A DNA stretch of 64,000 nt from NCBI RefSeq assembly GCF_004803755.1, contig NZ_CP032311.1:2310501-2374500 (forward strand), given 5' to 3'. The notes beneath the pieces are model-generated. The model saw only the letters and a program-made list of their open reading frames with translations, was not told the DNA's origin and searched no databases. A program made the position numbers and the translations under genes. This document shows positions 1-64,000 of the stretch, piece after piece (positions within the stretch are counted from its first letter, which is position 1; the number at the start of each line of letters is the position of its first letter). The stretch comes from Pseudomonas sp. DG56-2 (GTDB lineage: Bacteria > Pseudomonadota > Gammaproteobacteria > Pseudomonadales > Pseudomonadaceae).

Positions 1-204
1 GAAATCCCGCCAGCGCGCGGCCGGTGTGCCGACAACCCCCCACACAGCACGAATCAGCACGATGGCCACAGCGTAATAGCCCAGCCATCGGTGCCAGTCG
101 TCGCCTTCTTCGGTAAAGAAGTAGCCACCCACGAAAGCCAGCACCAGCGACCAGTGGCAGAATCTAACCAACGGGTCCCATAGGCGCAGTGTTTCGTCGT
201 GCAC
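1..204 (-). CDS. Cytochrome b561-family protein, partial (5' end only)
   Basis: The visible 68 codons encode the N-terminus of a membrane b-type cytochrome. It begins VHDETLRLWDP, followed by a hydrophobic segment containing RFCHWSLVLAF (the His is a likely haem ligand) and a second helix after DDWHRWLGYYAV. The family transfers electrons across the inner membrane. The start is a GTG one base after the stop of the upstream PepSY gene, which suggests translational coupling. The gene runs off the window at base 1, so its length and C-terminal haem ligands cannot be judged. Confidence 0.75.
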   Translation of the reverse strand, partial: MHDETLRLWDPLVRFCHWSLVLAFVGGYFFTEEGDDWHRWLGYYAVAIVLIRAVWGVVGTPAARWRDF

Positions 205-205
205 T

Positions 206-469
206 TCAGTCGATCTCTTCTTTCACCTTCTTGCCGGTGACCGGATCGAAGTAGATTTCGACTTTGCGCTTGTCTTTGTCCCAGCCGTAGATCTCATAAC
301 AGTTGCCATCGGTGATCTTGAACTTCTTGATCTCGTAGCCCTGTTTTTTCAGCTCTTGCTGGAAGTTGTCCGGGTCTTGCCACTGGACCTTGTCCGCTTT
401 GGAACACTCGGTCTTGGCGAGGGTCAGCGGGCTGGACAACAGCAGTGCAACGAGCAGAAGAGTACGCAT
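206..469 (-). CDS. PepSY-domain periplasmic protein
   Basis: An 87-residue protein with a signal peptide (MRTLLLVALLLSSPLTLA) and one PepSY-like repeat (FQQELKKQGYEIKKFKI, then EIYFDPVTGKKV). PepSY proteins of this size occur beside cytochrome b561 genes, and here the two genes are one base apart. I chose the ATG at 469 over the upstream in-frame ATG at 496 because GAGGG precedes it and the signal peptide then begins correctly. The role is unknown; a partner or regulator of the cytochrome is an inference from context. Confidence 0.75.
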   Translation of the reverse strand: MRTLLLVALLLSSPLTLAKTECSKADKVQWQDPDNFQQELKKQGYEIKKFKITDGNCYEIYGWDKDKRKVEIYFDPVTGKKVKEEID

Positions 470-539
470 GAGAAGCCCTCGTGATGATGAAAACACGTGG
501 CAGCACAGCTATGGGGCCTGCCTCGGTAACGGCGTCAGT

Positions 540-764
540 TCAGCGAAAACGCGGCAGGGGTCGGTCGACCCTCAGCGAGGTCAGGGTTTTTTTGACCAGT
601 GCGTCGTCAGCTTCCACTGCCTTGAGGCTGGCGCGGATTCTGCCGGCGACCGGTACGTCACCTTGGCGGTCTATCCAGTCGGCAATTTCCTTGCAGGCCG
701 AGGCCAATGTGGCTTGCCGATGATCGATCAAGGTCAACAGAGTGGTGATGTCTTTATCGGACAT
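540..764 (-). CDS. Small conserved hypothetical protein
   Basis: A 74-residue soluble protein, mostly helical in composition, with no signal peptide or Cys/His motif. It has a very good ribosome binding site (AGGAGG, 8 bases before ATG), which supports it as a real gene. I do not recognise a domain. It lies between the PepSY/cytochrome pair (same strand) and sotB (divergent), and neither neighbour suggests a function. Confidence 0.6.
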
Positions 765-873
765 GATTCATTCCTCCTATCACGGCATTGAGTGTAGCAG
801 TGGCCATGGAAACTGCCCTCGCCAATCAGACCGGCAGCGCTGTTGTGACAGGCCGGGTCCTGACGTACTATCC

Positions 874-902
874 TTGCCAGCAAGCGATACTCCGCATACT
901 TA
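874..902 (+). promoter_or_regulatory. Candidate sigma-70 promoter for sotB
   Basis: TTGCCA (874-879) and TACTTA (897-902) are separated by 17 bases. This would give a start near 909 and a leader of about 110 bases before sotB. Prediction by eye only. Confidence 0.4.
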
Positions 903-1017
903 TAACCAATTCCTCAGCGCACACGCTTCCACTCATGCCCGATGGGCCTGGGTGCTTCATGCTGGGCGCAATTTCGCGCCCGGCGTCTGCAATCGATCTG
1001 GAGTAACACCCCCACCG

Positions 1018-2193
1018 ATGAATACACCCGTGGATGCGCGATCCGGCAGCTGGCTCAGTGTGATAGCCCTGGCCCTGGCGGCGTTTATTTTCAATACCAC
1101 CGAGTTTGTGCCGGTGGCGCTGCTCAGCGACATTGGTACAAGTTTTCAGATGTCCACCGCCCAGGTCGGCTTGATGCTGACGATCTATGCCTGGGTGGTA
1201 GCGCTGGCGTCACTGCCGATGATGTTGCTGACGCGCAATATCGAGCGGCGCAAGCTGCTGATCATTGTTTTTGTACTGTTTATTGTCAGCCATATGCTGT
1301 CGTGGTTGGCGCAGAGCTTCAGTATTCTGTTGCTCAGTCGAATTGGCATCGCTTTGGCGCATGCCGTGTTCTGGGCCATTACCGCATCCCTTGCGGTACG
1401 GGTCGCGCCACCGGGGCAACAGGCCAAGGCGCTGGGCTTGCTGGCAACCGGCACGACGCTGGCGATGGTCATGGGCATTCCGTTGGGTCGGGTAGTAGGG
1501 GAGGCCTTGGGCTGGCGCATCACCTTCCTGGCGATTGCCGGGGTGGCGTTGGCGACCTTGATTTGCCTGGTCAAGTCGCTGCCGCTGTTGCCGAGCCAGA
1601 ACTCGGGCTCTTTACGCAGCGTGCCGGTTCTGTTCAAGCGTCCGGCGCTGGTGACCGTGTATGTGCTGGTGGCCCTGGTGATTGCCGCGCAGTTCACCGC
1701 GTACAGTTATATCGAACCGTTCGCCTTGAACGTGGCGCAGGTTGGCGGCGAGAGAACCACGCTGCTGTTGTTGCTGTTCGGTGGTGCAGGCGTATTCGGG
1801 TCGGTACTGTTCAGCCGTTACAGTGAACGCTTCCCCAGCGGTTTCCTGCTGGCCGCTATTGGCATTCTGGCGATCTGCTTGCTGCTATTGCTGCCTTTGT
1901 CAGAGAACTTCGGCCTGCTCGGCACCTTGAGTATGTTCTGGGGCGTGGCGATCATGTGCTTCAGCCTGGCGCTGCAGTCCAAGGTGTTGCTGCTGGCGTC
2001 GGATGCTACCGACGTCGCCATGGCGATGTTTTCCGGCATTTACAACATAGGCATTGGTGCCGGAGCCTTGATCGGTAGCCTGGTCAGCGTGCACATGGGT
2101 TTGGCCAATATTGGCCTGGTCGGTGGATCGCTGGCGCTGATCGGTTTGTTGTTGTGCGGGGTGACGACTTATCGCTTTAGCCGTGGCGCCTGA
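1018..2193 (+). CDS. sotB: Sugar efflux MFS transporter SotB
   Basis: A 391-residue major facilitator with 12 predicted membrane segments. The family signature [15 protein letters not shown] lies near the N-terminus, and the length is close to the roughly 396 residues usual for SotB/YdeA, which exports arabinose and other sugars. The frame is open far upstream, but the ATG at 1018 puts [11 protein letters not shown] directly before the first helix, as in the family. The SD is weak (GGAG, 14 bases away). It is probably a single-gene unit. The substrate is inferred from family only. Confidence 0.8.
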
Positions 2194-2226
2194 GCGCCTC
2201 CCCGCACTGTTGTACAGTGGCGTGAA

Positions 2227-2901
2227 TCAGTGAACTGAATCGAGCGCCTTGATGAACAGCACATTGTTTTCCAGGTGAATGTGCTGCATCAGGTCATCGC
2301 GAAACTCCAGCAGGCCACGGTACAGGGCCCGCCAGGTGTTGCAGGCGTCCGCAGGCGGGGTGATGTTGTTGGTCAGCGTCAACAGGATGTCCAGCGCTTC
2401 ACCGTGCTGGTCGTGCTCCAGGCGCAATACTCTGATAGGCGGTGCGGCGCGCTCACCTACGCCTTGTTGCAGCATAGGGAAGAGTATTTGTTCTTCCTTG
2501 AGCATGTGCCCCTCAAGTTCCTGCTGCATGTCCTGAAGATGGTTGGCCAAGCCGTTGGGGCAGGAGTTGCGTGCGCCATGAACCTGTTCTACACGTCGCG
2601 CCAGGCGGATCAGCTCCGGCAACTGTTGACGGTGACGGTCGTGGTAGCGCGAGAGAATGTGCGCGATCAACTCCGCTTCCGGCAATTGGCGCCAGTCTTG
2701 TGCGCTGGCACCGCTGTCTTGCAATTTGCCAAGGGCTTCGGCGATCAGTGTTGGGTCCAGTTGTTTGCCCAAGGCAGCTTCGCGCAGGGTTTTCTGTCCG
2801 CCGCAACAGAAATCCAGGTTGAAACTGTGAAAAATTCGGGTAGCGCCGGGGATGTCGCAGGCCAGTTGACCGAGGCTTTTTTCGAGAAGTATCTGGCTCA
2901 T
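2227..2901 (-). CDS. ytfE: Di-iron iron-sulfur cluster repair protein YtfE (RIC)
   Basis: A 224-residue hemerythrin-like protein. It has the N-terminal ScdA/RIC domain with the FCCGG motif (residues about 31-35), then a C-terminal four-helix di-iron domain with spaced His and Glu ligands (HDRHRQQL, HMLKEEQILFP, LEHDQH, HIHLENNVLF). YtfE repairs Fe-S clusters damaged by NO or peroxide. It is divergent from norR and preceded by a sigma-54 promoter with three NorR-type enhancers, so induction by NO through NorR is likely. The RBS is AAGGA. Confidence 0.92.
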   Translation of the reverse strand: MSQILLEKSLGQLACDIPGATRIFHSFNLDFCCGGQKTLREAALGKQLDPTLIAEALGKLQDSGASAQDWRQLPEAELIAHILSRYHDRHRQQLPELIRLARRVEQVHGARNSCPNGLANHLQDMQQELEGHMLKEEQILFPMLQQGVGERAAPPIRVLRLEHDQHGEALDILLTLTNNITPPADACNTWRALYRGLLEFRDDLMQHIHLENNVLFIKALDSVH

Positions 2902-2943
2902 CAGGGTTCCTTGGTAGGGATTGCAAAAGTCCCCTTGCTGATT

Positions 2944-2958
2944 GCATTGCCTGTGCCA
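2944..2958 (-). promoter_or_regulatory. Sigma-54 (-24/-12) promoter of ytfE
   Basis: On the minus strand this reads TGGCACAGGCAATGC. It has the invariant GG and GC with correct spacing and differs from TGGCACG-N4-TTGC mainly at the first T of TTGC. The predicted start is near 2932, about 30 bases before the ytfE ATG. Confidence 0.75.
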
Positions 2959-2998
2959 CTTTTAACTGATTGAAATCATGGCGTTTATTTTTTCCAGT

Positions 2999-3011
2999 GG
3001 TAAAAATCACC
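2999..3011. promoter_or_regulatory. NorR enhancer site 1
   Basis: GGTAAAAATCACC matches the NorR core GT-N7-AC with matching flanks. It lies about 40 bp upstream of the -24 element of ytfE. Confidence 0.7.
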
Positions 3012-3023
3012 TTGATAAGCCAG

Positions 3024-3036
3024 GGTAGATACAACC
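3024..3036. promoter_or_regulatory. NorR enhancer site 2
   Basis: GGTAGATACAACC is a second GT-N7-AC element, centred 25 bp from site 1. Confidence 0.7.
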
Positions 3037-3042
3037 ACATGA

Positions 3043-3055
3043 GGTCATTAACACC
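3043..3055. promoter_or_regulatory. NorR enhancer site 3
   Basis: GGTCATTAACACC is a third GT-N7-AC element, centred 19 bp from site 2. It ends directly before the norR ATG and overlaps its GAGG ribosome binding site, so bound NorR could also limit its own synthesis. Confidence 0.7.
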
Positions 3056-4585
3056 ATGCAACGTGAAAGCCTAACCGCCGATCTGGTTGTTGAGTTGCCC
3101 AATGCCGTGCGCCTGCAACGGCTGGTGCAGACACTGCGCGAATACTTCAAATGCGGTGCCGTCGGCCTGTTGCGACTCGATGACGACAGCTTGCGCCCAG
3201 TGGCAACCGTCGGCCTGGCGCACGAGGCACTTGGGCGGCGCTTTGTCATTGCCCAGCATCCGCGCCTGGCAGCGATCATGGCCTCGCGTGAGCCGACCTG
3301 GTTCGAGCCGGACAGCCGCTTGCCCGATCCATACGACGGTTTGCTCGACACGGCACTTCATGAACCCCTGGCGGTACATGACTGCATGGGCGTGAGCCTG
3401 TATGTGGAAGGGCAGGTCTGGGGCGCGATTACCCTTGATGCGCTTGAGGCCGGGACCTTCGACGATGCTTCGCGGATCGAACTCAAATGCTGCACGTTGC
3501 AGATCGAAGCGGCATTGAGGGTTACCCGGCTGGAACAGGAAAACCGCAGCCTGCGCCTGTCACGAAGCGAGCCCGCCGACCTGCGCATGCCCGTGCAGGA
3601 GGGCGAGATACTTGGTCAGAGTCAGGTCATGCATCAGCTGTTGAATGAACTGGACGTGCTGGCGGACTCGGAGTTACCGGTATTACTCCTGGGTGAAACC
3701 GGCGTGGGCAAGGAGCTGTTCGCCCGGCGCCTGCACCGTATTTCCCGGCGCAGCCACAAGCCACTAGTGCAGGTCAATTGCGCCGCATTGCCGGAGTCGC
3801 TGGCTGAAAGCGAGCTGTTCGGTCACGTTAAAGGCGCGTTTTCCGGTGCCAACAGTGACCGCGCCGGGCGCTTCGATGCGGCCAATGGCGGCACACTGTT
3901 TCTCGATGAGGTTGGTGAGTTGCCGTTGAGCGTTCAGGCCAAGCTGCTGCGCACGTTGCAGAATGGCGAGATCCAGCGTCTGGGCGCAGACAAACCGCTG
4001 CATGTGAATGTGCGCATCATTGCCGCCACCAATCGCCATCTGCCCGACAGTATTCGCGATGGCCTGTTCCGCGCCGACCTGTACCACCGCCTGTCGGTCT
4101 ACCCGGTGCCGATTCCGCCGTTGCGCGAGCGTGACAACGATGTCCTGATACTTGCCGGCCAATTTCTCGAACTCAACCGTACCCGTCTGGGCCTGCGTGG
4201 CTTGCGCCTTTCGCCGGCCGCCGAGCGGGCGCTGTTGGCCTACCACTGGCCGGGCAATGTGCGTGAGCTCGAGCACGTGATCAGCCGCGCCGCCCTCAAG
4301 CAGCTCAGTCGCGGTGGCAGCCGCAGCCTGATCATTACCCTGGAGCCAGAAGTGCTCGACCTCGACACCAGCGTGCCCGCTGCAGCCAATACTGAGCTGC
4401 CAGAGCAAGGGCATGTGTCAGGTATGCCGCCGCCGTCGTTGAGCGAGGCGGTCGATGCCTGCCAGCGCCGTACCATCATTCAGGCGCTGGAACTGAGCGA
4501 GAATAATTGGGCGAGCGCCGCACGGTTACTCCAGGTCGATCCGAGCAACCTGCATAAGCTGGCCAAGCGACTGCGCTTGAAGTAA
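3056..4585 (+). CDS. norR: NO-responsive sigma-54 activator NorR
   Basis: A 509-residue regulator in three parts. The N-terminal GAF domain (about 20-165) keeps the Asp/His/Cys cluster expected for the NO-sensing mononuclear iron ([10 protein letters not shown] ... VHDCMG). The AAA+ domain (about 190-415) has Walker A GETGVGKE at 213-220 and the sigma-54 loop GAFSGA at about 260. The C-terminal Fis-type HTH contains [20 protein letters not shown]. It is divergent from ytfE with three enhancers between them. No norVW or hmp is adjacent, so ytfE is the evident local target. Confidence 0.93.
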
Positions 4586-4593
4586 GCGCGACG

Positions 4594-4607
4594 TTGATGG
4601 CGGTCAA
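4594..4607 (+). promoter_or_regulatory. ANR/DNR box upstream of pdxH
   Basis: TTGATGGCGGTCAA fits TTGAY-N4-RTCAA. A weak -10 (CAGACT, 4630-4635) is centred 32 bp downstream, the class II Fnr geometry. Transcription would start near 4642, before pdxH at 4665. Confidence 0.6.
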
Positions 4608-4664
4608 GGTGAGCAACGGGGCAAGCCAACAGACTGCGCACTCCATCCACCGGAGATCACCGTC

Positions 4665-5318
4665 ATGCCCTTGCCCCTGTCCCTGGCACAGATGCGCCGC
4701 AACTACACCCTTGGAGGCCTGCAGGAAGACGCCGCGGCGCACGATCCTTTGCAGATGTTCGAGCAATGGCTGATACAGGCACGGGAAACCGAGTGCGCTC
4801 CGGTGGAGGCCAACAGTATGCACCTGGCGACCGTCGACAGTCAGGGGCGGCCCCATGGCCGCGTGCTGTTGCTCAAGGGCTTGAGCGCGGAGGGCTTTAC
4901 CTTCTTCGGCAATTACCAGAGCGCCAAGGGTCAGGAGCTGGATGCCAACCCATGGGCGGCCATGACCTTCTTCTGGCCGGGCCTTGAGCGTCAGGTGCGC
5001 ATCGAAGGGCAGGTTGGACGGCTTTCAGCCCAGCTCAGCGATGAATATTTCGACTCCCGCCCTGTTGCCAGTCGCCTCGGCGCCTGGGCGTCGCCACAAA
5101 GTCAGGTGCTCGCCAACCGGGCGGCGCTGGAGGAATTGCTGGCGCAAACCATTCGCCGCTTCGTCGACCAACCGCTGCAGCGTCCGCAGCACTGGGGCGG
5201 CTACTGCTTGCGGCCTGAGCGCATGGAGTTCTGGCAGGGCCGCGCCGATCGCTTGCATGACCGCCTGGACTACCGCCTGCAGGATGGGGTGTGGCAGCGC
5301 AGTCGGCTGGCCCCTTGA
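4665..5318 (+). CDS. pdxH: Pyridoxamine/pyridoxine 5'-phosphate oxidase
   Basis: A 217-residue FMN flavoprotein that makes pyridoxal 5'-phosphate from PNP or PMP. Family features include the FMN-binding stretch [12 protein letters not shown], the segment [13 protein letters not shown], and the C-terminal signature [24 protein letters not shown]. The length is normal and the RBS is GGAG. It sits between norR and the molybdopterin genes, behind an ANR/DNR-type box. That is odd because PdxH normally uses O2. It may be a second PdxH dedicated to low-oxygen growth; whether another copy exists outside the window cannot be seen. Confidence 0.9.
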
Positions 5319-5337
5319 ACGGAGCGGCCGCTAGAGG

Positions 5338-5353
5338 TACCTCCTTGGAGGAA
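5338..5353. promoter_or_regulatory. Candidate 7-2-7 NarL site upstream of moaB
   Basis: TACCTCC-TT-GGAGGAA is an inverted pair of NarL-like heptamers with 2-bp spacing, 62 bp before moaB. No start codon follows the GGAGG, so it is not a ribosome binding site. Confidence 0.4.
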
Positions 5354-5414
5354 TAGGTTCGCTGACGGTTTCGGTTCAGGCTTTGGCGCATTCACACTAA
5401 GGGAGGGTCCGCAC

Positions 5415-5969
5415 ATGGCCCATCTGGCGCAACACACCTTTCAGCCGCTGAACATTGCGGTACTGACCATCAGCGATACGCGCAGCTTTGACAACGACAC
5501 CTCGGGACAGACGCTGTGCGACTTGTTGCAGGCAGCCGGGCATCAGTTGATCGATCGCGACCTGGTCAAGGACGATATCTACCAGATTCGGGCCACGATC
5601 TCGCGCTGGATTGCCGACCCCAAGGTGCAGGTCGTGCTGACCACCGGCGGCACCGGATTTACCGCGCGCGACAACACGCCGCAGGCGGTCGAGCCACTGC
5701 TCGATAAACACGTGGAAGGCTTTGGTGAGTTGTTCCGTCAGGTCTCGCTGGCGGAAATCGGCATGTCCAGCCTGCAGTCGCGGGCGCTGGCCGGAATGAG
5801 CAACGGCGTGCTGGTGTGCTGTGTTCCAGGTTCACCTGGGGCCTGTCGCACCGCCTGGAATCAGATCCTGCTTGGACAACTCGACAGCCGCACCGGGCCG
5901 TGCAATTTCGCCCCGCATCTGAAGGTCCAGGCTGACCAGGTAATCGAGGCCTGTGGGGGCCGCCCATGA
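5415..5969 (+). CDS. moaB: Molybdenum cofactor protein MoaB
   Basis: A 184-residue MoaB/MogA-type protein for adenylylation of molybdopterin before metal insertion. It shows the MPT-binding motif LTTGGTGFTARDNTPQAV and the C-terminal CCVPGSPGACRTAWNQIL. The RBS GGGAGG is strong. It overlaps moeA by ATGA, so the two are co-translated. The same pair neighbours the ubi genes in P. aeruginosa (moaB1-moeA1). It supplies cofactor for the NarG encoded downstream. Confidence 0.93.
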   Translation: MAHLAQHTFQPLNIAVLTISDTRSFDNDTSGQTLCDLLQAAGHQLIDRDLVKDDIYQIRATISRWIADPKVQVVLTTGGTGFTARDNTPQAVEPLLDKHVEGFGELFRQVSLAEIGMSSLQSRALAGMSNGVLVCCVPGSPGACRTAWNQILLGQLDSRTGPCNFAPHLKVQADQVIEACGGRP

Positions 5970-7201
5970 GCCACAAAGTATGTGACAGCGGCAAGTTGAT
6001 GCCGGTCGATCAAGCAATTGGTCACTTGCTCGAACAGGTGCCGCCACCGCCGGCGGCGCAAAGCGTGTTGTTGGAGAAGGCCTTGGGCCGGGTACTGGCA
6101 GCGGATATCCATTCGCCGCTCGATCTTCCAGGCTGGGACAACAGCGCGATGGATGGCTTCGCCTTTCGCGCAGTTGATCTTCCTGCCGCCGGCGGCTGCC
6201 TGAAACTGGCCGGGCGTATCGCCGCCGGGCAGGCAGCTACAACGCCGTTGCTCGAAGGGCAGGCAGTTCGCATTTTTACCGGAGCGCCGTTGCCCCCGGG
6301 GGCCGACACCGTCGTGCCGCAGGAGCTTTGCCGGGTCGAAGACGATCAGGTCTGGCTACCGCCCGCCAACCTTGGGGATCACGTGCGCAAGGCCGGCGAG
6401 GAGATGCGCAAGGGCTACCTGCTACTCCAGGCTGGAAAGCGCCTGCGTGCCCAGGAGTTGGGCCTGTTGGCTGCTGTCGGGGTGCGCTGGGTGGACGTCT
6501 ATCGACCCTTGCGTGTGTGCCTGCTCAGTAGCGGCGATGAACTGCGTGAACCCGGCCAACCCCTGGCGCCGGGGCAGATCTACAACAGCAACCGCTATTG
6601 CCTGACGGCGCTCTTGCAAGGCTGGGGTGTCGAGGTTCATGACTATGGGGTAATGGCTGATGACCTTTCCGCTAGCTGTCATGCCTTGAGCCTGGCGGCC
6701 TCCGAGTGCGACCTGATGCTCAGCTCCGGCGGTGTTTCGGTTGGCGAGGAAGATCACCTCAAACACGCCATCGAGACCCTGGGTAGCCTGGATCTCTGGC
6801 GCCTGGCGATTCAACCGGGCAAGCCACTGGCCTTTGGTCAAGTGGCGGGCAAGCCTTGGATCGGTATGCCTGGCAACCCTGCCGCGGCATTGATCACCGC
6901 CCTGATAGTCGTACGCCCGTTCTTGCTCCGCGCCCAGGGTGTGCGTGATGTAGCGCCGCGGCCGATGGCCATGCCGGCAGGCTTCGACTGGTTGCAGCGC
7001 AACAAGCGTCGGCAGTACCTGCGCGCCCGCTTGACGCTGCAGGAGAATGGTCAGCCGAGTATCCAACTGCACCCGCAGCAGAGCTCGGCGATGCTCGCGG
7101 CAGCCTGTTGGGCCGATGGTCTGGCAGTGGTGGAGTGTGAGCAATTGGTACACGAGAACGACAGTGTGACCTTCCTGTCTTTCGCTGAACTCATGCAGTA
7201 A
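5966..7201 (+). CDS. moeA: Molybdopterin molybdenumtransferase MoeA
   Basis: A 411-residue protein that inserts molybdate into adenylylated molybdopterin. Motifs include GWDNSAMDGFAF near residue 60, the acidic loop FTGAPLPPGADTVVPQE, and the molybdopterin-binding core LSSGGVSVGEEDHLK with PGKPLAFGQ and GMPGNPAAAL. The length is normal. Its ATG overlaps the moaB stop. It ends six bases before the ANR-type box of the ubiU promoter. Confidence 0.95.
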   Translation: MSHKVCDSGKLMPVDQAIGHLLEQVPPPPAAQSVLLEKALGRVLAADIHSPLDLPGWDNSAMDGFAFRAVDLPAAGGCLKLAGRIAAGQAATTPLLEGQAVRIFTGAPLPPGADTVVPQELCRVEDDQVWLPPANLGDHVRKAGEEMRKGYLLLQAGKRLRAQELGLLAAVGVRWVDVYRPLRVCLLSSGDELREPGQPLAPGQIYNSNRYCLTALLQGWGVEVHDYGVMADDLSASCHALSLAASECDLMLSSGGVSVGEEDHLKHAIETLGSLDLWRLAIQPGKPLAFGQVAGKPWIGMPGNPAAALITALIVVRPFLLRAQGVRDVAPRPMAMPAGFDWLQRNKRRQYLRARLTLQENGQPSIQLHPQQSSAMLAAACWADGLAVVECEQLVHENDSVTFLSFAELMQ

Positions 7202-7207
7202 TGAGCC

Positions 7208-7221
7208 TTGATTGTCGTCAA
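7208..7221 (+). promoter_or_regulatory. ANR/DNR box of the ubiUVT operon
   Basis: TTGATTGTCGTCAA fits TTGAY-N4-RTCAA. A -10-like TAGACT lies at 7243-7248, 31 bp centre to centre. The predicted start is near 7256. Confidence 0.65.
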
Positions 7222-7333
7222 GGCCTGCGTCGTCGGTCTGGCTAGACTGGCGGCGCATTTTCGATTGCACCGGGCCTGCTCGCGTTACGCATCGGAGGCG
7301 GGGTCGAGACAAGTTCTTTGATGAGGAGTACCC

Positions 7334-8329
7334 ATGCAACTGGTCTGCCCGGCAGGGAATCTGCCTGCGCTCAAAGCGGCGGTGCGCCAAGGCGCCGATG
7401 CTGTCTACGTCGGCTTTCGCGATGACACCAACGCCCGGCACTTCGCTGGACTGAACATGGACGACAAGCAGTTTGACGCCGCCGTCGCCCATATCCGCCA
7501 TCACCAACGCAAGCTCTATGTCGCGGTCAATACCTACCCGCAGCCACAAGGCTGGGAACGATGGCAGCGGGCAGTGGATCGCGCCGCCGATTATGGCGTC
7601 GATGCGCTGATCGCTGCCGACCCCGGCGTGCTGGGTTATGCCAGCCAACGCCATCCTAATCTGAACCTGCACCTGTCGGTTCAGGGCTCGGCAACCAACG
7701 CCAGTGCCCTGGCGTTCTATGCCCAGCATTACAACATTCGCCGGGCGGTGTTGCCGCGTGTGCTGTCGCTGGCGCAGGTGCGTCAGGTCGCGGCCAACAG
7801 CACGGTACCCATTGAAGTTTTTGCGTTTGGCAGCTTGTGCATCATGGCTGAAGGCCGTTGCCACTTATCGTCGTATATCACCGGAGAGTCGCCGAACCTG
7901 TGTGGTGTGTGCTCGCCGGCCAAGGCCGTGCGCTGGAGTGAGGACAGCGACGGCTTGAGTGCTCGCCTGAGTGAAGTGCTCATCGATCGTTACAGCCCAG
8001 AAGAACCTGCCGGTTATCCGACCTTGTGCAAAGGCCGTTTCCTGGTGGGGGGCAAACGCTTCCATGCCCTTGAAGAGCCCACCAGCCTGGATACCCTTGA
8101 TCTGCTGCCGGAGTTGGTGGCCATGGGGGTAGAGGCCGTCAAGATCGAGGGTCGCCAGCGCAGCCCTGCCTACGTCGAGCAGGTCACCCAGGTTTGGCGT
8201 GCGGCCCTTGATTCTCATCGCCAGGCGCCCGAGCGCTTCGCAGTCAAAGACCAGTGGCGCAAAGTGCTGGCCGGCCTGTCCGAAGGCAGCCAGACCACCT
8301 TGGGCGCCTACCATCGATCATGGCAATGA
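7334..8329 (+). CDS. ubiU: O2-independent ubiquinone hydroxylation protein UbiU
   Basis: A 331-residue peptidase-U32-family protein. With UbiV it forms the 4Fe-4S complex that hydroxylates ubiquinone precursors without oxygen, using prephenate in E. coli. Cysteines at 169, 176, 193 and 232 coincide exactly with the four cluster ligands reported for E. coli UbiU; they lie in CIMAEGRC, NLCGVC and TLCKGRF. The RBS is GAGGAG. It is first gene of ubiU-ubiV-ubiT with an ANR-type promoter, as expected for anaerobic quinone supply to nitrate reductase. Confidence 0.95.
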   Translation: MQLVCPAGNLPALKAAVRQGADAVYVGFRDDTNARHFAGLNMDDKQFDAAVAHIRHHQRKLYVAVNTYPQPQGWERWQRAVDRAADYGVDALIAADPGVLGYASQRHPNLNLHLSVQGSATNASALAFYAQHYNIRRAVLPRVLSLAQVRQVAANSTVPIEVFAFGSLCIMAEGRCHLSSYITGESPNLCGVCSPAKAVRWSEDSDGLSARLSEVLIDRYSPEEPAGYPTLCKGRFLVGGKRFHALEEPTSLDTLDLLPELVAMGVEAVKIEGRQRSPAYVEQVTQVWRAALDSHRQAPERFAVKDQWRKVLAGLSEGSQTTLGAYHRSWQ

Positions 8330-8339
8330 GGGACTGGAC

Positions 8340-9230
8340 ATGAAACTCAGCCTGGGACCTGTTCTGTACTACTGGGACAAAGAGCAATTAGGACGTTTCT
8401 ATTCCGAGATGGCCGGCTTGCCGCTGGACGTCATCTACCTGGGTGAAACTGTCTGTTCGAAACGCCGGGCCATGAGCCTGGATCATTGGTTGGGCCTGGC
8501 GCGTGAACTGCAAAGCGTCAGCCAGGCGCAGATCGTCTTGTCGAGCCTGACCCTGGTCGAAGCCGCCTCTGAGCTTTCCAGCCTGCGGCGCTTGTGCGAC
8601 AACGGCCAGTTGCTGGTGGAAGCCAACGATATGGGCGCGGTGCAGTTTTTGGCCGAGCGCAAGTTGTCCTTCGTCGGTGGCCCCGCGCTCAACCTGTACA
8701 ACGGTCACGCCCTGGCGCAGATGCAGTCTTGCGGCCTGATCCGTTGGGTGCCACCTGTGGAGTGTTCGGCTGCGCTGATTCGCTCGATACTCGATCAGCT
8801 CAAGGGCTTGGGGCGCGACTTGCCGGAGGTCGAAGTCTTTGCCTATGGGCACTTGCCGCTGGCGTATTCGGCGCGCTGCTTCACTGCGCGTGCCGAGAAT
8901 CGGCCCAAGGACGACTGCCAGTTCTGCTGCCTGAACTATCCCGATGGCCTGGCCCTGAGTAGCCAGGAAGGTCAGCCACTGTTCACCCTCAACGGCATCC
9001 AGACCATGTCGGCCGAGGTCACTAACCTGTTGGCCGACTACGCCGGGCTCACGGCCAGCGGCGCGGACATGTTGCGTTTGAGCCCGCGCGCCGAGGGTAT
9101 GGTCGAGGTGGTCGAAGCCTTCGATCGTGTGCGCCAGGGTGAAATGCCGCCGCTGCACGTAGAGGGCTGCAATGGTTACTGGCATGGACAGGCAGGGATG
9201 CTGCGAGTAGAGGAGGTGGGCCTGTGTTGA
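8340..9230 (+). CDS. ubiV: O2-independent ubiquinone hydroxylation protein UbiV
   Basis: A 296-residue U32-family partner of UbiU. Cysteines at 39, 180, 193 and 197 match the 4Fe-4S ligands known for E. coli UbiV (TVCSKRR, SARCFTAR, DDCQFCC). The ATG at 8340 (MKLSLGPVLYYW) follows GAGGGA; the longer open frame upstream overlaps ubiU and is not needed. It begins 10 bases after the ubiU stop and overlaps ubiT by 7 bases. Confidence 0.95.
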   Translation: MKLSLGPVLYYWDKEQLGRFYSEMAGLPLDVIYLGETVCSKRRAMSLDHWLGLARELQSVSQAQIVLSSLTLVEAASELSSLRRLCDNGQLLVEANDMGAVQFLAERKLSFVGGPALNLYNGHALAQMQSCGLIRWVPPVECSAALIRSILDQLKGLGRDLPEVEVFAYGHLPLAYSARCFTARAENRPKDDCQFCCLNYPDGLALSSQEGQPLFTLNGIQTMSAEVTNLLADYAGLTASGADMLRLSPRAEGMVEVVEAFDRVRQGEMPPLHVEGCNGYWHGQAGMLRVEEVGLC

Positions 9231-9694
9231 ATCGAAAGGAATGGCTGCTGCGTGGCGCCGACCGGGTGCTTCCACTGATCCGTCGGGTGCCTTTTGTGCT
9301 GCAGCGCGTAGCATTGCAGCAGGCGCTTAATCGTTGCCTGGCCGAGCCACTGAAGAACGGCGATTTCGATCTGCTGCGTGGGCGCTGGTTGTGCCTGCGA
9401 ATTCCCGATCTGAATCTGAGCTGGTACGTGACCCGCACCGTCTATGGTTTGCAGATAGCCGCTCAGGCCAAGGCCGATGTGACCATCCGCGGCAACTGGC
9501 GTGAATTCCTGCTGTTGGCCAGCCGTCAGGAAGATCCCGATACGCTGTTTTTCAGGCGGCGTTTGGTGATTGAAGGGGACACCGAGCTGGGACTGACCCT
9601 GAAAAACCTGATCGACAGCCTCGACCCGGACGTGTTGCCAGTATGGCTATGGCGCAATCTGGAGCGGGCTGGCAAGGGCTTGGCCGCAGGCTAA
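9224..9694 (+). CDS. ubiT: SCP2-domain ubiquinone accessory protein UbiT
   Basis: A 156-residue protein with one sterol-carrier-like (SCP2) domain (LPDLNLSW-type core, DVTIRGNWREFLLLASRQEDPDTLFF, then GDTELGLTLKNLID). UbiT binds isoprenoid quinone precursors and replaces UbiJ under anaerobiosis. It overlaps ubiV and closes the operon. It converges with the DGC gene 11 bases downstream. Confidence 0.92.
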   Translation: MLNRKEWLLRGADRVLPLIRRVPFVLQRVALQQALNRCLAEPLKNGDFDLLRGRWLCLRIPDLNLSWYVTRTVYGLQIAAQAKADVTIRGNWREFLLLASRQEDPDTLFFRRRLVIEGDTELGLTLKNLIDSLDPDVLPVWLWRNLERAGKGLAAG

Positions 9695-9705
9695 GCCGTT
9701 CGCGG

Positions 9706-10074
9706 TCAGGCCATGTGATCCGCCAGCAACTGGCGGATCTCGGCGAACACCTCATCGGCCTGCGCCGGGCTGCAATCCTCCCCGTAACGCTTGCGCAGGC
9801 CCATTTGGCTGAGGATCACGTGCTGGTCGGCCTGCAGGTCGTGCAGGTGCAGGCAACTGGCGACGCATTCCAGTGGGCAGCCATCGAGCGCCAGAATCGG
9901 CCGTCCTGAACGGGCCAGATTGACCAGCGCCGGCACCTGTCCACCCACCCCGACAATGCAGGACATCTGTGCCAGGCCTTCGCGATCCAGGCGCAGTGCC
10001 ACGTCATTGGCCAGTTGCGCAACGTTGGAACAACCGGAGCAGGAGTACACCAAGGGCAGGGTAGTGCGAGACAT
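9706..10074 (-). CDS. DGC-domain putative zinc-binding protein
   Basis: A 122-residue protein resembling the DGC family. Cys pairs are in YSCSGCSNVAQLAN near the N-terminus and in DGCPLECVASC in the middle, and the latter contains the family's Asp-Gly-Cys motif. The biochemical role is unknown; metal binding is a family prediction. It starts 24 bases downstream of the dnr stop on the same strand, so co-expression with the regulator is likely. A role in metal or NO handling during denitrification is speculation from context. Confidence 0.8.
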   Translation of the reverse strand: MSRTTLPLVYSCSGCSNVAQLANDVALRLDREGLAQMSCIVGVGGQVPALVNLARSGRPILALDGCPLECVASCLHLHDLQADQHVILSQMGLRKRYGEDCSPAQADEVFAEIRQLLADHMA

Positions 10075-10098
10075 GAAGGCTCTCCAGTGGTAGGCCGA

Positions 10099-10776
10099 TC
10101 AGACCTGATAGTCGGCCAGCGCGTCGTTTGCCAGGATGCGAATGTCGCGACGCTCCATGGCAATCAGGCCGTTCTCCACCAGGCGATGGAGGATGCGTGA
10201 AAAGGTTTCCGGCTGGATGCCCAGTTTCGAGGCAACCAGGCGTTTTGACACCTGCAGCAGCACGCGGCCATCCTCGGGATCCTGTTCCTGCAGCAAGAAG
10301 TTGATAACCCGTTGGCTGGCGCTGGCCAGGGTCAAGGTGTCGATGTCCTTGAGCCGCTGATGCAGGTGGATGCTCATGCTGGCCAGGATCGCCAGGCACA
10401 CTTGTGGCTGGTCCTCCAGGGCATTGCGGTAGTGGCTGCCTTCGATGCTGACCACCACGCTGTCCTTGAGCGCTGTGGCGCTGACCGGGTAATAACGGGT
10501 CTGGCTGAACAGCAGGGCTTCGGCAAAGGATTGTCCGGGCTGGATGATCTCGACGAGATTCTCCTGACCCTGTGCGGTGATGCGATACAACTTGATCTGG
10601 CCACTGACCAGAAGAAAGAAACGTTTGGCCGGGTCACCCTGGTGCATGAGGGTGTCGTGGCAACTCAGGCGACGCTGCAAGGCCAGGCCGCAGACCTGTT
10701 CGAAAACGCGTTCGGGCAGGTTGCTGAATAGGTGGTGGCGGCGCAAGAACAGTACAAGGGAAGGATTGGTCAGCAT
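10099..10776 (-). CDS. dnr: Dnr-type Crp/Fnr regulator
   Basis: A 225-residue regulator with an N-terminal cyclic-nucleotide-type barrel and a C-terminal winged HTH. The recognition helix QPETFSRILHRL keeps the E-x2-SR pattern that reads TTGA half-sites. It lacks the N-terminal cysteine cluster of Anr, so it is the Dnr class that responds to NO through haem. His14-His15 align with the same pair in P. aeruginosa DNR. The SD AGGAGG is strong. It lies downstream of narXL on the same strand with a 78-bp gap. Confidence 0.88.
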   Translation of the reverse strand: MLTNPSLVLFLRRHHLFSNLPERVFEQVCGLALQRRLSCHDTLMHQGDPAKRFFLLVSGQIKLYRITAQGQENLVEIIQPGQSFAEALLFSQTRYYPVSATALKDSVVVSIEGSHYRNALEDQPQVCLAILASMSIHLHQRLKDIDTLTLASASQRVINFLLQEQDPEDGRVLLQVSKRLVASKLGIQPETFSRILHRLVENGLIAMERRDIRILANDALADYQV

Positions 10777-10837
10777 GGAGTACCTCCTGCCGGTATGGTA
10801 GACCTGCGGGGACTTGCGGCCTATGCCTCCGCCGGCC

Positions 10838-10853
10838 TACCTCCAAAGGGGCA
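10838..10853. promoter_or_regulatory. Candidate NarL site upstream of dnr
   Basis: TACCTCC-AA-AGGGGCA has two inverted heptamers (each 6 of 7 to TACYYMT) with 2-bp spacing in the narL-dnr gap. NarL control of dnr is known in P. aeruginosa; this site is a prediction. Confidence 0.35.
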
Positions 10854-10854
10854 G

Positions 10855-11499
10855 TCAGCCTTGGCGCAGGTGCTCCATGGCCCACACCGCGGCCTCGACC
10901 CGCGAGCGCAGGCCCAGCTTGTGCAGCAGATTCTTCACATGAACTTTGACTGTGCCTTCAGTGATGCCCAGCTTGTGGCCAATGACTTTGTTGCTGTAGC
11001 CGCTGGCGATGGTCTTGAGCACCTGGCGCTCGCGCTCGGTGAGTTCTACCTCCGGTTGACGCGGCGGTGAACGCAGAGCCTGGGCCATCACTTGGGTAAG
11101 CCCCGGGCTGATTACCAAGGATCCATTCATGGCATCGCGGATGTACTGGATCAGCAGTTCCGGCTCCATGTCCTTGAGCAAGTAGCCGTCGGCATCCAGG
11201 CGCAGTGCGTCACGGATGTCGTCTTCGGCATCGGAGACGGTGAACAGCAGGACCTTGCCGGTATAGGCCTGGGCGCGCAGGTGGCGCAGGGTCTCGATGC
11301 CGTTCATCTGCGGCATGTTGTTGTCCAGCAGGACCAGATCCGGTTGCAGCGGCTCGATCATGGCCAGCGCTTCTTCGCCGTGATTGGCTTCGCCAACGAT
11401 GTCGAAGTCGTCTTCAAGTTCCAGCATCTGACGGATGCCGCGACGCATCATGGGGTGGTCATCGACCAGGAGAATACGGCAGCGCACGGGCATGTTCAT
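10855..11499 (-). CDS. narL: Nitrate response regulator NarL
   Basis: A 214-residue response regulator. The receiver domain has DD at 13-14 and phospho-acceptor Asp59 in LVLLDNNMPQMNG, the same residue number as E. coli NarL. The C-terminal LuxR-type HTH contains LTERERQVLKTIASGYSNKVIGHKLGITEGTVKVH. It overlaps narX by ATGA. It activates nar genes in response to nitrate through 7-2-7 heptamer sites, several of which are visible here. Confidence 0.95.
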   Translation of the reverse strand: MNMPVRCRILLVDDHPMMRRGIRQMLELEDDFDIVGEANHGEEALAMIEPLQPDLVLLDNNMPQMNGIETLRHLRAQAYTGKVLLFTVSDAEDDIRDALRLDADGYLLKDMEPELLIQYIRDAMNGSLVISPGLTQVMAQALRSPPRQPEVELTERERQVLKTIASGYSNKVIGHKLGITEGTVKVHVKNLLHKLGLRSRVEAAVWAMEHLRQG

Positions 11500-13298
11500 G
11501 AGATATTTCCTTGTAAGGGTTGCCCGAGAAATTCCGGACGGAATTCCATCTGGACGAGGGTGCCTTGCGGATCCCTGGGGAGTATTTGCAGTTGGCCGTG
11601 CAGGCTGCGAGCGCGTTCATCCATGATGTGCAGGCCATGATGCTCACGTGGGTCACAACTGCCAACGAAGCCGCGGCCGTCGTCCTCGATGGACAGGCGC
11701 ACGGTCTCTCCCTCCTGGCGCAATTCCAGCCAGGCGTTCTGGGCGTGGGCGTGGCGCAGGCAATTGGAAAGCGCCTCACGGGTGATCTGAAGGATGTGGA
11801 TCTGCTCGCTGGCTGACAGCTCGAAGGCCAGGTTGTCGACCTTCAGGTGCACCTGGAAATCGCCGCGACGGCTGAATTCCTGGGTGGTGTCCTTGAGGCC
11901 CTGGACCAGGCCTGCGTCCTGGATTTGCAGACGGAAGGTGGTCAGCAGTTCGCGCAACTGGCGGTAGGCATTGTTCAGGCCTTCGCGCAGCTCGGCAGTC
12001 ACGCTCTCCAGGGTCTCTACCGATTCGCCACGGCGCATCAGGGTTTGCATGCGGCTGACCTGCAGCTTCATGTACGACAGGGCCTGGGCCAGCGAATCAT
12101 GCAGCTCGCGGGCAATGATGGCGCGCTCTTCGAGCAGCAGCAAGCGGTGGTCTTGCTCGCGCTGGCGCTTGAGCGACAGCGAAGTGCCGATCAGGTTGGC
12201 CAAGGCCTGGATAAGTTGGGTTTCCCAGGCCTGCGGAGCGTGGCCATCGATGAAGTGCGCCTTGAGCTCACCCAGCGTGCTGCCCTGGTTGCTGATGCTG
12301 TAGATGTGTGGTTTGAGTTGCACATGGCGCTGGCAGGTGGCGCAGTCGGTGCTGGCACAGATTCTGCGGCTGTCGGCGCCATGCAGGGCGAGCAATTGTT
12401 GGGCAGGCGCTTGCAATTGGCCCTGCAGGCACAATGACAGGCGCAGGCCGGGCAGGCGTTGCTGGAAGCGCCGGATCAGTTCATCCAGGCCTTCGGCGTT
12501 GGCCAGGCGCGTGGCCAGGCTGGAGCTGCTCTGGTACAGCAACTCCAAGGCGGCGTTTGCCTGTTGCAGGTTCAAGGTTTTTTGCTGGACCTGGGATTCC
12601 AGTGTGCGATGGGACTGTTCGATGGTTTCGGCCATGGCGTTGAAACTGGTGGCCAGTTGACCCAATTCATCCTCGGATTGGTGATTGACCCGAGCCTGGA
12701 ACTCGCCACGGCGAAAGCGCTGGGTCGCATCCACCAATTCCTGCAGTGGGCTGATCACGCTGCTCTGCAATTCATAGAGGCCAATCAGCAGGACGATCAT
12801 GGTGATGAACAAGGCAGCGCCCTGGATCATCTGTTGCCAGGTTTGCTTATGTTCGCTCTGGCGCTGCAGCAGGTTGACGAACTGGTTGAGCTGTTCGATG
12901 AAGGGCAGGGCGTTGGCCTGGAATGCCATGGCATCACCGCGTTCCAGTGCCGGATTCAAGGTGTCGCGCCAGTACGCCTGCAGTTGTTGATAGCTGGCGT
13001 CCACGGCCTTATTGCTGCCGTCTTCCAGCACGGCTTTCAGGGTCTGGCTATTGAGACGCTGTTGCAAGCTTTGGCTGACGTGGGCGATTTCGTCGGCGTT
13101 GGCGCCGGAGGCCAGTTTCCAGCTCAGGCGGTATGTCTCCATGCGCACCGAGCCTGCGGTATTGATCGCCGCCGCATCGCCCTGGCTGAACCAGGCGATC
13201 AGACCGGCGCTCAACGAGCTCGCCAGCGCCAGCACCGCGATCAGGATAACGGCGAGACCGGCTCGGGCGGGCAACGAGCTACGCAGCCAACGGATCAT
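11496..13298 (-). CDS. narX: Nitrate/nitrite sensor histidine kinase NarX
   Basis: A 600-residue inner-membrane kinase. Two membrane segments (about 15-35 and 165-185) enclose the periplasmic sensor, which carries the P-box INTAGSVRMETYRLSW. A HAMP domain, a central Cys-rich GAF-like module (RICASTDCATCQRH), a HisKA_3 domain with His400 in ARELHDSLAQAL (E. coli NarX uses His399) and a C-terminal ATPase follow. It is the first gene of narX-narL(-dnr), divergent from narK1. The SD at this start is weak. Confidence 0.95.
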   Translation of the reverse strand: MIRWLRSSLPARAGLAVILIAVLALASSLSAGLIAWFSQGDAAAINTAGSVRMETYRLSWKLASGANADEIAHVSQSLQQRLNSQTLKAVLEDGSNKAVDASYQQLQAYWRDTLNPALERGDAMAFQANALPFIEQLNQFVNLLQRQSEHKQTWQQMIQGAALFITMIVLLIGLYELQSSVISPLQELVDATQRFRRGEFQARVNHQSEDELGQLATSFNAMAETIEQSHRTLESQVQQKTLNLQQANAALELLYQSSSSLATRLANAEGLDELIRRFQQRLPGLRLSLCLQGQLQAPAQQLLALHGADSRRICASTDCATCQRHVQLKPHIYSISNQGSTLGELKAHFIDGHAPQAWETQLIQALANLIGTSLSLKRQREQDHRLLLLEERAIIARELHDSLAQALSYMKLQVSRMQTLMRRGESVETLESVTAELREGLNNAYRQLRELLTTFRLQIQDAGLVQGLKDTTQEFSRRGDFQVHLKVDNLAFELSASEQIHILQITREALSNCLRHAHAQNAWLELRQEGETVRLSIEDDGRGFVGSCDPREHHGLHIMDERARSLHGQLQILPRDPQGTLVQMEFRPEFLGQPLQGNIS

Positions 13299-13390
13299 GT
13301 CCGCAGGCCGACGAAAAAATGATGGAAAACACGCATGCAGGGCTCCGTTGTTATGACTGCCGATGTTTCTGCAGCCCGTCCCTGGCGTTC

Positions 13391-13406
13391 TACCTCTAAA
13401 GAGTTC
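13391..13406. promoter_or_regulatory. Candidate distal NarL site
   Basis: TACCTCT-AA-AGAGTTC has one perfect and one imperfect heptamer. It is centred about 191 bp upstream of the predicted narK1 start and 100 bp upstream of narX. Confidence 0.45.
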
Positions 13407-13446
13407 TTATCCTTCGACCCGGCCCGAATCCATCGGCTAAAAACGC

Positions 13447-13459
13447 CAAAACACTGATA
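13447..13459 (-). promoter_or_regulatory. IHF site in the narX-narK1 intergenic region
   Basis: On the minus strand TATCAGTGTTTTG matches WATCAR-N4-TTR perfectly. It sits between the two NarL sites, where a bend would bring distal NarL to the ANR-bound promoter. IHF is known to act at nar promoters. Confidence 0.6.
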
Positions 13460-13487
13460 AACAAAGGGTTTTGAGGTTTTTACTGTC

Positions 13488-13503
13488 TACCTCGTTGGAG
13501 GTA
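13488..13503. promoter_or_regulatory. Palindromic 7-2-7 NarL site
   Basis: TACCTCG-TT-GGAGGTA contains inverted TACCTC/GAGGTA heptamers, centred about 94 bp upstream of the predicted narK1 start. No start codon follows, so it is not a Shine-Dalgarno sequence. Confidence 0.65.
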
Positions 13504-13541
13504 GATGGGTAAAGCATAGCCCTGATTCGCTTTTGGGTTCG

Positions 13542-13555
13542 TTGATCCGTATCAA
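13542..13555 (+). promoter_or_regulatory. ANR box of the narK1K2GHJI operon
   Basis: TTGATCCGTATCAA is a perfect TTGAT-N4-ATCAA site. A -10-like TAGTCT lies at 13578-13583, 32 bp centre to centre, giving a start near 13590. Confidence 0.85.
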
Positions 13556-13614
13556 GTTTTTACCGGGTCCGCCTCTCTAGTCTGCCGCCATTGCTTTTAA
13601 ACGGGAGACGCAAC

Positions 13615-14910
13615 ATGAACCCACCGCGTGTAAAACAAGGCCTGGTTTTAGGCATGAGCACGCTGGCCTTCACCGTCTGTTTCATGGTCTGGATGATGTT
13701 TGCCGTGCTGGGCGTGCCGATCAAGGAACTGCTCCAGCTCAATGAGACCCAGTTTGGTCTGTTAGCCGCTACTCCCGTATTGACTGGTTCACTGGTGCGC
13801 TTGCCATTGGGGATTCTGACCGACCGTTTTGGCGGTCGCATCGTGTTCTTCCTGCTGATGTTGTCCTGTGTATTGCCGCTGTACTTGATCAGCCACGCCA
13901 CAGCCTATTGGCAGTTTCTGGTACTGGGGCTGTTTGTCGGCCTTGCCGGTGGCTCCTTCTCGGTGGGTATCGCTTACGTCGCCAAATGGTTCGAAAAGGA
14001 AAACCAGGGTTTCGCCATGGGCGTGTTCGGTGCCGGTAACGCCGGCTCGGCGCTGACCAAGTTCCTCGCTCCTGCGTTGATTGCAGCCGGTAGCTGGCAA
14101 CTGGTACCGAAAGTCTTCAGCGCCATCCTGTTCATTACCGCGCTGTTGTTCTGGTTCCTTACCTCTGACAACAAAGCGCACCGCAGTGCCAACGGCGCGA
14201 CCCTCGGCGAGCAACTCAAGTCGCTGAAAGATCCTGCAGTGTGGCGCTACTGCCAGTACTACTCGATTGTCTTCGGCGGCTATGTAGCGCTGGCACTGTG
14301 GATGACCAAGTACTACGTCGAGGAATACGGTTTCACCCTGCAAAGTGCGGCCCTGCTGGCTGCCTGCTTCTCACTGCCAGGTGGCGTGCTGCGTGCGGTC
14401 GGCGGCTGGATGTCGGATCGCTGGGGCGCTCAGAGCGTGACTTGGTGGGTGCTGTGGGTCAGCTGGATCTGCCTGTTCCTGCTTTCCTACCCACAGACTC
14501 AATTGCAAGTGCAGACCCTCAACGGCCCGCTGGATTTCCATATCGGCCTGAATCCGGTGCTGTTCACTGTACTGCTGTTCATTATCGGCATTGCCTTCGC
14601 CTTCGGCAAAGCCTCGGTATTCAAGTACATCGCCAATGACTACCCGCAGAACATGGGTGCGGTATCGGGCATCGTCGGTCTCGCCGGCGGCCTGGGTGGC
14701 TTTGTCCTGCCCATCATGTTTGGCGCCCTGGTCGATCTGACCGGCGTGCGCTCCTCGGCTTTCATGCTGCTGTACGGCGTGGTCTGGGTGTCGCTGATCT
14801 GGATGTACTTCAGCGAAATCCGCAAACGCCCGCTGCTCGGTAAACAGCCGCAGACGACTTCGAATTCGTTTTCAAGCATTGCCCAAGGAGAAGACCATGT
14901 CGGTTCTTAA
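13615..14910 (+). CDS. narK1: Nitrate transporter NarK1 (MFS, NNP family)
   Basis: A 431-residue MFS permease with 12 predicted helices, of the nitrate/nitrite porter family. Features include the Gly-rich signature GLAGGSFSVGIAYVAKWFE and its second-half counterpart GIVGLAGGLGGFVLP, and the Arg in VRLPLGILTDRFGG. First NarK proteins of this tandem are thought to be nitrate/proton symporters. The ATG at 13615 follows GGGAG; the earlier in-frame ATG at 13591 is at the predicted transcription start. It overlaps narK2 by 14 bases. Confidence 0.93.
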   Translation: MNPPRVKQGLVLGMSTLAFTVCFMVWMMFAVLGVPIKELLQLNETQFGLLAATPVLTGSLVRLPLGILTDRFGGRIVFFLLMLSCVLPLYLISHATAYWQFLVLGLFVGLAGGSFSVGIAYVAKWFEKENQGFAMGVFGAGNAGSALTKFLAPALIAAGSWQLVPKVFSAILFITALLFWFLTSDNKAHRSANGATLGEQLKSLKDPAVWRYCQYYSIVFGGYVALALWMTKYYVEEYGFTLQSAALLAACFSLPGGVLRAVGGWMSDRWGAQSVTWWVLWVSWICLFLLSYPQTQLQVQTLNGPLDFHIGLNPVLFTVLLFIIGIAFAFGKASVFKYIANDYPQNMGAVSGIVGLAGGLGGFVLPIMFGALVDLTGVRSSAFMLLYGVVWVSLIWMYFSEIRKRPLLGKQPQTTSNSFSSIAQGEDHVGS

Positions 14911-16294
14911 GAAGCCTGACTCAGGCCCGGTCATACATGACTGGCGCCCTGAAGACCCCGCATTCTGGGGGCGTAGCGGCAAAAAGACTGCAACCCGCAA
15001 CCTGTGGATTTCCATTCCCGCGCTGCTGTTGGCCTTTGCCGTATGGATGGTCTGGAGCACGGTGATCGTGCGCCTCAACGCCATCGGCTTCACCTTCACC
15101 ACTGACCAGTTGTTCTGGTTGGCAGCCTTGCCGGGCCTGTCTGGCGCAACCTTGCGGGTGTTCTACTCGTTCATGGTGCCGATTTTCGGCGGCCGTCGCT
15201 GGACTGCAATCAGTACCGCTTCGTTGCTGGTACCAACTTTGTGGATGGGCTTTGCTGTACAGGACCCAAGCACCCCTTACAGCGTGTTCGTGATCATCGC
15301 CTTGCTGTGTGGGTTCGGTGGCGGCAACTTCGCCTCGAGCATGTCCAACATCAGCTTCTTCTATCCAAAGTCGCAGCAGGGCACTGCCCTGGGGCTTAAC
15401 GCCGGCCTGGGCAACCTGGGTGTCTCGGTCATGCAGTTCGCCGTGCCCATGGTGATTACCTTCGGCGTGTTCGGTGTGCTCGGCGGCCAACCGCAGGTAC
15501 TCGCCGATGGCACTCAATTGTGGCTGCAGAACGCGGGCTTCCTGTGGGTGCCGTTCATTGTCGCGGTGACGCTGCTGGCCTGGTTCTGCATGAATGATCT
15601 GTCCAGCGCCAAAGCCTCGTTCAGCGAGCAGGCGGTGATTTTCAAGCGCAAGCACAACTGGCTGATGTGCTGGCTGTACCTGGCCACCTTTGGCTCGTTC
15701 ATTGGCTTCTCTGCCGCCTTCCCGATGCTGATCAAAACCTCGTTCCCGGAAGTCAACGCCTTGGCTTTCGCGTTCCTTGGCCCGCTGGTTGGCGCCCTGG
15801 TGCGTCCGCTGGGTGGCTGGTTGGCGGACAAGCTTGGCGGCGCGCGGGTCACCCTGTGGAACTTCGTGCTGATGATCGTGATGGTCTTTGGCGTGCTGCA
15901 CTTCATTCCGCAACCGGGTGTTGCCGGCAACTTCTACGGCTTCCTGGGCATGTTCATGCTGCTGTTCTTCACCACCGGCATTGGCAACGGTTCGACCTTC
16001 CGCATGATCCCGGTGATCTTCCGCACCCAGCATGAAAAAGCCGCTGCCGGCAAAGGCGCCAAGGCGCACGAACAGGCATTGAAAGACGCGGGCAAGGAAT
16101 CGGCTGCGGTGCTCGGTTTCAGCTCGGCGATCGGCGCCTTCGGTGCCTTCTTTATTCCCAAGACCTTCGGCTCGTCGATGGCCATGACCGGTAGCCCGGC
16201 GATGGCGTTCTACATGTTCGTCGGTTTTTACCTGAGTTGCATTGTCGTGACCTGGTGGTGGTACGCCCGCAAAGGCGCCGCAACCCCCTGCTGA
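14897..16294 (+). CDS. narK2: Nitrate/nitrite antiporter NarK2 (MFS, NNP family)
   Basis: A 465-residue MFS permease with 12 helices and NNP features (GFGGGNFASSMSNISFFYPKS, ALGLNAGLGNLGVSVMQF). The E. coli NarK-like insertion containing KAAAGKGAKAHEQALKDAGKESAA precedes the last helices. It probably exchanges nitrate for nitrite across the inner membrane. The ATG at 14897 follows AAGGAG; the ATG at 14879 has no such site. It precedes narG by 68 bases. Confidence 0.93.
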   Translation: MSVLKKPDSGPVIHDWRPEDPAFWGRSGKKTATRNLWISIPALLLAFAVWMVWSTVIVRLNAIGFTFTTDQLFWLAALPGLSGATLRVFYSFMVPIFGGRRWTAISTASLLVPTLWMGFAVQDPSTPYSVFVIIALLCGFGGGNFASSMSNISFFYPKSQQGTALGLNAGLGNLGVSVMQFAVPMVITFGVFGVLGGQPQVLADGTQLWLQNAGFLWVPFIVAVTLLAWFCMNDLSSAKASFSEQAVIFKRKHNWLMCWLYLATFGSFIGFSAAFPMLIKTSFPEVNALAFAFLGPLVGALVRPLGGWLADKLGGARVTLWNFVLMIVMVFGVLHFIPQPGVAGNFYGFLGMFMLLFFTTGIGNGSTFRMIPVIFRTQHEKAAAGKGAKAHEQALKDAGKESAAVLGFSSAIGAFGAFFIPKTFGSSMAMTGSPAMAFYMFVGFYLSCIVVTWWWYARKGAATPC

Positions 16295-16362
16295 CACGAT
16301 CTGAATTCAACCTTTGCGTGGGTGGGGCATAGACCCCACAGCAAGCCTGAGAGGAAAGCATC

Positions 16363-19300
16363 ATGAGCCATCTGCTCGATCAACTGCGGTTCTTCAACCG
16401 CAAGCAAGGCGAGTTCTCCGAAGGTCACGGAGAAACTCGCAAAGAGTCGCGCGACTGGGAGAACGTCTACCGTTCGCGTTGGCAGTACGACAAGATCGTG
16501 CGCTCCACCCATGGGGTGAACTGCACCGGCTCCTGCTCGTGGAAGATCTACGTGAAAAACGGCCTGATCACCTGGGAAACCCAGCAGACCGACTACCCGC
16601 GCACCCGTAACGATCTGCCCAACCACGAACCACGCGGCTGCCCACGGGGTGCCAGCTACAGCTGGTACATCTACAGTGCCAACCGTCTGAAATACCCGAA
16701 AATCCGCAAGCCTCTGCTCAAACTGTGGCGCGAAGCGCGTCAGAGCATGGCACCGGTCGAGGCCTGGGCGAGCATCGTCGAGAACAAGGCCAAGGCTGAT
16801 TCGTACAAGAGCAAGCGCGGCATGGGTGGTTTTATCCGCTCCAGCTGGGACGAAGTCACCGAGATCATCGCTGCCGCCAACGTTTACACCGTCAAGCAGT
16901 ACGGCCCTGACCGGGTAGTGGGCTTCTCGCCGATCCCGGCGATGTCGATGGTCAGCTACGCTGCCGGCGCGCGCTACCTGTCGCTGATCGGCGGCACCTG
17001 CCTGAGCTTCTATGACTGGTACTGCGACCTGCCTCCAGCATCACCGATGGTCTGGGGCGAGCAGACCGACGTGCCGGAATCGGCCGACTGGTACAACTCC
17101 AACTACATCATCGCCTGGGGCTCCAACGTTCCGCAGACCCGTACCCCGGATGCGCACTTCTTCACCGAAGTTCGCTACAAGGGCACCAAGACTGTGGCAA
17201 TCACTCCCGACTACTCGGAGGTGGCCAAGCTCACCGACCTGTGGCTGAACCCGAAACAGGGTACCGATGCGGCCCTGGCCCAAGCGTTCAACCACGTCAT
17301 TTTCAAAGAGTTCCACCTCGACAAGCCAAGCGCCTACTTCACTGAGTACGCCAAGCGCTACACCGACTTGCCAGTACTGGTGCTGCTCAAGCCGATGCTT
17401 GGCACCGCACCGGGCGCGGGCTACCAGCCTGACCGCTTCCTGCGCGCCTCGGACCTGGCTGACAATCTGGGCCAGGACAACAACCCCGAGTGGAAAACCA
17501 TCGCGCAGAATGCTGACGGTGAGCTGGTTTCACCGCAAGGCTCGATCGGCTATCGCTGGGGCGAGCAGGGCAAGTGGAACATTCTGGCCCGTGAAGGCGG
17601 CGCCGGCCGCGAAATCGACCTGACCCTGAGCCTGATCGGTGGCGACGTCGCCGAAGTAGCGTTCCCGTACTTCGCCGGTGAATCCCATGAGCACTTCCAG
17701 CATGTGGCCGGTGATGCCGTGCAGTACCGCCGTGTACCGGTGCGCAGCCTGACCCTGGCTGATGGCAGCCAGGTCAAGGTAGCCACTGTGTTCGACCTGT
17801 CGGCGGCTAACCTGGCAATCGACCGTGGCCTGGGTGGCGCCAACGTTGCGCGTGACTACGACGACGCCAATGTACCGGGCACTCCCGCCTGGCAAGAGCA
17901 GATCACTGGCGTGAGCCGTGAGAAAGCTATCCAGATTGCGCGCGAATTTGCCGACAACGCCGACAAGACCCGTGGACGCTCGATGATCATCGTCGGTGCG
18001 GCGATGAACCACTGGTACCACATGGACATGAACTACCGCGGGCTGATCAACATGCTCATGCTCTGCGGTTGTGTCGGTCAGACCGGTGGTGGCTGGGCTC
18101 ACTATGTAGGCCAGGAAAAACTGCGCCCACAATGCGGTTGGCTGCCATTGGCCTTTGGCCTGGACTGGAGCCGTCCGCCTCGGCAGATGAACGGCACCAG
18201 CTTCTTCTATGCCCACAGCTCGCAGTGGCGCCATGAAAAAATGAACATGCACGACGTGCTCTCGCCCCTGGCTGACAAGAGCCAGTTCCCCGAGCATGCG
18301 CTGGACTACAACATCCGCGCCGAACGTGCCGGCTGGCTGCCTAGCTCGCCACAGTTCAATACCAACCCGCTGAAAATCGCTCGCGACGCGGCCGCCGCCG
18401 GCATGACGCCCAAGGACTATGTAGTCAAGGGCTGGCAGGACGGTAGCGTGCGCTTTGCCTGCGAACAGCCGGACAACCCGGTCAACTTCCCGCGCAACAT
18501 GTTCGTCTGGCGTTCCAACCTGCTGGGTTCGTCCGGCAAGGGCCACGAGTACATGCTCAAGTACCTGCTGGGTACTCGCAACGGTGTGATGAACGAAGAC
18601 ATCGGCCAGGTCGGCGACTGCAAGCCGATGGAAGCCGAATGGGTCGACGATGGTGCCATCGGCAAGCTCGACCTGGTGACTACCCTGGACTTCCGCATGT
18701 CCTCCACTTGCGTGTATTCCGACATCGTTCTGCCGACCGCTACCTGGTACGAGAAGGACGACATGAACACCTCGGACATGCACCCCTTCATTCACCCGCT
18801 GTCGGCCGCCATTGATCCGGCGTGGGAATCACGTTCGGACTGGGAGATCTACAAAGGTATCGCCAAAGCCTTCTCGCGTATGGCCGAAGGGCATCTGGGC
18901 ATTGAGCAGGACGTGGTCAGCGTACCGCTGATGCACGACAGTGTTGGCGAGCTGGCCCAGCCGTTCGGTGGCACTGACTGGAAAACCGCCGGTGTTGCAC
19001 CTGAGCCGGGCAAGAACGCGCCGAACCTGCAAGTGGTCGAGCGCAACTACCCGAACATCTACAAACAGTTCACCTCCCTTGGTCCACTGCTGGACAAGCT
19101 TGGCAACGGTGGTAAAGGCATCAACTGGGAAACCCAGGAAGAAGTCGATTTCCTCGGCGAACTGAACTACCGCGAGAAAGAAGAAGGTATCAGCCAGGGT
19201 CGGCCGAAAATCGATACAGCAATCGATGCTGCTGAAGTCATTCTTTCGTTGGCGCCGGAAACCAACGGTCATGTGGCGGTCAAGGCCTGGGCAGCATTGT

Positions 19301-20130
19301 CCGAGTTCACCGGTATCGACCACAGCCACCTGGCGTTGCCAAAGGCTCACGAGGCCATCCGCTTCCGCGACATCCAGGCGCAGCCACGCAAGATCATCTC
19401 CAGCCCGACCTGGTCGGGTCTTGAAGACGAACATGTCAGCTACAACGCCGGCTACACCAACGTTCACGAGAACATCCCATGGCGCACCATCACCGGCCGC
19501 CAGCAGTTCTATCAGGACCACCCATGGATGCAGGCCTTCGGCGAGCAGTTGATGAGCTACCGTCCGCCGGTCAACACCCGCACCATCGCCGGTGTGAAGG
19601 GCAAGCGCAGCAACGGTGAAACCGAGATCGTTCTGAACTGGATCACTCCGCACCAGAAGTGGGGCATCCACAGTACGTACACCGACAACCTGCTGATGCT
19701 CACCCTGAGCCGCGGTGGCCCGATTATCTGGCTCTCGGAGATCGACGCCAAACGCGCCGGTATCGAAGACAACGACTGGGTCGAATGCTTCAACGTCAAC
19801 GGTGCGTTGACCGCCCGTGCGGTGGTCAGCCAGCGGGTCAAGGAAGGCATGGTGATGATGTACCACGCCCAGGAACGGATCGTGAACGTCCCCGGTTCGG
19901 AAACCACCAAGACCCGCGGCGGCCACCACAACTCGGTTACCCGTGTGGTGCTCAAGCCCACCCATATGATCGGCGGCTATGCCCAGCAGGCCTATGGGTT
20001 CAACTACTACGGCACGGTCGGTTGCAACCGCGATGAATTCGTCGTGGTGCGCAAAATGGCCAAGGTCGATTGGCTCGATGGTTCGCGTGGCGATGAGCTG
20101 CCACGTCCTCTGCCAACCGATATTGAATAA
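16363..20130 (+). CDS. narG: Respiratory nitrate reductase alpha subunit NarG
   Basis: A 1255-residue molybdenum bis-MGD catalytic subunit that reduces nitrate to nitrite on the cytoplasmic side. The N-terminal FS0 cluster motif is intact: His50, Cys54 and Cys58 in HGVNCTGSCSW, then Cys93 in EPRGCPRG. The molybdopterin domains are full length (E. coli 1247). The RBS is GAGAGGAAA. It is in the narK1-K2-G-H-J-I operon. Confidence 0.98.
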   Translation: MSHLLDQLRFFNRKQGEFSEGHGETRKESRDWENVYRSRWQYDKIVRSTHGVNCTGSCSWKIYVKNGLITWETQQTDYPRTRNDLPNHEPRGCPRGASYSWYIYSANRLKYPKIRKPLLKLWREARQSMAPVEAWASIVENKAKADSYKSKRGMGGFIRSSWDEVTEIIAAANVYTVKQYGPDRVVGFSPIPAMSMVSYAAGARYLSLIGGTCLSFYDWYCDLPPASPMVWGEQTDVPESADWYNSNYIIAWGSNVPQTRTPDAHFFTEVRYKGTKTVAITPDYSEVAKLTDLWLNPKQGTDAALAQAFNHVIFKEFHLDKPSAYFTEYAKRYTDLPVLVLLKPMLGTAPGAGYQPDRFLRASDLADNLGQDNNPEWKTIAQNADGELVSPQGSIGYRWGEQGKWNILAREGGAGREIDLTLSLIGGDVAEVAFPYFAGESHEHFQHVAGDAVQYRRVPVRSLTLADGSQVKVATVFDLSAANLAIDRGLGGANVARDYDDANVPGTPAWQEQITGVSREKAIQIAREFADNADKTRGRSMIIVGAAMNHWYHMDMNYRGLINMLMLCGCVGQTGGGWAHYVGQEKLRPQCGWLPLAFGLDWSRPPRQMNGTSFFYAHSSQWRHEKMNMHDVLSPLADKSQFPEHALDYNIRAERAGWLPSSPQFNTNPLKIARDAAAAGMTPKDYVVKGWQDGSVRFACEQPDNPVNFPRNMFVWRSNLLGSSGKGHEYMLKYLLGTRNGVMNEDIGQVGDCKPMEAEWVDDGAIGKLDLVTTLDFRMSSTCVYSDIVLPTATWYEKDDMNTSDMHPFIHPLSAAIDPAWESRSDWEIYKGIAKAFSRMAEGHLGIEQDVVSVPLMHDSVGELAQPFGGTDWKTAGVAPEPGKNAPNLQVVERNYPNIYKQFTSLGPLLDKLGNGGKGINWETQEEVDFLGELNYREKEEGISQGRPKIDTAIDAAEVILSLAPETNGHVAVKAWAALSEFTGIDHSHLALPKAHEAIRFRDIQAQPRKIISSPTWSGLEDEHVSYNAGYTNVHENIPWRTITGRQQFYQDHPWMQAFGEQLMSYRPPVNTRTIAGVKGKRSNGETEIVLNWITPHQKWGIHSTYTDNLLMLTLSRGGPIIWLSEIDAKRAGIEDNDWVECFNVNGALTARAVVSQRVKEGMVMMYHAQERIVNVPGSETTKTRGGHHNSVTRVVLKPTHMIGGYAQQAYGFNYYGTVGCNRDEFVVVRKMAKVDWLDGSRGDELPRPLPTDIE

Positions 20131-20141
20131 GGAGTGCTGTC

Positions 20142-21680
20142 ATGAAGATTCGTTCACAAGTTGGCATGGTCCTGAACCTGGACAAATGCATTGGCTGCCA
20201 CACCTGTTCAATCACCTGCAAAAACGTCTGGACTAGCCGTGAAGGCATGGAATACGCATGGTTCAACAACGTTGAGACCAAGCCAGGTATCGGCTACCCC
20301 AAAGAGTGGGAAAACCAGGATAAATGGAAGGGCGGCTGGGTACGCAACAGCAACGGCTCGATCTCGCCGCGTATTGGCGGCAAGTTCCGCGTGCTGGCGA
20401 ACATTTTTGCCAACCCGGACCTGCCTGGGCTTGACGACTACTACGAGCCGTTCGACTTCGACTACCAGCACCTGCACACCGCACCGCTGGGCGATCACCA
20501 ACCTACCGCGCGGCCACGCTCGGTGGTGTCTGGCAAGCGTATGGAAAAAATCGAATGGGGCCCGAACTGGGAAGAAATTCTCGGTACCGAGTTTGCCAAG
20601 CGCCGCAAGGACAAGAACTTCGACAAGATCCAGGCGGACATCTACGGAGAGTACGAAAACACCTTCATGATGTACCTGCCGCGTCTGTGCGAGCACTGCT
20701 TGAACCCGGCCTGTGCAGCATCGTGCCCGAGCGGTGCGATCTACAAGCGTGAGGAAGATGGCATTGTCTTGATCGACCAGGAAAAATGCCGTGGCTGGCG
20801 GATGTGCATCAGCGGCTGCCCGTACAAGAAGATCTACTTCAACTGGAAAAGTGGCAAATCCGAGAAGTGCATTTTCTGCTACCCACGTATCGAAGCCGGG
20901 ATGCCGACGGTTTGCGCCGAAACCTGCGTTGGCCGTATTCGCTACCTGGGTGTGCTGTTGTACGACGCCGACCGCATCAGCGAAGTGGCCAGCACGGCCA
21001 ACGAGCATGACCTGTACGAAAAACAGCTGGAGATTTTCCTCGACCCCAACGACCCGGCAGTCATTCGCCAGGCCCTGAAGGATGGCGTGCCGCAATCGGT
21101 GATCGACGCTGCACAGCGCTCGCCAGTTTACAAAATGGCGGTTGACTGGAAGCTGGCCTTGCCACTGCACCCTGAGTACCGCACGCTGCCGATGGTGTGG
21201 TACGTACCGCCACTGTCGCCAATTCAGAACGCCGCAGCCGCTGGCACCGTGGGCATGAACGGGGTTATCCCGGATGTCGACAGCCTGCGTATTCCACTGC
21301 GCTACCTGGCCAACCTGCTCACCGCCGGTGACGAGAAGCCGGTGAAACGTGCCCTCAAGCGTTTGCTGGCCATGCGTGCCTACAAGCGTTCCGAGCAGGT
21401 TGAAGGTGTGCAGGACCTGCAAGTGCTCAAAGACGTTGGCTTGAGCGTGAATCAGGTCGAGGAAATGTACCGCTACCTGGCCATCGCCAACTACGAAGAC
21501 CGCTATGTAGTACCTAGCGCTCACCGTGAAGAAGCAATGAGCGATGCGTTTGCCGAGCGTTCCGGTTGTGGCTTCAGCTTCGGCAGTGGTTGCAGTGGTA
21601 GCTCCGACACCAACATGTTCGGTGCCAAGAAAGCCAACCGCCGCGACATCCTCAAAACCGTGCAGTTGTGGGAGGACTGA
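20142..21680 (+). CDS. narH: Respiratory nitrate reductase beta subunit NarH
   Basis: A 512-residue electron-transfer subunit with four Cys clusters. These are CIGCHTCSITCKNVW near the N-terminus, CEHCLNPACAASCPSG, CRGWRMCISGCPYKK (Trp in place of Cys gives the 3Fe-4S cluster) and CIFCYPRIEAGMPTVCAETC. It passes electrons from NarI haem to NarG. Normal length; RBS GGAGT. The C-terminal FGSGCSGSSD tail is typical of the family. Confidence 0.98.
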   Translation: MKIRSQVGMVLNLDKCIGCHTCSITCKNVWTSREGMEYAWFNNVETKPGIGYPKEWENQDKWKGGWVRNSNGSISPRIGGKFRVLANIFANPDLPGLDDYYEPFDFDYQHLHTAPLGDHQPTARPRSVVSGKRMEKIEWGPNWEEILGTEFAKRRKDKNFDKIQADIYGEYENTFMMYLPRLCEHCLNPACAASCPSGAIYKREEDGIVLIDQEKCRGWRMCISGCPYKKIYFNWKSGKSEKCIFCYPRIEAGMPTVCAETCVGRIRYLGVLLYDADRISEVASTANEHDLYEKQLEIFLDPNDPAVIRQALKDGVPQSVIDAAQRSPVYKMAVDWKLALPLHPEYRTLPMVWYVPPLSPIQNAAAAGTVGMNGVIPDVDSLRIPLRYLANLLTAGDEKPVKRALKRLLAMRAYKRSEQVEGVQDLQVLKDVGLSVNQVEEMYRYLAIANYEDRYVVPSAHREEAMSDAFAERSGCGFSFGSGCSGSSDTNMFGAKKANRRDILKTVQLWED

Positions 21681-21682
21681 GT

Positions 21683-22438
21683 ATGCGCATTCTTAAAGTG
21701 ATTTCGTTGCTGCTCGATTATCCAACCGAAAGTCTGGTGGCCGGGCGCGATGAGCTGGAACTGGCCATTCATCAGTCGCGGGAAATCAGCCCGAACCAGC
21801 GCGGCGCGCTGTTCGAACTGCTCGAACTGATCTGTAACAACGACCTGATGGATGGCCAGGAGCACTACGGCGCACTGTTCGGTCGTGGTCGCTCGCTGTC
21901 ACTGTTGTTGTTCGAGCACGTGCATGGCGAATCGCGCGACCGTGGCCAGGCCATGGTCGACATGCTCGCCCAGTATGAAGACGCCGGCTTTGCCATCGGC
22001 GTCAAGGAGCTGCCGGACTACATTCCGCTGTACCTGGAATACCTCTCGACCCGCGACGACCTGGAGGCCCGCGAGGGCCTCGCAGATATCGCCCATCTGC
22101 TGGCGCTGCTCGCTGCACGCCTGGAAGAGCGCGAGAGCGGATATGCCAGTTGCTTCCGTGCGCTGCTGCAAATCGCCGGTTCCGAGCCGCATCAAGCGGT
22201 GGCTGATCTGCGCGAACAAGTAGCGGCCGAGCAGCGTGATGACTCACTCGAAGCCCTGGACAAAATCTGGGAAGAAGAGGCAGTGGACTTCCTCAAGGCC
22301 GAGCAGCAGGAGCGCTGCAGCTCGCTGCCAAGCGCCCCTGGCAAGGCACGGGAGGAAAGTGCGGTACCGCTGCATTGGGTCGATTTTCAGCAACAAGGGC
22401 AGGCCAGCGCGCCGGCCGGGGAGGTAAACAATGTCTAA
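21683..22438 (+). CDS. narJ: Nitrate reductase assembly chaperone NarJ
   Basis: A 251-residue redox-enzyme maturation protein needed for cofactor insertion into NarG and membrane docking. The core motif is PDYIPLYLEYLSTR, in an otherwise helical protein. The ATG at 21683 is preceded by GGGAGG and starts MRILKVISLLLDYP; the upstream in-frame ATG overlaps narH. It overlaps narI by 8 bases. Confidence 0.95.
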   Translation: MRILKVISLLLDYPTESLVAGRDELELAIHQSREISPNQRGALFELLELICNNDLMDGQEHYGALFGRGRSLSLLLFEHVHGESRDRGQAMVDMLAQYEDAGFAIGVKELPDYIPLYLEYLSTRDDLEAREGLADIAHLLALLAARLEERESGYASCFRALLQIAGSEPHQAVADLREQVAAEQRDDSLEALDKIWEEEAVDFLKAEQQERCSSLPSAPGKAREESAVPLHWVDFQQQGQASAPAGEVNNV

Positions 22439-23111
22439 ATGGAATCTGTTGGCGTTCGGGGTCTATCCCTATGTAGCACTGGCTATCTGCCTGCTGGGCA
22501 GTTGGGCGCGTTTCGACCTGTCCCAGTACACCTGGAAGGCCAGCTCGAGCCAGATGTTGTCGAGCAGTGGCATGCGTGCGGCCAGCAACCTTTTCCATGT
22601 CGGTGTGCTGTTTGTACTGGCGGGGCACTTTGTGGGCCTGTTGACCCCGGCGTCGGTCTATCACCATGTGATCAGCACTGAGAACAAGCAACTGCTGGCA
22701 ATGGTCTCCGGCGGCTTTTTCGGCCTGCTGTGCCTGATCGGCCTGATCATGCTGATTCACCGTCGCCTGACCAACCCACGGGTTCGCGCCACTTCAAACA
22801 CCTCGGACATCCTGATCCTGGTGGTGTTGCTGGCGCAGTTGGTGCTTGGCCTGCTGACCATTGTTGCTTCGACCGGCCACATGGACGGCTCGGTAATGGT
22901 GATGCTGGCGGATTGGGCACAGAACACCGTGATGTTGCGTCCAGTGGAAGCGGCAGCAGCCATTGCCCCGGTCAGCCTGGTGTACAAGCTGCATGTGTTC
23001 CTGGGCCTGACCCTGTTCGTACTGTTCCCCTTCACCCGTCTGGTGCACATCGTCAGCGCACCGATCTGGTACCTGGGACGTCGTTATCAAATCGTTCGGC
23101 AGAAAATCTGA
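22431..23111 (+). CDS. narI: Respiratory nitrate reductase gamma subunit NarI
   Basis: A 226-residue membrane cytochrome b with five predicted helices that oxidises quinol and holds two b haems. The His ligands are visible in helices 2 and 5 (FHVGVLFVLAGHFVGLL; LHVFLGLTLFVLFPFTRLVHI). Normal length. It is translationally coupled to narJ. Confidence 0.97.
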   Translation: MSKWNLLAFGVYPYVALAICLLGSWARFDLSQYTWKASSSQMLSSSGMRAASNLFHVGVLFVLAGHFVGLLTPASVYHHVISTENKQLLAMVSGGFFGLLCLIGLIMLIHRRLTNPRVRATSNTSDILILVVLLAQLVLGLLTIVASTGHMDGSVMVMLADWAQNTVMLRPVEAAAAIAPVSLVYKLHVFLGLTLFVLFPFTRLVHIVSAPIWYLGRRYQIVRQKI

Positions 23112-23121
23112 GGAGACAGTC

Positions 23122-24045
23122 ATGTCAAGCGGATGTGGATGTGGCGGCGGTAGTGGCGGTGGCGGTGGTTGTGCCTCTTCATCGGTGCAAGAACCGGTGC
23201 CGAGCGTGGAGCCGGTGGTGGTTGAGGCCGAGGCCCCGGCCCAACTGATCGCCAGCAGCGAGCAGGAATGGCCGATCATCAGCGTCAATGAGGTGCCGAT
23301 CAGTGCCCAGGCTATGGCCCAGGAACTGCAGTATCACCCGGCGCCCGACCGCGAGGAAGCGGTGTTCATGGCCGCCCGCGCACTGGTGATCCGCGAGCTG
23401 TTGCAACAGCGGATCGCCGAGCTGGGTTTGACTTTGCAGGTTGGCCCTGGCGATAACGAAGAAGAGGCGGCCACGCGATTGCTGTTGGAGCGCGAGGTGC
23501 AGGTGCCTGAGTGTGACGAGGCGACCTGTCAGCGTTACTACGAAAGCAACCGTGGGCGCTTCCACAGCGCACCGTTGCTGGCGGTTCGGCACATTCTGCT
23601 GGAATGTGCGCCGGACGATGCCGAGGGACGCAGCGAGGCACTGGCTCAGGCTGAAATCCTTCAGCAACGCCTGGCGCAGTTTCCCGAGCAGTTTGGTGAA
23701 CTCGCACTGAAGTACTCTGCCTGCCCGTCGAAGGCTCAGGGGGGGGAACTGGGGCAGATCAGCAAGGGTCAGACCGTGCCTGAACTGGAGCGCCAGTTGT
23801 TCACCCTGGCTCAGGGGCTGGCTGACAAGCCGTTGGAAAGTCGTTATGGCTGGCACGTGCTCAGCGTCGACCAGCGTATCGAAGGACAGCAGTTGCCCTA
23901 TGAGGCGGTAGCAACAGCCATCCGTACTCAGTTGCAACAAGGCGTCTGGCAAAAAGCGGTGGTGCAATACCTGCAAACGCTGATCGGTGCTGCGGACATC
24001 CGCGGTATTCAGCTGCAGGGTGCCGATTCGCCGCTGGTGCAGTAA
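23122..24045 (+). CDS. PpiC-type peptidyl-prolyl isomerase (NifM-like) with Cys/Gly-rich N-terminus
   Basis: A 307-residue parvulin-type isomerase. The parvulin core is about residues 145-250 ([16 protein letters not shown], then [23 protein letters not shown]). The N-terminus is unusual: residues 3-16 are almost only Ser, Gly and Cys ([14 protein letters not shown], then C), followed by a Pro/Glu linker. There is no normal signal peptide, so it is probably cytoplasmic. The same gene lies between narI and moaA in other Pseudomonas nar operons, suggesting a role in Nar folding. The Cys-rich head could bind metal; that is inference. Confidence 0.88.
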
Positions 24046-24067
24046 CCGGTTCGACAAGGGGAATGTG

Positions 24068-25060
24068 ATGAGCACTGTGATGCAGGATGGATTCGGGCGG
24101 CAGATCGATTATTTGCGGATGTCGGTGACCGATCGTTGTGATTTTCGCTGTGTGTACTGCATGGCCAAGAACATGACTTTCTTGCCGCGTCAGCAGGTGT
24201 TGACCCTGGAGGAATTGCAGCGTCTGGCAACGCTGTTTGTCGGCCAGGGGGTTCGCAAGATTCGCCTGACCGGGGGGGAGCCGTTGATTCGTCCGGGTAT
24301 CGTCGATCTGTGCCGTCACATTGCCGCCTTGCCGGGTTTGCGTGAGTTGGTGATGACCAGCAATGGTTCACAGTTGCAGCGTTTGTCGCGGCCGTTGGTC
24401 GAGGCCGGGGTCAAGCGCATGAATATCAGTCTCGACAGTCTGGATGCCGAGCGGTTTCGGGCGATTACCCGTAACGGTGATCTTGATCAGGTGCTGCGTG
24501 GTATCGAGACTGCCAGTCGCGCCGGGTTCGAACGGGTCAAGCTCAATTGCGTGGTGATGAAGGGGCGCAATTTCGATGAGGTGCTGCCGTTGGTGCAGTT
24601 CGCCATTGATCAGGGTATCGATATTACCTTTATCGAAGAGATGCCTTTGGGCGAGGTGGGTCGTTCACGGGGTGAGTCGTTCTGCTCCAGTGAGGAGGTT
24701 CGCGGGCTGGTTGCCAGTCGTTATGCCTTGCTCGACAGTGCCGAGAACAGTGGTGGGCCGGCACGTTATGTGCGGTTGGTTGAACATTCTGATACGCGTA
24801 TCGGCTTCATTTCGCCTAACAGCCATAATTTCTGCGCCAGTTGCAATCGGGTGCGGATGACGGTGGAGGGGCGGTTGTTGTTGTGCCTGGGCCAGGAGGA
24901 TTCGTTGGATCTGCGAGGGTTGTTGCGGCGCTATCCATTGGATGATCAGCCGATTGTCAGTGCGGTGCAGCAGGCGTTGCGGGGGAAGCCGTTGCGCCAC
25001 GACTTCAATCCTGATGGAGAGGTACAGATTTTGCGGTTCATGAATATGAGTGGCGGGTGA
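24068..25060 (+). CDS. moaA: GTP 3',8-cyclase MoaA
   Basis: A 330-residue radical-SAM enzyme that starts molybdopterin synthesis from GTP. The N-terminal cluster motif CDFRCVYC and the GGEPLIR motif are present. The C-terminal second cluster has CASCNRVR and a later Cys (LLLCLGQE). The ATG at 24068 begins [24 protein letters not shown], with AAGGGGAA upstream. Its third positions are less GC-rich than the nar genes. It is the last gene of the nar operon (P. aeruginosa moaA1 position). Confidence 0.95.
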
Positions 25061-25098
25061 GGGCGTGCGCTTGGCCGGGGTGAAGGACCTGCCCCACC

Positions 25099-25128
25099 AG
25101 GGGCCCTGCGCTGCGCTTCGGGTCCCCT
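25099..25128. repeat. GC-rich hairpin downstream of moaA
   Basis: AGGGGCCC and GGGTCCCCT form an imperfect stem (one mismatch) around a 13-base loop. It may be a remnant intergenic repeat or a transcript 3' stabiliser. No T-run follows. Confidence 0.35.
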
Positions 25129-25146
25129 CGCTGCAGATTGAGATCA

Positions 25147-25176
25147 AGAGCACAACTGACTGTGCTCTTTTTTTTT
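25147..25176 (+). terminator. Rho-independent terminator of the nar operon
   Basis: AGAGCACA-ACTGAC-TGTGCTCT forms a perfect 8-bp stem with a 6-base loop, followed by a run of nine T. Confidence 0.9.
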
Positions 25177-25213
25177 GTGTGCGTGGGGAATGGTTTTTTG
25201 CTTTCCCCTGGTC

Positions 25214-25227
25214 TTGACGTCGGTCAA
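25214..25227 (+). promoter_or_regulatory. ANR/DNR box of nrdD
   Basis: TTGACGTCGGTCAA is a perfect palindrome of the TTGAC-N4-GTCAA type. TAATCT at 25250-25255 is centred 32 bp downstream; the start would be near 25262. Confidence 0.75.
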
Positions 25228-25255
25228 TTTTGCGCGGTGCGTTTGCACGTAATCT

Positions 25256-25271
25256 CCACTGCATATTGTGT
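25256..25271. promoter_or_regulatory. NrdR box 1
   Basis: CCACTGCATATTGTGT matches 13 of 16 positions of ACACWATATATWGTGT. It overlaps the predicted transcription start of nrdD. Confidence 0.6.
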
Positions 25272-25286
25272 TTTTTGGTTTATAAA

Positions 25287-25302
25287 CATCTATATGTAGT
25301 GT
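25287..25302. promoter_or_regulatory. NrdR box 2
   Basis: CATCTATATGTAGTGT matches 12 of 16 NrdR consensus positions. It starts exactly 31 bp after box 1, the usual three-turn spacing of tandem NrdR sites. Confidence 0.6.
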
Positions 25303-25313
25303 TTGGAGGGTAA

Positions 25314-27326
25314 ATGCACAGCACGCTGATCAGGGTGGGGAATAACCAGCTGTATAAGCGCGACGGCAGTTTGGTTGCTTTTGATGCCGATAAGATTCGT
25401 CAGGCTCTGATTGCTGCCGGGAAGGCTACCGGTGAGTACGCTGAGGTTGAGGTTGATGGGTTGTTGGCGGCGGTGCTGGCGCATCTTGAAAATTTTGCGC
25501 AGTTGCATGTAGAGCAAGTACAGGATCGGGTCGAGCGGGTGTTGATGGACGCCGGTTATTTTCTGTCGTTGCGCGCGTACATCGTTTATCGCGAACAGCA
25601 CGGGCGTTTGCGTCGTGATCGCAAGACGCTGGTCGAAGTCGCAACATCGATGAACGAGTACCTCAACCGCGAGGACTGGCGGGTGCAGGCCAATGCCAAT
25701 CAGGGCTATTCCCTTGGCGGGCTGGTACTTAATGTGTCCGGCAAGGTCACGGCCAATTACTGGCTCGATGAGGTCTACAGCGAAGCCATAGGCCGCGCGC
25801 ACCGTGAAGCCGACTTGCATGTGCACGACCTGGATATGCTCGCCGGTTATTGCGCGGGCTGGTCGCTGCGTACGCTGTTGCACGAAGGCCTCAATGGTGT
25901 GCCCGGGCGCGTCGAGGCTGGTCCGCCCAAGCACTTGAGCAGCGCCCTGGGGCAGATGGTCAATTTTCTCGGTACCTTGCAGAACGAGTGGGCCGGGGCG
26001 CAGGCGTTCAGTTCCTTCGATACTTACCTGGCACCCTACGTGCGCAAGGATCGACTCGGCTACGAAGAGATCCGCCAGGCCATTCAGGAGTTCATCTACA
26101 ACCTCAACGTGCCATCGCGTTGGGGCACGCAAACACCGTTTACCAACCTGACGTTCGACTGGGTTTGCCCGGAAGATTTGCGCGAGCAGATTCCGGTGAT
26201 TGGCGGTGAGGAAATGCCGTTCGCCTACGGTGAGCTACAAGCCGAAATGGACCTGCTCAACCGCGCCTATATCGAAGTGATGCAGGCCGGTGATGCCAAG
26301 GGTCGGGTGTTCACCTTTCCTATTCCGACCTACAACATTACCCATGATTTTCCCTGGGACAGCGAGAACGCCGAGCGCTTGTTCGAGATGACTGCGCGCT
26401 ACGGTTTGCCATATTTCCAGAACTTCCTCAATTCCGACATGCTGCCAAACCAGGTGCGTTCGATGTGCTGCCGCCTGCAACTGGATGTGCGCGAGTTGCT
26501 CAAGCGCGGTGGGGGGTTGTTCGGGTCGGCGGAGCAGACCGGTTCGTTGGGGGTGGTGACGATAAATTGCGCGCGTCTGGGCTACTTGTTCAAGGGTGAT
26601 ATCAAGGGGCTGCTGGAGCGTCTCGATACCTTGATGGAATTGGCCATGGAAAGCCTGGAGGTCAAGCGCAAGGTGATCCAGCACCACATGGACGCAGGTC
26701 TATACCCCTATACCAAGCGTTACCTGGGCACGTTGCGCAATCACTTCTCTACCATCGGCGTTAACGGCCTGCACGAAATGCTGCGCAACTACAGCGATGA
26801 CCAGATGGGCCTGCATACCGAGCAAGGTCGGCGATTTGCCCTGAATCTGCTGGACCATGTGCGCGCTACCCTCGTGCGGTTCCAGGAGGAGAGTGGCCAC
26901 CTTTACAACCTTGAAGCGACCCCGGCTGAAGGCACGACCTACCGCTTCGCCAAAGAAGACTTCAAGCGTTTTCCCGGCATTCTCCAGGCCGGCAGCCCAC
27001 AGGCGCCGTACTACACCAACTCCTCGCAACTGCCGGTGGGCTATACCGACGATCCGTTCGAGGCGCTTGAATTGCAGGACGAGTTGCAGTGCAAGTACAC
27101 CGGCGGCACGGTGCTGCACTTGTACATGGCCGAACGTATTTCATCAGCCCAGGCCTGCAAGCAATTGGTTCGCAATGCACTGGGACGCTTCCGCTTGCCG
27201 TACCTGACCATTACCCCGACGTTCTCCATCTGCCCGGTGCATGGCTACCTTGATGGCGAACACGAATTTTGCCCCAAGTGTGACGAGGCACTGTTGCTCG
27301 CGCAGCAGGACGGCACTGTTCACTGA
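25314..27326 (+). CDS. nrdD: Class III anaerobic ribonucleotide reductase NrdD, lacking its glycyl-radical segment
   Basis: A 670-residue catalytic subunit for anaerobic dNTP synthesis. An ATP-cone regulatory domain (about 8-100) precedes the ten-stranded barrel. The active-site region is intact (NQVRSMCCRLQLDVREL). The zinc-type C-terminus is CPVHGYLDGEHEFCPKC. The protein then stops at TGA (27324-27326) before the glycyl-radical loop that normally ends NrdD. That loop is in a separate ORF 30 bases downstream in the same frame. RBS GGAGGG. ANR and NrdR sites lie upstream. Confidence 0.93.
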   Translation: MHSTLIRVGNNQLYKRDGSLVAFDADKIRQALIAAGKATGEYAEVEVDGLLAAVLAHLENFAQLHVEQVQDRVERVLMDAGYFLSLRAYIVYREQHGRLRRDRKTLVEVATSMNEYLNREDWRVQANANQGYSLGGLVLNVSGKVTANYWLDEVYSEAIGRAHREADLHVHDLDMLAGYCAGWSLRTLLHEGLNGVPGRVEAGPPKHLSSALGQMVNFLGTLQNEWAGAQAFSSFDTYLAPYVRKDRLGYEEIRQAIQEFIYNLNVPSRWGTQTPFTNLTFDWVCPEDLREQIPVIGGEEMPFAYGELQAEMDLLNRAYIEVMQAGDAKGRVFTFPIPTYNITHDFPWDSENAERLFEMTARYGLPYFQNFLNSDMLPNQVRSMCCRLQLDVRELLKRGGGLFGSAEQTGSLGVVTINCARLGYLFKGDIKGLLERLDTLMELAMESLEVKRKVIQHHMDAGLYPYTKRYLGTLRNHFSTIGVNGLHEMLRNYSDDQMGLHTEQGRRFALNLLDHVRATLVRFQEESGHLYNLEATPAEGTTYRFAKEDFKRFPGILQAGSPQAPYYTNSSQLPVGYTDDPFEALELQDELQCKYTGGTVLHLYMAERISSAQACKQLVRNALGRFRLPYLTITPTFSICPVHGYLDGEHEFCPKCDEALLLAQQDGTVH

Positions 27327-27356
27327 TCCGATCAATTCAACGCAAGGAGCTTCACC

Positions 27357-27524
27357 ATGACTGCACTGCAAACCCTACCTGTGGCACAACGTCAACGCTG
27401 CGAAGTCTGGACCCGCGTGATGGGCTATCACCGCCCGGTGTCGGCCTTCAATCCAGGTAAACAGTCCGAGCATCGCGAACGCCAGCACTTTACCGAGTGC
27501 TCGGCATCGGCCGGGCGTCAATGA
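27357..27524 (+). CDS. Stand-alone glycyl-radical peptide of NrdD (split C-terminus)
   Basis: A 55-residue ORF reading MTALQTLPVAQRQRC, then EVWTRVMGYHRPVSAFNPGK. RVMGY is the glycyl-radical signature of class III ribonucleotide reductases, with Gly23 as the expected radical site. It has its own AAGGAG 7 bases before ATG and overlaps the nrdG start by ATGA. It is in the same frame as nrdD, separated only by TGA plus 30 bases. The product would have to associate with the NrdD core and be activated by NrdG. Alternatives are readthrough of the TGA, a recent nonsense change or a sequencing error. Confidence 0.85.
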   Translation: MTALQTLPVAQRQRCEVWTRVMGYHRPVSAFNPGKQSEHRERQHFTECSASAGRQ

Positions 27525-28216
27525 CCCGAGCGTTACGGGTCGGGGGCATGGTGCCCCTGACCACCCTCGATTATCCGGGCAAGTTGTCCTGCGTCTTGTT
27601 CTGCCAGGGTTGCGCCTGGCGTTGTCGTTACTGCCATAATCCTCAACTGATTGGGCCGCGTGGCGCCGAGGAAGTCCCTTGGCACCAGGTATTGGCGTTC
27701 TTGCAGCGCCGCCAGGGCCTGCTCGATGCGGTGGTCTTCAGTGGTGGCGAGGCAACGTTGCAGGACAGCCTGCCGGAGGCAATGGCGCAGGTGCGGCACA
27801 TGGGCTTTGGGGTTGGCCTGCACAGTGCAGGTATCAAGCCGCAGGCCTTTGCCCGGGCGCTGTCGGGGGCCGATTGGGTTGGCTTCGACGTCAAGGCGCT
27901 GGCCGAAGAGTGCGCATTGATAACCCGAGTGCGCGGCAGTGGTGTGGCCAACTGGCGCAGCCTGGATATGCTCCTGGACAGTGGCGTGGATTACGAATGC
28001 CGGACTACGGTGCATTGGGATCTGATCGATCCGGCTCGGTTGTTGACCCTGGCCCAGCGCTTGAAAGAGCGTGGGGTAGAACACTTCGTCGTTCAGCAGG
28101 TACGCACCGCGCAGATGCTCGATATGAGCCTGCCGAAGGTATCCATGCACGCCGCATTACCTGCGTTATGGGACACCCTCGGCGAGTTGTTTGCGCAGTT
28201 CGAGGTGCGCGGCTAA
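27521..28216 (+). CDS. nrdG: Anaerobic ribonucleotide reductase activating enzyme NrdG
   Basis: A 231-residue radical-SAM activase that generates the glycyl radical on NrdD. The CX3CX2C motif is CAWRCRYC in the segment FCQGCAWRCRYCHNPQ, and FSGGEATLQ is the GGE-like SAM motif. The ATG at 27521 overlaps the stop of the glycyl-radical peptide, so enzyme and substrate peptide are translationally coupled. A longer in-frame start at 27497 overlaps that peptide further and lacks an SD. Confidence 0.92.
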   Translation: MTRALRVGGMVPLTTLDYPGKLSCVLFCQGCAWRCRYCHNPQLIGPRGAEEVPWHQVLAFLQRRQGLLDAVVFSGGEATLQDSLPEAMAQVRHMGFGVGLHSAGIKPQAFARALSGADWVGFDVKALAEECALITRVRGSGVANWRSLDMLLDSGVDYECRTTVHWDLIDPARLLTLAQRLKERGVEHFVVQQVRTAQMLDMSLPKVSMHAALPALWDTLGELFAQFEVRG

Positions 28217-28219
28217 GGC

Positions 28220-29599
28220 TTAGAGCCAACCCCAGAATTGCAGCCACCAGCCATAACCGACGACGCTAATGGCTGCCAGTAAACAGGCGCCTGCTACACC
28301 GCGTCGGAACAGGGAGGTTTTCTGGCCTGCCAGAAGCTTCCCTCCCAACCAGGCACTCCAGAGCATGGCCGCAATCAACAGCGCGGCCCTGGCAGGTTGC
28401 ACCCACTCCAGCAACAAGCCTTCATAGCGCAGCAGCTTTACCGTGGTTGCCGACAGGCCGAGAAACAGCCCGGCGCCGCCGAGCGGCGTGAGTGCCAGGC
28501 TCAGGGGGCCAAACATTTCAGCTTGGCCGACAAGTCGGGCCGCCAGGCGCAGCAAGAGCCATAGGCCCGTGCCCAGTATCAGCGCACTGGCGCTCAGGTA
28601 CAGCAGAATGCTGAAGCCATCGAGCCAACTGAAGCTGTCGTTGAGTTGTGGGTAATGGGTCAGCAGCCACCAAGGCGCGTTGTCGTGCAGGGGCCAGAGA
28701 ATATCGTGCTCCACCAGCCACTGCGCCAGGTATTGCTTGAGCGCGATGAACCACGGGCTGACGGTCCACTGGAATGCACCCATGGCCAGGCCAATGACGC
28801 CGAACAGCAACAAGCGGCTGTCCCAGGGAGACGGCGTGTGTGTGATGGAATGAAGAATTTCTTCGTTGCTGGAGCGGGCAATCAGTTGCACCGCACCGCG
28901 TTGCCCGCTGCATCGGCCGCAGGCGTGGCAGTCGCTGGCGCCCTGCATCCGGCGAATATCCAGGAGCGGGGCACAGTTGGGCGGGGGCAGGCGTGCGGCG
29001 GTGTTCTCCTTCCAGCGTTGTTCATCGACGTGAAAGTGTACGGGCGCCAGGCGGGCGAGCAGGGCAAAGACACCACTGACCGGGCACAAGTAGCGGCACC
29101 ACACCCGTTTGCCGCGTGCAAACAGCAAGCCGACGACAACGGCGGCTACGGTCGATCCTCCGAGTATCAGCAGGGCCGCCTGGGCGTAGTCGTAAACGCT
29201 GATGAGTTGGCCATACACGGTGGTCAGGCAGAAGGCCAGGGCGGGCCAACCGCCCCAGCGCACCCAGCGGGGTACACCCATGCCCTTGCCATACTGGCTG
29301 GCCCATTCGCTCAAGGAACCTTCCGGGCACAGCACGCCGCACCACAGGCGTCCGAAGAGCACAATCGACAGCAGCACGAATGGCCACCAGATGCCCCAGA
29401 ACAGGAACTGGGCGAACAGGGTGAGGTTGTCGAGCATTCGTGCCTGGCTATCAGGCAAGGGCAGCAGCGCTGGTAGCACCAGCAGCAGCGCGTAGAACAG
29501 CACCACCGCCCATTGCATGACCCGAATCAGCCCGGCATGCCGACGCATGCCATCACCCAGTTGTTGCAACAAGCGATTGCGCAAACTCAGGCTGGACAT
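28220..29599 (-). CDS. ftrD: Membrane polyferredoxin FtrD (ferrous iron transport)
   Basis: A 459-residue NapH/FixG-like membrane protein. It carries two CxxxCP-type segments (WCGVLCPEGSLSEW, WCRYLCPVSGVF) and a further cluster CHACGRCSG. Several helices precede and follow them. In FtrABCD systems FtrD is thought to pass electrons for Fe(III)/Fe(II) cycling at the permease. It overlaps ftrC by 13 bases; the ATG at 29599 was preferred to the in-frame start at 29650, which lies deep in ftrC. Confidence 0.87.
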   Translation of the reverse strand: MSSLSLRNRLLQQLGDGMRRHAGLIRVMQWAVVLFYALLLVLPALLPLPDSQARMLDNLTLFAQFLFWGIWWPFVLLSIVLFGRLWCGVLCPEGSLSEWASQYGKGMGVPRWVRWGGWPALAFCLTTVYGQLISVYDYAQAALLILGGSTVAAVVVGLLFARGKRVWCRYLCPVSGVFALLARLAPVHFHVDEQRWKENTAARLPPPNCAPLLDIRRMQGASDCHACGRCSGQRGAVQLIARSSNEEILHSITHTPSPWDSRLLLFGVIGLAMGAFQWTVSPWFIALKQYLAQWLVEHDILWPLHDNAPWWLLTHYPQLNDSFSWLDGFSILLYLSASALILGTGLWLLLRLAARLVGQAEMFGPLSLALTPLGGAGLFLGLSATTVKLLRYEGLLLEWVQPARAALLIAAMLWSAWLGGKLLAGQKTSLFRRGVAGACLLAAISVVGYGWWLQFWGWL

Positions 29600-30441
29600 G
29601 GGCTGGCGCCTGTTCTGCGCTGTACCAGCCAGCAACCTACACACAGCCAATAACCTGCCATTACCAGCAAGGTCAGGGCGCTCGGGCTTGCGCGGTAGCC
29701 GGCAAAGCCTGCGAGAAATGCGCCAAAGCCTTGGCTATCGCTGAGAAACCTACTGGTGTCCCAAAGCGCATCGCCAACCAGGGCGTAAGCCATTTCGGGT
29801 AAATCCATGGCCAGCAATTGACCGCTGATGCGCTCGACTGCACTGACCAGCAAAGCTGCAGCGAGCAACAGCAATACAGCCTCGCTCAAGGCAAAGAAGC
29901 GCCGCCAGGAAATGATCCTGCGACTGCTGTGCAACAACACGATGGTCAACCCCGACAGCACCAGTCCGGCAACACCGCCGAGGGCAAATTGGCCCAATTG
30001 TGCGCCTTGCAGGCGGGCGGCGGCACCGTAGAGAAAGACCACCGTCTCACTGCCTTCGCGGCTCACTGCCAGCATCGCGAGCAGCAATAGTCCGATACCG
30101 CCCTGGCGGGCCAGTTGCTGGTCGGCATGCCGTCGCAGGTTGTCGTTGAGGGAGTGCGCATTGCGGCGCATCCAGGCGACCATTTGTACCATCAGCACGC
30201 TGGCAACCAGCGCCAGGCCGGCCTGGAACCACTCACTGGCGGCGCCGCTCATGGCATCACCGGCGAACAGGATCAACAGCGCCAGCATGCCCGAGAGCAG
30301 CAGGCCCAGCGCGACTCCGGTCCAGAGAAACTTGAGCAGACGCTGGCCGCGTTCCTGCTGGCTGACCCAGGCCTGAAGGATGCCGATCACCAGCAGCGCC
30401 TCCACGCTTTCGCGCCAGACAATAAACAGTGCTTGATTCAT
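29587..30441 (-). CDS. ftrC: FTR1-family iron permease FtrC
   Basis: A 284-residue membrane permease with seven predicted helices. The two iron-binding REXXE motifs are RESVE at 10-14 and REGSE in AVSREGSETVVFLYG. The ATG at 30441 follows GGAG and starts MNQALFIVWRESVE, as usual for FTR1. It acts with the oxidoreductive partners FtrA and FtrB in high-affinity Fe(II) import. Confidence 0.92.
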   Translation of the reverse strand: MNQALFIVWRESVEALLVIGILQAWVSQQERGQRLLKFLWTGVALGLLLSGMLALLILFAGDAMSGAASEWFQAGLALVASVLMVQMVAWMRRNAHSLNDNLRRHADQQLARQGGIGLLLLAMLAVSREGSETVVFLYGAAARLQGAQLGQFALGGVAGLVLSGLTIVLLHSSRRIISWRRFFALSEAVLLLLAAALLVSAVERISGQLLAMDLPEMAYALVGDALWDTSRFLSDSQGFGAFLAGFAGYRASPSALTLLVMAGYWLCVGCWLVQRRTGASPCPA

Positions 30442-30461
30442 GATGACTCCCTGCACCCAGG

Positions 30462-30836
30462 CTATTGCGCCTGGATTGCGCCCTCGGGCAGTTGCGGATT
30501 GAATTCATCGAAGAAGGGGTAGCGGCCGGGCCTCAACGGGTGAATGACGACAAAAGTCGTCACCCCGGGCGAGAGAACTTTCTCTACCCGTAAGGGCGTG
30601 CTTTCAAATTCGGCCGGACCTTCACCCTGGTTTTTCAGGATGATCTTGAATCGCTGTCCGGCCGGTACTTCCAGCACCGCAGGGGTGAAGTAGCCGTCTC
30701 GCAATATCAGCTCATAGGTAGGCAGCGGCGCCGCTGCCAGCGAAGTGGTCGCACCGGCCAGAATCAAGCAGGCCAGGCGTCGGTGTACGCGGGCCAGCCT
30801 ACTGGGTGCAGGGTGGTCTGAGGATAGGGTGTTCAT
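30462..30836 (-). CDS. ftrB: Cupredoxin-like periplasmic protein FtrB
   Basis: A 124-residue secreted protein with a signal segment (residues about 15-36) and a cupredoxin-like fold (LILRDGYFTPAVLEVPAGQRFKIILKNQGEGPAEFES). It is proposed to oxidise Fe(II) for the FTR1 permease in Bordetella and Brucella. No complete copper site can be confirmed by eye. It abuts the ftrA stop directly and is 20 bases from ftrC. Confidence 0.85.
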   Translation of the reverse strand: MNTLSSDHPAPSRLARVHRRLACLILAGATTSLAAAPLPTYELILRDGYFTPAVLEVPAGQRFKIILKNQGEGPAEFESTPLRVEKVLSPGVTTFVVIHPLRPGRYPFFDEFNPQLPEGAIQAQ

Positions 30837-31367
30837 TCAATAGCCACCTTTCTTGCCTATGCCGGCGTAGACAAAGGTGTAGTGCAGCTCACAGCGCTCG
30901 AACCACGGCTCGACTCCGGTTTCCTTGTCGGTATGACGACCGAGCGAGCCGTGGCCGCTGGGCGGTAACACGGTAAAGGTCAGTTCGTACTTGCCTGGAC
31001 CCTGTAGTTTGACGTTGTCGCCGTAGTGCGGGCCGTCATTGGCGACCATGGCATGGAAATCACCGCTGATGGGGGTATCGCTGCCTTGCTTTTTCAAGCT
31101 GAAGGAGACGTTCAGGTAAGGCACGAAACTGCCTTCCTGAAAGCCTTGGCGGTTATCGGCGGTGGCGCGGATGTCGGCTTCCAGGTGCACATCGGATTCG
31201 GCGGTAGGGCGCATCATGCCCGCCGGGGCCATTTCGATAGGCTGCAGATACACCGCGCCGACCTCCAGGCCTGGGCACATTTGTGGTTCCCCGATTGGGT
31301 ATTCCTTGGCCTGGGCCAGTGGGGCGATCAGAAGCAAGGCGAGTGACAGCGAGAAAGGGGTGCGCAT
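30837..31367 (-). CDS. ftrA: P19/Tp34-type periplasmic iron-binding protein FtrA
   Basis: A 176-residue protein with signal peptide MRTPFSLSLALLLIAPLAQA and Tp34/P19 features (EYPIGEPQMCPGLEVGAVYLQPIEM, the Met-rich AGMMRP, ADNRQGFQEGSFVPYL, SGDFHAMVANDGPHYGDNVKL). P19 proteins bind copper and iron at a Met/His/Glu site. It is first in the operon ftrABCD, with AGGA as RBS and a Fur-like box upstream. Confidence 0.9.
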   Translation of the reverse strand: MRTPFSLSLALLLIAPLAQAKEYPIGEPQMCPGLEVGAVYLQPIEMAPAGMMRPTAESDVHLEADIRATADNRQGFQEGSFVPYLNVSFSLKKQGSDTPISGDFHAMVANDGPHYGDNVKLQGPGKYELTFTVLPPSGHGSLGRHTDKETGVEPWFERCELHYTFVYAGIGKKGGY

Positions 31368-31421
31368 GACGACTTCCTGGGTACTGATAAAAGAGGAAGC
31401 CAGTCTAGGAAGCTTGCACGT

Positions 31422-31441
31422 GAATAATAATGATTATTATC
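31422..31441. promoter_or_regulatory. Fur box upstream of ftrABCD
   Basis: The stretch is a near-perfect inverted repeat of AATAATAATGATTATTATC type, matching about 14 of 19 Fur consensus positions and 11 of 13 in its core. It is 55 bp upstream of the ftrA ATG, so iron repression is expected. Confidence 0.75.
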
Positions 31442-31468
31442 AATTTTCCGCGAAATGGCTGATCAAAC

Positions 31469-31482
31469 TTGATCTACATCAA
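31469..31482 (+). promoter_or_regulatory. ANR box upstream of the DUF3079 gene
   Basis: TTGATCTACATCAA is a perfect TTGAT-N4-ATCAA site. TAACGT at 31505-31510 is centred 32 bp downstream, giving a start near 31517 and the DUF3079 ATG at 31544. Confidence 0.75.
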
Positions 31483-31543
31483 GGGCAAAACTGCCGCGCA
31501 GCCCTAACGTAGAAGCTCGCCCATCGCCTGTCTGGGGAATCAC

Positions 31544-31780
31544 ATGGCTAAGCCCTTTCCTGTCAGTCCGAAGCATCCCGAACGGATCTGTTGGGGATGT
31601 GATCGTTACTGCGCAGCCAACGCCCTGGCCTGCGGCAACGGCGCCGATCGGACCATGCATCCGGTAGAGATGTTTGGCGAAGACTGGAACGAGCAGGGTG
31701 ATTTTGGCTTGGGCTTGCCTGGCAGTGACAGCGATGCTGTGCAATCGCCAGGCAAACCGGTGGTGCTGCAGGGGCATTGA
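31544..31780 (+). CDS. DUF3079 Cys-rich small protein
   Basis: A 78-residue protein resembling DUF3079: it opens MAKPFPVSPKHPERICWGCD, followed by RYCAANALACGNG and HPVEMFGEDW. Four cysteines in about 15 residues suggest metal binding, but the function is unknown. The RBS is a modest GGGGAA. It is divergent from ftrABCD and behind a perfect ANR box, so low-oxygen induction is the main clue to its role. Confidence 0.85.
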   Translation: MAKPFPVSPKHPERICWGCDRYCAANALACGNGADRTMHPVEMFGEDWNEQGDFGLGLPGSDSDAVQSPGKPVVLQGH

Positions 31781-31817
31781 TGGCTGGGGTGACATACTGC
31801 TAGCCCGTAAATGGTGC

Positions 31818-32066
31818 TCAGAACACCTGCTGGCGTCTGTCCAACTGCTGATCAACCAACCACTTGCCATGGGCAAGTGAGGCGTGTTGAGCGTTTTCCA
31901 GGTCTGCCAGATAGGCCATTTTTATCGGAAGCGGCAGACGCCGACTGGTATGGCCTTCAGGGTCGGTAATCAGGCAGCCGCCAGCGAAGGGCGTAGGAAT
32001 GCCTTCGTGGGTTTCGACACTGGCGGTAATGGTGTGATTGCGGTGCACGCATTGAAGGGTTTTCAT
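31818..32066 (-). CDS. Small conserved hypothetical protein
   Basis: An 82-residue soluble protein beginning MKTLQCVHRNHTITASVETH. I do not recognise a domain. The ATG at 32066 with GAGG-CAGGA-like sequence upstream fits better than the longer open frame, whose N-terminal extension is basic and low in complexity. It sits alone between the DUF3079 gene (convergent) and the LLM monooxygenase. Confidence 0.6.
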   Translation of the reverse strand: MKTLQCVHRNHTITASVETHEGIPTPFAGGCLITDPEGHTSRRLPLPIKMAYLADLENAQHASLAHGKWLVDQQLDRRQQVF

Positions 32067-32164
32067 CGTCCTGACCTCGCTGCTGGGTATCGATAGCTCG
32101 TCGTGATTAAACGCTCCTCGTTCAAGATGCAGGCTAGGCTGCTCTTTCGGGTATACCACAGTAG

Positions 32165-32186
32165 CGGCCCAGCATGATCTGGGCCG
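32165..32186 (-). terminator. Hairpin downstream of the LLM monooxygenase gene
   Basis: CGGCCCAG and CTGGGCCG form an 8-bp stem with a 6-base loop 15 bases past the stop. There is no clear T-run, so it may be a weak terminator only. Confidence 0.35.
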
Positions 32187-32200
32187 ACGAACGTAAGGCT

Positions 32201-33244
32201 TCAGCGAAAAACCGGTACCACTTCGTTGATGAACAGCGCCAGGGACTTTTTCTTCTCGGCATGCGGCAGGCTGTTGTCGCACCAGAAACTGAACTCATCC
32301 ACGCCCAGCTCCTGGTAGTAGCGGATGCGTGCAATAATTTCCTCAGGCGTGCCGATCATGGTGTTCTTGCGGATGTTTTCCAGCTCGAACTCTGGACGCT
32401 CCTTGAATTTCTCCTCAGGGCTCGGCGCCAGGAAGCCATTGACCGGCACCTGCTTATTGCCAAACCAGGCATCGAAGGTACGGTAGAAACGGGAAATTGC
32501 CTGGGCGCCGACTTTCCAGCCATCGCTATCGTCCGCACTGTGGACGTGAGTGTGACGCAGCACCATCAGTTGCGGGCGCGGGACATCGGGATTATTGGCC
32601 AGTGCGGCTTCAAATTTGTTTTTCAGGTCCAGTACTTCTTCGTCACCCTTCATCAGCGGGGTGACCATCACATTGCAGCCGTTCTTGACCGCAAAGTTGT
32701 GCGAGTCCGGGTCGCGGGCGGCAATCCACATCGGTGGCATGGGTTTCTGGATCGGCTTGGGCACACAGGTGGAGGTCGGGAACTTCCAGATGTCACCGTC
32801 GTGGGCATAGTCCCCCTGCCACAAGGCACGCACCACCGGCACCATTTCGCGCAGCGCTTGCCCACCCTCGGAGGCCGGCATACCGGCGGCCATGCGATCG
32901 AACTCGAACTGATAGGCGCCGCGCGCCAGACCCACTTCCATGCGACCGTTGCTGATCACATCCAGCAGGGCGCATTCGCCGGCCACCCGCAGGGGGTGCC
33001 AGAACGGCGCGATGATCGTTCCCGCGCCCAGGTGAATCGTGGTTGTACGCGCTGCCAGGTAGGACAGCAGCGGCATCGGGCTTGGCGAGATAGTGTATTC
33101 CATGGCGTGGTGTTCGCCGATCCACACGGTACTGAAACCGCCGTCTTCGGCCATCAGGGTCAGTTCGGTCAGGTCTTCGAACAGCTGGCGATGGCTGACC
33201 TGTTCATCCCAACGTTCCATGTGTACGAACAACGAAAATTTCAT
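32201..33244 (-). CDS. LLM-class flavin-dependent monooxygenase
   Basis: A 347-residue bacterial-luciferase-like enzyme with a TIM-barrel fold. It opens MKFSLFVHMERWD; GFSTVWIGEHH, IAPFWHPLRVAGE, ISNGRMEVGLARG and PPMWIAARDPDSHNFA are family segments. Such enzymes need reduced FMN from a separate reductase, and a flavin reductase gene is 90 bases upstream on the same strand. The substrate is unknown; a divergent NCS1 permease suggests an imported N-heterocycle. RBS GAGGAA. Confidence 0.85.
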   Translation of the reverse strand: MKFSLFVHMERWDEQVSHRQLFEDLTELTLMAEDGGFSTVWIGEHHAMEYTISPSPMPLLSYLAARTTTIHLGAGTIIAPFWHPLRVAGECALLDVISNGRMEVGLARGAYQFEFDRMAAGMPASEGGQALREMVPVVRALWQGDYAHDGDIWKFPTSTCVPKPIQKPMPPMWIAARDPDSHNFAVKNGCNVMVTPLMKGDEEVLDLKNKFEAALANNPDVPRPQLMVLRHTHVHSADDSDGWKVGAQAISRFYRTFDAWFGNKQVPVNGFLAPSPEEKFKERPEFELENIRKNTMIGTPEEIIARIRYYQELGVDEFSFWCDNSLPHAEKKKSLALFINEVVPVFR

Positions 33245-33334
33245 GACGCATTCCTCGGATCTTGTTGTAGGTCGCCTGTCGGATCAGGCGGCATGACTCT
33301 CGACCTGCGCCGGGCGCCTGTCGTAAGAATAGTG

Positions 33335-33820
33335 TCAGGCAAACGCGGGCAGCGCCGCCATCTTGCCGCGGCAGTACACCAGGGGGCTGGGTGCCCGTTC
33401 GGGAACGATGAGGTTCTTGACCGCGCCTACCATGATGGCGTGATCACCACCTTCATATTCGCGCCATAGTTCGCATTCGATGATTGCCGTGGCGTTTGCC
33501 AGCAGGGGGTTGCCCAGCGCACTGAGGGTCCATTCGATACCTTCGGCTTTATCTTTGCCCTTGCGCGCGAAGGCATAGGCTTCGGCTTGTTGGGCGCCCG
33601 AGAGCAGATGAATGGCAAAGCGCTTGTTGCGGATCAGCACCGGGTAGGAGTCGGAACTGTAGTTGGGGCAGAACAGCACCAGTGGTGGATCCATGGACAG
33701 CGAACTGAAGGCGCTTGCAGTTAGACCGACGATTTGGCCGTCGTTATCCAGGGTGGTGATGACGGTGACGCCGGAGGGAAAGGAGCCCAGGACGTTTTTA
33801 TAGACAGTTGCGTCGATCAT
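33335..33820 (-). CDS. Flavin reductase-like protein (two-component monooxygenase partner)
   Basis: A 161-residue FMN-binding split-barrel protein with the family segments SFPSGVTVITTLD, GLTASAFSSLSMDPPLVLFC and RFAIHLLSGAQQAEAYAFA. It probably uses NAD(P)H to supply FMNH2 to the LLM enzyme. The ATG at 33820 follows GAGGAACAC. It is first in the two-gene unit, with a repeated 15-bp element in its promoter region. Confidence 0.88.
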   Translation of the reverse strand: MIDATVYKNVLGSFPSGVTVITTLDNDGQIVGLTASAFSSLSMDPPLVLFCPNYSSDSYPVLIRNKRFAIHLLSGAQQAEAYAFARKGKDKAEGIEWTLSALGNPLLANATAIIECELWREYEGGDHAIMVGAVKNLIVPERAPSPLVYCRGKMAALPAFA

Positions 33821-33875
33821 GGTGTGTTCCTCGGAGTGCGGCGTCGGGCCGCTGTTCTTGTCTTGTGTGTCTGAT

Positions 33876-33890
33876 GGTATACCGTAATAT
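33876..33890. promoter_or_regulatory. Shared operator-like element, copy 1
   Basis: GGTATACCGTAATAT lies 56 bp upstream of the flavin reductase ATG and contains the palindrome GGTATACC. It matches copy 2 at 13 of 15 positions. The intergenic region 33821-34144 holds these two elements and no other gene. Confidence 0.45.
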
Positions 33891-34047
33891 CTAGATTGCA
33901 AGGGGAATTTTTGCGCGGTGCATCCACCCGATGAATGGGTTAAACCGCCGAATTTGCTGGGCTAAACGCTATATGGGGCAGTTTTTAGCTAGCAGGAAAG
34001 CAGATCAGTTGCAGGTAAAAGAAGCGGCTCAGTCTTGTGCAAATGTT

Positions 34048-34062
34048 GGAATACCATAATAT
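34048..34062. promoter_or_regulatory. Shared operator-like element, copy 2
   Basis: GGAATACCATAATAT lies 83 bp upstream of the permease ATG. It overlaps the perfect palindrome ACCATAATATGGT (34053-34065). A GntR-type repressor is a plausible binder; no regulator gene is adjacent. Confidence 0.45.
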
Positions 34063-34144
34063 GGTCTTCAGCTGAGAGGCCGCTTCGAGCACTCCGCGCG
34101 GTTTCCTACAAAGATAAAAACAGAACCTTTCGAGCCTATTGCCC

Positions 34145-35551
34145 ATGTCCCAGCCGTCTTCGCAACACCAGTTGATCGAAAACCATACGGTCGATTACGT
34201 ACCGCCTGCCGAACGCCATGGGAAGGCGCGAGACTTGTTCACCTTGTGGTTCAGCACCAACATCGCGCCTCTGCCAATTGTCACCGGTGCCATGGTGGTA
34301 CAGGTGTTCCACCTGAATCTGTTCTGGGGAATGCTGGCGATTGCCCTCGGGCACTTGCTTGGAGGCGTGGTGATTGCCCTGGCATCGGCACAGGGGCCGC
34401 AAATGGGCATTCCGCAGATGGTCCAGAGCCGCGGCCAGTTCGGTCGCTACGGTGCACTGTTGATTGTGTTCTTTGCCGCGATCATCTACGTCGGCTTCTT
34501 CATTTCCAACATCGTCCTGGCCGGCAAGTCGATCCACGGCATTGCGCCGAGTGTGCCGATGCCGGCGGCGATCATCCTCGGCGCCTTGAGCGCCACGGCA
34601 ATCGGCGTGATCGGTTATCGCTTCATCCACACCCTCAACCGCATCGGTACCTGGGTGATGGGCAGTGCATTGCTGGCGGGATTTGTGATGATGTTCGCCC
34701 AGGAGCTGCCTGCTGACTTCTACACCCGCGGCGGATTTAACCTGTCCGGTTGGATTGCCACCCTGTCATTGGGGGTTATCTGGCAGATCAGCTTTTCGCC
34801 TTACGTTTCCGACTACTCGCGCTATCTGCCTCGGGAAGTCGGGATTGCCCGGCCATTCTGGGCGACTTACTTTGGCGCTACGCTGGGGACCATCCTGTCA
34901 TTCAGCTTTGGCGCTGTAGCGGTGCTGGCGGTACCGGAAGGTACTGAGGCAATGGTTGCGGTCGAGCAGGCCACCGGTTGGCTGGGGCCGGTGTTGATGG
35001 TGTTGTTCTTGCTCAACATCATCAGTCATAACGCCCTGAACCTTTATGGTGCTGTGCTTTCGATCGTTACCTCGATCCAGACCTTTGCCAGCGCCTGGAC
35101 ACCCAGTATCAACGTGCGAGTGGTGTTGGCCAGTGTGATTCTGCTCGGCTGCTGCCTGGTGGCCTTGAGCGCCTCGGCAGACTTCATTTCCCACTTCATC
35201 GGCCTGATTCTGGCGTTGCTGCTGGTGCTCGTGCCGTGGGCGTCGATCAACCTGATCGATTTCTACCTGATCAAACGTGGTTGCTACGACATTGCCTCGA
35301 TATTCAGTGCTGATGGCGGCATCTATGGGCGTTTCAATGCCCACGCGATCATCGCTTACGCGTGCGGCATTCTTGTGCAGTTGCCGTTTGCCAACACTTC
35401 CTTGTATGTGGGGCCTTACGCCAATCTTGTCGACGGGGCGGACCTGTCCTGGCTGGTAGGATTGTTGGTGACGTGTCCGCTGTATTATTGCCTGGCCACC
35501 CGCGAGCAGACGCGGGGCCTCAGTGGCCTTTGGACGGGCAGCGGTCGGTAG
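34145..35551 (+). CDS. NCS1-family nucleobase/cytosine-type permease
   Basis: A 468-residue permease with about 12 helices and NCS1 features: LFTLWFSTNIAPLPIVTG at the first helix, then GPQMGIPQMVQSRGQFG and FSPYVSDYSRYLP. The family imports cytosine, purines, hydantoins or allantoin with Na+ or H+. It is divergent from the flavin reductase/LLM pair and shares a promoter element with it, so it may import their substrate. No good SD is visible at the ATG. Confidence 0.85.
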   Translation: MSQPSSQHQLIENHTVDYVPPAERHGKARDLFTLWFSTNIAPLPIVTGAMVVQVFHLNLFWGMLAIALGHLLGGVVIALASAQGPQMGIPQMVQSRGQFGRYGALLIVFFAAIIYVGFFISNIVLAGKSIHGIAPSVPMPAAIILGALSATAIGVIGYRFIHTLNRIGTWVMGSALLAGFVMMFAQELPADFYTRGGFNLSGWIATLSLGVIWQISFSPYVSDYSRYLPREVGIARPFWATYFGATLGTILSFSFGAVAVLAVPEGTEAMVAVEQATGWLGPVLMVLFLLNIISHNALNLYGAVLSIVTSIQTFASAWTPSINVRVVLASVILLGCCLVALSASADFISHFIGLILALLLVLVPWASINLIDFYLIKRGCYDIASIFSADGGIYGRFNAHAIIAYACGILVQLPFANTSLYVGPYANLVDGADLSWLVGLLVTCPLYYCLATREQTRGLSGLWTGSGR

Positions 35552-35598
35552 TGGGGTGGATGTAGGCAAGAAGTGCAAGGAGGGCGGCTTTGCAGCCA

Positions 35599-35623
35599 AT
35601 CGCGGAGCAAGCTGCTCCGCGAT
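35599..35623. repeat. REP-like hairpin between convergent genes
   Basis: ATCGCGGAGCA-AGC-TGCTCCGCGAT is a perfect 11-bp inverted repeat with a 3-base loop. This is typical of Pseudomonas REP elements and may serve as a bidirectional terminator between the permease and gloA. Confidence 0.6.
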
Positions 35624-35656
35624 CGACTCCGCACCGGCTAACCACTGATCAGTGGT

Positions 35657-36178
35657 TCAGAACTCGGTAGGCTGGATGATCTCGACCCAGTAGTCGTCCG
35701 GGTCCTTGATGAACGCCAGGTGCTTCATACGACCGTCGCTCAAGCGCTTCTGGAAGGTGACGCCCAGTTGCTCGAAGCGCTCGCAGGCTGCGCGGATGTC
35801 CGGCACTGAGATACAGATATGGCCAAAGCCACGTGGATCGGTGTTGCCGTTGTGGTAGGCAAAATCAGGATCGTTTTCGCTACCGTGGTTATGGGTCAGC
35901 TCAAGGATCCCGGGGATCGACTTCATCCACTCTGTGCGCTTGCCAGCATCGGCAGGGATCTGTGCCTTATCGACCAGGGCGAGGAAGTACAGGCTGAACT
36001 CGGCTTCAGGGAAGTCACGTTTTTCCACCAGGCTGAAACCCAGGACGCGTGTGTAGAAGTCCAGGGATTTGGCAACGTCCTTGACGCGCAGCATGGTGTG
36101 GTTGAAAACGAAATTCTGGGTCGCGGCATCCGGTTGCGCGGTAACGCCCGCAAGGGTGTCGAGATGGTTCAGGCTCAT
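35657..36178 (-). CDS. gloA: Lactoylglutathione lyase (glyoxalase I)
   Basis: A 173-residue glyoxalase I that converts the methylglyoxal-glutathione hemithioacetal to lactoylglutathione. The metal ligands are in FNHTMLRVKD (His), ILELTHNHGSE (Glu), GFGHICISVPD (His) and DYWVEIIQP (Glu). The length matches the long, Zn-type Pseudomonas GloA. The ATG at 36178 follows GGAGAA. It is probably monocistronic. Confidence 0.95.
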   Translation of the reverse strand: MSLNHLDTLAGVTAQPDAATQNFVFNHTMLRVKDVAKSLDFYTRVLGFSLVEKRDFPEAEFSLYFLALVDKAQIPADAGKRTEWMKSIPGILELTHNHGSENDPDFAYHNGNTDPRGFGHICISVPDIRAACERFEQLGVTFQKRLSDGRMKHLAFIKDPDDYWVEIIQPTEF

Positions 36179-36268
36179 GGGTTCTCCGCTTGAAGAGGCT
36201 GGCAGCGTTTGTGCCAGCAAAACAGTCAGGGCCACATGATACGGAAGTGAAGCGATTGCGCAAACCAA

Positions 36269-36299
36269 TTGCGCCCCGCCTTCAGGGGGCGGGGCGCAA
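36269..36299. repeat. Strong inverted repeat upstream of gloA
   Basis: TTGCGCCCCGCC and GGCGGGGCGCAA form a perfect 12-bp stem with a 7-base loop. A second hairpin, GCCCGCC-GA-GGCGGGC, follows at 36309-36324. They may insulate gloA from the mvaT-like gene. Confidence 0.55.
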
Positions 36300-36395
36300 G
36301 AATTAGAAGCCCGCCGAGGCGGGCGTATGGGGCGCTAGTCCGTTAGCAGTCTTCATCCTGAGTCAATGGATGTGAAAAAAGTGTGAAGGACGCTT

Positions 36396-36755
36396 TCACG
36401 AACGCAACCAACTGTCGACGGTCTGCGCGCCGTACTGTTCCTTCCACGCTTTGAGGCCGCGGTGGTTACCACCTTTGGTTTCGATCAGTTCGCCGGTGTG
36501 CGGGTTTTCGTACACTTTAACCACCCGCGCACGACGTGTTCTAGGAGCGACTACCGCACTTTTTGCCCCAGCCTTTGGGTCTAGAATGGAAATGATGTCG
36601 CGCAGGTTTTTACCGTAGCTACCCATCAGGTCGACAAGTTTGCGCTCAAACTCGATTTCGCGTTTGAGGCCAGCATCCTTTTTCAGTGCTTCCAGTTGCG
36701 CCATCTGTTCTTTTAGCGCTTTTTCGGCTGCACGGAACTCTGCAAGTCTGGACAC
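36396..36755 (-). CDS. mvaT: MvaT/MvaU-family H-NS-like silencer
   Basis: A 119-residue nucleoid protein. The N-terminal coiled-coil oligomerisation region (SRLAEFRAAEKALKEQMAQLEALKK) and the C-terminal DNA-binding part (VYENPHTGELIETKGGNHRGLKAWKEQYG) are complete. It silences AT-rich xenogeneic DNA. The start is set by the RBS: AGGAG is 8 bases before the GTG at 36755, but only 2 before the ATG at 36761. Pseudomonads have several paralogues, so the exact name is uncertain. Confidence 0.9.
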   Translation of the reverse strand: MSRLAEFRAAEKALKEQMAQLEALKKDAGLKREIEFERKLVDLMGSYGKNLRDIISILDPKAGAKSAVVAPRTRRARVVKVYENPHTGELIETKGGNHRGLKAWKEQYGAQTVDSWLRS

Positions 36756-37118
36756 AATCATTACTCCTTTATGTCTGCAGTGGCGCGGCATGGGCAAAAT
36801 CAAGAAATAATCTTAATGAGGCCGCCTGCACTGGGGTGGGGAATCATCACACTAATAATGAGTGTAGTAGTCCCTTGGCGGCGGGTAAACAAGGGAAATA
36901 TTCTGAAGCCGGCGTGGAACTTTCTTACTTGTGTGCACGGTAATACCAAATAACTAGTCAATTGCCTCTCGCTGACTTGGACAAAGGTCCAATGGCGCGT
37001 GCTAGAGCGGTTTGAGATTATTCGTGATTGGCCTCGACCTGTAAGGCAGCGGATCTAGTACTGCTGCCCACAAGGCCTGCAGTTGATTTGTCATCCATTC
37101 TTTCGGATTTTGCATTCC
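36756..37118. other. AT-rich intergenic region between mvaT-like and oprD-like genes
   Basis: No gene is seen here. It holds two inverted repeats: ACACT-AATAATG-AGTGT (36849-36865), on the promoter side of the mvaT-like gene, and TTGGAC-AAAG-GTCCAA (36977-36992), about 130 bp before the porin gene. Both could be operators; neither matches a site I can name. Confidence 0.4.
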
Positions 37119-38408
37119 ATGTTTGCCCCCTTTCCCCTAGCACCCGGACGCGGCCTTGCTGGCCTGCTCGCAATGTTGACTGCCGCTTCCACTCAGGCAG
37201 CCGGCTTTCTTGAAGACAGCAGTGCCAAAATCGAAGCGCGCAATGTCTATTTCAATCGAGACTTTCGCGATGGACATGTCAGTTCCAGCCAGGGCGCCTC
37301 GAAACGCGAAGAGTGGGCGCAGGGATTCATTCTTAATGTGCAGTCCGGTTATACCCAGGGACCTGTGGGCTTCGGTGTCGATGCCCTGGGGATGCTGGGG
37401 ATCAAACTCGACTCCAGTCCGGCTGACAGCAACAGTGGCTTGATGCCGTCCAGCGGCAATGACCCGCGCGGGTCGGTGGACCAATACGCAAAACTCGGTG
37501 TCGCCGGCAAAATGCGCTATTCCAGGACGGTGCTCAAATACGGCTCGATGCTGCCCGATATGCCGCTGCTCAAGTACAACGATGGCCGCTTGCTGCCAAC
37601 CATGTTCCAGGGCGCGATGCTCACCTCCGAGGAAATCAACAATCTCAAGTTCAGTGTCGCGCGCCTGGACAAGTACACCGCACGGGACTCAACCGACCGC
37701 CAGGACATTCGTGTCCACTGCAAGAACAAGCGTTATGCCTGTAACACCAGCGCTGATCATTTCGATATGGCCGGCGTCGAGTACACTTTCAACGAACGGT
37801 TAAGCGCGCAGTATCAGGTTTCCAAACTGGAAAACATCTACCGCCAGCATTTTCTGGGTGTGCTCGCCAGTCAGCCATTGAGCGTCGGTACGGTGTCGGC
37901 CGATATGCGCCTGATCAAAAGTGATGACATTGGCAATGCCCGCGCAGGAGAGATCGAACATCGCGCCTTCAGCGGCATGCTTGGCTACAGCCTGGGTGGG
38001 CACAAGATCAGCGCCGGCTGGCAGCGCATGTATGGCGAAAATGCCATGCCTTATCTTGATGGCAGCAACCCTTACCTGGTCAACTATGCCCAGGTCAACG
38101 ACTTTGCCGCTGCCCAGGAACGCTCCTGGCAGTTGCGTTATGACTATGACTTCAAGGCCATCGGTGTGCCGGGCTTGAGCTTCCTGACCCGTTACATCAA
38201 CGGTGATCATATCAAGGTGCCGGGCAGCCAGGCCGAGGGCAAGGAGTGGGAGCGCGACAGCGAACTCAAGTATCAAGTGCAAAGCGGCACCTTCAAGGAT
38301 GTCAGCGTTCGCCTGCGCAACTCCACCTATCGCAGTAACTATGAGAAGTGGGCCCGGGATATGGATGAAACGCGGGTCATCGTCAGCTACAACTTCTCCA
38401 TCTGGTAA
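37119..38408 (+). CDS. OprD-family outer-membrane porin
   Basis: A 429-residue porin with a signal peptide ending STQAAG and mature start FLEDSSAKIEARNVYFNRDFRDG, the OprD hallmark. Alternating beta strands follow and it ends in the outer-membrane C-terminal YNFSIW. OprD channels take up amino acids, small peptides or organic acids; the substrate cannot be told. No clear SD precedes the ATG. Confidence 0.88.
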   Translation: MFAPFPLAPGRGLAGLLAMLTAASTQAAGFLEDSSAKIEARNVYFNRDFRDGHVSSSQGASKREEWAQGFILNVQSGYTQGPVGFGVDALGMLGIKLDSSPADSNSGLMPSSGNDPRGSVDQYAKLGVAGKMRYSRTVLKYGSMLPDMPLLKYNDGRLLPTMFQGAMLTSEEINNLKFSVARLDKYTARDSTDRQDIRVHCKNKRYACNTSADHFDMAGVEYTFNERLSAQYQVSKLENIYRQHFLGVLASQPLSVGTVSADMRLIKSDDIGNARAGEIEHRAFSGMLGYSLGGHKISAGWQRMYGENAMPYLDGSNPYLVNYAQVNDFAAAQERSWQLRYDYDFKAIGVPGLSFLTRYINGDHIKVPGSQAEGKEWERDSELKYQVQSGTFKDVSVRLRNSTYRSNYEKWARDMDETRVIVSYNFSIW

Positions 38409-38476
38409 GCGGCGCATTGCCACTGCCTCTCGGTCAGTCGACAATGGCGATTGGCCGAGCCGTGGAAGGCATTGTA

Positions 38477-39226
38477 ATGAAAACGCTGCTGTTGATTGGA
38501 ATCGGGCCGGGCAATCCGCGCCAGATAACCCTGGAAGCTATCGACGCACTGAACCGGGCGCAGGTGTTTTTCGTGCTCGACAAGGGCCAGGTGAAAGACG
38601 AGTTGCTGCAAATGCGCAAGGAGATCCTTGAACGCTACGTGGAGCATGCGGATTATCGTCTGGTGCAAGTCGAGGATCCCCAGCGCGATGGCAGCGCCAG
38701 CGACTACGTCGGTGCCGTGCAGGACTGGCACCACAAGCGCGCCGCGCTTTATGCGCAGTTGATCGACAACGAGCTGGCCGAGAGTGAGTGCGGGGCATTC
38801 CTGCTTTGGGGCGAACCGACGCTGTATGACAGTACGCTGCGCATTCTTGACCTGGTACAGGAGCGCGGCGTCGACATCGAACTGCATGTCATCCCCGGTA
38901 TCAGTAGTGTGCAGGCCCTGGCCGCAGCCCATCGAATTGCCCTAAATCGTATTGGCGAGCCGCTGACCGTACTGCCTGGCCGGCGTCTTGCCGAACAGGC
39001 GCAGATCGACAACCTGGTGGTGATGCTCGATGGTCAATGCGCATTCGCCGCATTGGATGATCCGCACGTGCTTATCTATTGGGGCGCTTACCTCGGAACG
39101 GACGACCAGATGTTGATCTCTGGGCCGTTGCGCGAGGTTCGCGAGCAGATTCTTGCGCAGCGCGAGCAGGCGCGCGCGCGCAAGGGTTGGATCATGGACA
39201 CTTATCTGCTGCGTCGACCGCTGTAG
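38477..39226 (+). CDS. cobF: Precorrin-6A synthase (deacetylating) CobF
   Basis: A 249-residue SAM-dependent tetrapyrrole methyltransferase of the aerobic cobalamin pathway. It methylates C1 of precorrin-5 with loss of acetate. Family segments are LLIGIGPGNPRQIT, AFLLWGEPTLYDST, HVIPGISSVQALAAAH and a C-terminal RKGWIMDTYLLRR. The ATG at 38477 follows GGAAGG loosely. The other cob genes are not here. Its end overlaps the convergent glycosyltransferase by 35 bases. Confidence 0.9.
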   Translation: MKTLLLIGIGPGNPRQITLEAIDALNRAQVFFVLDKGQVKDELLQMRKEILERYVEHADYRLVQVEDPQRDGSASDYVGAVQDWHHKRAALYAQLIDNELAESECGAFLLWGEPTLYDSTLRILDLVQERGVDIELHVIPGISSVQALAAAHRIALNRIGEPLTVLPGRRLAEQAQIDNLVVMLDGQCAFAALDDPHVLIYWGAYLGTDDQMLISGPLREVREQILAQREQARARKGWIMDTYLLRRPL

Positions 39227-40511
39227 CAAGACGGTTCTTCGCCTCGATCCATTGCGCCATGTACTGGGTACTTTTGTGCTGGTGGTGACGCAGCATGGCG
39301 CCGGTGAAGTTGAACAAGCGGTGCTGGTCCAGATCGTCCAGGGCGTATTCGATACGTTCGACCAGGGCGGTGCTGTGCTGGCGGCGATCATAACGAGCCT
39401 TGAGCAGTTGCAGCCCCTGTTGCTGTGCCTGTTGCCAGCGGGCTTCGTCGTTGTAAAGTTGCACGGCGGCTTCGGCCAGGCCTTCGCCGGTGCCGGCCAC
39501 GGCACCTGGCCAGGGCAGGGCGCCGTGCATGGCTTCGGCGCCGATGGGGGTGGTCACGCTGGGCGTGCCGCAGAGCATGGCGTCAGTCAGTTTACCTTTG
39601 ATGCCGGCACCAAAGCGCAGCGGCGCCAGGCAGATACGCGCATTGCCCATTACTTCCAGGGCGTCTTCGGCCCAGTTCATGATGTGAAAACCTTCGCCAG
39701 GTTTGTGCAGCGCTGTGGCTTTGGGCGGCGTGTAGGCGCCGTAGATGCGCAATTGCGCCTTGGGCAGGTGGCGGCGGATGATCGGCCACAGGGTATTCTT
39801 CATCCACAGTACGGCATCCCAGTTAGGGGCGTGGCGGAAGTTGCCAATGGTGAGGAAGTCGGCACGCTCGGCATAAGGTTTGAAGGGTTCGCTGGGCACA
39901 TCGACCATAAGCGGACACCAGTGCAAGAGATGCTCGGGAACACCAAAGCCATTGATGAGCAGGTCGATTTCGACATCGGAGATCATCAGGCTCAAGTCGC
40001 TACGGTAGATGGCCGCCAGTTCCCGCAGTGTCAGGTCAGCGCCAGCCATCTGTCGATACAGGTCGGGGCCGGAGGTGGCGAACAGTTCGCGAAAGTCGTT
40101 GGGGTCCAGCCCTTCGATCAGACGGCGGCGCAACAGTTGCTGGCGGGCATCGCGCAGACTTTGCAGATCTGAGGTTTCCAGCACGCGCAAGGCATTGGGG
40201 CAGTGCTTTTCCACACGCCAGCCGAATTGCTCTTCCATCATGAAACGATCGAACAGCACGACATCCGGGGCCAGTTCACTGACGAAGTGGTCGAAACTGC
40301 TGTCATTGAGCGTGATGGCCTGCTCGGCGATACCCAGCTCGACAAGGTTCGCCTTGTGCTCGCCGATTGCTGCCGGGCTGCTGAACGTCACCTGCCAGCC
40401 ACGCTGCACAAAACTTTCGAGGATTTGCATCATGTGCCCGCCGGCAGCCGAAGAGCGCGGTTCGGGCCAGACGTAGCCGATGACCAGGACGTTGAGCGTG
40501 GGCTTGAGCAT
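39192..40511 (-). CDS. Glycosyltransferase (GT-B fold, GT4-like)
   Basis: A 439-residue cytoplasmic protein. The N-terminal half has GYVWPEPRSSAAGGHMMQILESF, and the C-terminal half has the sugar-nucleotide site GAGIKGKLTDAMLCGTPSVTTPIGAEAM. It probably transfers a sugar onto a cell-surface polysaccharide or protein; donor and acceptor are unknown. No other glycan genes are adjacent. The SD is weak. Confidence 0.75.
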   Translation of the reverse strand: MLKPTLNVLVIGYVWPEPRSSAAGGHMMQILESFVQRGWQVTFSSPAAIGEHKANLVELGIAEQAITLNDSSFDHFVSELAPDVVLFDRFMMEEQFGWRVEKHCPNALRVLETSDLQSLRDARQQLLRRRLIEGLDPNDFRELFATSGPDLYRQMAGADLTLRELAAIYRSDLSLMISDVEIDLLINGFGVPEHLLHWCPLMVDVPSEPFKPYAERADFLTIGNFRHAPNWDAVLWMKNTLWPIIRRHLPKAQLRIYGAYTPPKATALHKPGEGFHIMNWAEDALEVMGNARICLAPLRFGAGIKGKLTDAMLCGTPSVTTPIGAEAMHGALPWPGAVAGTGEGLAEAAVQLYNDEARWQQAQQQGLQLLKARYDRRQHSTALVERIEYALDDLDQHRLFNFTGAMLRHHQHKSTQYMAQWIEAKNRLATAVDAADKCP

Positions 40512-40543
40512 GAGCGAGGGTAGCCTTGGAAAAAGCACCCATT

Positions 40544-40927
40544 CTACAACGAATCGTCGGTTTCCACGGCCGCCAGGATATGTTTTACCTTGTCACGCAA
40601 CGTATCGATGCCGAAGGGTTTGCTGATCATGTACATGCCATTCGGTATCTCGCTGGAATCCCCTAGGCCGCTGGCGAAAAGAATGGGCAGCAGGGGCCTG
40701 GCTTCTCGCGCCTTGCTCGCCAGTTCATTGCCGCTCATGCCTGGCAGGCCGATGTCAGTCATTATCAGGGCCAGTGCCTGGTTTGGGTCCTGAAGAATTT
40801 TCAGGGCCGCTTCACCATCCTGGGCGACGATGACGGTGTAATCCAGAGCCTCCAGCACATCGGCGATCAACGCGCGCACGGTTGGATCATCCTCTACAAC
40901 CAGCAGGGGTGGGGCAGATGGGGGCAT
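40544..40927 (-). CDS. Stand-alone CheY-like response regulator
   Basis: A 127-residue single receiver domain with acidic pair EDD near residue 13, phospho-acceptor in MTDIGLPGMSG, and the conserved Lys in ISKPFG. It has no output domain. It is divergent from the hybrid-kinase/CheR/CheB operon across a 249-bp gap, so it may relay phosphate for that system. The ATG at 40927 follows AGGA. Confidence 0.85.
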   Translation of the reverse strand: MPPSAPPLLVVEDDPTVRALIADVLEALDYTVIVAQDGEAALKILQDPNQALALIMTDIGLPGMSGNELASKAREARPLLPILFASGLGDSSEIPNGMYMISKPFGIDTLRDKVKHILAAVETDDSL

Positions 40928-41176
40928 GATCAAGGTCCTGTATAAGTGTTTGTTTCTATTCTGTATGCCGGGTTCGGGGATAAGTTCCCGATTTGTTGTG
41001 CAGAATAGCGATTTGCGAAAAAAACAGGGAACGATTGCTACAGAGCACTCTCAAATGCTGGCTAAATGCCCTGTCGAAAATGACAAAGCTGTTTAGACTT
41101 GGGGTGGAAAGTAGACTATTTACTCGGATAATCCGCCGTACTCTTTCGTTTGATTCACTTGCTCGGGCCCTTTCAG

Positions 41177-44100
41177 ATGATTCCGCCAGCCTCGATAGAT
41201 CAGCAAAGCTTTCGTAAGCTGCTGAGCCGTAACATCGGTCTACCGTTGGGGGTCGGTTTGCTCAGCGCTGTAGTGTTTGTGGTAGTGATCAGCTATCTGC
41301 TATCGGCCATCCAGTGGCTGCAGCATTCCGACCGGGTGATCAACAACACCAACGAGACGGTAAAGCTTTCTATTGATATGGAAACCGGTATGCGCGGGTT
41401 CCTGATCACCGGGGATGAACAGTTTCTTGCCCCCTACGAGCTGGCCAAGCCGCAAGTGTTGTCGGCGCTCAAGGACTTGCAGCAACTGGTCAAGGACAAC
41501 CCGCAGCAAGTAGACCGTCTGGGCCGACTCATCGGCCTGCAACAGGAGTGGAACGCCTTCGGCAGCGAGATGATCGACCTGCGACGCAATGCCGGGGACT
41601 ACAGTCAGCCGATTCGCAGTGGCCGTGGCAAACGCATCACCGACGAGATGCGCCAGGAATTTGATTCGTTCATCGACATGGAGCAGCAACTACGGGCGGC
41701 GCGTAGTGATCAAGTCAGCACCGTTACCGTGGTGGCCATTTCGGTGTACCTGGTGTTCATTATTCTGCTAAGTGCCTTGCTGGCGTTCTTGGGGCGGCGG
41801 GACTTGATGGCGCTGTCGTCGAGCTACACCAGCAACCTGCAAGCCCAACAACGCGCCACCCAGCGTCTGGAGCAGCAAGCATGGATGCGTACCGGCCAGA
41901 CGAAGCTGGCCGAGCAGGTATTGGGTCAATTGACGTTGCCGATGCTGGGTAACAATATCCTGCGTTTTTTTGCCAATTACGTCGGTTGTGTCGTGGCTGC
42001 GCTGTATGTGCGGGACGAGCATGGCGGCCTACGACGCGTTGCCGGTTACGGTTTGTCGGGTGAACAACAGGCCCGGGAACAGGTGGTCGGTTCTCATGAA
42101 GGCTTGTTGGCGCAAGCAGTAAACCAGGGGCAGCTGTTGCGCCTTGATGAAGTACCCGACGACTACTTCAAGGTCAGCTCCGGCCTGGGTGAAGGTTTAC
42201 CACGTAGCGTCGTGCTGGTGCCCGCCAGCAACGATGGCCAGGTCAACGGTGTTGTTGAACTTGGCTTCTTGCGCACGCTGACTGACCGCGATATCGAGCT
42301 GTTCGAACTGGTTGCCGACAATCTTGGCACCTCCATCGAGAGCGCTCGCTACCGCCAGCGTCTACAGGAGGTGTTGGCGGAAACCCAGCAGCTCAACGAA
42401 GAGCTGCAGGTGCAGCAGGAAGAGCTGAAAACCGCCAACGAAGAGCTTGAGGAACAGTCGCGGGTGCTCAAGGAATCCCAGGCGCACCTTGAGACGCAGC
42501 AGGCGGAACTGGAGCAGACCAACGAACAATTGGCCGAGCGTACTGATGCGCTGGCTGAACAGCGCGATGCCCTGAACCGCAAGAACGGCGAGCTGAATCA
42601 GGCCCAGGCCGAATTGCAGACCCGCGCCGAAGCGTTGCAGCGCTCCAGCAAGTACAAGTCGGAATTCCTTGCCAACATGTCCCACGAGCTGCGCACACCG
42701 CTCAACAGCTCGCTGATTCTGGCCAAGTTGTTGGCAGAGAATCCCCAGGAAAACCTCAGTGAAGATCAAGTCAAGTTCGCCGAGTCGATCTACTCGGCTG
42801 GCAACGATCTACTCAATTTGATCAACGATATTCTCGACATTGCCAAGGTCGAGGCGGGCAAGCTTGAAGTGCGTCCGGAAACCACCCATGTAACGCGCCT
42901 GACCGAAGGCCTGCAAGCGATGTTCGAGCCGCTGGCCAAGGACAAACAGTTGAGTTTCAGCGTGGTCGTTGAGCCTGAAGTACCCGCTACGTTGTACACC
43001 GATCGCCAGCGTCTGGAGCAGATCCTCAAGAATCTGCTGTCCAATGCCGTGAAATTCACCGACGCCGGGCAAGTCAGCCTTAATGTCGGCTGGCAGGCCG
43101 ATATGGGGGTAGTGTTCTCGGTACGTGACAGCGGCATCGGTATCGCCGCCGATCAGCAGCAAAGTATTTTCGAAGCGTTCCACCAGGCCGATGGCACAAC
43201 CAATCGACGATATGGCGGCACAGGGCTTGGCTTGTCTATTTCGCGCGACCTCGCTGAGTTGCTCGGCGGCCAGATTACGGTGGCCAGCGATCTGGGCAAG
43301 GGCAGTGTATTCAGTCTGATCCTGCCGCTGCGTTATGAACCTGGGGTTATCCAGGCGCCAGCAGCGATAATCAACCCGCCCGTTGCAGTGGCTGCCCAGC
43401 CTGTACCCGCGCCGCAAGCAGCACTTGATGCTGTTGTGGTTCCCCGCAGCACATTAGCCTTTGCCGATGATCGTGAGTTGGCACCGTTCAGCAATCGTTG
43501 CATTCTGGTCGTCGAGGACGAGCCGAATTTCGCCCGTATTCTTTTCGATTTGGCTCATGAGCTTGGGTACAGCTGTCTGGTTGCACAGGCCGCCGACGAG
43601 GGCTATGAGCTGGCCGCAGGGTTCATTCCGGACGCCATTCTGCTCGACATGCGCCTGCCGGATCACTCTGGCTTGACCGTGTTGCAACGACTCAAGGAGC
43701 AGGCCAGTACCCGTCATATTCCGGTGCACATCATTTCCGTCGAAGACCGCGTGGAAGCCGCCATGCACATGGGCGCTGTCGGCTACGCGGTCAAACCGGC
43801 CAGCCGCGAAGAGCTCAAGGCGGTGTTCGCGCGCCTGGAAGACAAACTGACGCAAAAGCTCAAGCACATTCTGCTGGTAGAAGACGATGATCTGCAGCGC
43901 GAGAGCATCGCCCGCTTGATCGGTGACGATGACATTGAAATAACCGCTGTCGGCATGGCGCAGGAAGCGCTGGACTTACTGCGCGAGAATATCTATGACT
44001 GCATGATCATCGATCTGAAGTTGCCCGACATGCTCGGCAATGAACTGCTCAAGCGCATGTCGGACGAGGATATCCGTTCGTTCCCGCCTGTGATCGTCTA

Positions 44101-44677
44101 TACCGGGCGCAACCTGACGCGTGACGAAGAGGCTGATCTGCTCAAGTACTCACGCTCGATCATCATCAAGGGCGCACGTTCTCCAGAACGCCTGCTCGAT
44201 GAAGTGACACTGTTCCTGCACAAAGTCGAATCGACACTGTCCCATGAACGGCAACGCATGTTGAAGACCGCGCGCAGCCGCGACAAGGTCTTCGAAGGGC
44301 GCAAATTGCTGTTGGTGGACGATGATGTGCGCAACATTTTTGCTTTGACCAGTGCGCTTGAGCATAAGGGGGCGATCGTCGAAATCGCCCGCAACGGACG
44401 CGAAGCTATCGAGCAACTGGAGCTAAACAGCGATATCGATCTGGTACTGATGGATGTGATGATGCCAGAGATGGATGGCTACGAAGCGACCCGTTTGATC
44501 CGTCAGCAGCCGCGCTGGCGCAAGCTGCCGATTATCGCCGTGACTGCCAAGGCCATGAAAGATGATCAGCATCGATGCCTGGAAGCCGGTGCCAATGATT
44601 ATTTGGCCAAGCCGATCGATCTGGATCGCCTGTTCTCGTTGATTCGTGTATGGCTGCCACAACTGGAGCGAATTTGA
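41177..44677 (+). CDS. CHASE3-GAF hybrid sensor histidine kinase with three receiver domains
   Basis: A 1166-residue inner-membrane kinase. Order: TM about 22-45, periplasmic CHASE3-like sensor, TM about 185-205, GAF about 255-395, a long coiled coil about 395-490 rich in Glu/Gln, HisKA with His503 in SHELRTP, ATPase about 605-720, then three receivers with phospho-acceptors Asp824, Asp946 and Asp1093. No SD precedes this ATG, so the start is uncertain by a few codons. It is first in an overlapping operon with cheR, cheB and a second kinase. Confidence 0.9.
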   Translation: MIPPASIDQQSFRKLLSRNIGLPLGVGLLSAVVFVVVISYLLSAIQWLQHSDRVINNTNETVKLSIDMETGMRGFLITGDEQFLAPYELAKPQVLSALKDLQQLVKDNPQQVDRLGRLIGLQQEWNAFGSEMIDLRRNAGDYSQPIRSGRGKRITDEMRQEFDSFIDMEQQLRAARSDQVSTVTVVAISVYLVFIILLSALLAFLGRRDLMALSSSYTSNLQAQQRATQRLEQQAWMRTGQTKLAEQVLGQLTLPMLGNNILRFFANYVGCVVAALYVRDEHGGLRRVAGYGLSGEQQAREQVVGSHEGLLAQAVNQGQLLRLDEVPDDYFKVSSGLGEGLPRSVVLVPASNDGQVNGVVELGFLRTLTDRDIELFELVADNLGTSIESARYRQRLQEVLAETQQLNEELQVQQEELKTANEELEEQSRVLKESQAHLETQQAELEQTNEQLAERTDALAEQRDALNRKNGELNQAQAELQTRAEALQRSSKYKSEFLANMSHELRTPLNSSLILAKLLAENPQENLSEDQVKFAESIYSAGNDLLNLINDILDIAKVEAGKLEVRPETTHVTRLTEGLQAMFEPLAKDKQLSFSVVVEPEVPATLYTDRQRLEQILKNLLSNAVKFTDAGQVSLNVGWQADMGVVFSVRDSGIGIAADQQQSIFEAFHQADGTTNRRYGGTGLGLSISRDLAELLGGQITVASDLGKGSVFSLILPLRYEPGVIQAPAAIINPPVAVAAQPVPAPQAALDAVVVPRSTLAFADDRELAPFSNRCILVVEDEPNFARILFDLAHELGYSCLVAQAADEGYELAAGFIPDAILLDMRLPDHSGLTVLQRLKEQASTRHIPVHIISVEDRVEAAMHMGAVGYAVKPASREELKAVFARLEDKLTQKLKHILLVEDDDLQRESIARLIGDDDIEITAVGMAQEALDLLRENIYDCMIIDLKLPDMLGNELLKRMSDEDIRSFPPVIVYTGRNLTRDEEADLLKYSRSIIIKGARSPERLLDEVTLFLHKVESTLSHERQRMLKTARSRDKVFEGRKLLLVDDDVRNIFALTSALEHKGAIVEIARNGREAIEQLELNSDIDLVLMDVMMPEMDGYEATRLIRQQPRWRKLPIIAVTAKAMKDDQHRCLEAGANDYLAKPIDLDRLFSLIRVWLPQLERI

Positions 44678-45495
44678 GCATCGAACGTAATACCGACATA
44701 GAAATACGGCTGTTGATCGAGGCGATCTACCTCAAGTACAGCTATGACTTTCGCGATTACTCCGGCGCTTCGATCAAGCGCCGGATCCAGCATGCGTTGC
44801 GCCAGTTTGACTGCAAGACGGTATCCGCGCTGCAGGAGCGGGTACTGCATGACCCTGGCATGTTCATGCAGCTGCTGCAGTTTCTCACCATTCCAGTCAG
44901 CGAGATGTTTCGCGACCCGGAACACTTTCTGGCCCTGCGCCAGGAGGTGGTACCGCTACTGCGTACCTGGCCTTCGCTGAAAATCTGGATCGCGGGCTGC
45001 AGCACGGGCGAGGAAGTCTACTCAATGGCCATTCTGCTGCGTGAGGAAGGCCTGCTCGACCGCACCATCATCTACGCCACCGATATCAACCCCAGCTCCC
45101 TGGAGAAAGCCAAGCAGGGTATCTATTCGGTGCAGAACATGCGCGAGTATGCCCAGAACTATCGCAAGGCCGGAGGCCGTCGGGACTTCAGCGATTACTA
45201 CACCTGCGCCTATGGCAACGCCATTGTCGACAGCAGCCTGCGTGACAACGTGACCTTTGCCGACCATAGCCTTGCTACCGACAGCGTTTTTTCCGAAACC
45301 CAGTTGGTTTCCTGCCGTAACGTACTGATTTATTTCAATAAGACGCTGCAGGACCGAGCATTCGGGCTATTTCATGAGTCGCTTTGTCATCGCGGCTTCC
45401 TGGTATTGGGCAGTAAGGAAACCTTGGACTTTTCCTCCTACGCTGATCAGTTCCAGGCCTTTGTTAAACCAGAACGGATCTACCGCAAGTCATGA
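44674..45495 (+). CDS. CheR-type protein-glutamate methyltransferase
   Basis: A 273-residue SAM-dependent methyltransferase with the CheR N-terminal helical domain (YDFRDYSGASIKRRIQHAL) and SAM motif IWIAGCSTGEEVYSMAILL. LVSCRNVLIYFNKTLQ is the conserved C-terminal segment. The start is taken as TTG at 44674, overlapping the kinase TGA with GGAG just upstream; an ATG at 44650 is the alternative. No chemoreceptor is encoded nearby, so its methyl acceptor is unknown. Confidence 0.87.
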   Translation: MSIERNTDIEIRLLIEAIYLKYSYDFRDYSGASIKRRIQHALRQFDCKTVSALQERVLHDPGMFMQLLQFLTIPVSEMFRDPEHFLALRQEVVPLLRTWPSLKIWIAGCSTGEEVYSMAILLREEGLLDRTIIYATDINPSSLEKAKQGIYSVQNMREYAQNYRKAGGRRDFSDYYTCAYGNAIVDSSLRDNVTFADHSLATDSVFSETQLVSCRNVLIYFNKTLQDRAFGLFHESLCHRGFLVLGSKETLDFSSYADQFQAFVKPERIYRKS

Positions 45496-46067
45496 AAGAC
45501 ATACAGGCGATTGTCGTCGGTGCCTCGGCCGGAGGTGTCAGTGCCTTGTTGAGTCTGTTCCATGCCTTGCCGAAGGATTTTTCCATCCCGATTGTGTGCG
45601 TGCTGCACCTGCCGGATGACCGTCACAGCCAGTTGGCGCAGGTGTTCAAGCGCAGGCTCGGGCGCGAGGTGTGCGAGGCCCAGGATAAACAGACAATAGC
45701 CGCGGGCACGATTTACTTTGCCGGTCCCGGTTATCACCTGTCGTTGGAGCAGGACCTCAGCTTTTCCTTGAGTCAGGAAGAACGGGTGCACTTTTCCCGG
45801 CCTTCAATCGATATTTTGTTTGAGTCGGCTGCTGATGCCTATGGGCCGACGTTGGTGGGCGTGTTGCTGACGGGGGCCAATGAAGACGGCGCCCGTGGTC
45901 TTGCATACATCAAGCAGTTGGGCGGCTACACCTTTGTCCAGGATCCGAGCGAAGCTCATGTTGCGACAATGCCCGAAGCGGCATTGGCTTTGCACCGACC
46001 TGACTACACACTGCCGTTGAGCGGCATCGGGCAATTGCTCGCCAAGTTGGAACCCCCCAAATGCTAA
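45492..46067 (+). CDS. CheB-type protein-glutamate methylesterase (catalytic domain only)
   Basis: A 191-residue methylesterase without a receiver domain. The catalytic triad is visible: Ser12 in GASAGG, His39 in CVLHLPDD and Asp about 133 in TGANEDGARG. The C-terminal ATMPEAALA is typical of CheB. It overlaps cheR by ATGA and the next kinase by 7 bases. It probably reverses methylation set by the adjacent CheR. Confidence 0.9.
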   Translation: MKDIQAIVVGASAGGVSALLSLFHALPKDFSIPIVCVLHLPDDRHSQLAQVFKRRLGREVCEAQDKQTIAAGTIYFAGPGYHLSLEQDLSFSLSQEERVHFSRPSIDILFESAADAYGPTLVGVLLTGANEDGARGLAYIKQLGGYTFVQDPSEAHVATMPEAALALHRPDYTLPLSGIGQLLAKLEPPKC

Positions 46068-47245
46068 GCCACATCCAAGCCAAACTGCTGATTGTCGATG
46101 ACCTGCCAGAAAACCTGCTGGCACTGGATGCGCTGGTCAAGGGCGACGACCGGGATGTCTACCAGGCCCAGTCTGCTGACCAGGCGCTTTCATTGTTGCT
46201 TGAGCACGAGTTCGCCCTGGCCATTCTCGATGTGCAGATGCCGGGGATGAATGGATTCGAGCTGGCCGAGTTGATGCGCGGTACAGAGAAAACCAAGAAC
46301 ATCCCCATCGTTTTTGTCAGCGCTGCTGGGCGTGAAATGAACTATGCCTTCAAGGGCTACGAAAGCGGAGCAGTGGACTTTCTGCACAAGCCACTGGATA
46401 ACCAGGCGGTGAAAAGCAAGGTGGCAGTGTTCGTCGATCTGTTCCGCCAGCGCAAGGCGCTGGGCCAGCAGTTGGAGGCTATCGAGCGCAGCCGTGCAGA
46501 GCAGGAGCAATTGCTGACGCAACTGCAAGCGGCACGCACGGAGCTGGAACACGCCGTGCGCATGCGCGACGACTTCATGTCGATTGTGTCCCACGAGTTG
46601 CGCACCCCACTGAACGGTCTGATTCTGGAAACCCAACTGCGCAAGCTGCATTTGGCGCGCGACAATGCCGACGCTTTTGCCCTGGACAAGATGCGCGCGA
46701 TGGTCGATCGCGATGAGCGTCAGATCAACAGCTTGATCCGCTTGATCGAAGATATGCTCGATGTGTCCCGGATTCGCACTGGCAAACTGTCCATCCGGCC
46801 CAGCCAATTTGACCTTACGCGCCTGGTCGGTGGCTTGATCGAGAACTTTGCCGCTCAGGCCGCAGCAGCGCAATCAACCATAGAACTGAAAATCGATGCG
46901 CCGCTAGTCGGAGTCTGGGATGAGTTTCGCATTGAGCAGGTGATTGCCAATCTGTTGACCAACGCCCTGCGCTACGGCGCCAAGCATCCTGTCACTGTGC
47001 GCGCCTTCGAGCAGCAACAGTGGGCGTGCATCGAGGTGAGCGACCAGGGCATCGGGATCAGTGAGGAAAACCAGCAGCGGATTTTCCAGCAGTTCGAGCG
47101 TGTTGACTCAAATCAGGGCAGTGCGGGCTTGGGTTTGGGTTTGTACATTTCCGAGCAGATTGTGCTGGCTCATGGCGGCCGCCTCGAGGTACGAAGCGCC
47201 GAGGGGCAGGGGGCGACTTTTACGCTGCGCCTGCCGCTGGCCTGA
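46061..47245 (+). CDS. Response regulator-histidine kinase hybrid (REC-HisKA-HATPase)
   Basis: A 394-residue cytoplasmic protein with an N-terminal receiver (Asp57 in AILDVQMPGMNG), a coiled-coil linker, HisKA with His178 in VSHELRTPLNG, and an ATPase with DQGIGIS and GLGLGLYIS motifs. It is the last gene of the operon; the receiver may take phosphate from the upstream hybrid kinase. There is no membrane segment. Confidence 0.92.
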   Translation: MLSHIQAKLLIVDDLPENLLALDALVKGDDRDVYQAQSADQALSLLLEHEFALAILDVQMPGMNGFELAELMRGTEKTKNIPIVFVSAAGREMNYAFKGYESGAVDFLHKPLDNQAVKSKVAVFVDLFRQRKALGQQLEAIERSRAEQEQLLTQLQAARTELEHAVRMRDDFMSIVSHELRTPLNGLILETQLRKLHLARDNADAFALDKMRAMVDRDERQINSLIRLIEDMLDVSRIRTGKLSIRPSQFDLTRLVGGLIENFAAQAAAAQSTIELKIDAPLVGVWDEFRIEQVIANLLTNALRYGAKHPVTVRAFEQQQWACIEVSDQGIGISEENQQRIFQQFERVDSNQGSAGLGLGLYISEQIVLAHGGRLEVRSAEGQGATFTLRLPLA

Positions 47246-47387
47246 ACGCGGCGCAGCGTTTGACGTCAACGCTTTACCTCAGGCGCGCGCAGACGGTTCC
47301 GACGAGATCTGCTGCGCCTAGCTGATATTCCCGCTGCCTGTGAAGGCGTGTGATGACTTCCCGGTATTCATCACAGGGAGTATTCAC

Positions 47388-48935
47388 ATGCCTATTAGTG
47401 CGGCAAAGGAAAGCACTGTTCTGTGTCTACGCGTAGGCGTATTTTTTGACGGCACGGGTAATAATCTGCACAACAGCGAGCTGGTAGCAGCCTGCATGGG
47501 GCCTGATAGCAATTTGGCAAGCGCGCCGCTTGCGTTACGCGAGCACTGCGCAAAATATGGCTACGATGGTCGCGGGAGTGTACCGACCGACAGCTATGGC
47601 ACTGCTAAAACCAATATCGCCAAGTTGTATGAACTGTATCGGGACCAGGCCGCTGAGCAGGTGAAAGACAGTCAGACAACCGCGAGCCTGAAGGTGTACG
47701 TCGAGGGAATCGGCACACAGGCGGGTGAGAAGGACTCGAGCCTGAGCATGATGACCGGGCGCTACGGCTCTGGTGTGATTGCCCGAGCGCAACAGGCGCC
47801 GGCCGCGGTCATTGAGCAAGTAAGGCGCTGGTCGGCCAGTAACCCCGGGGCAAGCGCTCAACGCATCGAATTCGACATCTTCGGTTTCAGCCGTGGAGCA
47901 GCAGCGGCTCGGCATTTTGCCAATGACTTGGGTAAAGGCGCCGGCAGTGCGTTGGCGCAGCTCTGGCCGAGGTCAGAGGCGTTGCTGCCAGAGAATTTCG
48001 ACTGGCAGTCGACACAATTCCTGGCAATCAATTTCATCGGTTTGTACGACTCTGTCGCAGCGATCATCTCGGTACTGGAAGGTAATCTCAGCCCAGCCAA
48101 TGCTCAATACTCTGGCGTCGAAATGAAGCTCAGGCCGACTGCTGCCCGAAAGATCGTGCAACTGGTGGCACGGGACGAACAGCGCAAAAACTTTCCGTTG
48201 ACCCAGACAGACAACGATATCGTGGTGCCAGGCGCGCACTCCGATGTTGGCGGCGGTTATTTACCTGAAGCTTTGGAGACCGTGGTACTGACGCGGCCTA
48301 TCAGCAGCACCGAGCCTGCCAGCCTGGAAAATGGAAAAAGTCAGGCCTGCAAGAAGGCCCAGCTTTGTCTGGAACGTGATCAGCACACCTGGCAGTCGCT
48401 GAATCTACAGTTGGAGGTCTGTACTCAGGTGGACGCATTGCAACCTGCCAAACGTGATACACCTGCCGAGAAACGTGTGATTGCGTTTGTGCAAGGCAAG
48501 CGCCGAGTGGCTGGTGATCTGGCACTGATTTACCTGCGAATCATGCACAGGCTGAGTGTTGATCAGAATGTGCCGTTCGAAGCACTGGACGAGCAGCGCA
48601 TGGCATTGCCACCCGCATTGCAGGTAATCGCCGACAAGCTGATGCAGCACGCGCAGGGGCAGCAGGCGACTTCTCCGTTGAATGAATGTGAAGAAGCGCT
48701 GTTGCGCAAACGCTACATACATCTGTCCAGCCATTGGGGCACGCAAGGTGCAGCGCGTGAGGCCATTGATGCGTTTACCTCAACCGCCCCCATGAAAATG
48801 GCCAGCGCAGCATCTATCCCAATGAGTAGACACTCAAACCATCGACGTGAGGCTTTCACCGCGCAGCGTACGCTCGATCCCACCCAACACCATGCTTTCC
48901 ATCAGCGCCAGCCCTTGGGCCTGGGGCAGCTGTGA
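47388..48935 (+). CDS. DUF2235 Tle-type phospholipase-like protein
   Basis: A 515-residue alpha/beta hydrolase of the type VI lipase effector (Tle1-like) family. Motifs: VGVFFDGTGNN near residue 17, the GXSXG elbow GFSRG with Ser168, and PGAHSDVGGGY with an Asp. There is no signal peptide. No VgrG, PAAR or immunity gene is adjacent. The last about 34 codons run antisense into tetR, and the basic His/Gln-rich tail looks non-native. The RBS is GGGAG. Confidence 0.82.
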   Translation: MPISAAKESTVLCLRVGVFFDGTGNNLHNSELVAACMGPDSNLASAPLALREHCAKYGYDGRGSVPTDSYGTAKTNIAKLYELYRDQAAEQVKDSQTTASLKVYVEGIGTQAGEKDSSLSMMTGRYGSGVIARAQQAPAAVIEQVRRWSASNPGASAQRIEFDIFGFSRGAAAARHFANDLGKGAGSALAQLWPRSEALLPENFDWQSTQFLAINFIGLYDSVAAIISVLEGNLSPANAQYSGVEMKLRPTAARKIVQLVARDEQRKNFPLTQTDNDIVVPGAHSDVGGGYLPEALETVVLTRPISSTEPASLENGKSQACKKAQLCLERDQHTWQSLNLQLEVCTQVDALQPAKRDTPAEKRVIAFVQGKRRVAGDLALIYLRIMHRLSVDQNVPFEALDEQRMALPPALQVIADKLMQHAQGQQATSPLNECEEALLRKRYIHLSSHWGTQGAAREAIDAFTSTAPMKMASAASIPMSRHSNHRREAFTAQRTLDPTQHHAFHQRQPLGLGQL

Positions 48936-49427
48936 AGCCTGCAACCAACTGGGTACGCTGTTGAGCAGATTGGCAATGACATGGGCCGTTGCCACCAGCG
49001 CCTGGCCACCCAAGGTAGCCTTGGGCACGATCATGCGCAGCAGAGCCGTTTCATACTGTTGGCGCAGTTGACCGATGCGCGCCTGCTGATCCGGGCTCAG
49101 GCAGCATTGGTCGCGTTCAGCGAGGCGAAACTGCAAGGGGCGCTCGGCGTGTAGCGCCCAGTGTGCAGCGATTACTTCAGAGAGCGTCTGCTGATGAGCA
49201 CGACGCCCCTTTTTGAGGGTCGCAAGCAATTCCTCATACAGCTCTTCGATCAGATCGTAGAGCAGGTCCTGCTTGCTGGGGAAGTGGTGGTACAGCGACC
49301 CCGCCGTCAAGCCCAGGTGGCTGGCCAGTTCGCGCATGCTCACCTGGCCAAAACCCTTCTCGGCGAACAGCGCCAGAGCCCGGTCACGCCGCTCTTCGAA
49401 ATTCGTACAACGCAAAGCGGCGTCCAT
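48834..49427 (-). CDS. TetR/AcrR-family regulator
   Basis: A 197-residue repressor-type protein. The N-terminal HTH is RALALFAEKGFGQVSMRELASHLG, followed by AGSLYHHFPSKQDLL; the C-terminal ligand domain is unassigned. It is the third gene of the unit thiolase-hbd-tetR, 11 bases after the hbd stop, so it probably senses an acyl-CoA or related signal and controls that unit. Its 3' end overlaps the lipase gene on the other strand by 102 bases. Confidence 0.88.
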   Translation of the reverse strand: MDAALRCTNFEERRDRALALFAEKGFGQVSMRELASHLGLTAGSLYHHFPSKQDLLYDLIEELYEELLATLKKGRRAHQQTLSEVIAAHWALHAERPLQFRLAERDQCCLSPDQQARIGQLRQQYETALLRMIVPKATLGGQALVATAHVIANLLNSVPSWLQASQLPQAQGLALMESMVLGGIERTLRGESLTSMV

Positions 49428-49438
49428 CGACTTGCTCC

Positions 49439-50287
49439 TCAGTAGGTGAAGAAACCACGACCGCTCTTGCGCCCCAGGTAGCCGGCGGCAACCATTTCCT
49501 TGAGCAGGGGTGCAGGGCGGTATTTGCTGTCGCTATAGCCTTCGTGAAAGGCCTCGAGAATGGCCAGCAGGGTGTCCAGGCCGATCAGATCCGCCAGGGC
49601 CAGTGGGCCAATTGGCTGGTTGCAGCCAAGGCGCATGCCGATGTCGATGTCTTCGGCACTGGCCAGGCCTTCCTGCAGCACGAAGATCGCCTCATTGATC
49701 ATCGGCACCAGGATACGGTTGACCACGAAGCCTGGACGGTTGCCGGCGCTGATAGGCGTCTTGCCGACCCGCTCGGTCAGGGCCATGGCCGTGGCGTGGG
49801 TGGCATCGTTGGTTTGCAGGCCGCGAATAATCTCGACCAAGGCCATCATCGGCACCGGGTTGAAGAAATGCACACCGATAAAGCGCTCGGGATGGCTGAC
49901 CGCCGCGCCCAACTGAGTGATCGACAGCGACGACGTGTTGGTTGCAATCACGCACTCACTGCTGACGCTAGTGGCAATCTGCTGGAGAATGCGCACTTTC
50001 AGTTCGAGGTTCTCGGTGGCCGCCTCGATCACCATTTGTGCCTGCTGCAACTGGGTGTAGTCGGTGCTGGTGCGGATCCGCGCGACAGCCGCCTCGGCGA
50101 GGTCGGCGGCCAGAACCTGCTTGCTGACCTGACGCTCCAGGTTTTTACGCAAGGTGGCCAGGCCGCGCTCCAGCGCGGCGTCGGAAACATCGATCAAGGT
50201 AACCTGGTAACCGGCCACTGCACAGACTTGGGCAATGCCATTGCCCATGGTGCCAGCGCCGATCACCGCAATATGTTCAATACTCAC
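49439..50287 (-). CDS. hbd: 3-hydroxybutyryl-CoA dehydrogenase
   Basis: A 282-residue NAD-dependent dehydrogenase of short-chain 3-hydroxyacyl-CoA. The Rossmann motif is IAVIGAGTMGNGIAQV, the catalytic region is GVHFFNPVPMMALVEII, and the C-terminal dimer domain is complete. The start is GTG at 50287, with AGGAG 8 bases upstream; the open frame extends further but overlaps the thiolase gene. It lies 16 bases after the thiolase, forming a beta-oxidation-like pair for C4-C5 acids or alcohols. Confidence 0.93.
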   Translation of the reverse strand: MSIEHIAVIGAGTMGNGIAQVCAVAGYQVTLIDVSDAALERGLATLRKNLERQVSKQVLAADLAEAAVARIRTSTDYTQLQQAQMVIEAATENLELKVRILQQIATSVSSECVIATNTSSLSITQLGAAVSHPERFIGVHFFNPVPMMALVEIIRGLQTNDATHATAMALTERVGKTPISAGNRPGFVVNRILVPMINEAIFVLQEGLASAEDIDIGMRLGCNQPIGPLALADLIGLDTLLAILEAFHEGYSDSKYRPAPLLKEMVAAGYLGRKSGRGFFTY

Positions 50288-50303
50288 GTTCAGAGCTCCT
50301 TGT

Positions 50304-51488
50304 TCAGACGCGCTCGAAGACCACGGCGATGCCTTGGCCGCCTCCGATGCACATGGTTGCCAGTGCATAGCGGCCTTCGATGCGTTGCAGTTCGTGGATG
50401 GCCTTGGTCGCGATGATTGCGCCGGTAGCACCTACTGGGTGGCCCAGGGAAATGCCGGAACCGTTGGGGTTGACCTTCTCGGGATCAAAGCCCAGCTCTG
50501 CCGCCACGGCGCAGGCTTGGGCAGCAAAGGCTTCGTTGGATTCGATCACGTCCAGGTCGGCGATTTGCAGGCCGGCTTTTTCCAGGGCCTTGCGCGTGGC
50601 TGGGACCGGGCCAAGGCCCATCAGCTCAGGTTCTACGCCAGCGTGGGCATAGCTGACCAGGCGGGCGAGGGGCTTGAGGCCGTGGCGTTTGACGAAGTCG
50701 CCAGTGGCCAGGACCAGGGCGCCGGCGCCGTCGTTCAGGCCGCTGGCGTTGCCGGCGGTGACCGTGCCGTCCTTCTTGAAGGCTGCCTTCATGCCGGCCA
50801 GCTGTTCAGCGGTGACTTCGCCGCGCACGTGCTCGTCGATTTCAAAACGCACGGTGCCTTTACGGCCAGGAATGTCGATAGGCACGATCTGGCTGTCGAA
50901 ACGGCCTTCGGCAATGGCGCGGGCGGCGCGTTGCTGGCTGACCAATGCCAGGTCGTCCTGCATCTGGCGGGTGATGCCGTTACGCTCGGCAACGTTTTCG
51001 GCAGTGATGCCCATATGGAAACCGGCGAAAGGATCGTGGAGAACACCGAGCATGTAGTCCACGCCCTTCAGATCACCCATGCGCGCACCCCAGCGAGCTT
51101 GTGGCAGCAGGTAAGGGCCACGGCTCATGGATTCGGCACCGGCAGCCACCACCGCCTCGGCGTCACCGAGCAGCAGGCTTTGGGCAGCCGATACAATGGC
51201 CTGCAGACCCGAACCACACAGGCGGTTGACGTTGAAGGCCGGGGTTTCCTTGGGAATGCCGGCATTCATCGCCGCAACGCGGGCCAGATAGGCATCGCGT
51301 GCCTCGGTTGGAATCACCGTACCCATTACCACGTGGCCGATTTGCTCAGGTGCCACACCGGCGCGCTCGATGGCCGCGCGAGTTACGCTGCTGGCCAGGT
51401 CAGCCAGGGGAAGGTCCTTGAGGGAACCGCCAAAACTGCCAATGGCTGAACGAACGGCGCTGACTACGTAGATTTCCGGGGTGTTCAT
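50304..51488 (-). CDS. Acetyl-CoA acetyltransferase / beta-ketothiolase
   Basis: A 394-residue thiolase. The acyl-accepting Cys is in NRLCGSGLQAIVSAA, with GHPVGATGA (His) and CIGGGQGIA (second Cys) at the C-terminus. It is first gene of thiolase-hbd-tetR and divergent from an AraC regulator, an arrangement like the bktB region of P. putida. RBS GGAG. It may act in degradation of short-chain acids or of branched substrates. Confidence 0.93.
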   Translation of the reverse strand: MNTPEIYVVSAVRSAIGSFGGSLKDLPLADLASSVTRAAIERAGVAPEQIGHVVMGTVIPTEARDAYLARVAAMNAGIPKETPAFNVNRLCGSGLQAIVSAAQSLLLGDAEAVVAAGAESMSRGPYLLPQARWGARMGDLKGVDYMLGVLHDPFAGFHMGITAENVAERNGITRQMQDDLALVSQQRAARAIAEGRFDSQIVPIDIPGRKGTVRFEIDEHVRGEVTAEQLAGMKAAFKKDGTVTAGNASGLNDGAGALVLATGDFVKRHGLKPLARLVSYAHAGVEPELMGLGPVPATRKALEKAGLQIADLDVIESNEAFAAQACAVAAELGFDPEKVNPNGSGISLGHPVGATGAIIATKAIHELQRIEGRYALATMCIGGGQGIAVVFERV

Positions 51489-51656
51489 GATCGACTCCAG
51501 TATGCGAATACATGGCGGGACGGTGGCAGGCTCTGACAGAATGCACATCACGCCAGGTTCAGGTTGCCATTGAGTCTAGGCAAAGCCTTTCACCGGGCCT
51601 ATGCCATAACTGTTCACTGAAACTGGTATTTTTTGCCATACCTTGCGGAATCCGCC

Positions 51657-52670
51657 ATGCGGGAAAACGATACAGTCGCGGTTTACTTCGTCCATAGCAT
51701 GTTGCACGCCCTGCGCGACCAACCGCAGCGCGCGTCAGCTTTGCTGCGCGAGGCCGGCATCGATCCGGGCGTGCTCGAGGTCGCCGGTGCGCGCGTTTCG
51801 GCCACGGCTTTCACCCGGCTCTGGCTGATTCTGATCCAGGCCCTGGACGATGAGTTCTTCAGCCTCGATAGCCATGGCATGCCGATGGGCAGTTTCGCCC
51901 TGATCTGTCGCGGCCTGATCCAGGAGCCCAACCTGGAAAAGGCCCTGCGTCAGTGCCTGGTGTACTTCGGTCTGTTTTTGCGCGATGTGAGCGCGAGCCT
52001 GTCGATCAAGGGCGGGCGGGCGGTAATAAGCCTACAGTCACGCATCGAAGACCCATCGACTCGGGTGTATGCCGAGGAAACCTTCTTCGCCCTGGTAATC
52101 AGCTTGATGTGCTGGTTGGGCGGACAACGCCTGGTCATCGACCGCACTGCGCTGACGGATAAAAGGCCGTCCCAGGACGACGATCTGTTGCTTTGGGGCC
52201 CCAATCTGCAATTGGGGGCAGGGGTAAGTGAAATCGAGTTTGCCGCTGACTACCTGCGTTTGCCGGTCATTCAGGACCTGGCCGGGCTCAAGACGTTTTT
52301 ACGCAGTGCGCCACAATGGCTGGTAATTCGCTATCGCAACCAGAATGGTCAGGTGGCTCAGGTCTACCGTTACTTGCGCGAGCGCGATCAGGGGCAGTGG
52401 CCCACCCTGGTGGCCATGGCCAAACGCCAGGGGCTGAGTGCCAGCAGCTTCCGCCGGCAGTTGGAACGCGAGGGGCGTTCGTTCCAGCAGATAAAGGATG
52501 AAGTACGTCGGGCAATGGCCTTTGAGTGCTTGCGTGAAACCGATATGAGCATTGCCGAAATAGCCGTACGCACCGGGTTCCAGGAGCCCAGTGCGTTTCA
52601 TCGTGCGTTCAAGAAGTGGACCGGTGAAAGTCCCGGGAGCTATCGCTTACGCATGGCGGTCAGGGGTTAG
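51657..52670 (+). CDS. AraC-family regulator (Arabinose_bd-type N-terminus)
   Basis: A 337-residue activator. The N-terminal domain resembles the OruR/ArgR-type ligand domain (LICRGLIQEPNLEKALRQCLVYFGLF). The C-terminal double HTH is about 235-335 (KRQGLSASSFRRQLEREGRSFQQIKDEVR; SIAEIAVRTGFQEPSAFHRAFKKWTGESPGSYR). It is divergent from the thiolase-hbd unit and is its likely activator. Its end overlaps the convergent dapA-like gene by 24 bases. Confidence 0.9.
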   Translation: MRENDTVAVYFVHSMLHALRDQPQRASALLREAGIDPGVLEVAGARVSATAFTRLWLILIQALDDEFFSLDSHGMPMGSFALICRGLIQEPNLEKALRQCLVYFGLFLRDVSASLSIKGGRAVISLQSRIEDPSTRVYAEETFFALVISLMCWLGGQRLVIDRTALTDKRPSQDDDLLLWGPNLQLGAGVSEIEFAADYLRLPVIQDLAGLKTFLRSAPQWLVIRYRNQNGQVAQVYRYLRERDQGQWPTLVAMAKRQGLSASSFRRQLEREGRSFQQIKDEVRRAMAFECLRETDMSIAEIAVRTGFQEPSAFHRAFKKWTGESPGSYRLRMAVRG

Positions 52671-53549
52671 CAGGTTGGCCATAAGCTGGCGCAGGTGATC
52701 CTTACCGGCCTGGTTAAGGGCGAACACCGGACGACGAGGTTCGCCTACTGGCAAACCGTCGATGGCCAACCCGGCTTTGACGGTGGCAGGCAGGCCGGCC
52801 TTGAGGATGAAGTCCAGCAGCGGCAATTGACGGTAGAACACCGTTTTGGCGGTTTCCAGGTCGTTGGCCACCACCGCTTTGTACAGCGACTGGTTGAGTT
52901 CGGGAATCAGGTTGGCCGCCGCTGTACACCAGCCGCTGGCACCGGCAATGAATGCTTCCAGGGCCATAGGGTTGCAACCGTTGTAGAACGGCACTTTACC
53001 TTCACCGAGCAATTGCAGCTTGTGCATACGCTGAATGTCGCCGGTACTCTCCTTGACCATGGTTACATTCTCGACCTCCCGCACGATGCGCAAGATCAGC
53101 TCAACCGACATGTCGGTACCGCTGGTGGCAGGGTTGTTGTAGAGCATGATTGGAATGTTGATGCTGGCACCGATGGCCTGATAGTGCGCGAAGATCTCCG
53201 CCTCGCTGAGTTTCCAGTAGGCCGTTGGCAAGACCATGACCGCATCGGCGCCATGAGCCTGGGCGAAGCGCGCACGGCGGATGGCGCCAGCGGTGGTGAG
53301 GTCGGAGACGCTGACAATGGTCGGCACTCTGCCGGCAATGTGCGCAAGGCTGAATTCGGTGGCCTGGTCCCATTCCTGATCGCTCAGGTAGGCGCCTTCA
53401 CCGGTGCTGCCCAGGGGCGCGATGGCATGCACGCCACCTGCGATCAAGCGATCGATGGACAGCCCCAGGGCCGCGAGGTCAAGGTGCTGACCGTCGCTGG
53501 TGAAAGGCGTAATGGTGTAGCCGATAATGCCGTGGAATTGAGTAGTCAT
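52647..53549 (-). CDS. DapA/NAL-superfamily lyase
   Basis: A 300-residue class I aldolase of the dihydrodipicolinate synthase family. It has the motif LGSTGEGAYLSDQEW, the Tyr in MLYNNPATSG, and the Schiff-base Lys in TMVKESTGD. The context (a class II aldolase 37 bases upstream, both under an XRE-cupin regulator) argues for a catabolic keto-acid lyase, not lysine synthesis. The substrate is unknown. RBS GGAG. Confidence 0.87.
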   Translation of the reverse strand: MTTQFHGIIGYTITPFTSDGQHLDLAALGLSIDRLIAGGVHAIAPLGSTGEGAYLSDQEWDQATEFSLAHIAGRVPTIVSVSDLTTAGAIRRARFAQAHGADAVMVLPTAYWKLSEAEIFAHYQAIGASINIPIMLYNNPATSGTDMSVELILRIVREVENVTMVKESTGDIQRMHKLQLLGEGKVPFYNGCNPMALEAFIAGASGWCTAAANLIPELNQSLYKAVVANDLETAKTVFYRQLPLLDFILKAGLPATVKAGLAIDGLPVGEPRRPVFALNQAGKDHLRQLMANLLTPDRHA

Positions 53550-53586
53550 GAACAGTGCTCCGCAAGAAAGGCAAAAGGACAAGCAA

Positions 53587-54369
53587 TCAGCTCAGGCAGT
53601 CGGCATGTGCCCGCAGGCACTGCCGCGCATAATAGTTAAAGGCTGCGCTGTGGCGTTTCGGGCGTGAGATCCAGTCATGGGCTTCACGGCCCAGGGCTGG
53701 CTCGATGGGTTTGACTTCACCAGCGGCCATCGCCAGCAATTGCAGCTTGGCCGCACGCTCGATCAACTGGGCGATGACACAAGCTTCCTCGATACTTGCC
53801 CCGGTCGATAATTGACCGTGGTGCGAAAGCACAATGGCGCGCTTGTCACCCAGTGCGGCGCTGATGATTTCACCTTCCTCGTTACCCACCGGCACCCCGG
53901 GCCAGGCCTGAAGAAAAGCGCAGTCTTCGTAGAGCGGGCACAGATCCATGTGCGAAACCTGCAGCGGCACCTCGAGCATCGATAAGGCAGCCACATGAGT
54001 GGGGTGGGTGTGAATGATGCAGTTCACATCGGGGCGCGCGCGGTACACCCAGCTGTGAAAGCGGTTGGCCGGGTTAGGCATCCCGTGGCCTTCGAGTACT
54101 TCCAGGTCTTCATTGACCAGCAGCAAGTTGCTGGCGGTGATCTCGTCGAAGCCGAGTCCCAGTTGCTGGGTGTAGAACGTGCCAGGCTGTGGTCCGCGGG
54201 TGCTGATTTGCCCGGCCAGGCCCGAGTCATGACCGTTGTCGAAGAGAATTCGACACGTCAGGGCCAGCTTTTCCCGTGCAGTCCACGTATTATCGGCAAG
54301 CGAGCCTTGCATCTGTGTAAGGGCCTGCTTTATCAGCTGGTCCTTGGGCAGTGCCAAAGTCTTGGCCAT
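53587..54369 (-). CDS. Class II aldolase/adducin-family protein
   Basis: A 260-residue metal-dependent aldolase-like enzyme. The zinc ligands are in CIIHTHPTHVAALS and VLSHHGQLSTGAS, with SGLAGQISTR near the N-terminus. Relatives act on phosphorylated or carboxylated sugars and on hydroxy acids. It is first gene of the two-gene catabolic unit and divergent from the XRE-cupin regulator. Confidence 0.87.
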   Translation of the reverse strand: MAKTLALPKDQLIKQALTQMQGSLADNTWTAREKLALTCRILFDNGHDSGLAGQISTRGPQPGTFYTQQLGLGFDEITASNLLLVNEDLEVLEGHGMPNPANRFHSWVYRARPDVNCIIHTHPTHVAALSMLEVPLQVSHMDLCPLYEDCAFLQAWPGVPVGNEEGEIISAALGDKRAIVLSHHGQLSTGASIEEACVIAQLIERAAKLQLLAMAAGEVKPIEPALGREAHDWISRPKRHSAAFNYYARQCLRAHADCLS

Positions 54370-54467
54370 AGGGATATCCTCGATGGTGTAGAGAAAATGT
54401 CAGGCTGGCCCGCCCCGGCTACTTGGAAGGTGAAGGGGCGGTTAAGTGCATGACACAAAAAAGGATA

Positions 54468-54486
54468 AATGACACAATGTGTCATT
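54468..54486. promoter_or_regulatory. Perfect 19-bp operator palindrome
   Basis: AATGACACA-A-TGTGTCATT is a perfect palindrome between the divergent aldolase and XRE-cupin genes. An extra TGACACA lies at 54451-54457, 19 bp from the matching half. It is the likely binding site of the XRE-cupin regulator. Confidence 0.6.
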
Positions 54487-54529
54487 AGCAAGTAAAAGCT
54501 TGCCCGTGGCATTGGGAAAATTGCAGCGC

Positions 54530-55072
54530 ATGTCTATCCGATTGAAATTGTTGAGAAAAAAATTGGGAATTACCTTGGAGGTGTTGGCCGAAAAGTCCGG
54601 CATGACCAAGAGCTATTTGTCCAAGGTTGAGCGTGGCCTGAATACGCCCTCCATTGCCGCAGCCTTGAAGTTGGCGCGGGCGCTGAGTGTCAATGTCGAA
54701 GAATTGTTTGCCGAAGATTCGCCTGGGCAGGCGCGTTTCAGCCTGGTTCGTAGCGGCGAGCGTCAAGCGCTGTCAGGAAGTGCCCAGGGGCCAGGTTACG
54801 CAGTGCTGGCCAACCATATTGGTAGCCGCAGTTTGCTGCCTTTCATCATCAGCCCGCCGTCTGATTTCAGCGATTCCACCTTCAAGGAGCACCTTGGGGA
54901 AGAATTCCTGTTTGTTCACGAAGGCCAGGTTGAAGTGGATTTCATGAGCGAGCGGGTCATCCTCGAACGTGGTGACGCGCTTTATTTCAATGCCCAGACA
55001 CCGCATCGGCTGCGCTCGCTAGGCGAGGTACAGGCACAGTTGCTGGTGGTTGTGCATGACGCTGAAGGTTGA
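54530..55072 (+). CDS. XRE-family regulator with cupin domain
   Basis: A 180-residue regulator with an N-terminal XRE HTH (LRKKLGITLEVLAEKSGMTKSYLSKVERG) and C-terminal cupin (EEFLFVHEGQVEVDFMSERVILERGDALYFNAQTPHRL). The ATG at 54530 gives the usual length; an in-frame GTG at 54479 lies inside the operator and is unlikely. It probably represses or activates the divergent aldolase/dapA unit on binding a small ligand. It is followed by an AraC gene 5 bases later. Confidence 0.88.
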   Translation: MSIRLKLLRKKLGITLEVLAEKSGMTKSYLSKVERGLNTPSIAAALKLARALSVNVEELFAEDSPGQARFSLVRSGERQALSGSAQGPGYAVLANHIGSRSLLPFIISPPSDFSDSTFKEHLGEEFLFVHEGQVEVDFMSERVILERGDALYFNAQTPHRLRSLGEVQAQLLVVVHDAEG

Positions 55073-55077
55073 TACCG

Positions 55078-55866
55078 ATGGGCAGTCATTCGCGATTCTG
55101 GCGTGACCCGGCGCTGCCATTCATCGAAGCGCGCAGCGTCGATGATGGGCGCAAAGTCTGCTATGCGCCGCATTCCCACCAGAGCTTTTCCATCGGCGCG
55201 ATCACCCGTGGCCGCAGCACCTATGTGAACGGTGACGGCCGTCAGCAGGTAGCTGAAGGCACCGTTGTACTGATGAACCCCGGAGCAGTACACGCGTGCA
55301 ACCCGATTGATGGTGAGCCATGGTCCTACCTCATGCTGTACGTGGACCTGCCATGGTTGCAGGCATTGGGCTTCCAGCCGTTGGAAGTGTCTAGCAGTGA
55401 CTCGCCACGGCTGTTCCAGAACCTCTGCGAACTTCACGCGCTGTTGGAAGACGAACAAGTAAGCAGCACCAGCAAGCTTGCGGCCTTGCGTATTTTCTTC
55501 AGTGAGTTGATCGAGCGGTTGCCTTGCGGGCATCGTGCTGATCATCAGGTCAACAAGCGCTTGCTGGCGGCTGCAGCCTTCGTTCGCGAACATTGCACTG
55601 AGCCGCTTCGACTGCAGGACATCGGTGATGCCGTCGGCCTGTCCAGCTCGTACTTGATTCGGGCGTTCAAGCAACACTTTGGCTTGACGCCACACGGTTA
55701 CCTGCTCGATCAGCGGGTCCAGTATGCCCGGGCACGGTTACGCTGCGGCGCCGTCATTGCTGAAGTAGCCCTGGAAGCCGGCTTTGCCGATCAGGCACAC
55801 CTGCAACGGGCCTTCAAGCGCCACCTGGCGGCAACGCCCGGTCACTACCGATCAGCCCACCAGTAG
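55078..55866 (+). CDS. AraC-family regulator with cupin N-terminus
   Basis: A 262-residue regulator. The N-terminal AraC-binding cupin has YAPHSHQSFSIGAITRGRSTY and VLMNPGAVHACNP. The C-terminal HTH pair is about 160-260 (RLQDIGDAVGLSSSYLIRAFKQHFGLTPHGYL; AEVALEAGFADQAHLQRAFKRH). It converges with a LysE exporter gene, a pair often found together, and overlaps it by 15 bases. It also follows the XRE-cupin gene closely. Confidence 0.9.
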   Translation: MGSHSRFWRDPALPFIEARSVDDGRKVCYAPHSHQSFSIGAITRGRSTYVNGDGRQQVAEGTVVLMNPGAVHACNPIDGEPWSYLMLYVDLPWLQALGFQPLEVSSSDSPRLFQNLCELHALLEDEQVSSTSKLAALRIFFSELIERLPCGHRADHQVNKRLLAAAAFVREHCTEPLRLQDIGDAVGLSSSYLIRAFKQHFGLTPHGYLLDQRVQYARARLRCGAVIAEVALEAGFADQAHLQRAFKRHLAATPGHYRSAHQ

Positions 55867-56439
55867 ATACACGGCACTGGCCAGCAACAGCGCTGCCAGC
55901 ACGCGGTTGAACACGCGTACCCTGCCTGGATTGCCCAGGTACTGGCTGATTACACTTCCAGCCCAGGCCCAACTGGCAATGGATGCGTAGCAAATTGCAA
56001 AGTAGATCCCGGTGAACTGCCAGAGCAGGCCGGTTTCGCCTTCGCCGACAAACGCCCCGACACCCGCTACACAGGCCAGCCAGGCCTTGGGATTGAGCCA
56101 TTGCAAGGTGGCGCCGGCGAGCATCGAAGGTGCCGCAGCTGCGTCACTGTCGGCCAACTCGCCACGGTCGCTGGCCAGTTTCCAGGCCATGTACAGCAAA
56201 AACACTACGCCGCCTGCATGCAGCACCTGGGTCAACGCTGGCCAGTGGCGCAGCAACTGATGCAGGCCCAGGCCAATCAGCAACAGCAGCAGGCTGAACC
56301 CCAGGGTGGCCCCGGTGACATGTCGCAGACTGGCGCGTAAACCATGGCGGGCGCCACTGCCTAGGGCGACAATGTTGACCGGGCCAGGGGAGATGGAGGA
56401 GGCCAGCGCAAAAGCGGCCATGGATAGCATCAGGCTCAT
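55852..56439 (-). CDS. LysE/RhtB-family amino-acid exporter
   Basis: A 195-residue membrane exporter with five to six helices. The family motif SISPGPVNIVALGSGARHG is near the N-terminus, with QWLNPKAWLACVAGVGAF in the middle. The ATG at 56439 follows GGAAGA. It is convergent with an AraC regulator, which may control it. The substrate is not predictable. Confidence 0.88.
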   Translation of the reverse strand: MSLMLSMAAFALASSISPGPVNIVALGSGARHGLRASLRHVTGATLGFSLLLLLIGLGLHQLLRHWPALTQVLHAGGVVFLLYMAWKLASDRGELADSDAAAAPSMLAGATLQWLNPKAWLACVAGVGAFVGEGETGLLWQFTGIYFAICYASIASWAWAGSVISQYLGNPGRVRVFNRVLAALLLASAVYLLVG

Positions 56440-56727
56440 TAGTGTGTCTTCCGCAAATAAGGTCGACGCAGTGTGCAGGCTTGGTCGTCGCGGATATTGA
56501 AGAAAACTACCCTCGTGGAGGCATCGATGATGCGCGCGGGAAAGTTTTACAGAATTTGAAATAGTTTTGCACTGTGAGAAAACCCTGCTGGAATTGTAGG
56601 ATCTCCTCCCCAATTGATATCAGGTTGTTATGACTTCGTTTTCGGAGCCCCCCAGTACCTGGCCATCTCGGCCATCCTTCCGTCCTTGTGACGTTTCTTC
56701 CCTGTTCACCTCGATGAGTACCTACCC

Positions 56728-58299
56728 ATGGAATGGCTAGCCGACCCCACGGCCTGGCTGGGCCTTGCCACGCTGATTGTGCTGGAACTGGTACTGGGTA
56801 TCGACAACCTGGTGTTCATTGCCATCCTTGCCGACAAGCTGCCACCGCATCAGCGCGACCGTGCGCGGGTCATTGGCCTGTCGCTGGCGTTGATCATGCG
56901 CCTGGGCCTGCTGGCCAGTATTTCCTGGATGGTAACCCTGACCGCGCCGCTGTTCGAGGTGTTCGACAAGAGCTTCTCGGGCCGTGACCTGATCATGCTC
57001 TTCGGTGGTGTGTTCCTGTTGTTCAAGGCCACCATGGAGTTGCATGAGCGTCTCGAAGGTCATGTGGCGCAGAGCAATGGCAGTACACGTCACTCTGCTT
57101 TCTGGCCGATCGTGGCGCAGATTGTGGTGCTGGACGCGGTGTTCTCGCTGGACGCTGTGATCACTGCCGTGGGCATGGTTGAACACTTGTCGATCATGAT
57201 GATCGCGGTGATCTTCTCCATTGGTATCATGATCGTCGCCAGCAAGCCGTTGACGCGCTTTGTCAACAGTCACCCGACCGTGATCATGCTGTGTTTGGGC
57301 TTTCTGATGATGATCGGCTTCAGCCTTACCGCTGAAGGCCTGGGCTTCCACATTCCTAAGGGCTACTTGTACGCGGCGATCGGTTTCTCGATTGCGGTGG
57401 AGGTGTTCAACCAGTTGGCTCGTGCTGGTCGCAAGCGCAGCCTGCAGCGACACCAGCCGCTGCGTGAGCGCACAGCCCATGCTGTGCTGCGCTTGTTGGG
57501 CGGGCGGCGCGTCGAGGCGGACGAAGTGGGTGAGGATATCGCCGATCTGGTCGGCGACGGTGAAGAGCACGTGCTGTTCGATCGTCGCGAGCGGGTCATG
57601 ATCAGCGGTGTACTGAACCTTGCCGAGCGTCCGATCAAGACCGTGATGACCGTGCGGGCCGAGGTCGATACGGTTGATCTGGCGCAATCGGCCGAGGAGA
57701 TTCGCAAAGCGCTGATGCATTCGTCCTACTCGCGCCTGCCGCTGATTCGCGACGGCCGCATAGATGAACCGCTGGGCTTTGTGCACAAGAAGGAACTGCT
57801 CAAGGAACTGCTGGCCGGTAACGAGCCCGATCTGGAGAGCCTGGTGCGTGCTCCGTTGAACCTGCTGGAAAGCTTCAGCATTCTCAACGCCTTGGAGCAG
57901 ATGCGCAGCAAGTCGACCCATATTGCGTTCGTGGTCAATGAATTCGGTGACTTCACCGGCATCCTGACCATGACCGATATCCTTGAGTCGATCGCCGGTG
58001 AGTTGCCCGATGCCAGCGAGGTGGAGGGACCTGGAATTGTCGAGGACGGGCAGGGCTTTGTCGTCAGTGGCGCCTTGAACCTCAGTCAGATCCAGGCGCG
58101 CACCGGTTTCGTTGCCAAACCCACCGAGGACTACCAGACCCTTGCGGGCTTGGTGATGAGTCTGTTGGACCGTTTGCCTGTGGTAGGCGACCGCCTGGAG
58201 TGGAACGGCTGGCAGATGACCGTTGTTGCGGTTGAGGAACGCCGGGTTCGCGAGGTGCGCCTCACGCCGAACGACGCTGCTGGCGCAGCAAGTGCTTGA
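56728..58299 (+). CDS. TerC-family membrane protein with CBS pair and CorC/HlyC domain
   Basis: A 523-residue protein. Residues 1-240 form the seven-helix TerC domain with the acidic motifs [12 protein letters not shown] and [19 protein letters not shown] domains are about 305-430 ([39 protein letters not shown]) and a CorC/HlyC transporter-associated domain is about 445-515. Relatives (YoaE, YegH) are linked to metal, often manganese, efflux. The 3' end overlaps rarD on the other strand by 38 bases. Confidence 0.88.
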
Positions 58300-59149
58300 T
58301 GCCTTCAAGGATCAGCACCAGCACCGCCAGCCAGATCGGCAGGTAAGTCAGCCACTGGTCGGGACCGATGGTCTCGCCCAGTAGCAACGCCACAGCGACC
58401 AGCAACACCGGCTCGACATAACTGAGCAAGCCGAACAAGCTGAACGCCAGCATTCGGCTTGCCAGTACGTAGCAGATCAGCGCCATCGCACTGATCACTC
58501 CCAAGAGCGGAATCAGCCAATACAATCCAGGGTGCTCGATCAGGTCCCGGGCACTCAGCGGGCCTTGGACGACGAAGTACAGTGCCGCTGGCAGTAGTAG
58601 AAACATGTCCGCCCAGAGGCCACCCAGATGGTCGGTACGGCATTTGCGCCGCAAGACGAAATACAACGGGTAGCCGATGGCGACCAACAGGGTTTCCCAA
58701 GCGAAACTACCATGCTGGTACAGTTCGTGACCCACCCCGGTTGCAGCGCATGCCACGGCCAGTTTTTGCAGGCGCGACAGGCGCTCGCCGTAGACCACTC
58801 GACCGGTCAGGACCATGGTCAGCGGCAAGAGGAAATACCCCAGCGACACTTCCAGGCTACGCCCGTGCAGCGGTGCCCAGAGAAACAGCCACAGCTGCAC
58901 CCCCACCAACGCTGACGTACCTATTTGCCCCAGTAACAGCAGCGGTTTTTCCCGCATGCGCTTGAGCAGCCCGGTCACCAGTTGCCAGTCTTTGCTCAAC
59001 AGCAGGAACAGGGTCAGGCAGGGAAGGGTCAGCAATGTGCGCCAGCCAAAGACTTCTTCACCGTCAAGCGGCGTCAGCAGGGATGTGTAGAAATACATCA
59101 CGGCGAACAAACAAGACGCCATGACTGATGAAACGATGCCTTTGAACAC
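58262..59149 (-). CDS. rarD: RarD-type EamA permease
   Basis: A 295-residue transporter with ten helices and two EamA repeats. It opens [39 protein letters not shown] is typical of the RarD (chloramphenicol-sensitive) group. The physiological substrate is unknown. It is the only gene in its unit. Confidence 0.85.
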
Positions 59150-59181
59150 GAGGGCCTCTGAAGTAGGAAAAAGAAAGGCGC

Positions 59182-60762
59182 TTAACTATCCAGCGTCAGC
59201 GTCCGGTTGTCCGTGACTGACCCCAGGTCTTGTGCCTGCAAGGCCTGGATGAACGCCTCGGCCGACATGGGTCGGGCAAACAGGTAGCCTTGCTGGAAGT
59301 CGACGTTGTGCCGGGCCAGGTAGTCACGTTGCGCTTCGGTCTCAACGCCCTCAGCAACAATCCCCAGGCCCAGTTTGCTCGAGAGCTCAATGATACTGTC
59401 GAGGATATGCAGCGACAGCGCATCGCCGCCGATCATGGCCACAAAGCTCTGGTCGATCTTCAGGTAGTCAACCTGGAACTGACGCAAATAGGCCAGGCTG
59501 GATTGACCGGTGCCAAAGTCATCCACCGCGATCATTACTCCCAGGTCGTGAAGCCCGGCGAACAAGGCATGGGTGACGTCGCTTGGGGCAACCAGCTTGC
59601 GTTCTGTCAGTTCCAGGGTCAGGCGCACCCGATCGTTGGGAAACGCCGCAAGGAACTGACGGCAATCGTCCAGCAGCGCCATGTCCTGGCAATGGTCGGC
59701 GGTGATGTTGATACCAATGTGAAAGCCGTCCTCCATGAGTTCAGCATGCGGCGCCAGCAGTTGGGCCGTGCGCTGGAACAGTTGACGAGTCATGGGCACG
59801 ATCTGCCCGCTGTGTTCTGCATAGGGAATGAACAGGTCCGGACGCACCAGGCCTTCATGAGGGTGCTGCCAGCGCATCAGTACCTCGACACCGGCCCAGC
59901 GGTAGTCGCCGCTGCGCACCACCGGCTGAAAGAAAGGCACGAACTCATTGGCTTCAATGGCGCGTTGCAATTCGGCACGAGGCGAACTGGCCCGGCGCAG
60001 TTGCCAGTAACAGGTTGCACCGGCTATGGCGCCGAGTATTACCAGCAGCAGGAACATGGCCAGGTACTCGCTGCGCATCTGTCGAGCAACCTTGCCCTCG
60101 CTGAATCCGCTATGAATAGAGAAGGGGTAGCGCGTTGAGACAAACTCGGTGGCTGCGACCTCTGGCTGTGGAACGACGCCGGACTGAACCTTTCCAGCGC
60201 GGTCCAGCCAGTGTTGGCCGACTTGCAGAATGAGGTAGTTGTCATTGCCAAGCAGATAAAGCGCCCCGATCAGATGATCACCATCGACGGTAACAACAGC
60301 TGCCCGCTCGCCTTCAGTCATGCGGTACACCAGTAGGGGGTGTCCAGGGGTTACCGAGTTTCCGTCCATCAGCCAGAGTTTGCCGGCTACGTAGTCGCTG
60401 GGGTCGACCCGTTCACTGTGAGGGCCGAACAGTGAACTGCAGTACAGTTCACCGCGGTATTCAAGGTTGGTGGAGCGAACAAAGGCGCGCCGGGTTACCT
60501 GGTCGCGCAGGGCGAGCTTCTCATTGACGCAAGGTTGCCCCGCCAATGGCAGCAGGTCGTTAGCGGCCTTGGCTAGATTATCGAGAATGCGCTCTATCTG
60601 ATTGCCGACTCGTTGCGCCGTGGCTTGGCTATGGTTGTGCAGTTCCCGCTCGGATTGCCACTGCATGATTAATAGGCCGCAGAGGACAGGCATCAACCCC
60701 ACCAGCCATGGCAGCACATGGCGCCAGAAGCGTAGGGGGTGATGTTTTACCGAAAAGGGCAT
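59182..60762 (-). CDS. CSS-motif sensor EAL phosphodiesterase
   Basis: A 526-residue c-di-GMP phosphodiesterase. TM about 15-33, a periplasmic CSS sensor with Cys in GQPCVN and in LYCSSLFG, TM about 240-258, and an EAL domain about 265-510. The catalytic residues look intact: EVLMRW, NITADH, ELTERK, DDFGTGQSSLAYL, DYLKIDQSF, EGVETE. CSS cysteines in E. coli are controlled by periplasmic disulfide chemistry. The gene is single, with a related CSS gene at 62211-63017. Confidence 0.92.
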   Translation of the reverse strand: MPFSVKHHPLRFWRHVLPWLVGLMPVLCGLLIMQWQSERELHNHSQATAQRVGNQIERILDNLAKAANDLLPLAGQPCVNEKLALRDQVTRRAFVRSTNLEYRGELYCSSLFGPHSERVDPSDYVAGKLWLMDGNSVTPGHPLLVYRMTEGERAAVVTVDGDHLIGALYLLGNDNYLILQVGQHWLDRAGKVQSGVVPQPEVAATEFVSTRYPFSIHSGFSEGKVARQMRSEYLAMFLLLVILGAIAGATCYWQLRRASSPRAELQRAIEANEFVPFFQPVVRSGDYRWAGVEVLMRWQHPHEGLVRPDLFIPYAEHSGQIVPMTRQLFQRTAQLLAPHAELMEDGFHIGINITADHCQDMALLDDCRQFLAAFPNDRVRLTLELTERKLVAPSDVTHALFAGLHDLGVMIAVDDFGTGQSSLAYLRQFQVDYLKIDQSFVAMIGGDALSLHILDSIIELSSKLGLGIVAEGVETEAQRDYLARHNVDFQQGYLFARPMSAEAFIQALQAQDLGSVTDNRTLTLDS

Positions 60763-61081
60763 GGCGACTAACCTTAAAAGATGGAGCTGTGCAGAGGATA
60801 GCCGTCCGTCGGCGCTTCGTGTGCCTGGATGTTTAAGTTAAAGTGCGACAAATTTGATTACGCACTGTAGAATCTCCTTACGCATACAATAATAAGATTT
60901 CTCATCATCGAGGAATCAGCCCGCCGAGAATGGGTCCATATGAAGTGTCATGGGTTCAAGCTGATTTATGGTGACTACCTCGCACGCAGTGTGAGGGGTG
61001 TCTCCTGCGCGCCGCCATCATCGCTCCACATCGATAGCAAGCAATCACCGTTTTTAGCGCTTTGATGATGAGGTAATGAGC
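60763..61081. other. Intergenic region between CSS-EAL gene and hpd
   Basis: No gene is seen. The only structure noted is a spaced inverted repeat AGTGCG-N13-CGCACT (60842-60866), possibly an operator. No recognisable regulator box or clear sigma-70 promoter was found by eye. Confidence 0.35.
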
Positions 61082-62158
61082 ATGGCCGACATTTTTGAAA
61101 ACCCGATGGGCCTGATGGGCTTCGAGTTCATTGAGTTCGCATCGCCGGCACCGGGTGTGCTGGAGCCGATTTTCCAGATCATGGGTTTCACCAAGGTGGC
61201 AAGCCACCGCTCCAAGGATGTACACCTGTACCGTCAGGGCGACATCAATCTTATCCTGAACAACGAACCGAAAAGCATCGCGTCCTACTTCGCTGCCGAG
61301 CACGGTCCTTCCGTTTGCGGTATGGCGTTCCGTGTCCGCAATGCCCACGAAGCCTACGCCCGCGCCCTGGAGCTGGGGGCTCAGCCGGTGGAAATCGAAA
61401 CCGGTCCGATGGAGCTTCGTTTGCCTGCAATCAAGGGTATCGGTGGCGCGCCGCTGTACCTGATCGACCGATTTGAAGAAGGCAGCTCGATTTATGACAT
61501 CGACTTCAACTTCATCGAAGGTGTCGACCGCCATCCGGTAGGCGCTGGCCTGAAGATCATCGACCACCTGACCCACAACGTTTATCGCGGCCGCATGGCC
61601 TATTGGGCGGCGTTCTACGAGAAGCTGTTCAATTTCCGTGAAATTCGTTACTTCGACATCAAGGGCGAGTACACCGGTCTGACCTCCAAGGCCATGACCG
61701 CGCCAGATGGCATGATCCGCATTCCCTTGAACGAGGAATCGTCCAAGGGGGCCGGTCAGATCGAGGAGTTCCTGATGCAGTTCAATGGCGAGGGCATTCA
61801 GCATGTGGCCTTCCTGACCGACGATCTGCTGCAGAGCTGGGATGCGCTGAAAAAGCTGGGCATGCGCTTCATGACTGCTCCGCCGCAAACCTACTACGAA
61901 ATGCTCGAAGGGCGTTTGCCAGGTCACGGCGAGCCGGTGGACCAATTGCAGGCGCGGGGAATTCTGCTCGATGGTTCTTCACAACCTGACGACAAACGTC
62001 TGCTGTTGCAGATTTTCTCCGAAACCTTGATGGGCCCGGTGTTTTTCGAGTTCATCCAGCGCAAGGGCGATGACGGCTTCGGTGAAGGCAACTTCAAGGC
62101 ATTGTTCGAGTCCATCGAGCGCGACCAGGTGCGTCGTGGCGTGCTGAACGCCGAGTAA
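61082..62158 (+). CDS. hpd: 4-hydroxyphenylpyruvate dioxygenase
   Basis: A 358-residue Fe(II) enzyme that converts 4-hydroxyphenylpyruvate to homogentisate in tyrosine degradation. Iron ligands are in IIDHLTHNV (His), [11 protein letters not shown] (His) and [27 protein letters not shown] (Glu), in the two-barrel vicinal-oxygen-chelate fold. The start is ATG at 61082 because GAGG is 8 bases upstream; the ATG at 61076 is too close to it. hmgA and the rest of the pathway are not in the window. Confidence 0.97.
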
Positions 62159-62171
62159 TCCGCTGCAAGTA

Positions 62172-62207
62172 AAAAAGGCCATTGAGCAGGTGTTCAATGG
62201 CCTTTTT
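62172..62207. terminator. Bidirectional terminator after hpd
   Basis: AAAAAGGCCATTGA and TCAATGGCCTTTTT form a 14-bp stem with an 8-base loop and T-runs on both strands. It serves hpd and the convergent CSS gene. Confidence 0.9.
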
Positions 62208-62210
62208 GCG

Positions 62211-63017
62211 TTAACGGGCATGCTTTTGTGTCTGACGACCTTTTGCTCTTCTGTATAGGCCCCAGTACCCAGCCGCAGAGGTCATGATGCCTACCAGCAA
62301 CAGTGAAGGGAAAGTTGAATTCATTGCCTGGCGCATCGCCCGCCAGGTCTGACCTTCGGGGTAACCGGCGTGCACGGTATAGCCAAATTGTTCTGAGGTG
62401 AGCTTCAAGCTGTTCTGCGCTTGGTTGGGTACGCGGCTGGCGTCCCCGTGGCCTGTCGCCCAAATGTACTGGGTACCGAACTGCAGACTCAGGACCACTG
62501 CGTTCTGGAATCCGAGCAACTCCGCCTGCAGGACTCGCAAGTCGGCCACCGCAACCACTGCATAAGGGCTGGTCTGCTTGCGGTAGCGCAGGATGGCCGA
62601 ATTTGGGGTTGCCCGGTTGCCAGCGGCCACACGAAGACGCTCGTTGACATCGCTGCCCTCGTCAATCATGTAGTCGGTGGAGCCATACAGGGTACTGCAA
62701 AAAACCCGATGGTCCTTTTCCAGAGCCATCGAACGGACATTGGGTTGTTTGATCACTTCTTTGCGTAGCTCGGGCAAAATGTCGTCGCACGGGTTACCGG
62801 TGAACTTCAATGCTTGAGTACTGGATTCATGCAGGGTTTCGATCACTCTATCGATGGCGTAAATCGCTTCGTTTGCCGTGACGGCAATGGTTTCTTCCTG
62901 CTTACGGTCGACTTGCAAGGCTAGTACTAGCAGGCCGCAAGCGACTGGCGCCAATCCGATCAGAAGGGTGACCAGAAACTCGATCAGGCTACGCCCTGCG
63001 TTTGAGTATGGAACCAT
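62211..63017 (-). CDS. CSS-motif sensor domain protein lacking an EAL domain
   Basis: A 268-residue membrane protein. TM about 12-33, a periplasmic domain with Cys in GNPCDD and VFCSTLYGS, and a second TM about 232-255 (PSLLLVGIMTSAAGYWGLYRR). It then ends after a short basic tail exactly where an EAL domain would begin in relatives such as the gene at 59182-60762. A good terminator follows and no EAL remnant is present. It may be a partner or redox sensor that modulates another CSS protein. Confidence 0.82.
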   Translation of the reverse strand: MVPYSNAGRSLIEFLVTLLIGLAPVACGLLVLALQVDRKQEETIAVTANEAIYAIDRVIETLHESSTQALKFTGNPCDDILPELRKEVIKQPNVRSMALEKDHRVFCSTLYGSTDYMIDEGSDVNERLRVAAGNRATPNSAILRYRKQTSPYAVVAVADLRVLQAELLGFQNAVVLSLQFGTQYIWATGHGDASRVPNQAQNSLKLTSEQFGYTVHAGYPEGQTWRAMRQAMNSTFPSLLLVGIMTSAAGYWGLYRRAKGRQTQKHAR

Positions 63018-63126
63018 GGTGGGTTGCCTCTATGCTGAACCGAAGCCTAGCATAGAGAAATGCCCCAGACGCGCCTGTAGGGTTGCATTGTTGGCATCTG
63101 TAGTCCTATTCAGCTTGAGACTTGAG

Positions 63127-63831
63127 TCAAGCGCGCTTGTGTCCTGCCAGCGCCTTCACGACCAAATCTGCTACCGCGCTGCCGGAAGCGGGGTTTTGCC
63201 CGGTGATCAAACGGCCTTCTTTCTGGTCGGCGATGGCAAATGCTTTCCAGGGATCCTCGCTCTTGCGGTAGAGACCACCGCGGGCGCCCAATTCGTTCTC
63301 GGTGAGGTAGGGCACCACTTTGTCCAGCTCCGCCAGTTGTTCCTCCACATTGGAAAAGCCGGTCACTTCACGATCCTTGACCAGAAGTGTGTTGTCGCTC
63401 AGTTTTATATTGAGCAGGCCTACGGCACCATGGCAGACCGAGGAAACCACGCCGCCTGCTTCAAAAATGTGGCGTGCCAGTTCCTGCAGTCCGGTATTGT
63501 CCGGGAAGTCCCAGATCACACCGTGGCCGCCAGCGTAGTAGATCGCGGCATAGTCCTGGGCTTTGACCTGGCCGGGGCTCAAGGTAGTGCCCAGGCGGTT
63601 CATGAAGGCTTTGTCGTTGTACCACTGCCAATCGATGTCCGCAGCCATTGCCAAACTGTGCGGGTCGATCGGTACATAGCCGCCGGTAGGACTGATGTAA
63701 TCGACCTTGAAACCGGCTTTTTCGACCTTTTCTACAAAGTGAACCGCCTCACCCAGCCAAAGCCCGGTGGCCCGCTTGAGTGTCGGGTATTTGGCTGTGT
63801 TAGTCAGGACCACCAGGATTTTCTTGCTCAT
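63127..63831 (-). CDS. DJ-1/PfpI-superfamily (Hsp31-like) protein
   Basis: A 234-residue type 1 glutamine-amidotransferase-fold protein. The nucleophile elbow is VSSVCHGAVGLLN, and AAIYYAGGHGVIWDFPDN carries the conserved His/Glu region. Relatives are chaperones, glyoxalase III or deglycase-like enzymes. The ATG at 63831 follows GGGAG; the open frame extends further but without an SD. It is divergent from the gene at the window end. Confidence 0.87.
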   Translation of the reverse strand: MSKKILVVLTNTAKYPTLKRATGLWLGEAVHFVEKVEKAGFKVDYISPTGGYVPIDPHSLAMAADIDWQWYNDKAFMNRLGTTLSPGQVKAQDYAAIYYAGGHGVIWDFPDNTGLQELARHIFEAGGVVSSVCHGAVGLLNIKLSDNTLLVKDREVTGFSNVEEQLAELDKVVPYLTENELGARGGLYRKSEDPWKAFAIADQKEGRLITGQNPASGSAVADLVVKALAGHKRA

Positions 63832-63979
63832 CTTCAGGCTCCCTTCACAGGTTCGACCCGGTCCGTCCGGATCGCCAAGGAAAACCCCTACAGCATAGTT
63901 GGGGTTGGCCGGGATGCCATTGCGCACGTGTGCTAGCCTTGCGACAACCACTGATTTTGACATTGGAGTCAATAAACTC

Positions 63980-64000
63980 ATGAGCACCCCATCGGTCCAC
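63980..64000 (+). CDS. Start of an unidentified gene, cut by the window
   Basis: Only seven codons (MSTPSVH) are visible after TTGGAG. The gene is divergent from the DJ-1-like gene, an arrangement often seen with LysR regulators, but nothing in the sequence identifies it. Confidence 0.35.

Follow-up and report, generated by a model that had tools for sequence, protein, structure and literature searches.

A class III ribonucleotide reductase gene divided between an NrdD core and a separate glycyl-radical domain in Pseudomonas and other Proteobacteria

The solved class III ribonucleotide reductases with a fused NrdD (P. copri, T. maritima, T4 and S. thermophilus) have radical loop and barrel on a single chain. 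A reductase subunit divided between genes is known from class II, the NrdJa/NrdJb of P. aeruginosa, and the available text of its description terms NrdJ the only split reductase found in a non-viral organism (PMC4520616). Among glycyl-radical enzymes, YfiD is described as serving pyruvate formate-lyase as a spare part, and such parts have been supposed for other enzymes as well (Andorfer 2021, PMC8683613, available text). Here we compare with these systems an nrdD locus of Pseudomonas sp. DG56-2, contained in a stretch of 64,000 nucleotides hereafter called the window.

The features of the locus are collected in table 1. The original prediction had placed here an nrdD, an AAGGAG, a small ORF and an ATGA overlap with nrdG, and all of these coordinates hold on re-reading the sequence. 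The NrdD C-terminus consists of a zinc motif (CPVHGY...CPKCDE), followed by the stop codon. The small ORF, which encodes a glycyl-radical domain (GRD) with QRCEVWTRVMGYHRPVSAFNPGKQSEHRERQHF, lies in one frame with nrdD without a further stop between them. The genome is a single contig of 5.82 Mb, rated 100% complete, with one nrdD and one GRD. Between positions 25000 and 28300 no Rfam match at the gathering threshold was found that would indicate a structured RNA at the junction. The narGHJI and moaA genes upstream, named by eye, provide a context of nitrate respiration. Furthermore, a pattern search for TTGAY-N4-RTCAA found five boxes in the window (4594, 7208, 13542, 25214 and 31469), which as sequence motifs appear consistent with a cluster of genes under anaerobic control. 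The box at 25214 we take to be of the FNR/ANR/DNR type. A Dnr box is reported for P. aeruginosa nrdDG in the available text of PMC5645315.

Table 1. Features of the nrdD locus and its surroundings in the window
Feature	Position	Strand	Remarks
narG, narH, narJ, narI, peptidyl-prolyl-isomerase-like gene, moaA	16363..25060	+	ORFs named by eye, without profile search
FNR/ANR/DNR-type box (presumed) TTGACGTCGGTCAA	25214..25227	+	pattern search; upstream of nrdD
nrdD core	25314..27326	+	670 aa, 75.8 kDa; ATP-cone, barrel, zinc motif; without glycyl-radical motif
nrdD stop TGA	27324..27326	+	next ATG 30 nt on
Shine-Dalgarno AAGGAG of small ORF	27344..27349	+	read from sequence; SD-like sequence also in relatives
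GRD (separate glycyl-radical domain protein)	27357..27524	+	55 aa, RVMGY, predicted radical Gly23, 6.4 kDa, pI 10.1
ATGA overlap, GRD stop / nrdG start	27521-27524	+	sequence
nrdG, NrdG2-type radical SAM activase	27521..28216	+	TIGR02495, 213.8 bits; ATG overlaps GRD stop

In profile searches a single Pfam family, PF13597 (NRDD), divides between the two reading frames. Its columns 2-528 fall on the core (576.7 bits) and its columns 530-562 on the small ORF (35.5 bits, E 6.4e-9, above the curated cut-off of 26.2), which bears out the claim that the glycyl-radical signature sits on a separate ORF. The core also matches PF03477 (ATP-cone, 65.6 bits) and NF006126 (1118.5 bits vs a cut-off of 548), and so has both the ATP-cone and the NRDD barrel of class III enzymes; the residues of its predicted zinc motif (C640, H643, C653 and C656) are invariant in the 70 rows of alignment A2. 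The TIGR02495 score of the adjoining nrdG exceeds the cut-off of 131.15 bits, as expected of a cognate activase. The glycyl-radical motif that a class III reductase has on its barrel chain is found on an ORF of its own, making this a two-chain variant of the class. The small ORF is not a GrcA/YfiD, given that it has no match to PF01228 at E up to 10 and the core is without the radical domain that the large partner has there. Nor are these the pieces of a B12-dependent NrdJ, both belonging to the NRDD family. Eight residues before the radical glycine of the window GRD lies Cys15, invariant in 12 aligned split GRDs (alignment A1); an equivalent Cys is present in 76 of 80 viral GRDs and in the fused L033, L121 and P0250, and absent from the fused L175, L185, L187 and L188.

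We examined 191 loci, a set gathered with split queries, hence biased to split, and including duplicates (the window locus four times). A GRD match was found in 190, with 179 split, 9 fused and 2 lacking a core in the stretch (L143, L183). Distinct loci of this query-biased set with both GRD and core number 173, of which 164 are split, the core end being doubtful in two (L088, L176), and 9 are fused, three of them (L189-L191) being distant NrdDs of 24-26% identity. The outcome named as contrary, an intact nrdD in close relatives with the TGA unique to one strain, is not what this set shows. The frame of the GRD relative to the core stop is 0, 1 or 2 in 42, 62 and 60 of the distinct split loci, and the core terminates in TGA (129), TAA (22) or TAG (12), one running off the end. 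Given these frame counts, the prediction that the small ORF continues in frame 30 nt after the TGA is true in the window, but the arrangement is accidental. In a thinned set of 60 split loci, every one has an ATG that could serve as start, and in 59 the best-scoring start, by a score that favoured ATG, is accompanied by an SD of at least 4 nt. With the nearest upstream ATG instead, an SD is found in 50 of the 60, vs 744 of the 5393 ATGs of the same loci. Of the two signals whose conservation was to be checked, the second SD is retained in most of these loci and the stop codon varies. The median dN/dS of the GRD is 0.148 (39 distinct 55-residue ORFs; 557 of 741 pairs, the others being saturated or too close), a value that indicates purifying selection.

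The distribution of the split can be followed outwards from the genus. Within the genus, the 55-residue query has a match in 43 of 199 genomes, one of them (G021, locus L278) through a remnant only, and the ORF is thus far from a chance reading frame; core, GRD and nrdG are found together in all 31 Pseudomonas loci with a GRD that were examined. For the family, where the split figures rest on PF13597 match counts per genome, 112 of 298 genomes are positive, 98 with two matches, 2 with three and 12 with one. Ten of these single matches cover the full model with one or more stops inside, while that of G272 is a fragment from a contig end and that of G464 is uninterrupted. G427 additionally carries a different, uninterrupted nrdD (332 bits). 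With the GRD alignment as query, 36 of 369 genomes of the class and 19 of 398 genomes of the phylum gave matches, some of which are not split, and at least 575 related loci turned up among GTDB representatives. The 80 of these that were taken include Halomonas, Marinobacter, Billgrantia, Kangiella, Thiobacillus, Propionivibrio and Janthinobacterium. In four annotated plasmid cases (C. necator pHG1, Azospira, Bradyrhizobium and Sulfuricurvum) three neighbouring genes encode the core, the small protein and the activase, and since the small gene is annotated nrdD in three of the four, NCBI annotation evidently names the small protein by homology. The split nrdD is therefore a conserved lineage trait and not a strain oddity; the suspicion of such a trait was well placed, and it extends beyond the pseudomonads, across Pseudomonadaceae and into other Proteobacteria.

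Some copies are irregular. L276 (G168) carries the split operon twice, in inverted orientation and about 6 kb apart; the second copy looks decayed, with nrdG in two overlapping matches and the core start in another piece. L278 comprises a GRD tail and a partial nrdG, the core being absent within the 4-kb stretch, and the GRD of L060 (G302) has a stop directly after RVMG.

The branching pattern of split and fused forms provides additional clues. Fused NrdDs with 53-75% identity to the window chain, several named alphaproteobacterial or actinobacterial, show by sequence comparison what the two pieces are. The junction of one of them (P0250) reads CPHCDEEAKAAGTFDEEARQPCEVWTRVMGY, and that of another alphaproteobacterial group, represented by L185, is shorter, CPKCGEETKVWTRVMGY. 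Because the fused junctions differ, the split site corresponds to a variable linker, from the zinc CxxC(DE) to RQxCEVWTR(VMGY). A quick IQ-TREE analysis of 103 cores (SH-aLRT as sole support measure; 45 of the 100 inner branches lack resolution) omits the outlier L189, with a branch length of 10, and leaves P0352, which has no GRD on the protein, unlabelled. On this tree the 60 split and 42 fused rows require at least 6 changes, 3 of them forced by strongly supported branches. A first tree of 104 rows, including L189 and with P0352 counted as split, gave 7 changes, 3 forced; the seventh was an inflation by these two rows, and the count falls to 6 without both. The fused L033, a member of the same genus, is sister to the window core (support 99, 93% identity), and the pair falls within an otherwise split set of 9 (support 97). 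The fused state of L033 would most simply be a re-fusion. In L033/L275 (G464) the fused GRD follows immediately on CPKC, and the 4-kb stretch gave no match to the ATP-cone part. The split Sulfuricurvum is sister to 21 fused rows (support 100). Rows L186-L188 have long branches, and several deeper changes may have gone in either direction. Other apparent fusions were discarded. Long open frames around some GRDs, suggestive of a GRD-NrdG fusion, are alternative frames of GC-rich DNA; in the 16 such loci in which the GYHRP motif was found, the open frame closes 29-44 residues past the motif start. For the in-frame fusions in G259, G261 and G240 the DNA gives stop-to-stop ORFs of 78, 61 and 63 aa. 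The fused call for 18 viral loci, L272-L274 and L277 is an artefact, three queries containing the GRD; L275 is truly fused.

In one gammaproteobacterial genome (G1114; 1.9 Mb in 40 contigs, with ratings of 100% completeness and 0% contamination) the genes are unlinked. Its sole PF13597-detected NrdD core (681 aa, ending in CPKCDQEKIAAKLKSRLPA) and its sole GRD lie on one contig, 9.1 kb apart; the GRD adjoins nrdG, and several ORFs, mostly on the opposite strand, lie between core and GRD. At such a distance the GRD can act only in trans, and this is the strongest single case. The separation, along with the varying frame and stop, supports the proposal that the radical peptide is supplied in trans.

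We consider it very probable that nrdD, the small ORF and nrdG constitute a class III reductase with a catalytic subunit of two polypeptides. The core would supply the ATP-cone, barrel and zinc motif, and the GRD of about 55 residues, made from its own translation start and bearing the radical glycine, would dock on the core at the site of the C-terminal domain of a fused NrdD. NrdG and SAM would then activate the GRD, which would hand the radical to the active-site cysteine of the core. On this reading the peptide would accumulate, bind to the core, bear the radical and sustain turnover. A tethered AlphaFold model is compatible with the pose that the GRD takes in the class III structures already solved. 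In an alternative scenario readthrough, selenocysteine insertion or programmed frameshifting would yield one joined NrdD. The window taken singly would suit this, its ORFs sharing a frame with no other stop between. However, with all three frames common and TAA and TAG in use besides TGA, neither readthrough, recoding nor a single sequencing error can explain the split. Core-GRD gaps from -38 to 142 nt over the whole set and the GRD's own SD also argue against joining, and the unlinked genes of G1114, with others between them, refute readthrough as a general mechanism; we judge this scenario extremely improbable.

That the locus is decaying or mis-sequenced is scarcely credible either. Decay is seen in few relatives, namely the GRD relic of L278, the second operon copy of L276 and the GRD stop of L060, but the window lies in a single-contig genome of full rated completeness, its nrdG is intact, and the same architecture recurs across genera and classes with a GRD dN/dS of 0.15. 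Together with the own start and SD and the fused homologues, this agrees with the original prediction of a working split. Finally, the small protein could be only a repair or regulatory part, the core using another radical source, and YfiD/GrcA shows that free GRDs can be spare parts (PMC8683613, available text). This is nonetheless very unlikely for the window, whose core ends before the radical motif and whose genome has one GRD to one NrdD and, by profile search, no PF01228 glycyl-radical protein; the constant company of core, GRD and nrdG in the Pseudomonas loci also speaks against it. The two-chain reductase thus remains our preferred reading.

Free-standing GRDs were also found on phage-like contigs. 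An IMG/VR scan with the GRD alignment gave 146 relatives, of which 80 were taken (L192-L271; motif in 80 of 80, 64 distinct). The window core matches only L269 within the stretches of these loci, and in 49 of the 50 records searched whole, which are unrated and may be fragments, the GRD occurs without an NrdD core. In 20 loci the longest or second-longest ORF was compared with PHROGs: 10 belong to virion or integration families, 5 to replication or nucleotide families and 1 to a family of unknown function, with 4 having no match at 1e-10. The GRD of L220 is flanked by a portal gene and a minor head gene, and that of L212 adjoins an integrase, with an endolysin gene nearby; the GRDs tested, from these two, the window and the chromosomal L183, match phrog_4132 (unknown function). 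In L210, L216, L220, L227, L230, L260 and L270 a Cys-rich stretch resembling PCAHL...C...GR..P..C..CAAY lies in frame N-terminal of the GRD, perhaps as a substitute metal site. An extra, orphan GRD is also present in two bacterial genomes that have a split nrdD of their own. In the Thiobacillus MAG G1246 it lies downstream of a phage tail gene (L143, 4001-4156), and in G731 among YqaJ, SSB, RecT and a ribonucleotide reductase barrel gene (L286, 4836-4997). A phage module of these four genes shared around viral GRDs was rejected, SSB occurring in 2 and YqaJ in 3 of the 80 viral loci and RecT and the reductase having no match there. Among 50,697 cultured phage records the window GRD matches only ANMV-1 virus (E limit 1e-3), and two viral GRDs as queries match ANMV-1 and one unannotated faecal phage (limit 1e-2). 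These orphan and viral GRDs possibly fit a phage-borne spare part for the host NrdD. We put forward, as a tentative idea somewhat short of probable, that NrdD-type GRDs are interchangeable free parts, and that in phages whose hosts have a two-chain enzyme the phage GRD docks on the host core and is charged by the host NrdG, with dNTP synthesis kept or restored. By analogy with T4 Y06I for pyruvate formate-lyase, such a part might serve during infection or after oxygen damage.

Among the literature matches listed, we found no description of a split NrdD with a separate GRD; the available text of two family-wide analyses (PMC9669993, PMC9531940) does not mention one, and the RNRdb paper (PMC2795772) does not use the word "split" in its main text. 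If the proposed mechanism holds, this would be a glycyl-radical enzyme with its radical placed by design on a subunit that is small and exchangeable. It then becomes pertinent to ask whether NrdG can charge the peptide when free or only within the complex, and whether a radical peptide cleaved by oxygen is just replaced by a fresh copy, an exchange that would suit facultative denitrifiers. Furthermore, on the two-chain reading, heterologous work limited to nrdD and nrdG of these species would lack an essential part.

In comparison with the fused NrdD structures, the radical loop of the window enzyme is on a separate chain of about 55 residues. NrdJa/NrdJb is likewise a reductase subunit in two co-operonic genes of Proteobacteria, but its small part (229 aa) serves disulfide exchange (PMC4520616, available text), whereas that of the window has the radical motif. 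The split NrdD contradicts the statement there on NrdJ and corrects, within the same bacterial group, the printed claim of a sole split reductase outside viruses. YfiD/GrcA and T4 Y06I are free GRDs, activated by a radical SAM enzyme and docking on a large subunit (PMC8683613, available text), steps that the window GRD would share. YfiD, however, replaces the damaged domain of a full-length enzyme, whereas the window core never has its own, and the window GRD belongs to the NrdD type (PF13597), unlike the PF01228 domain of YfiD/GrcA. Phage nrdD genes with introns, inteins and breaks likewise consist of more than one coding piece (PMC3653736, available text); those are intervening elements or isolated breaks, whereas the split described here is clean, conserved at one place and present in cellular genomes.
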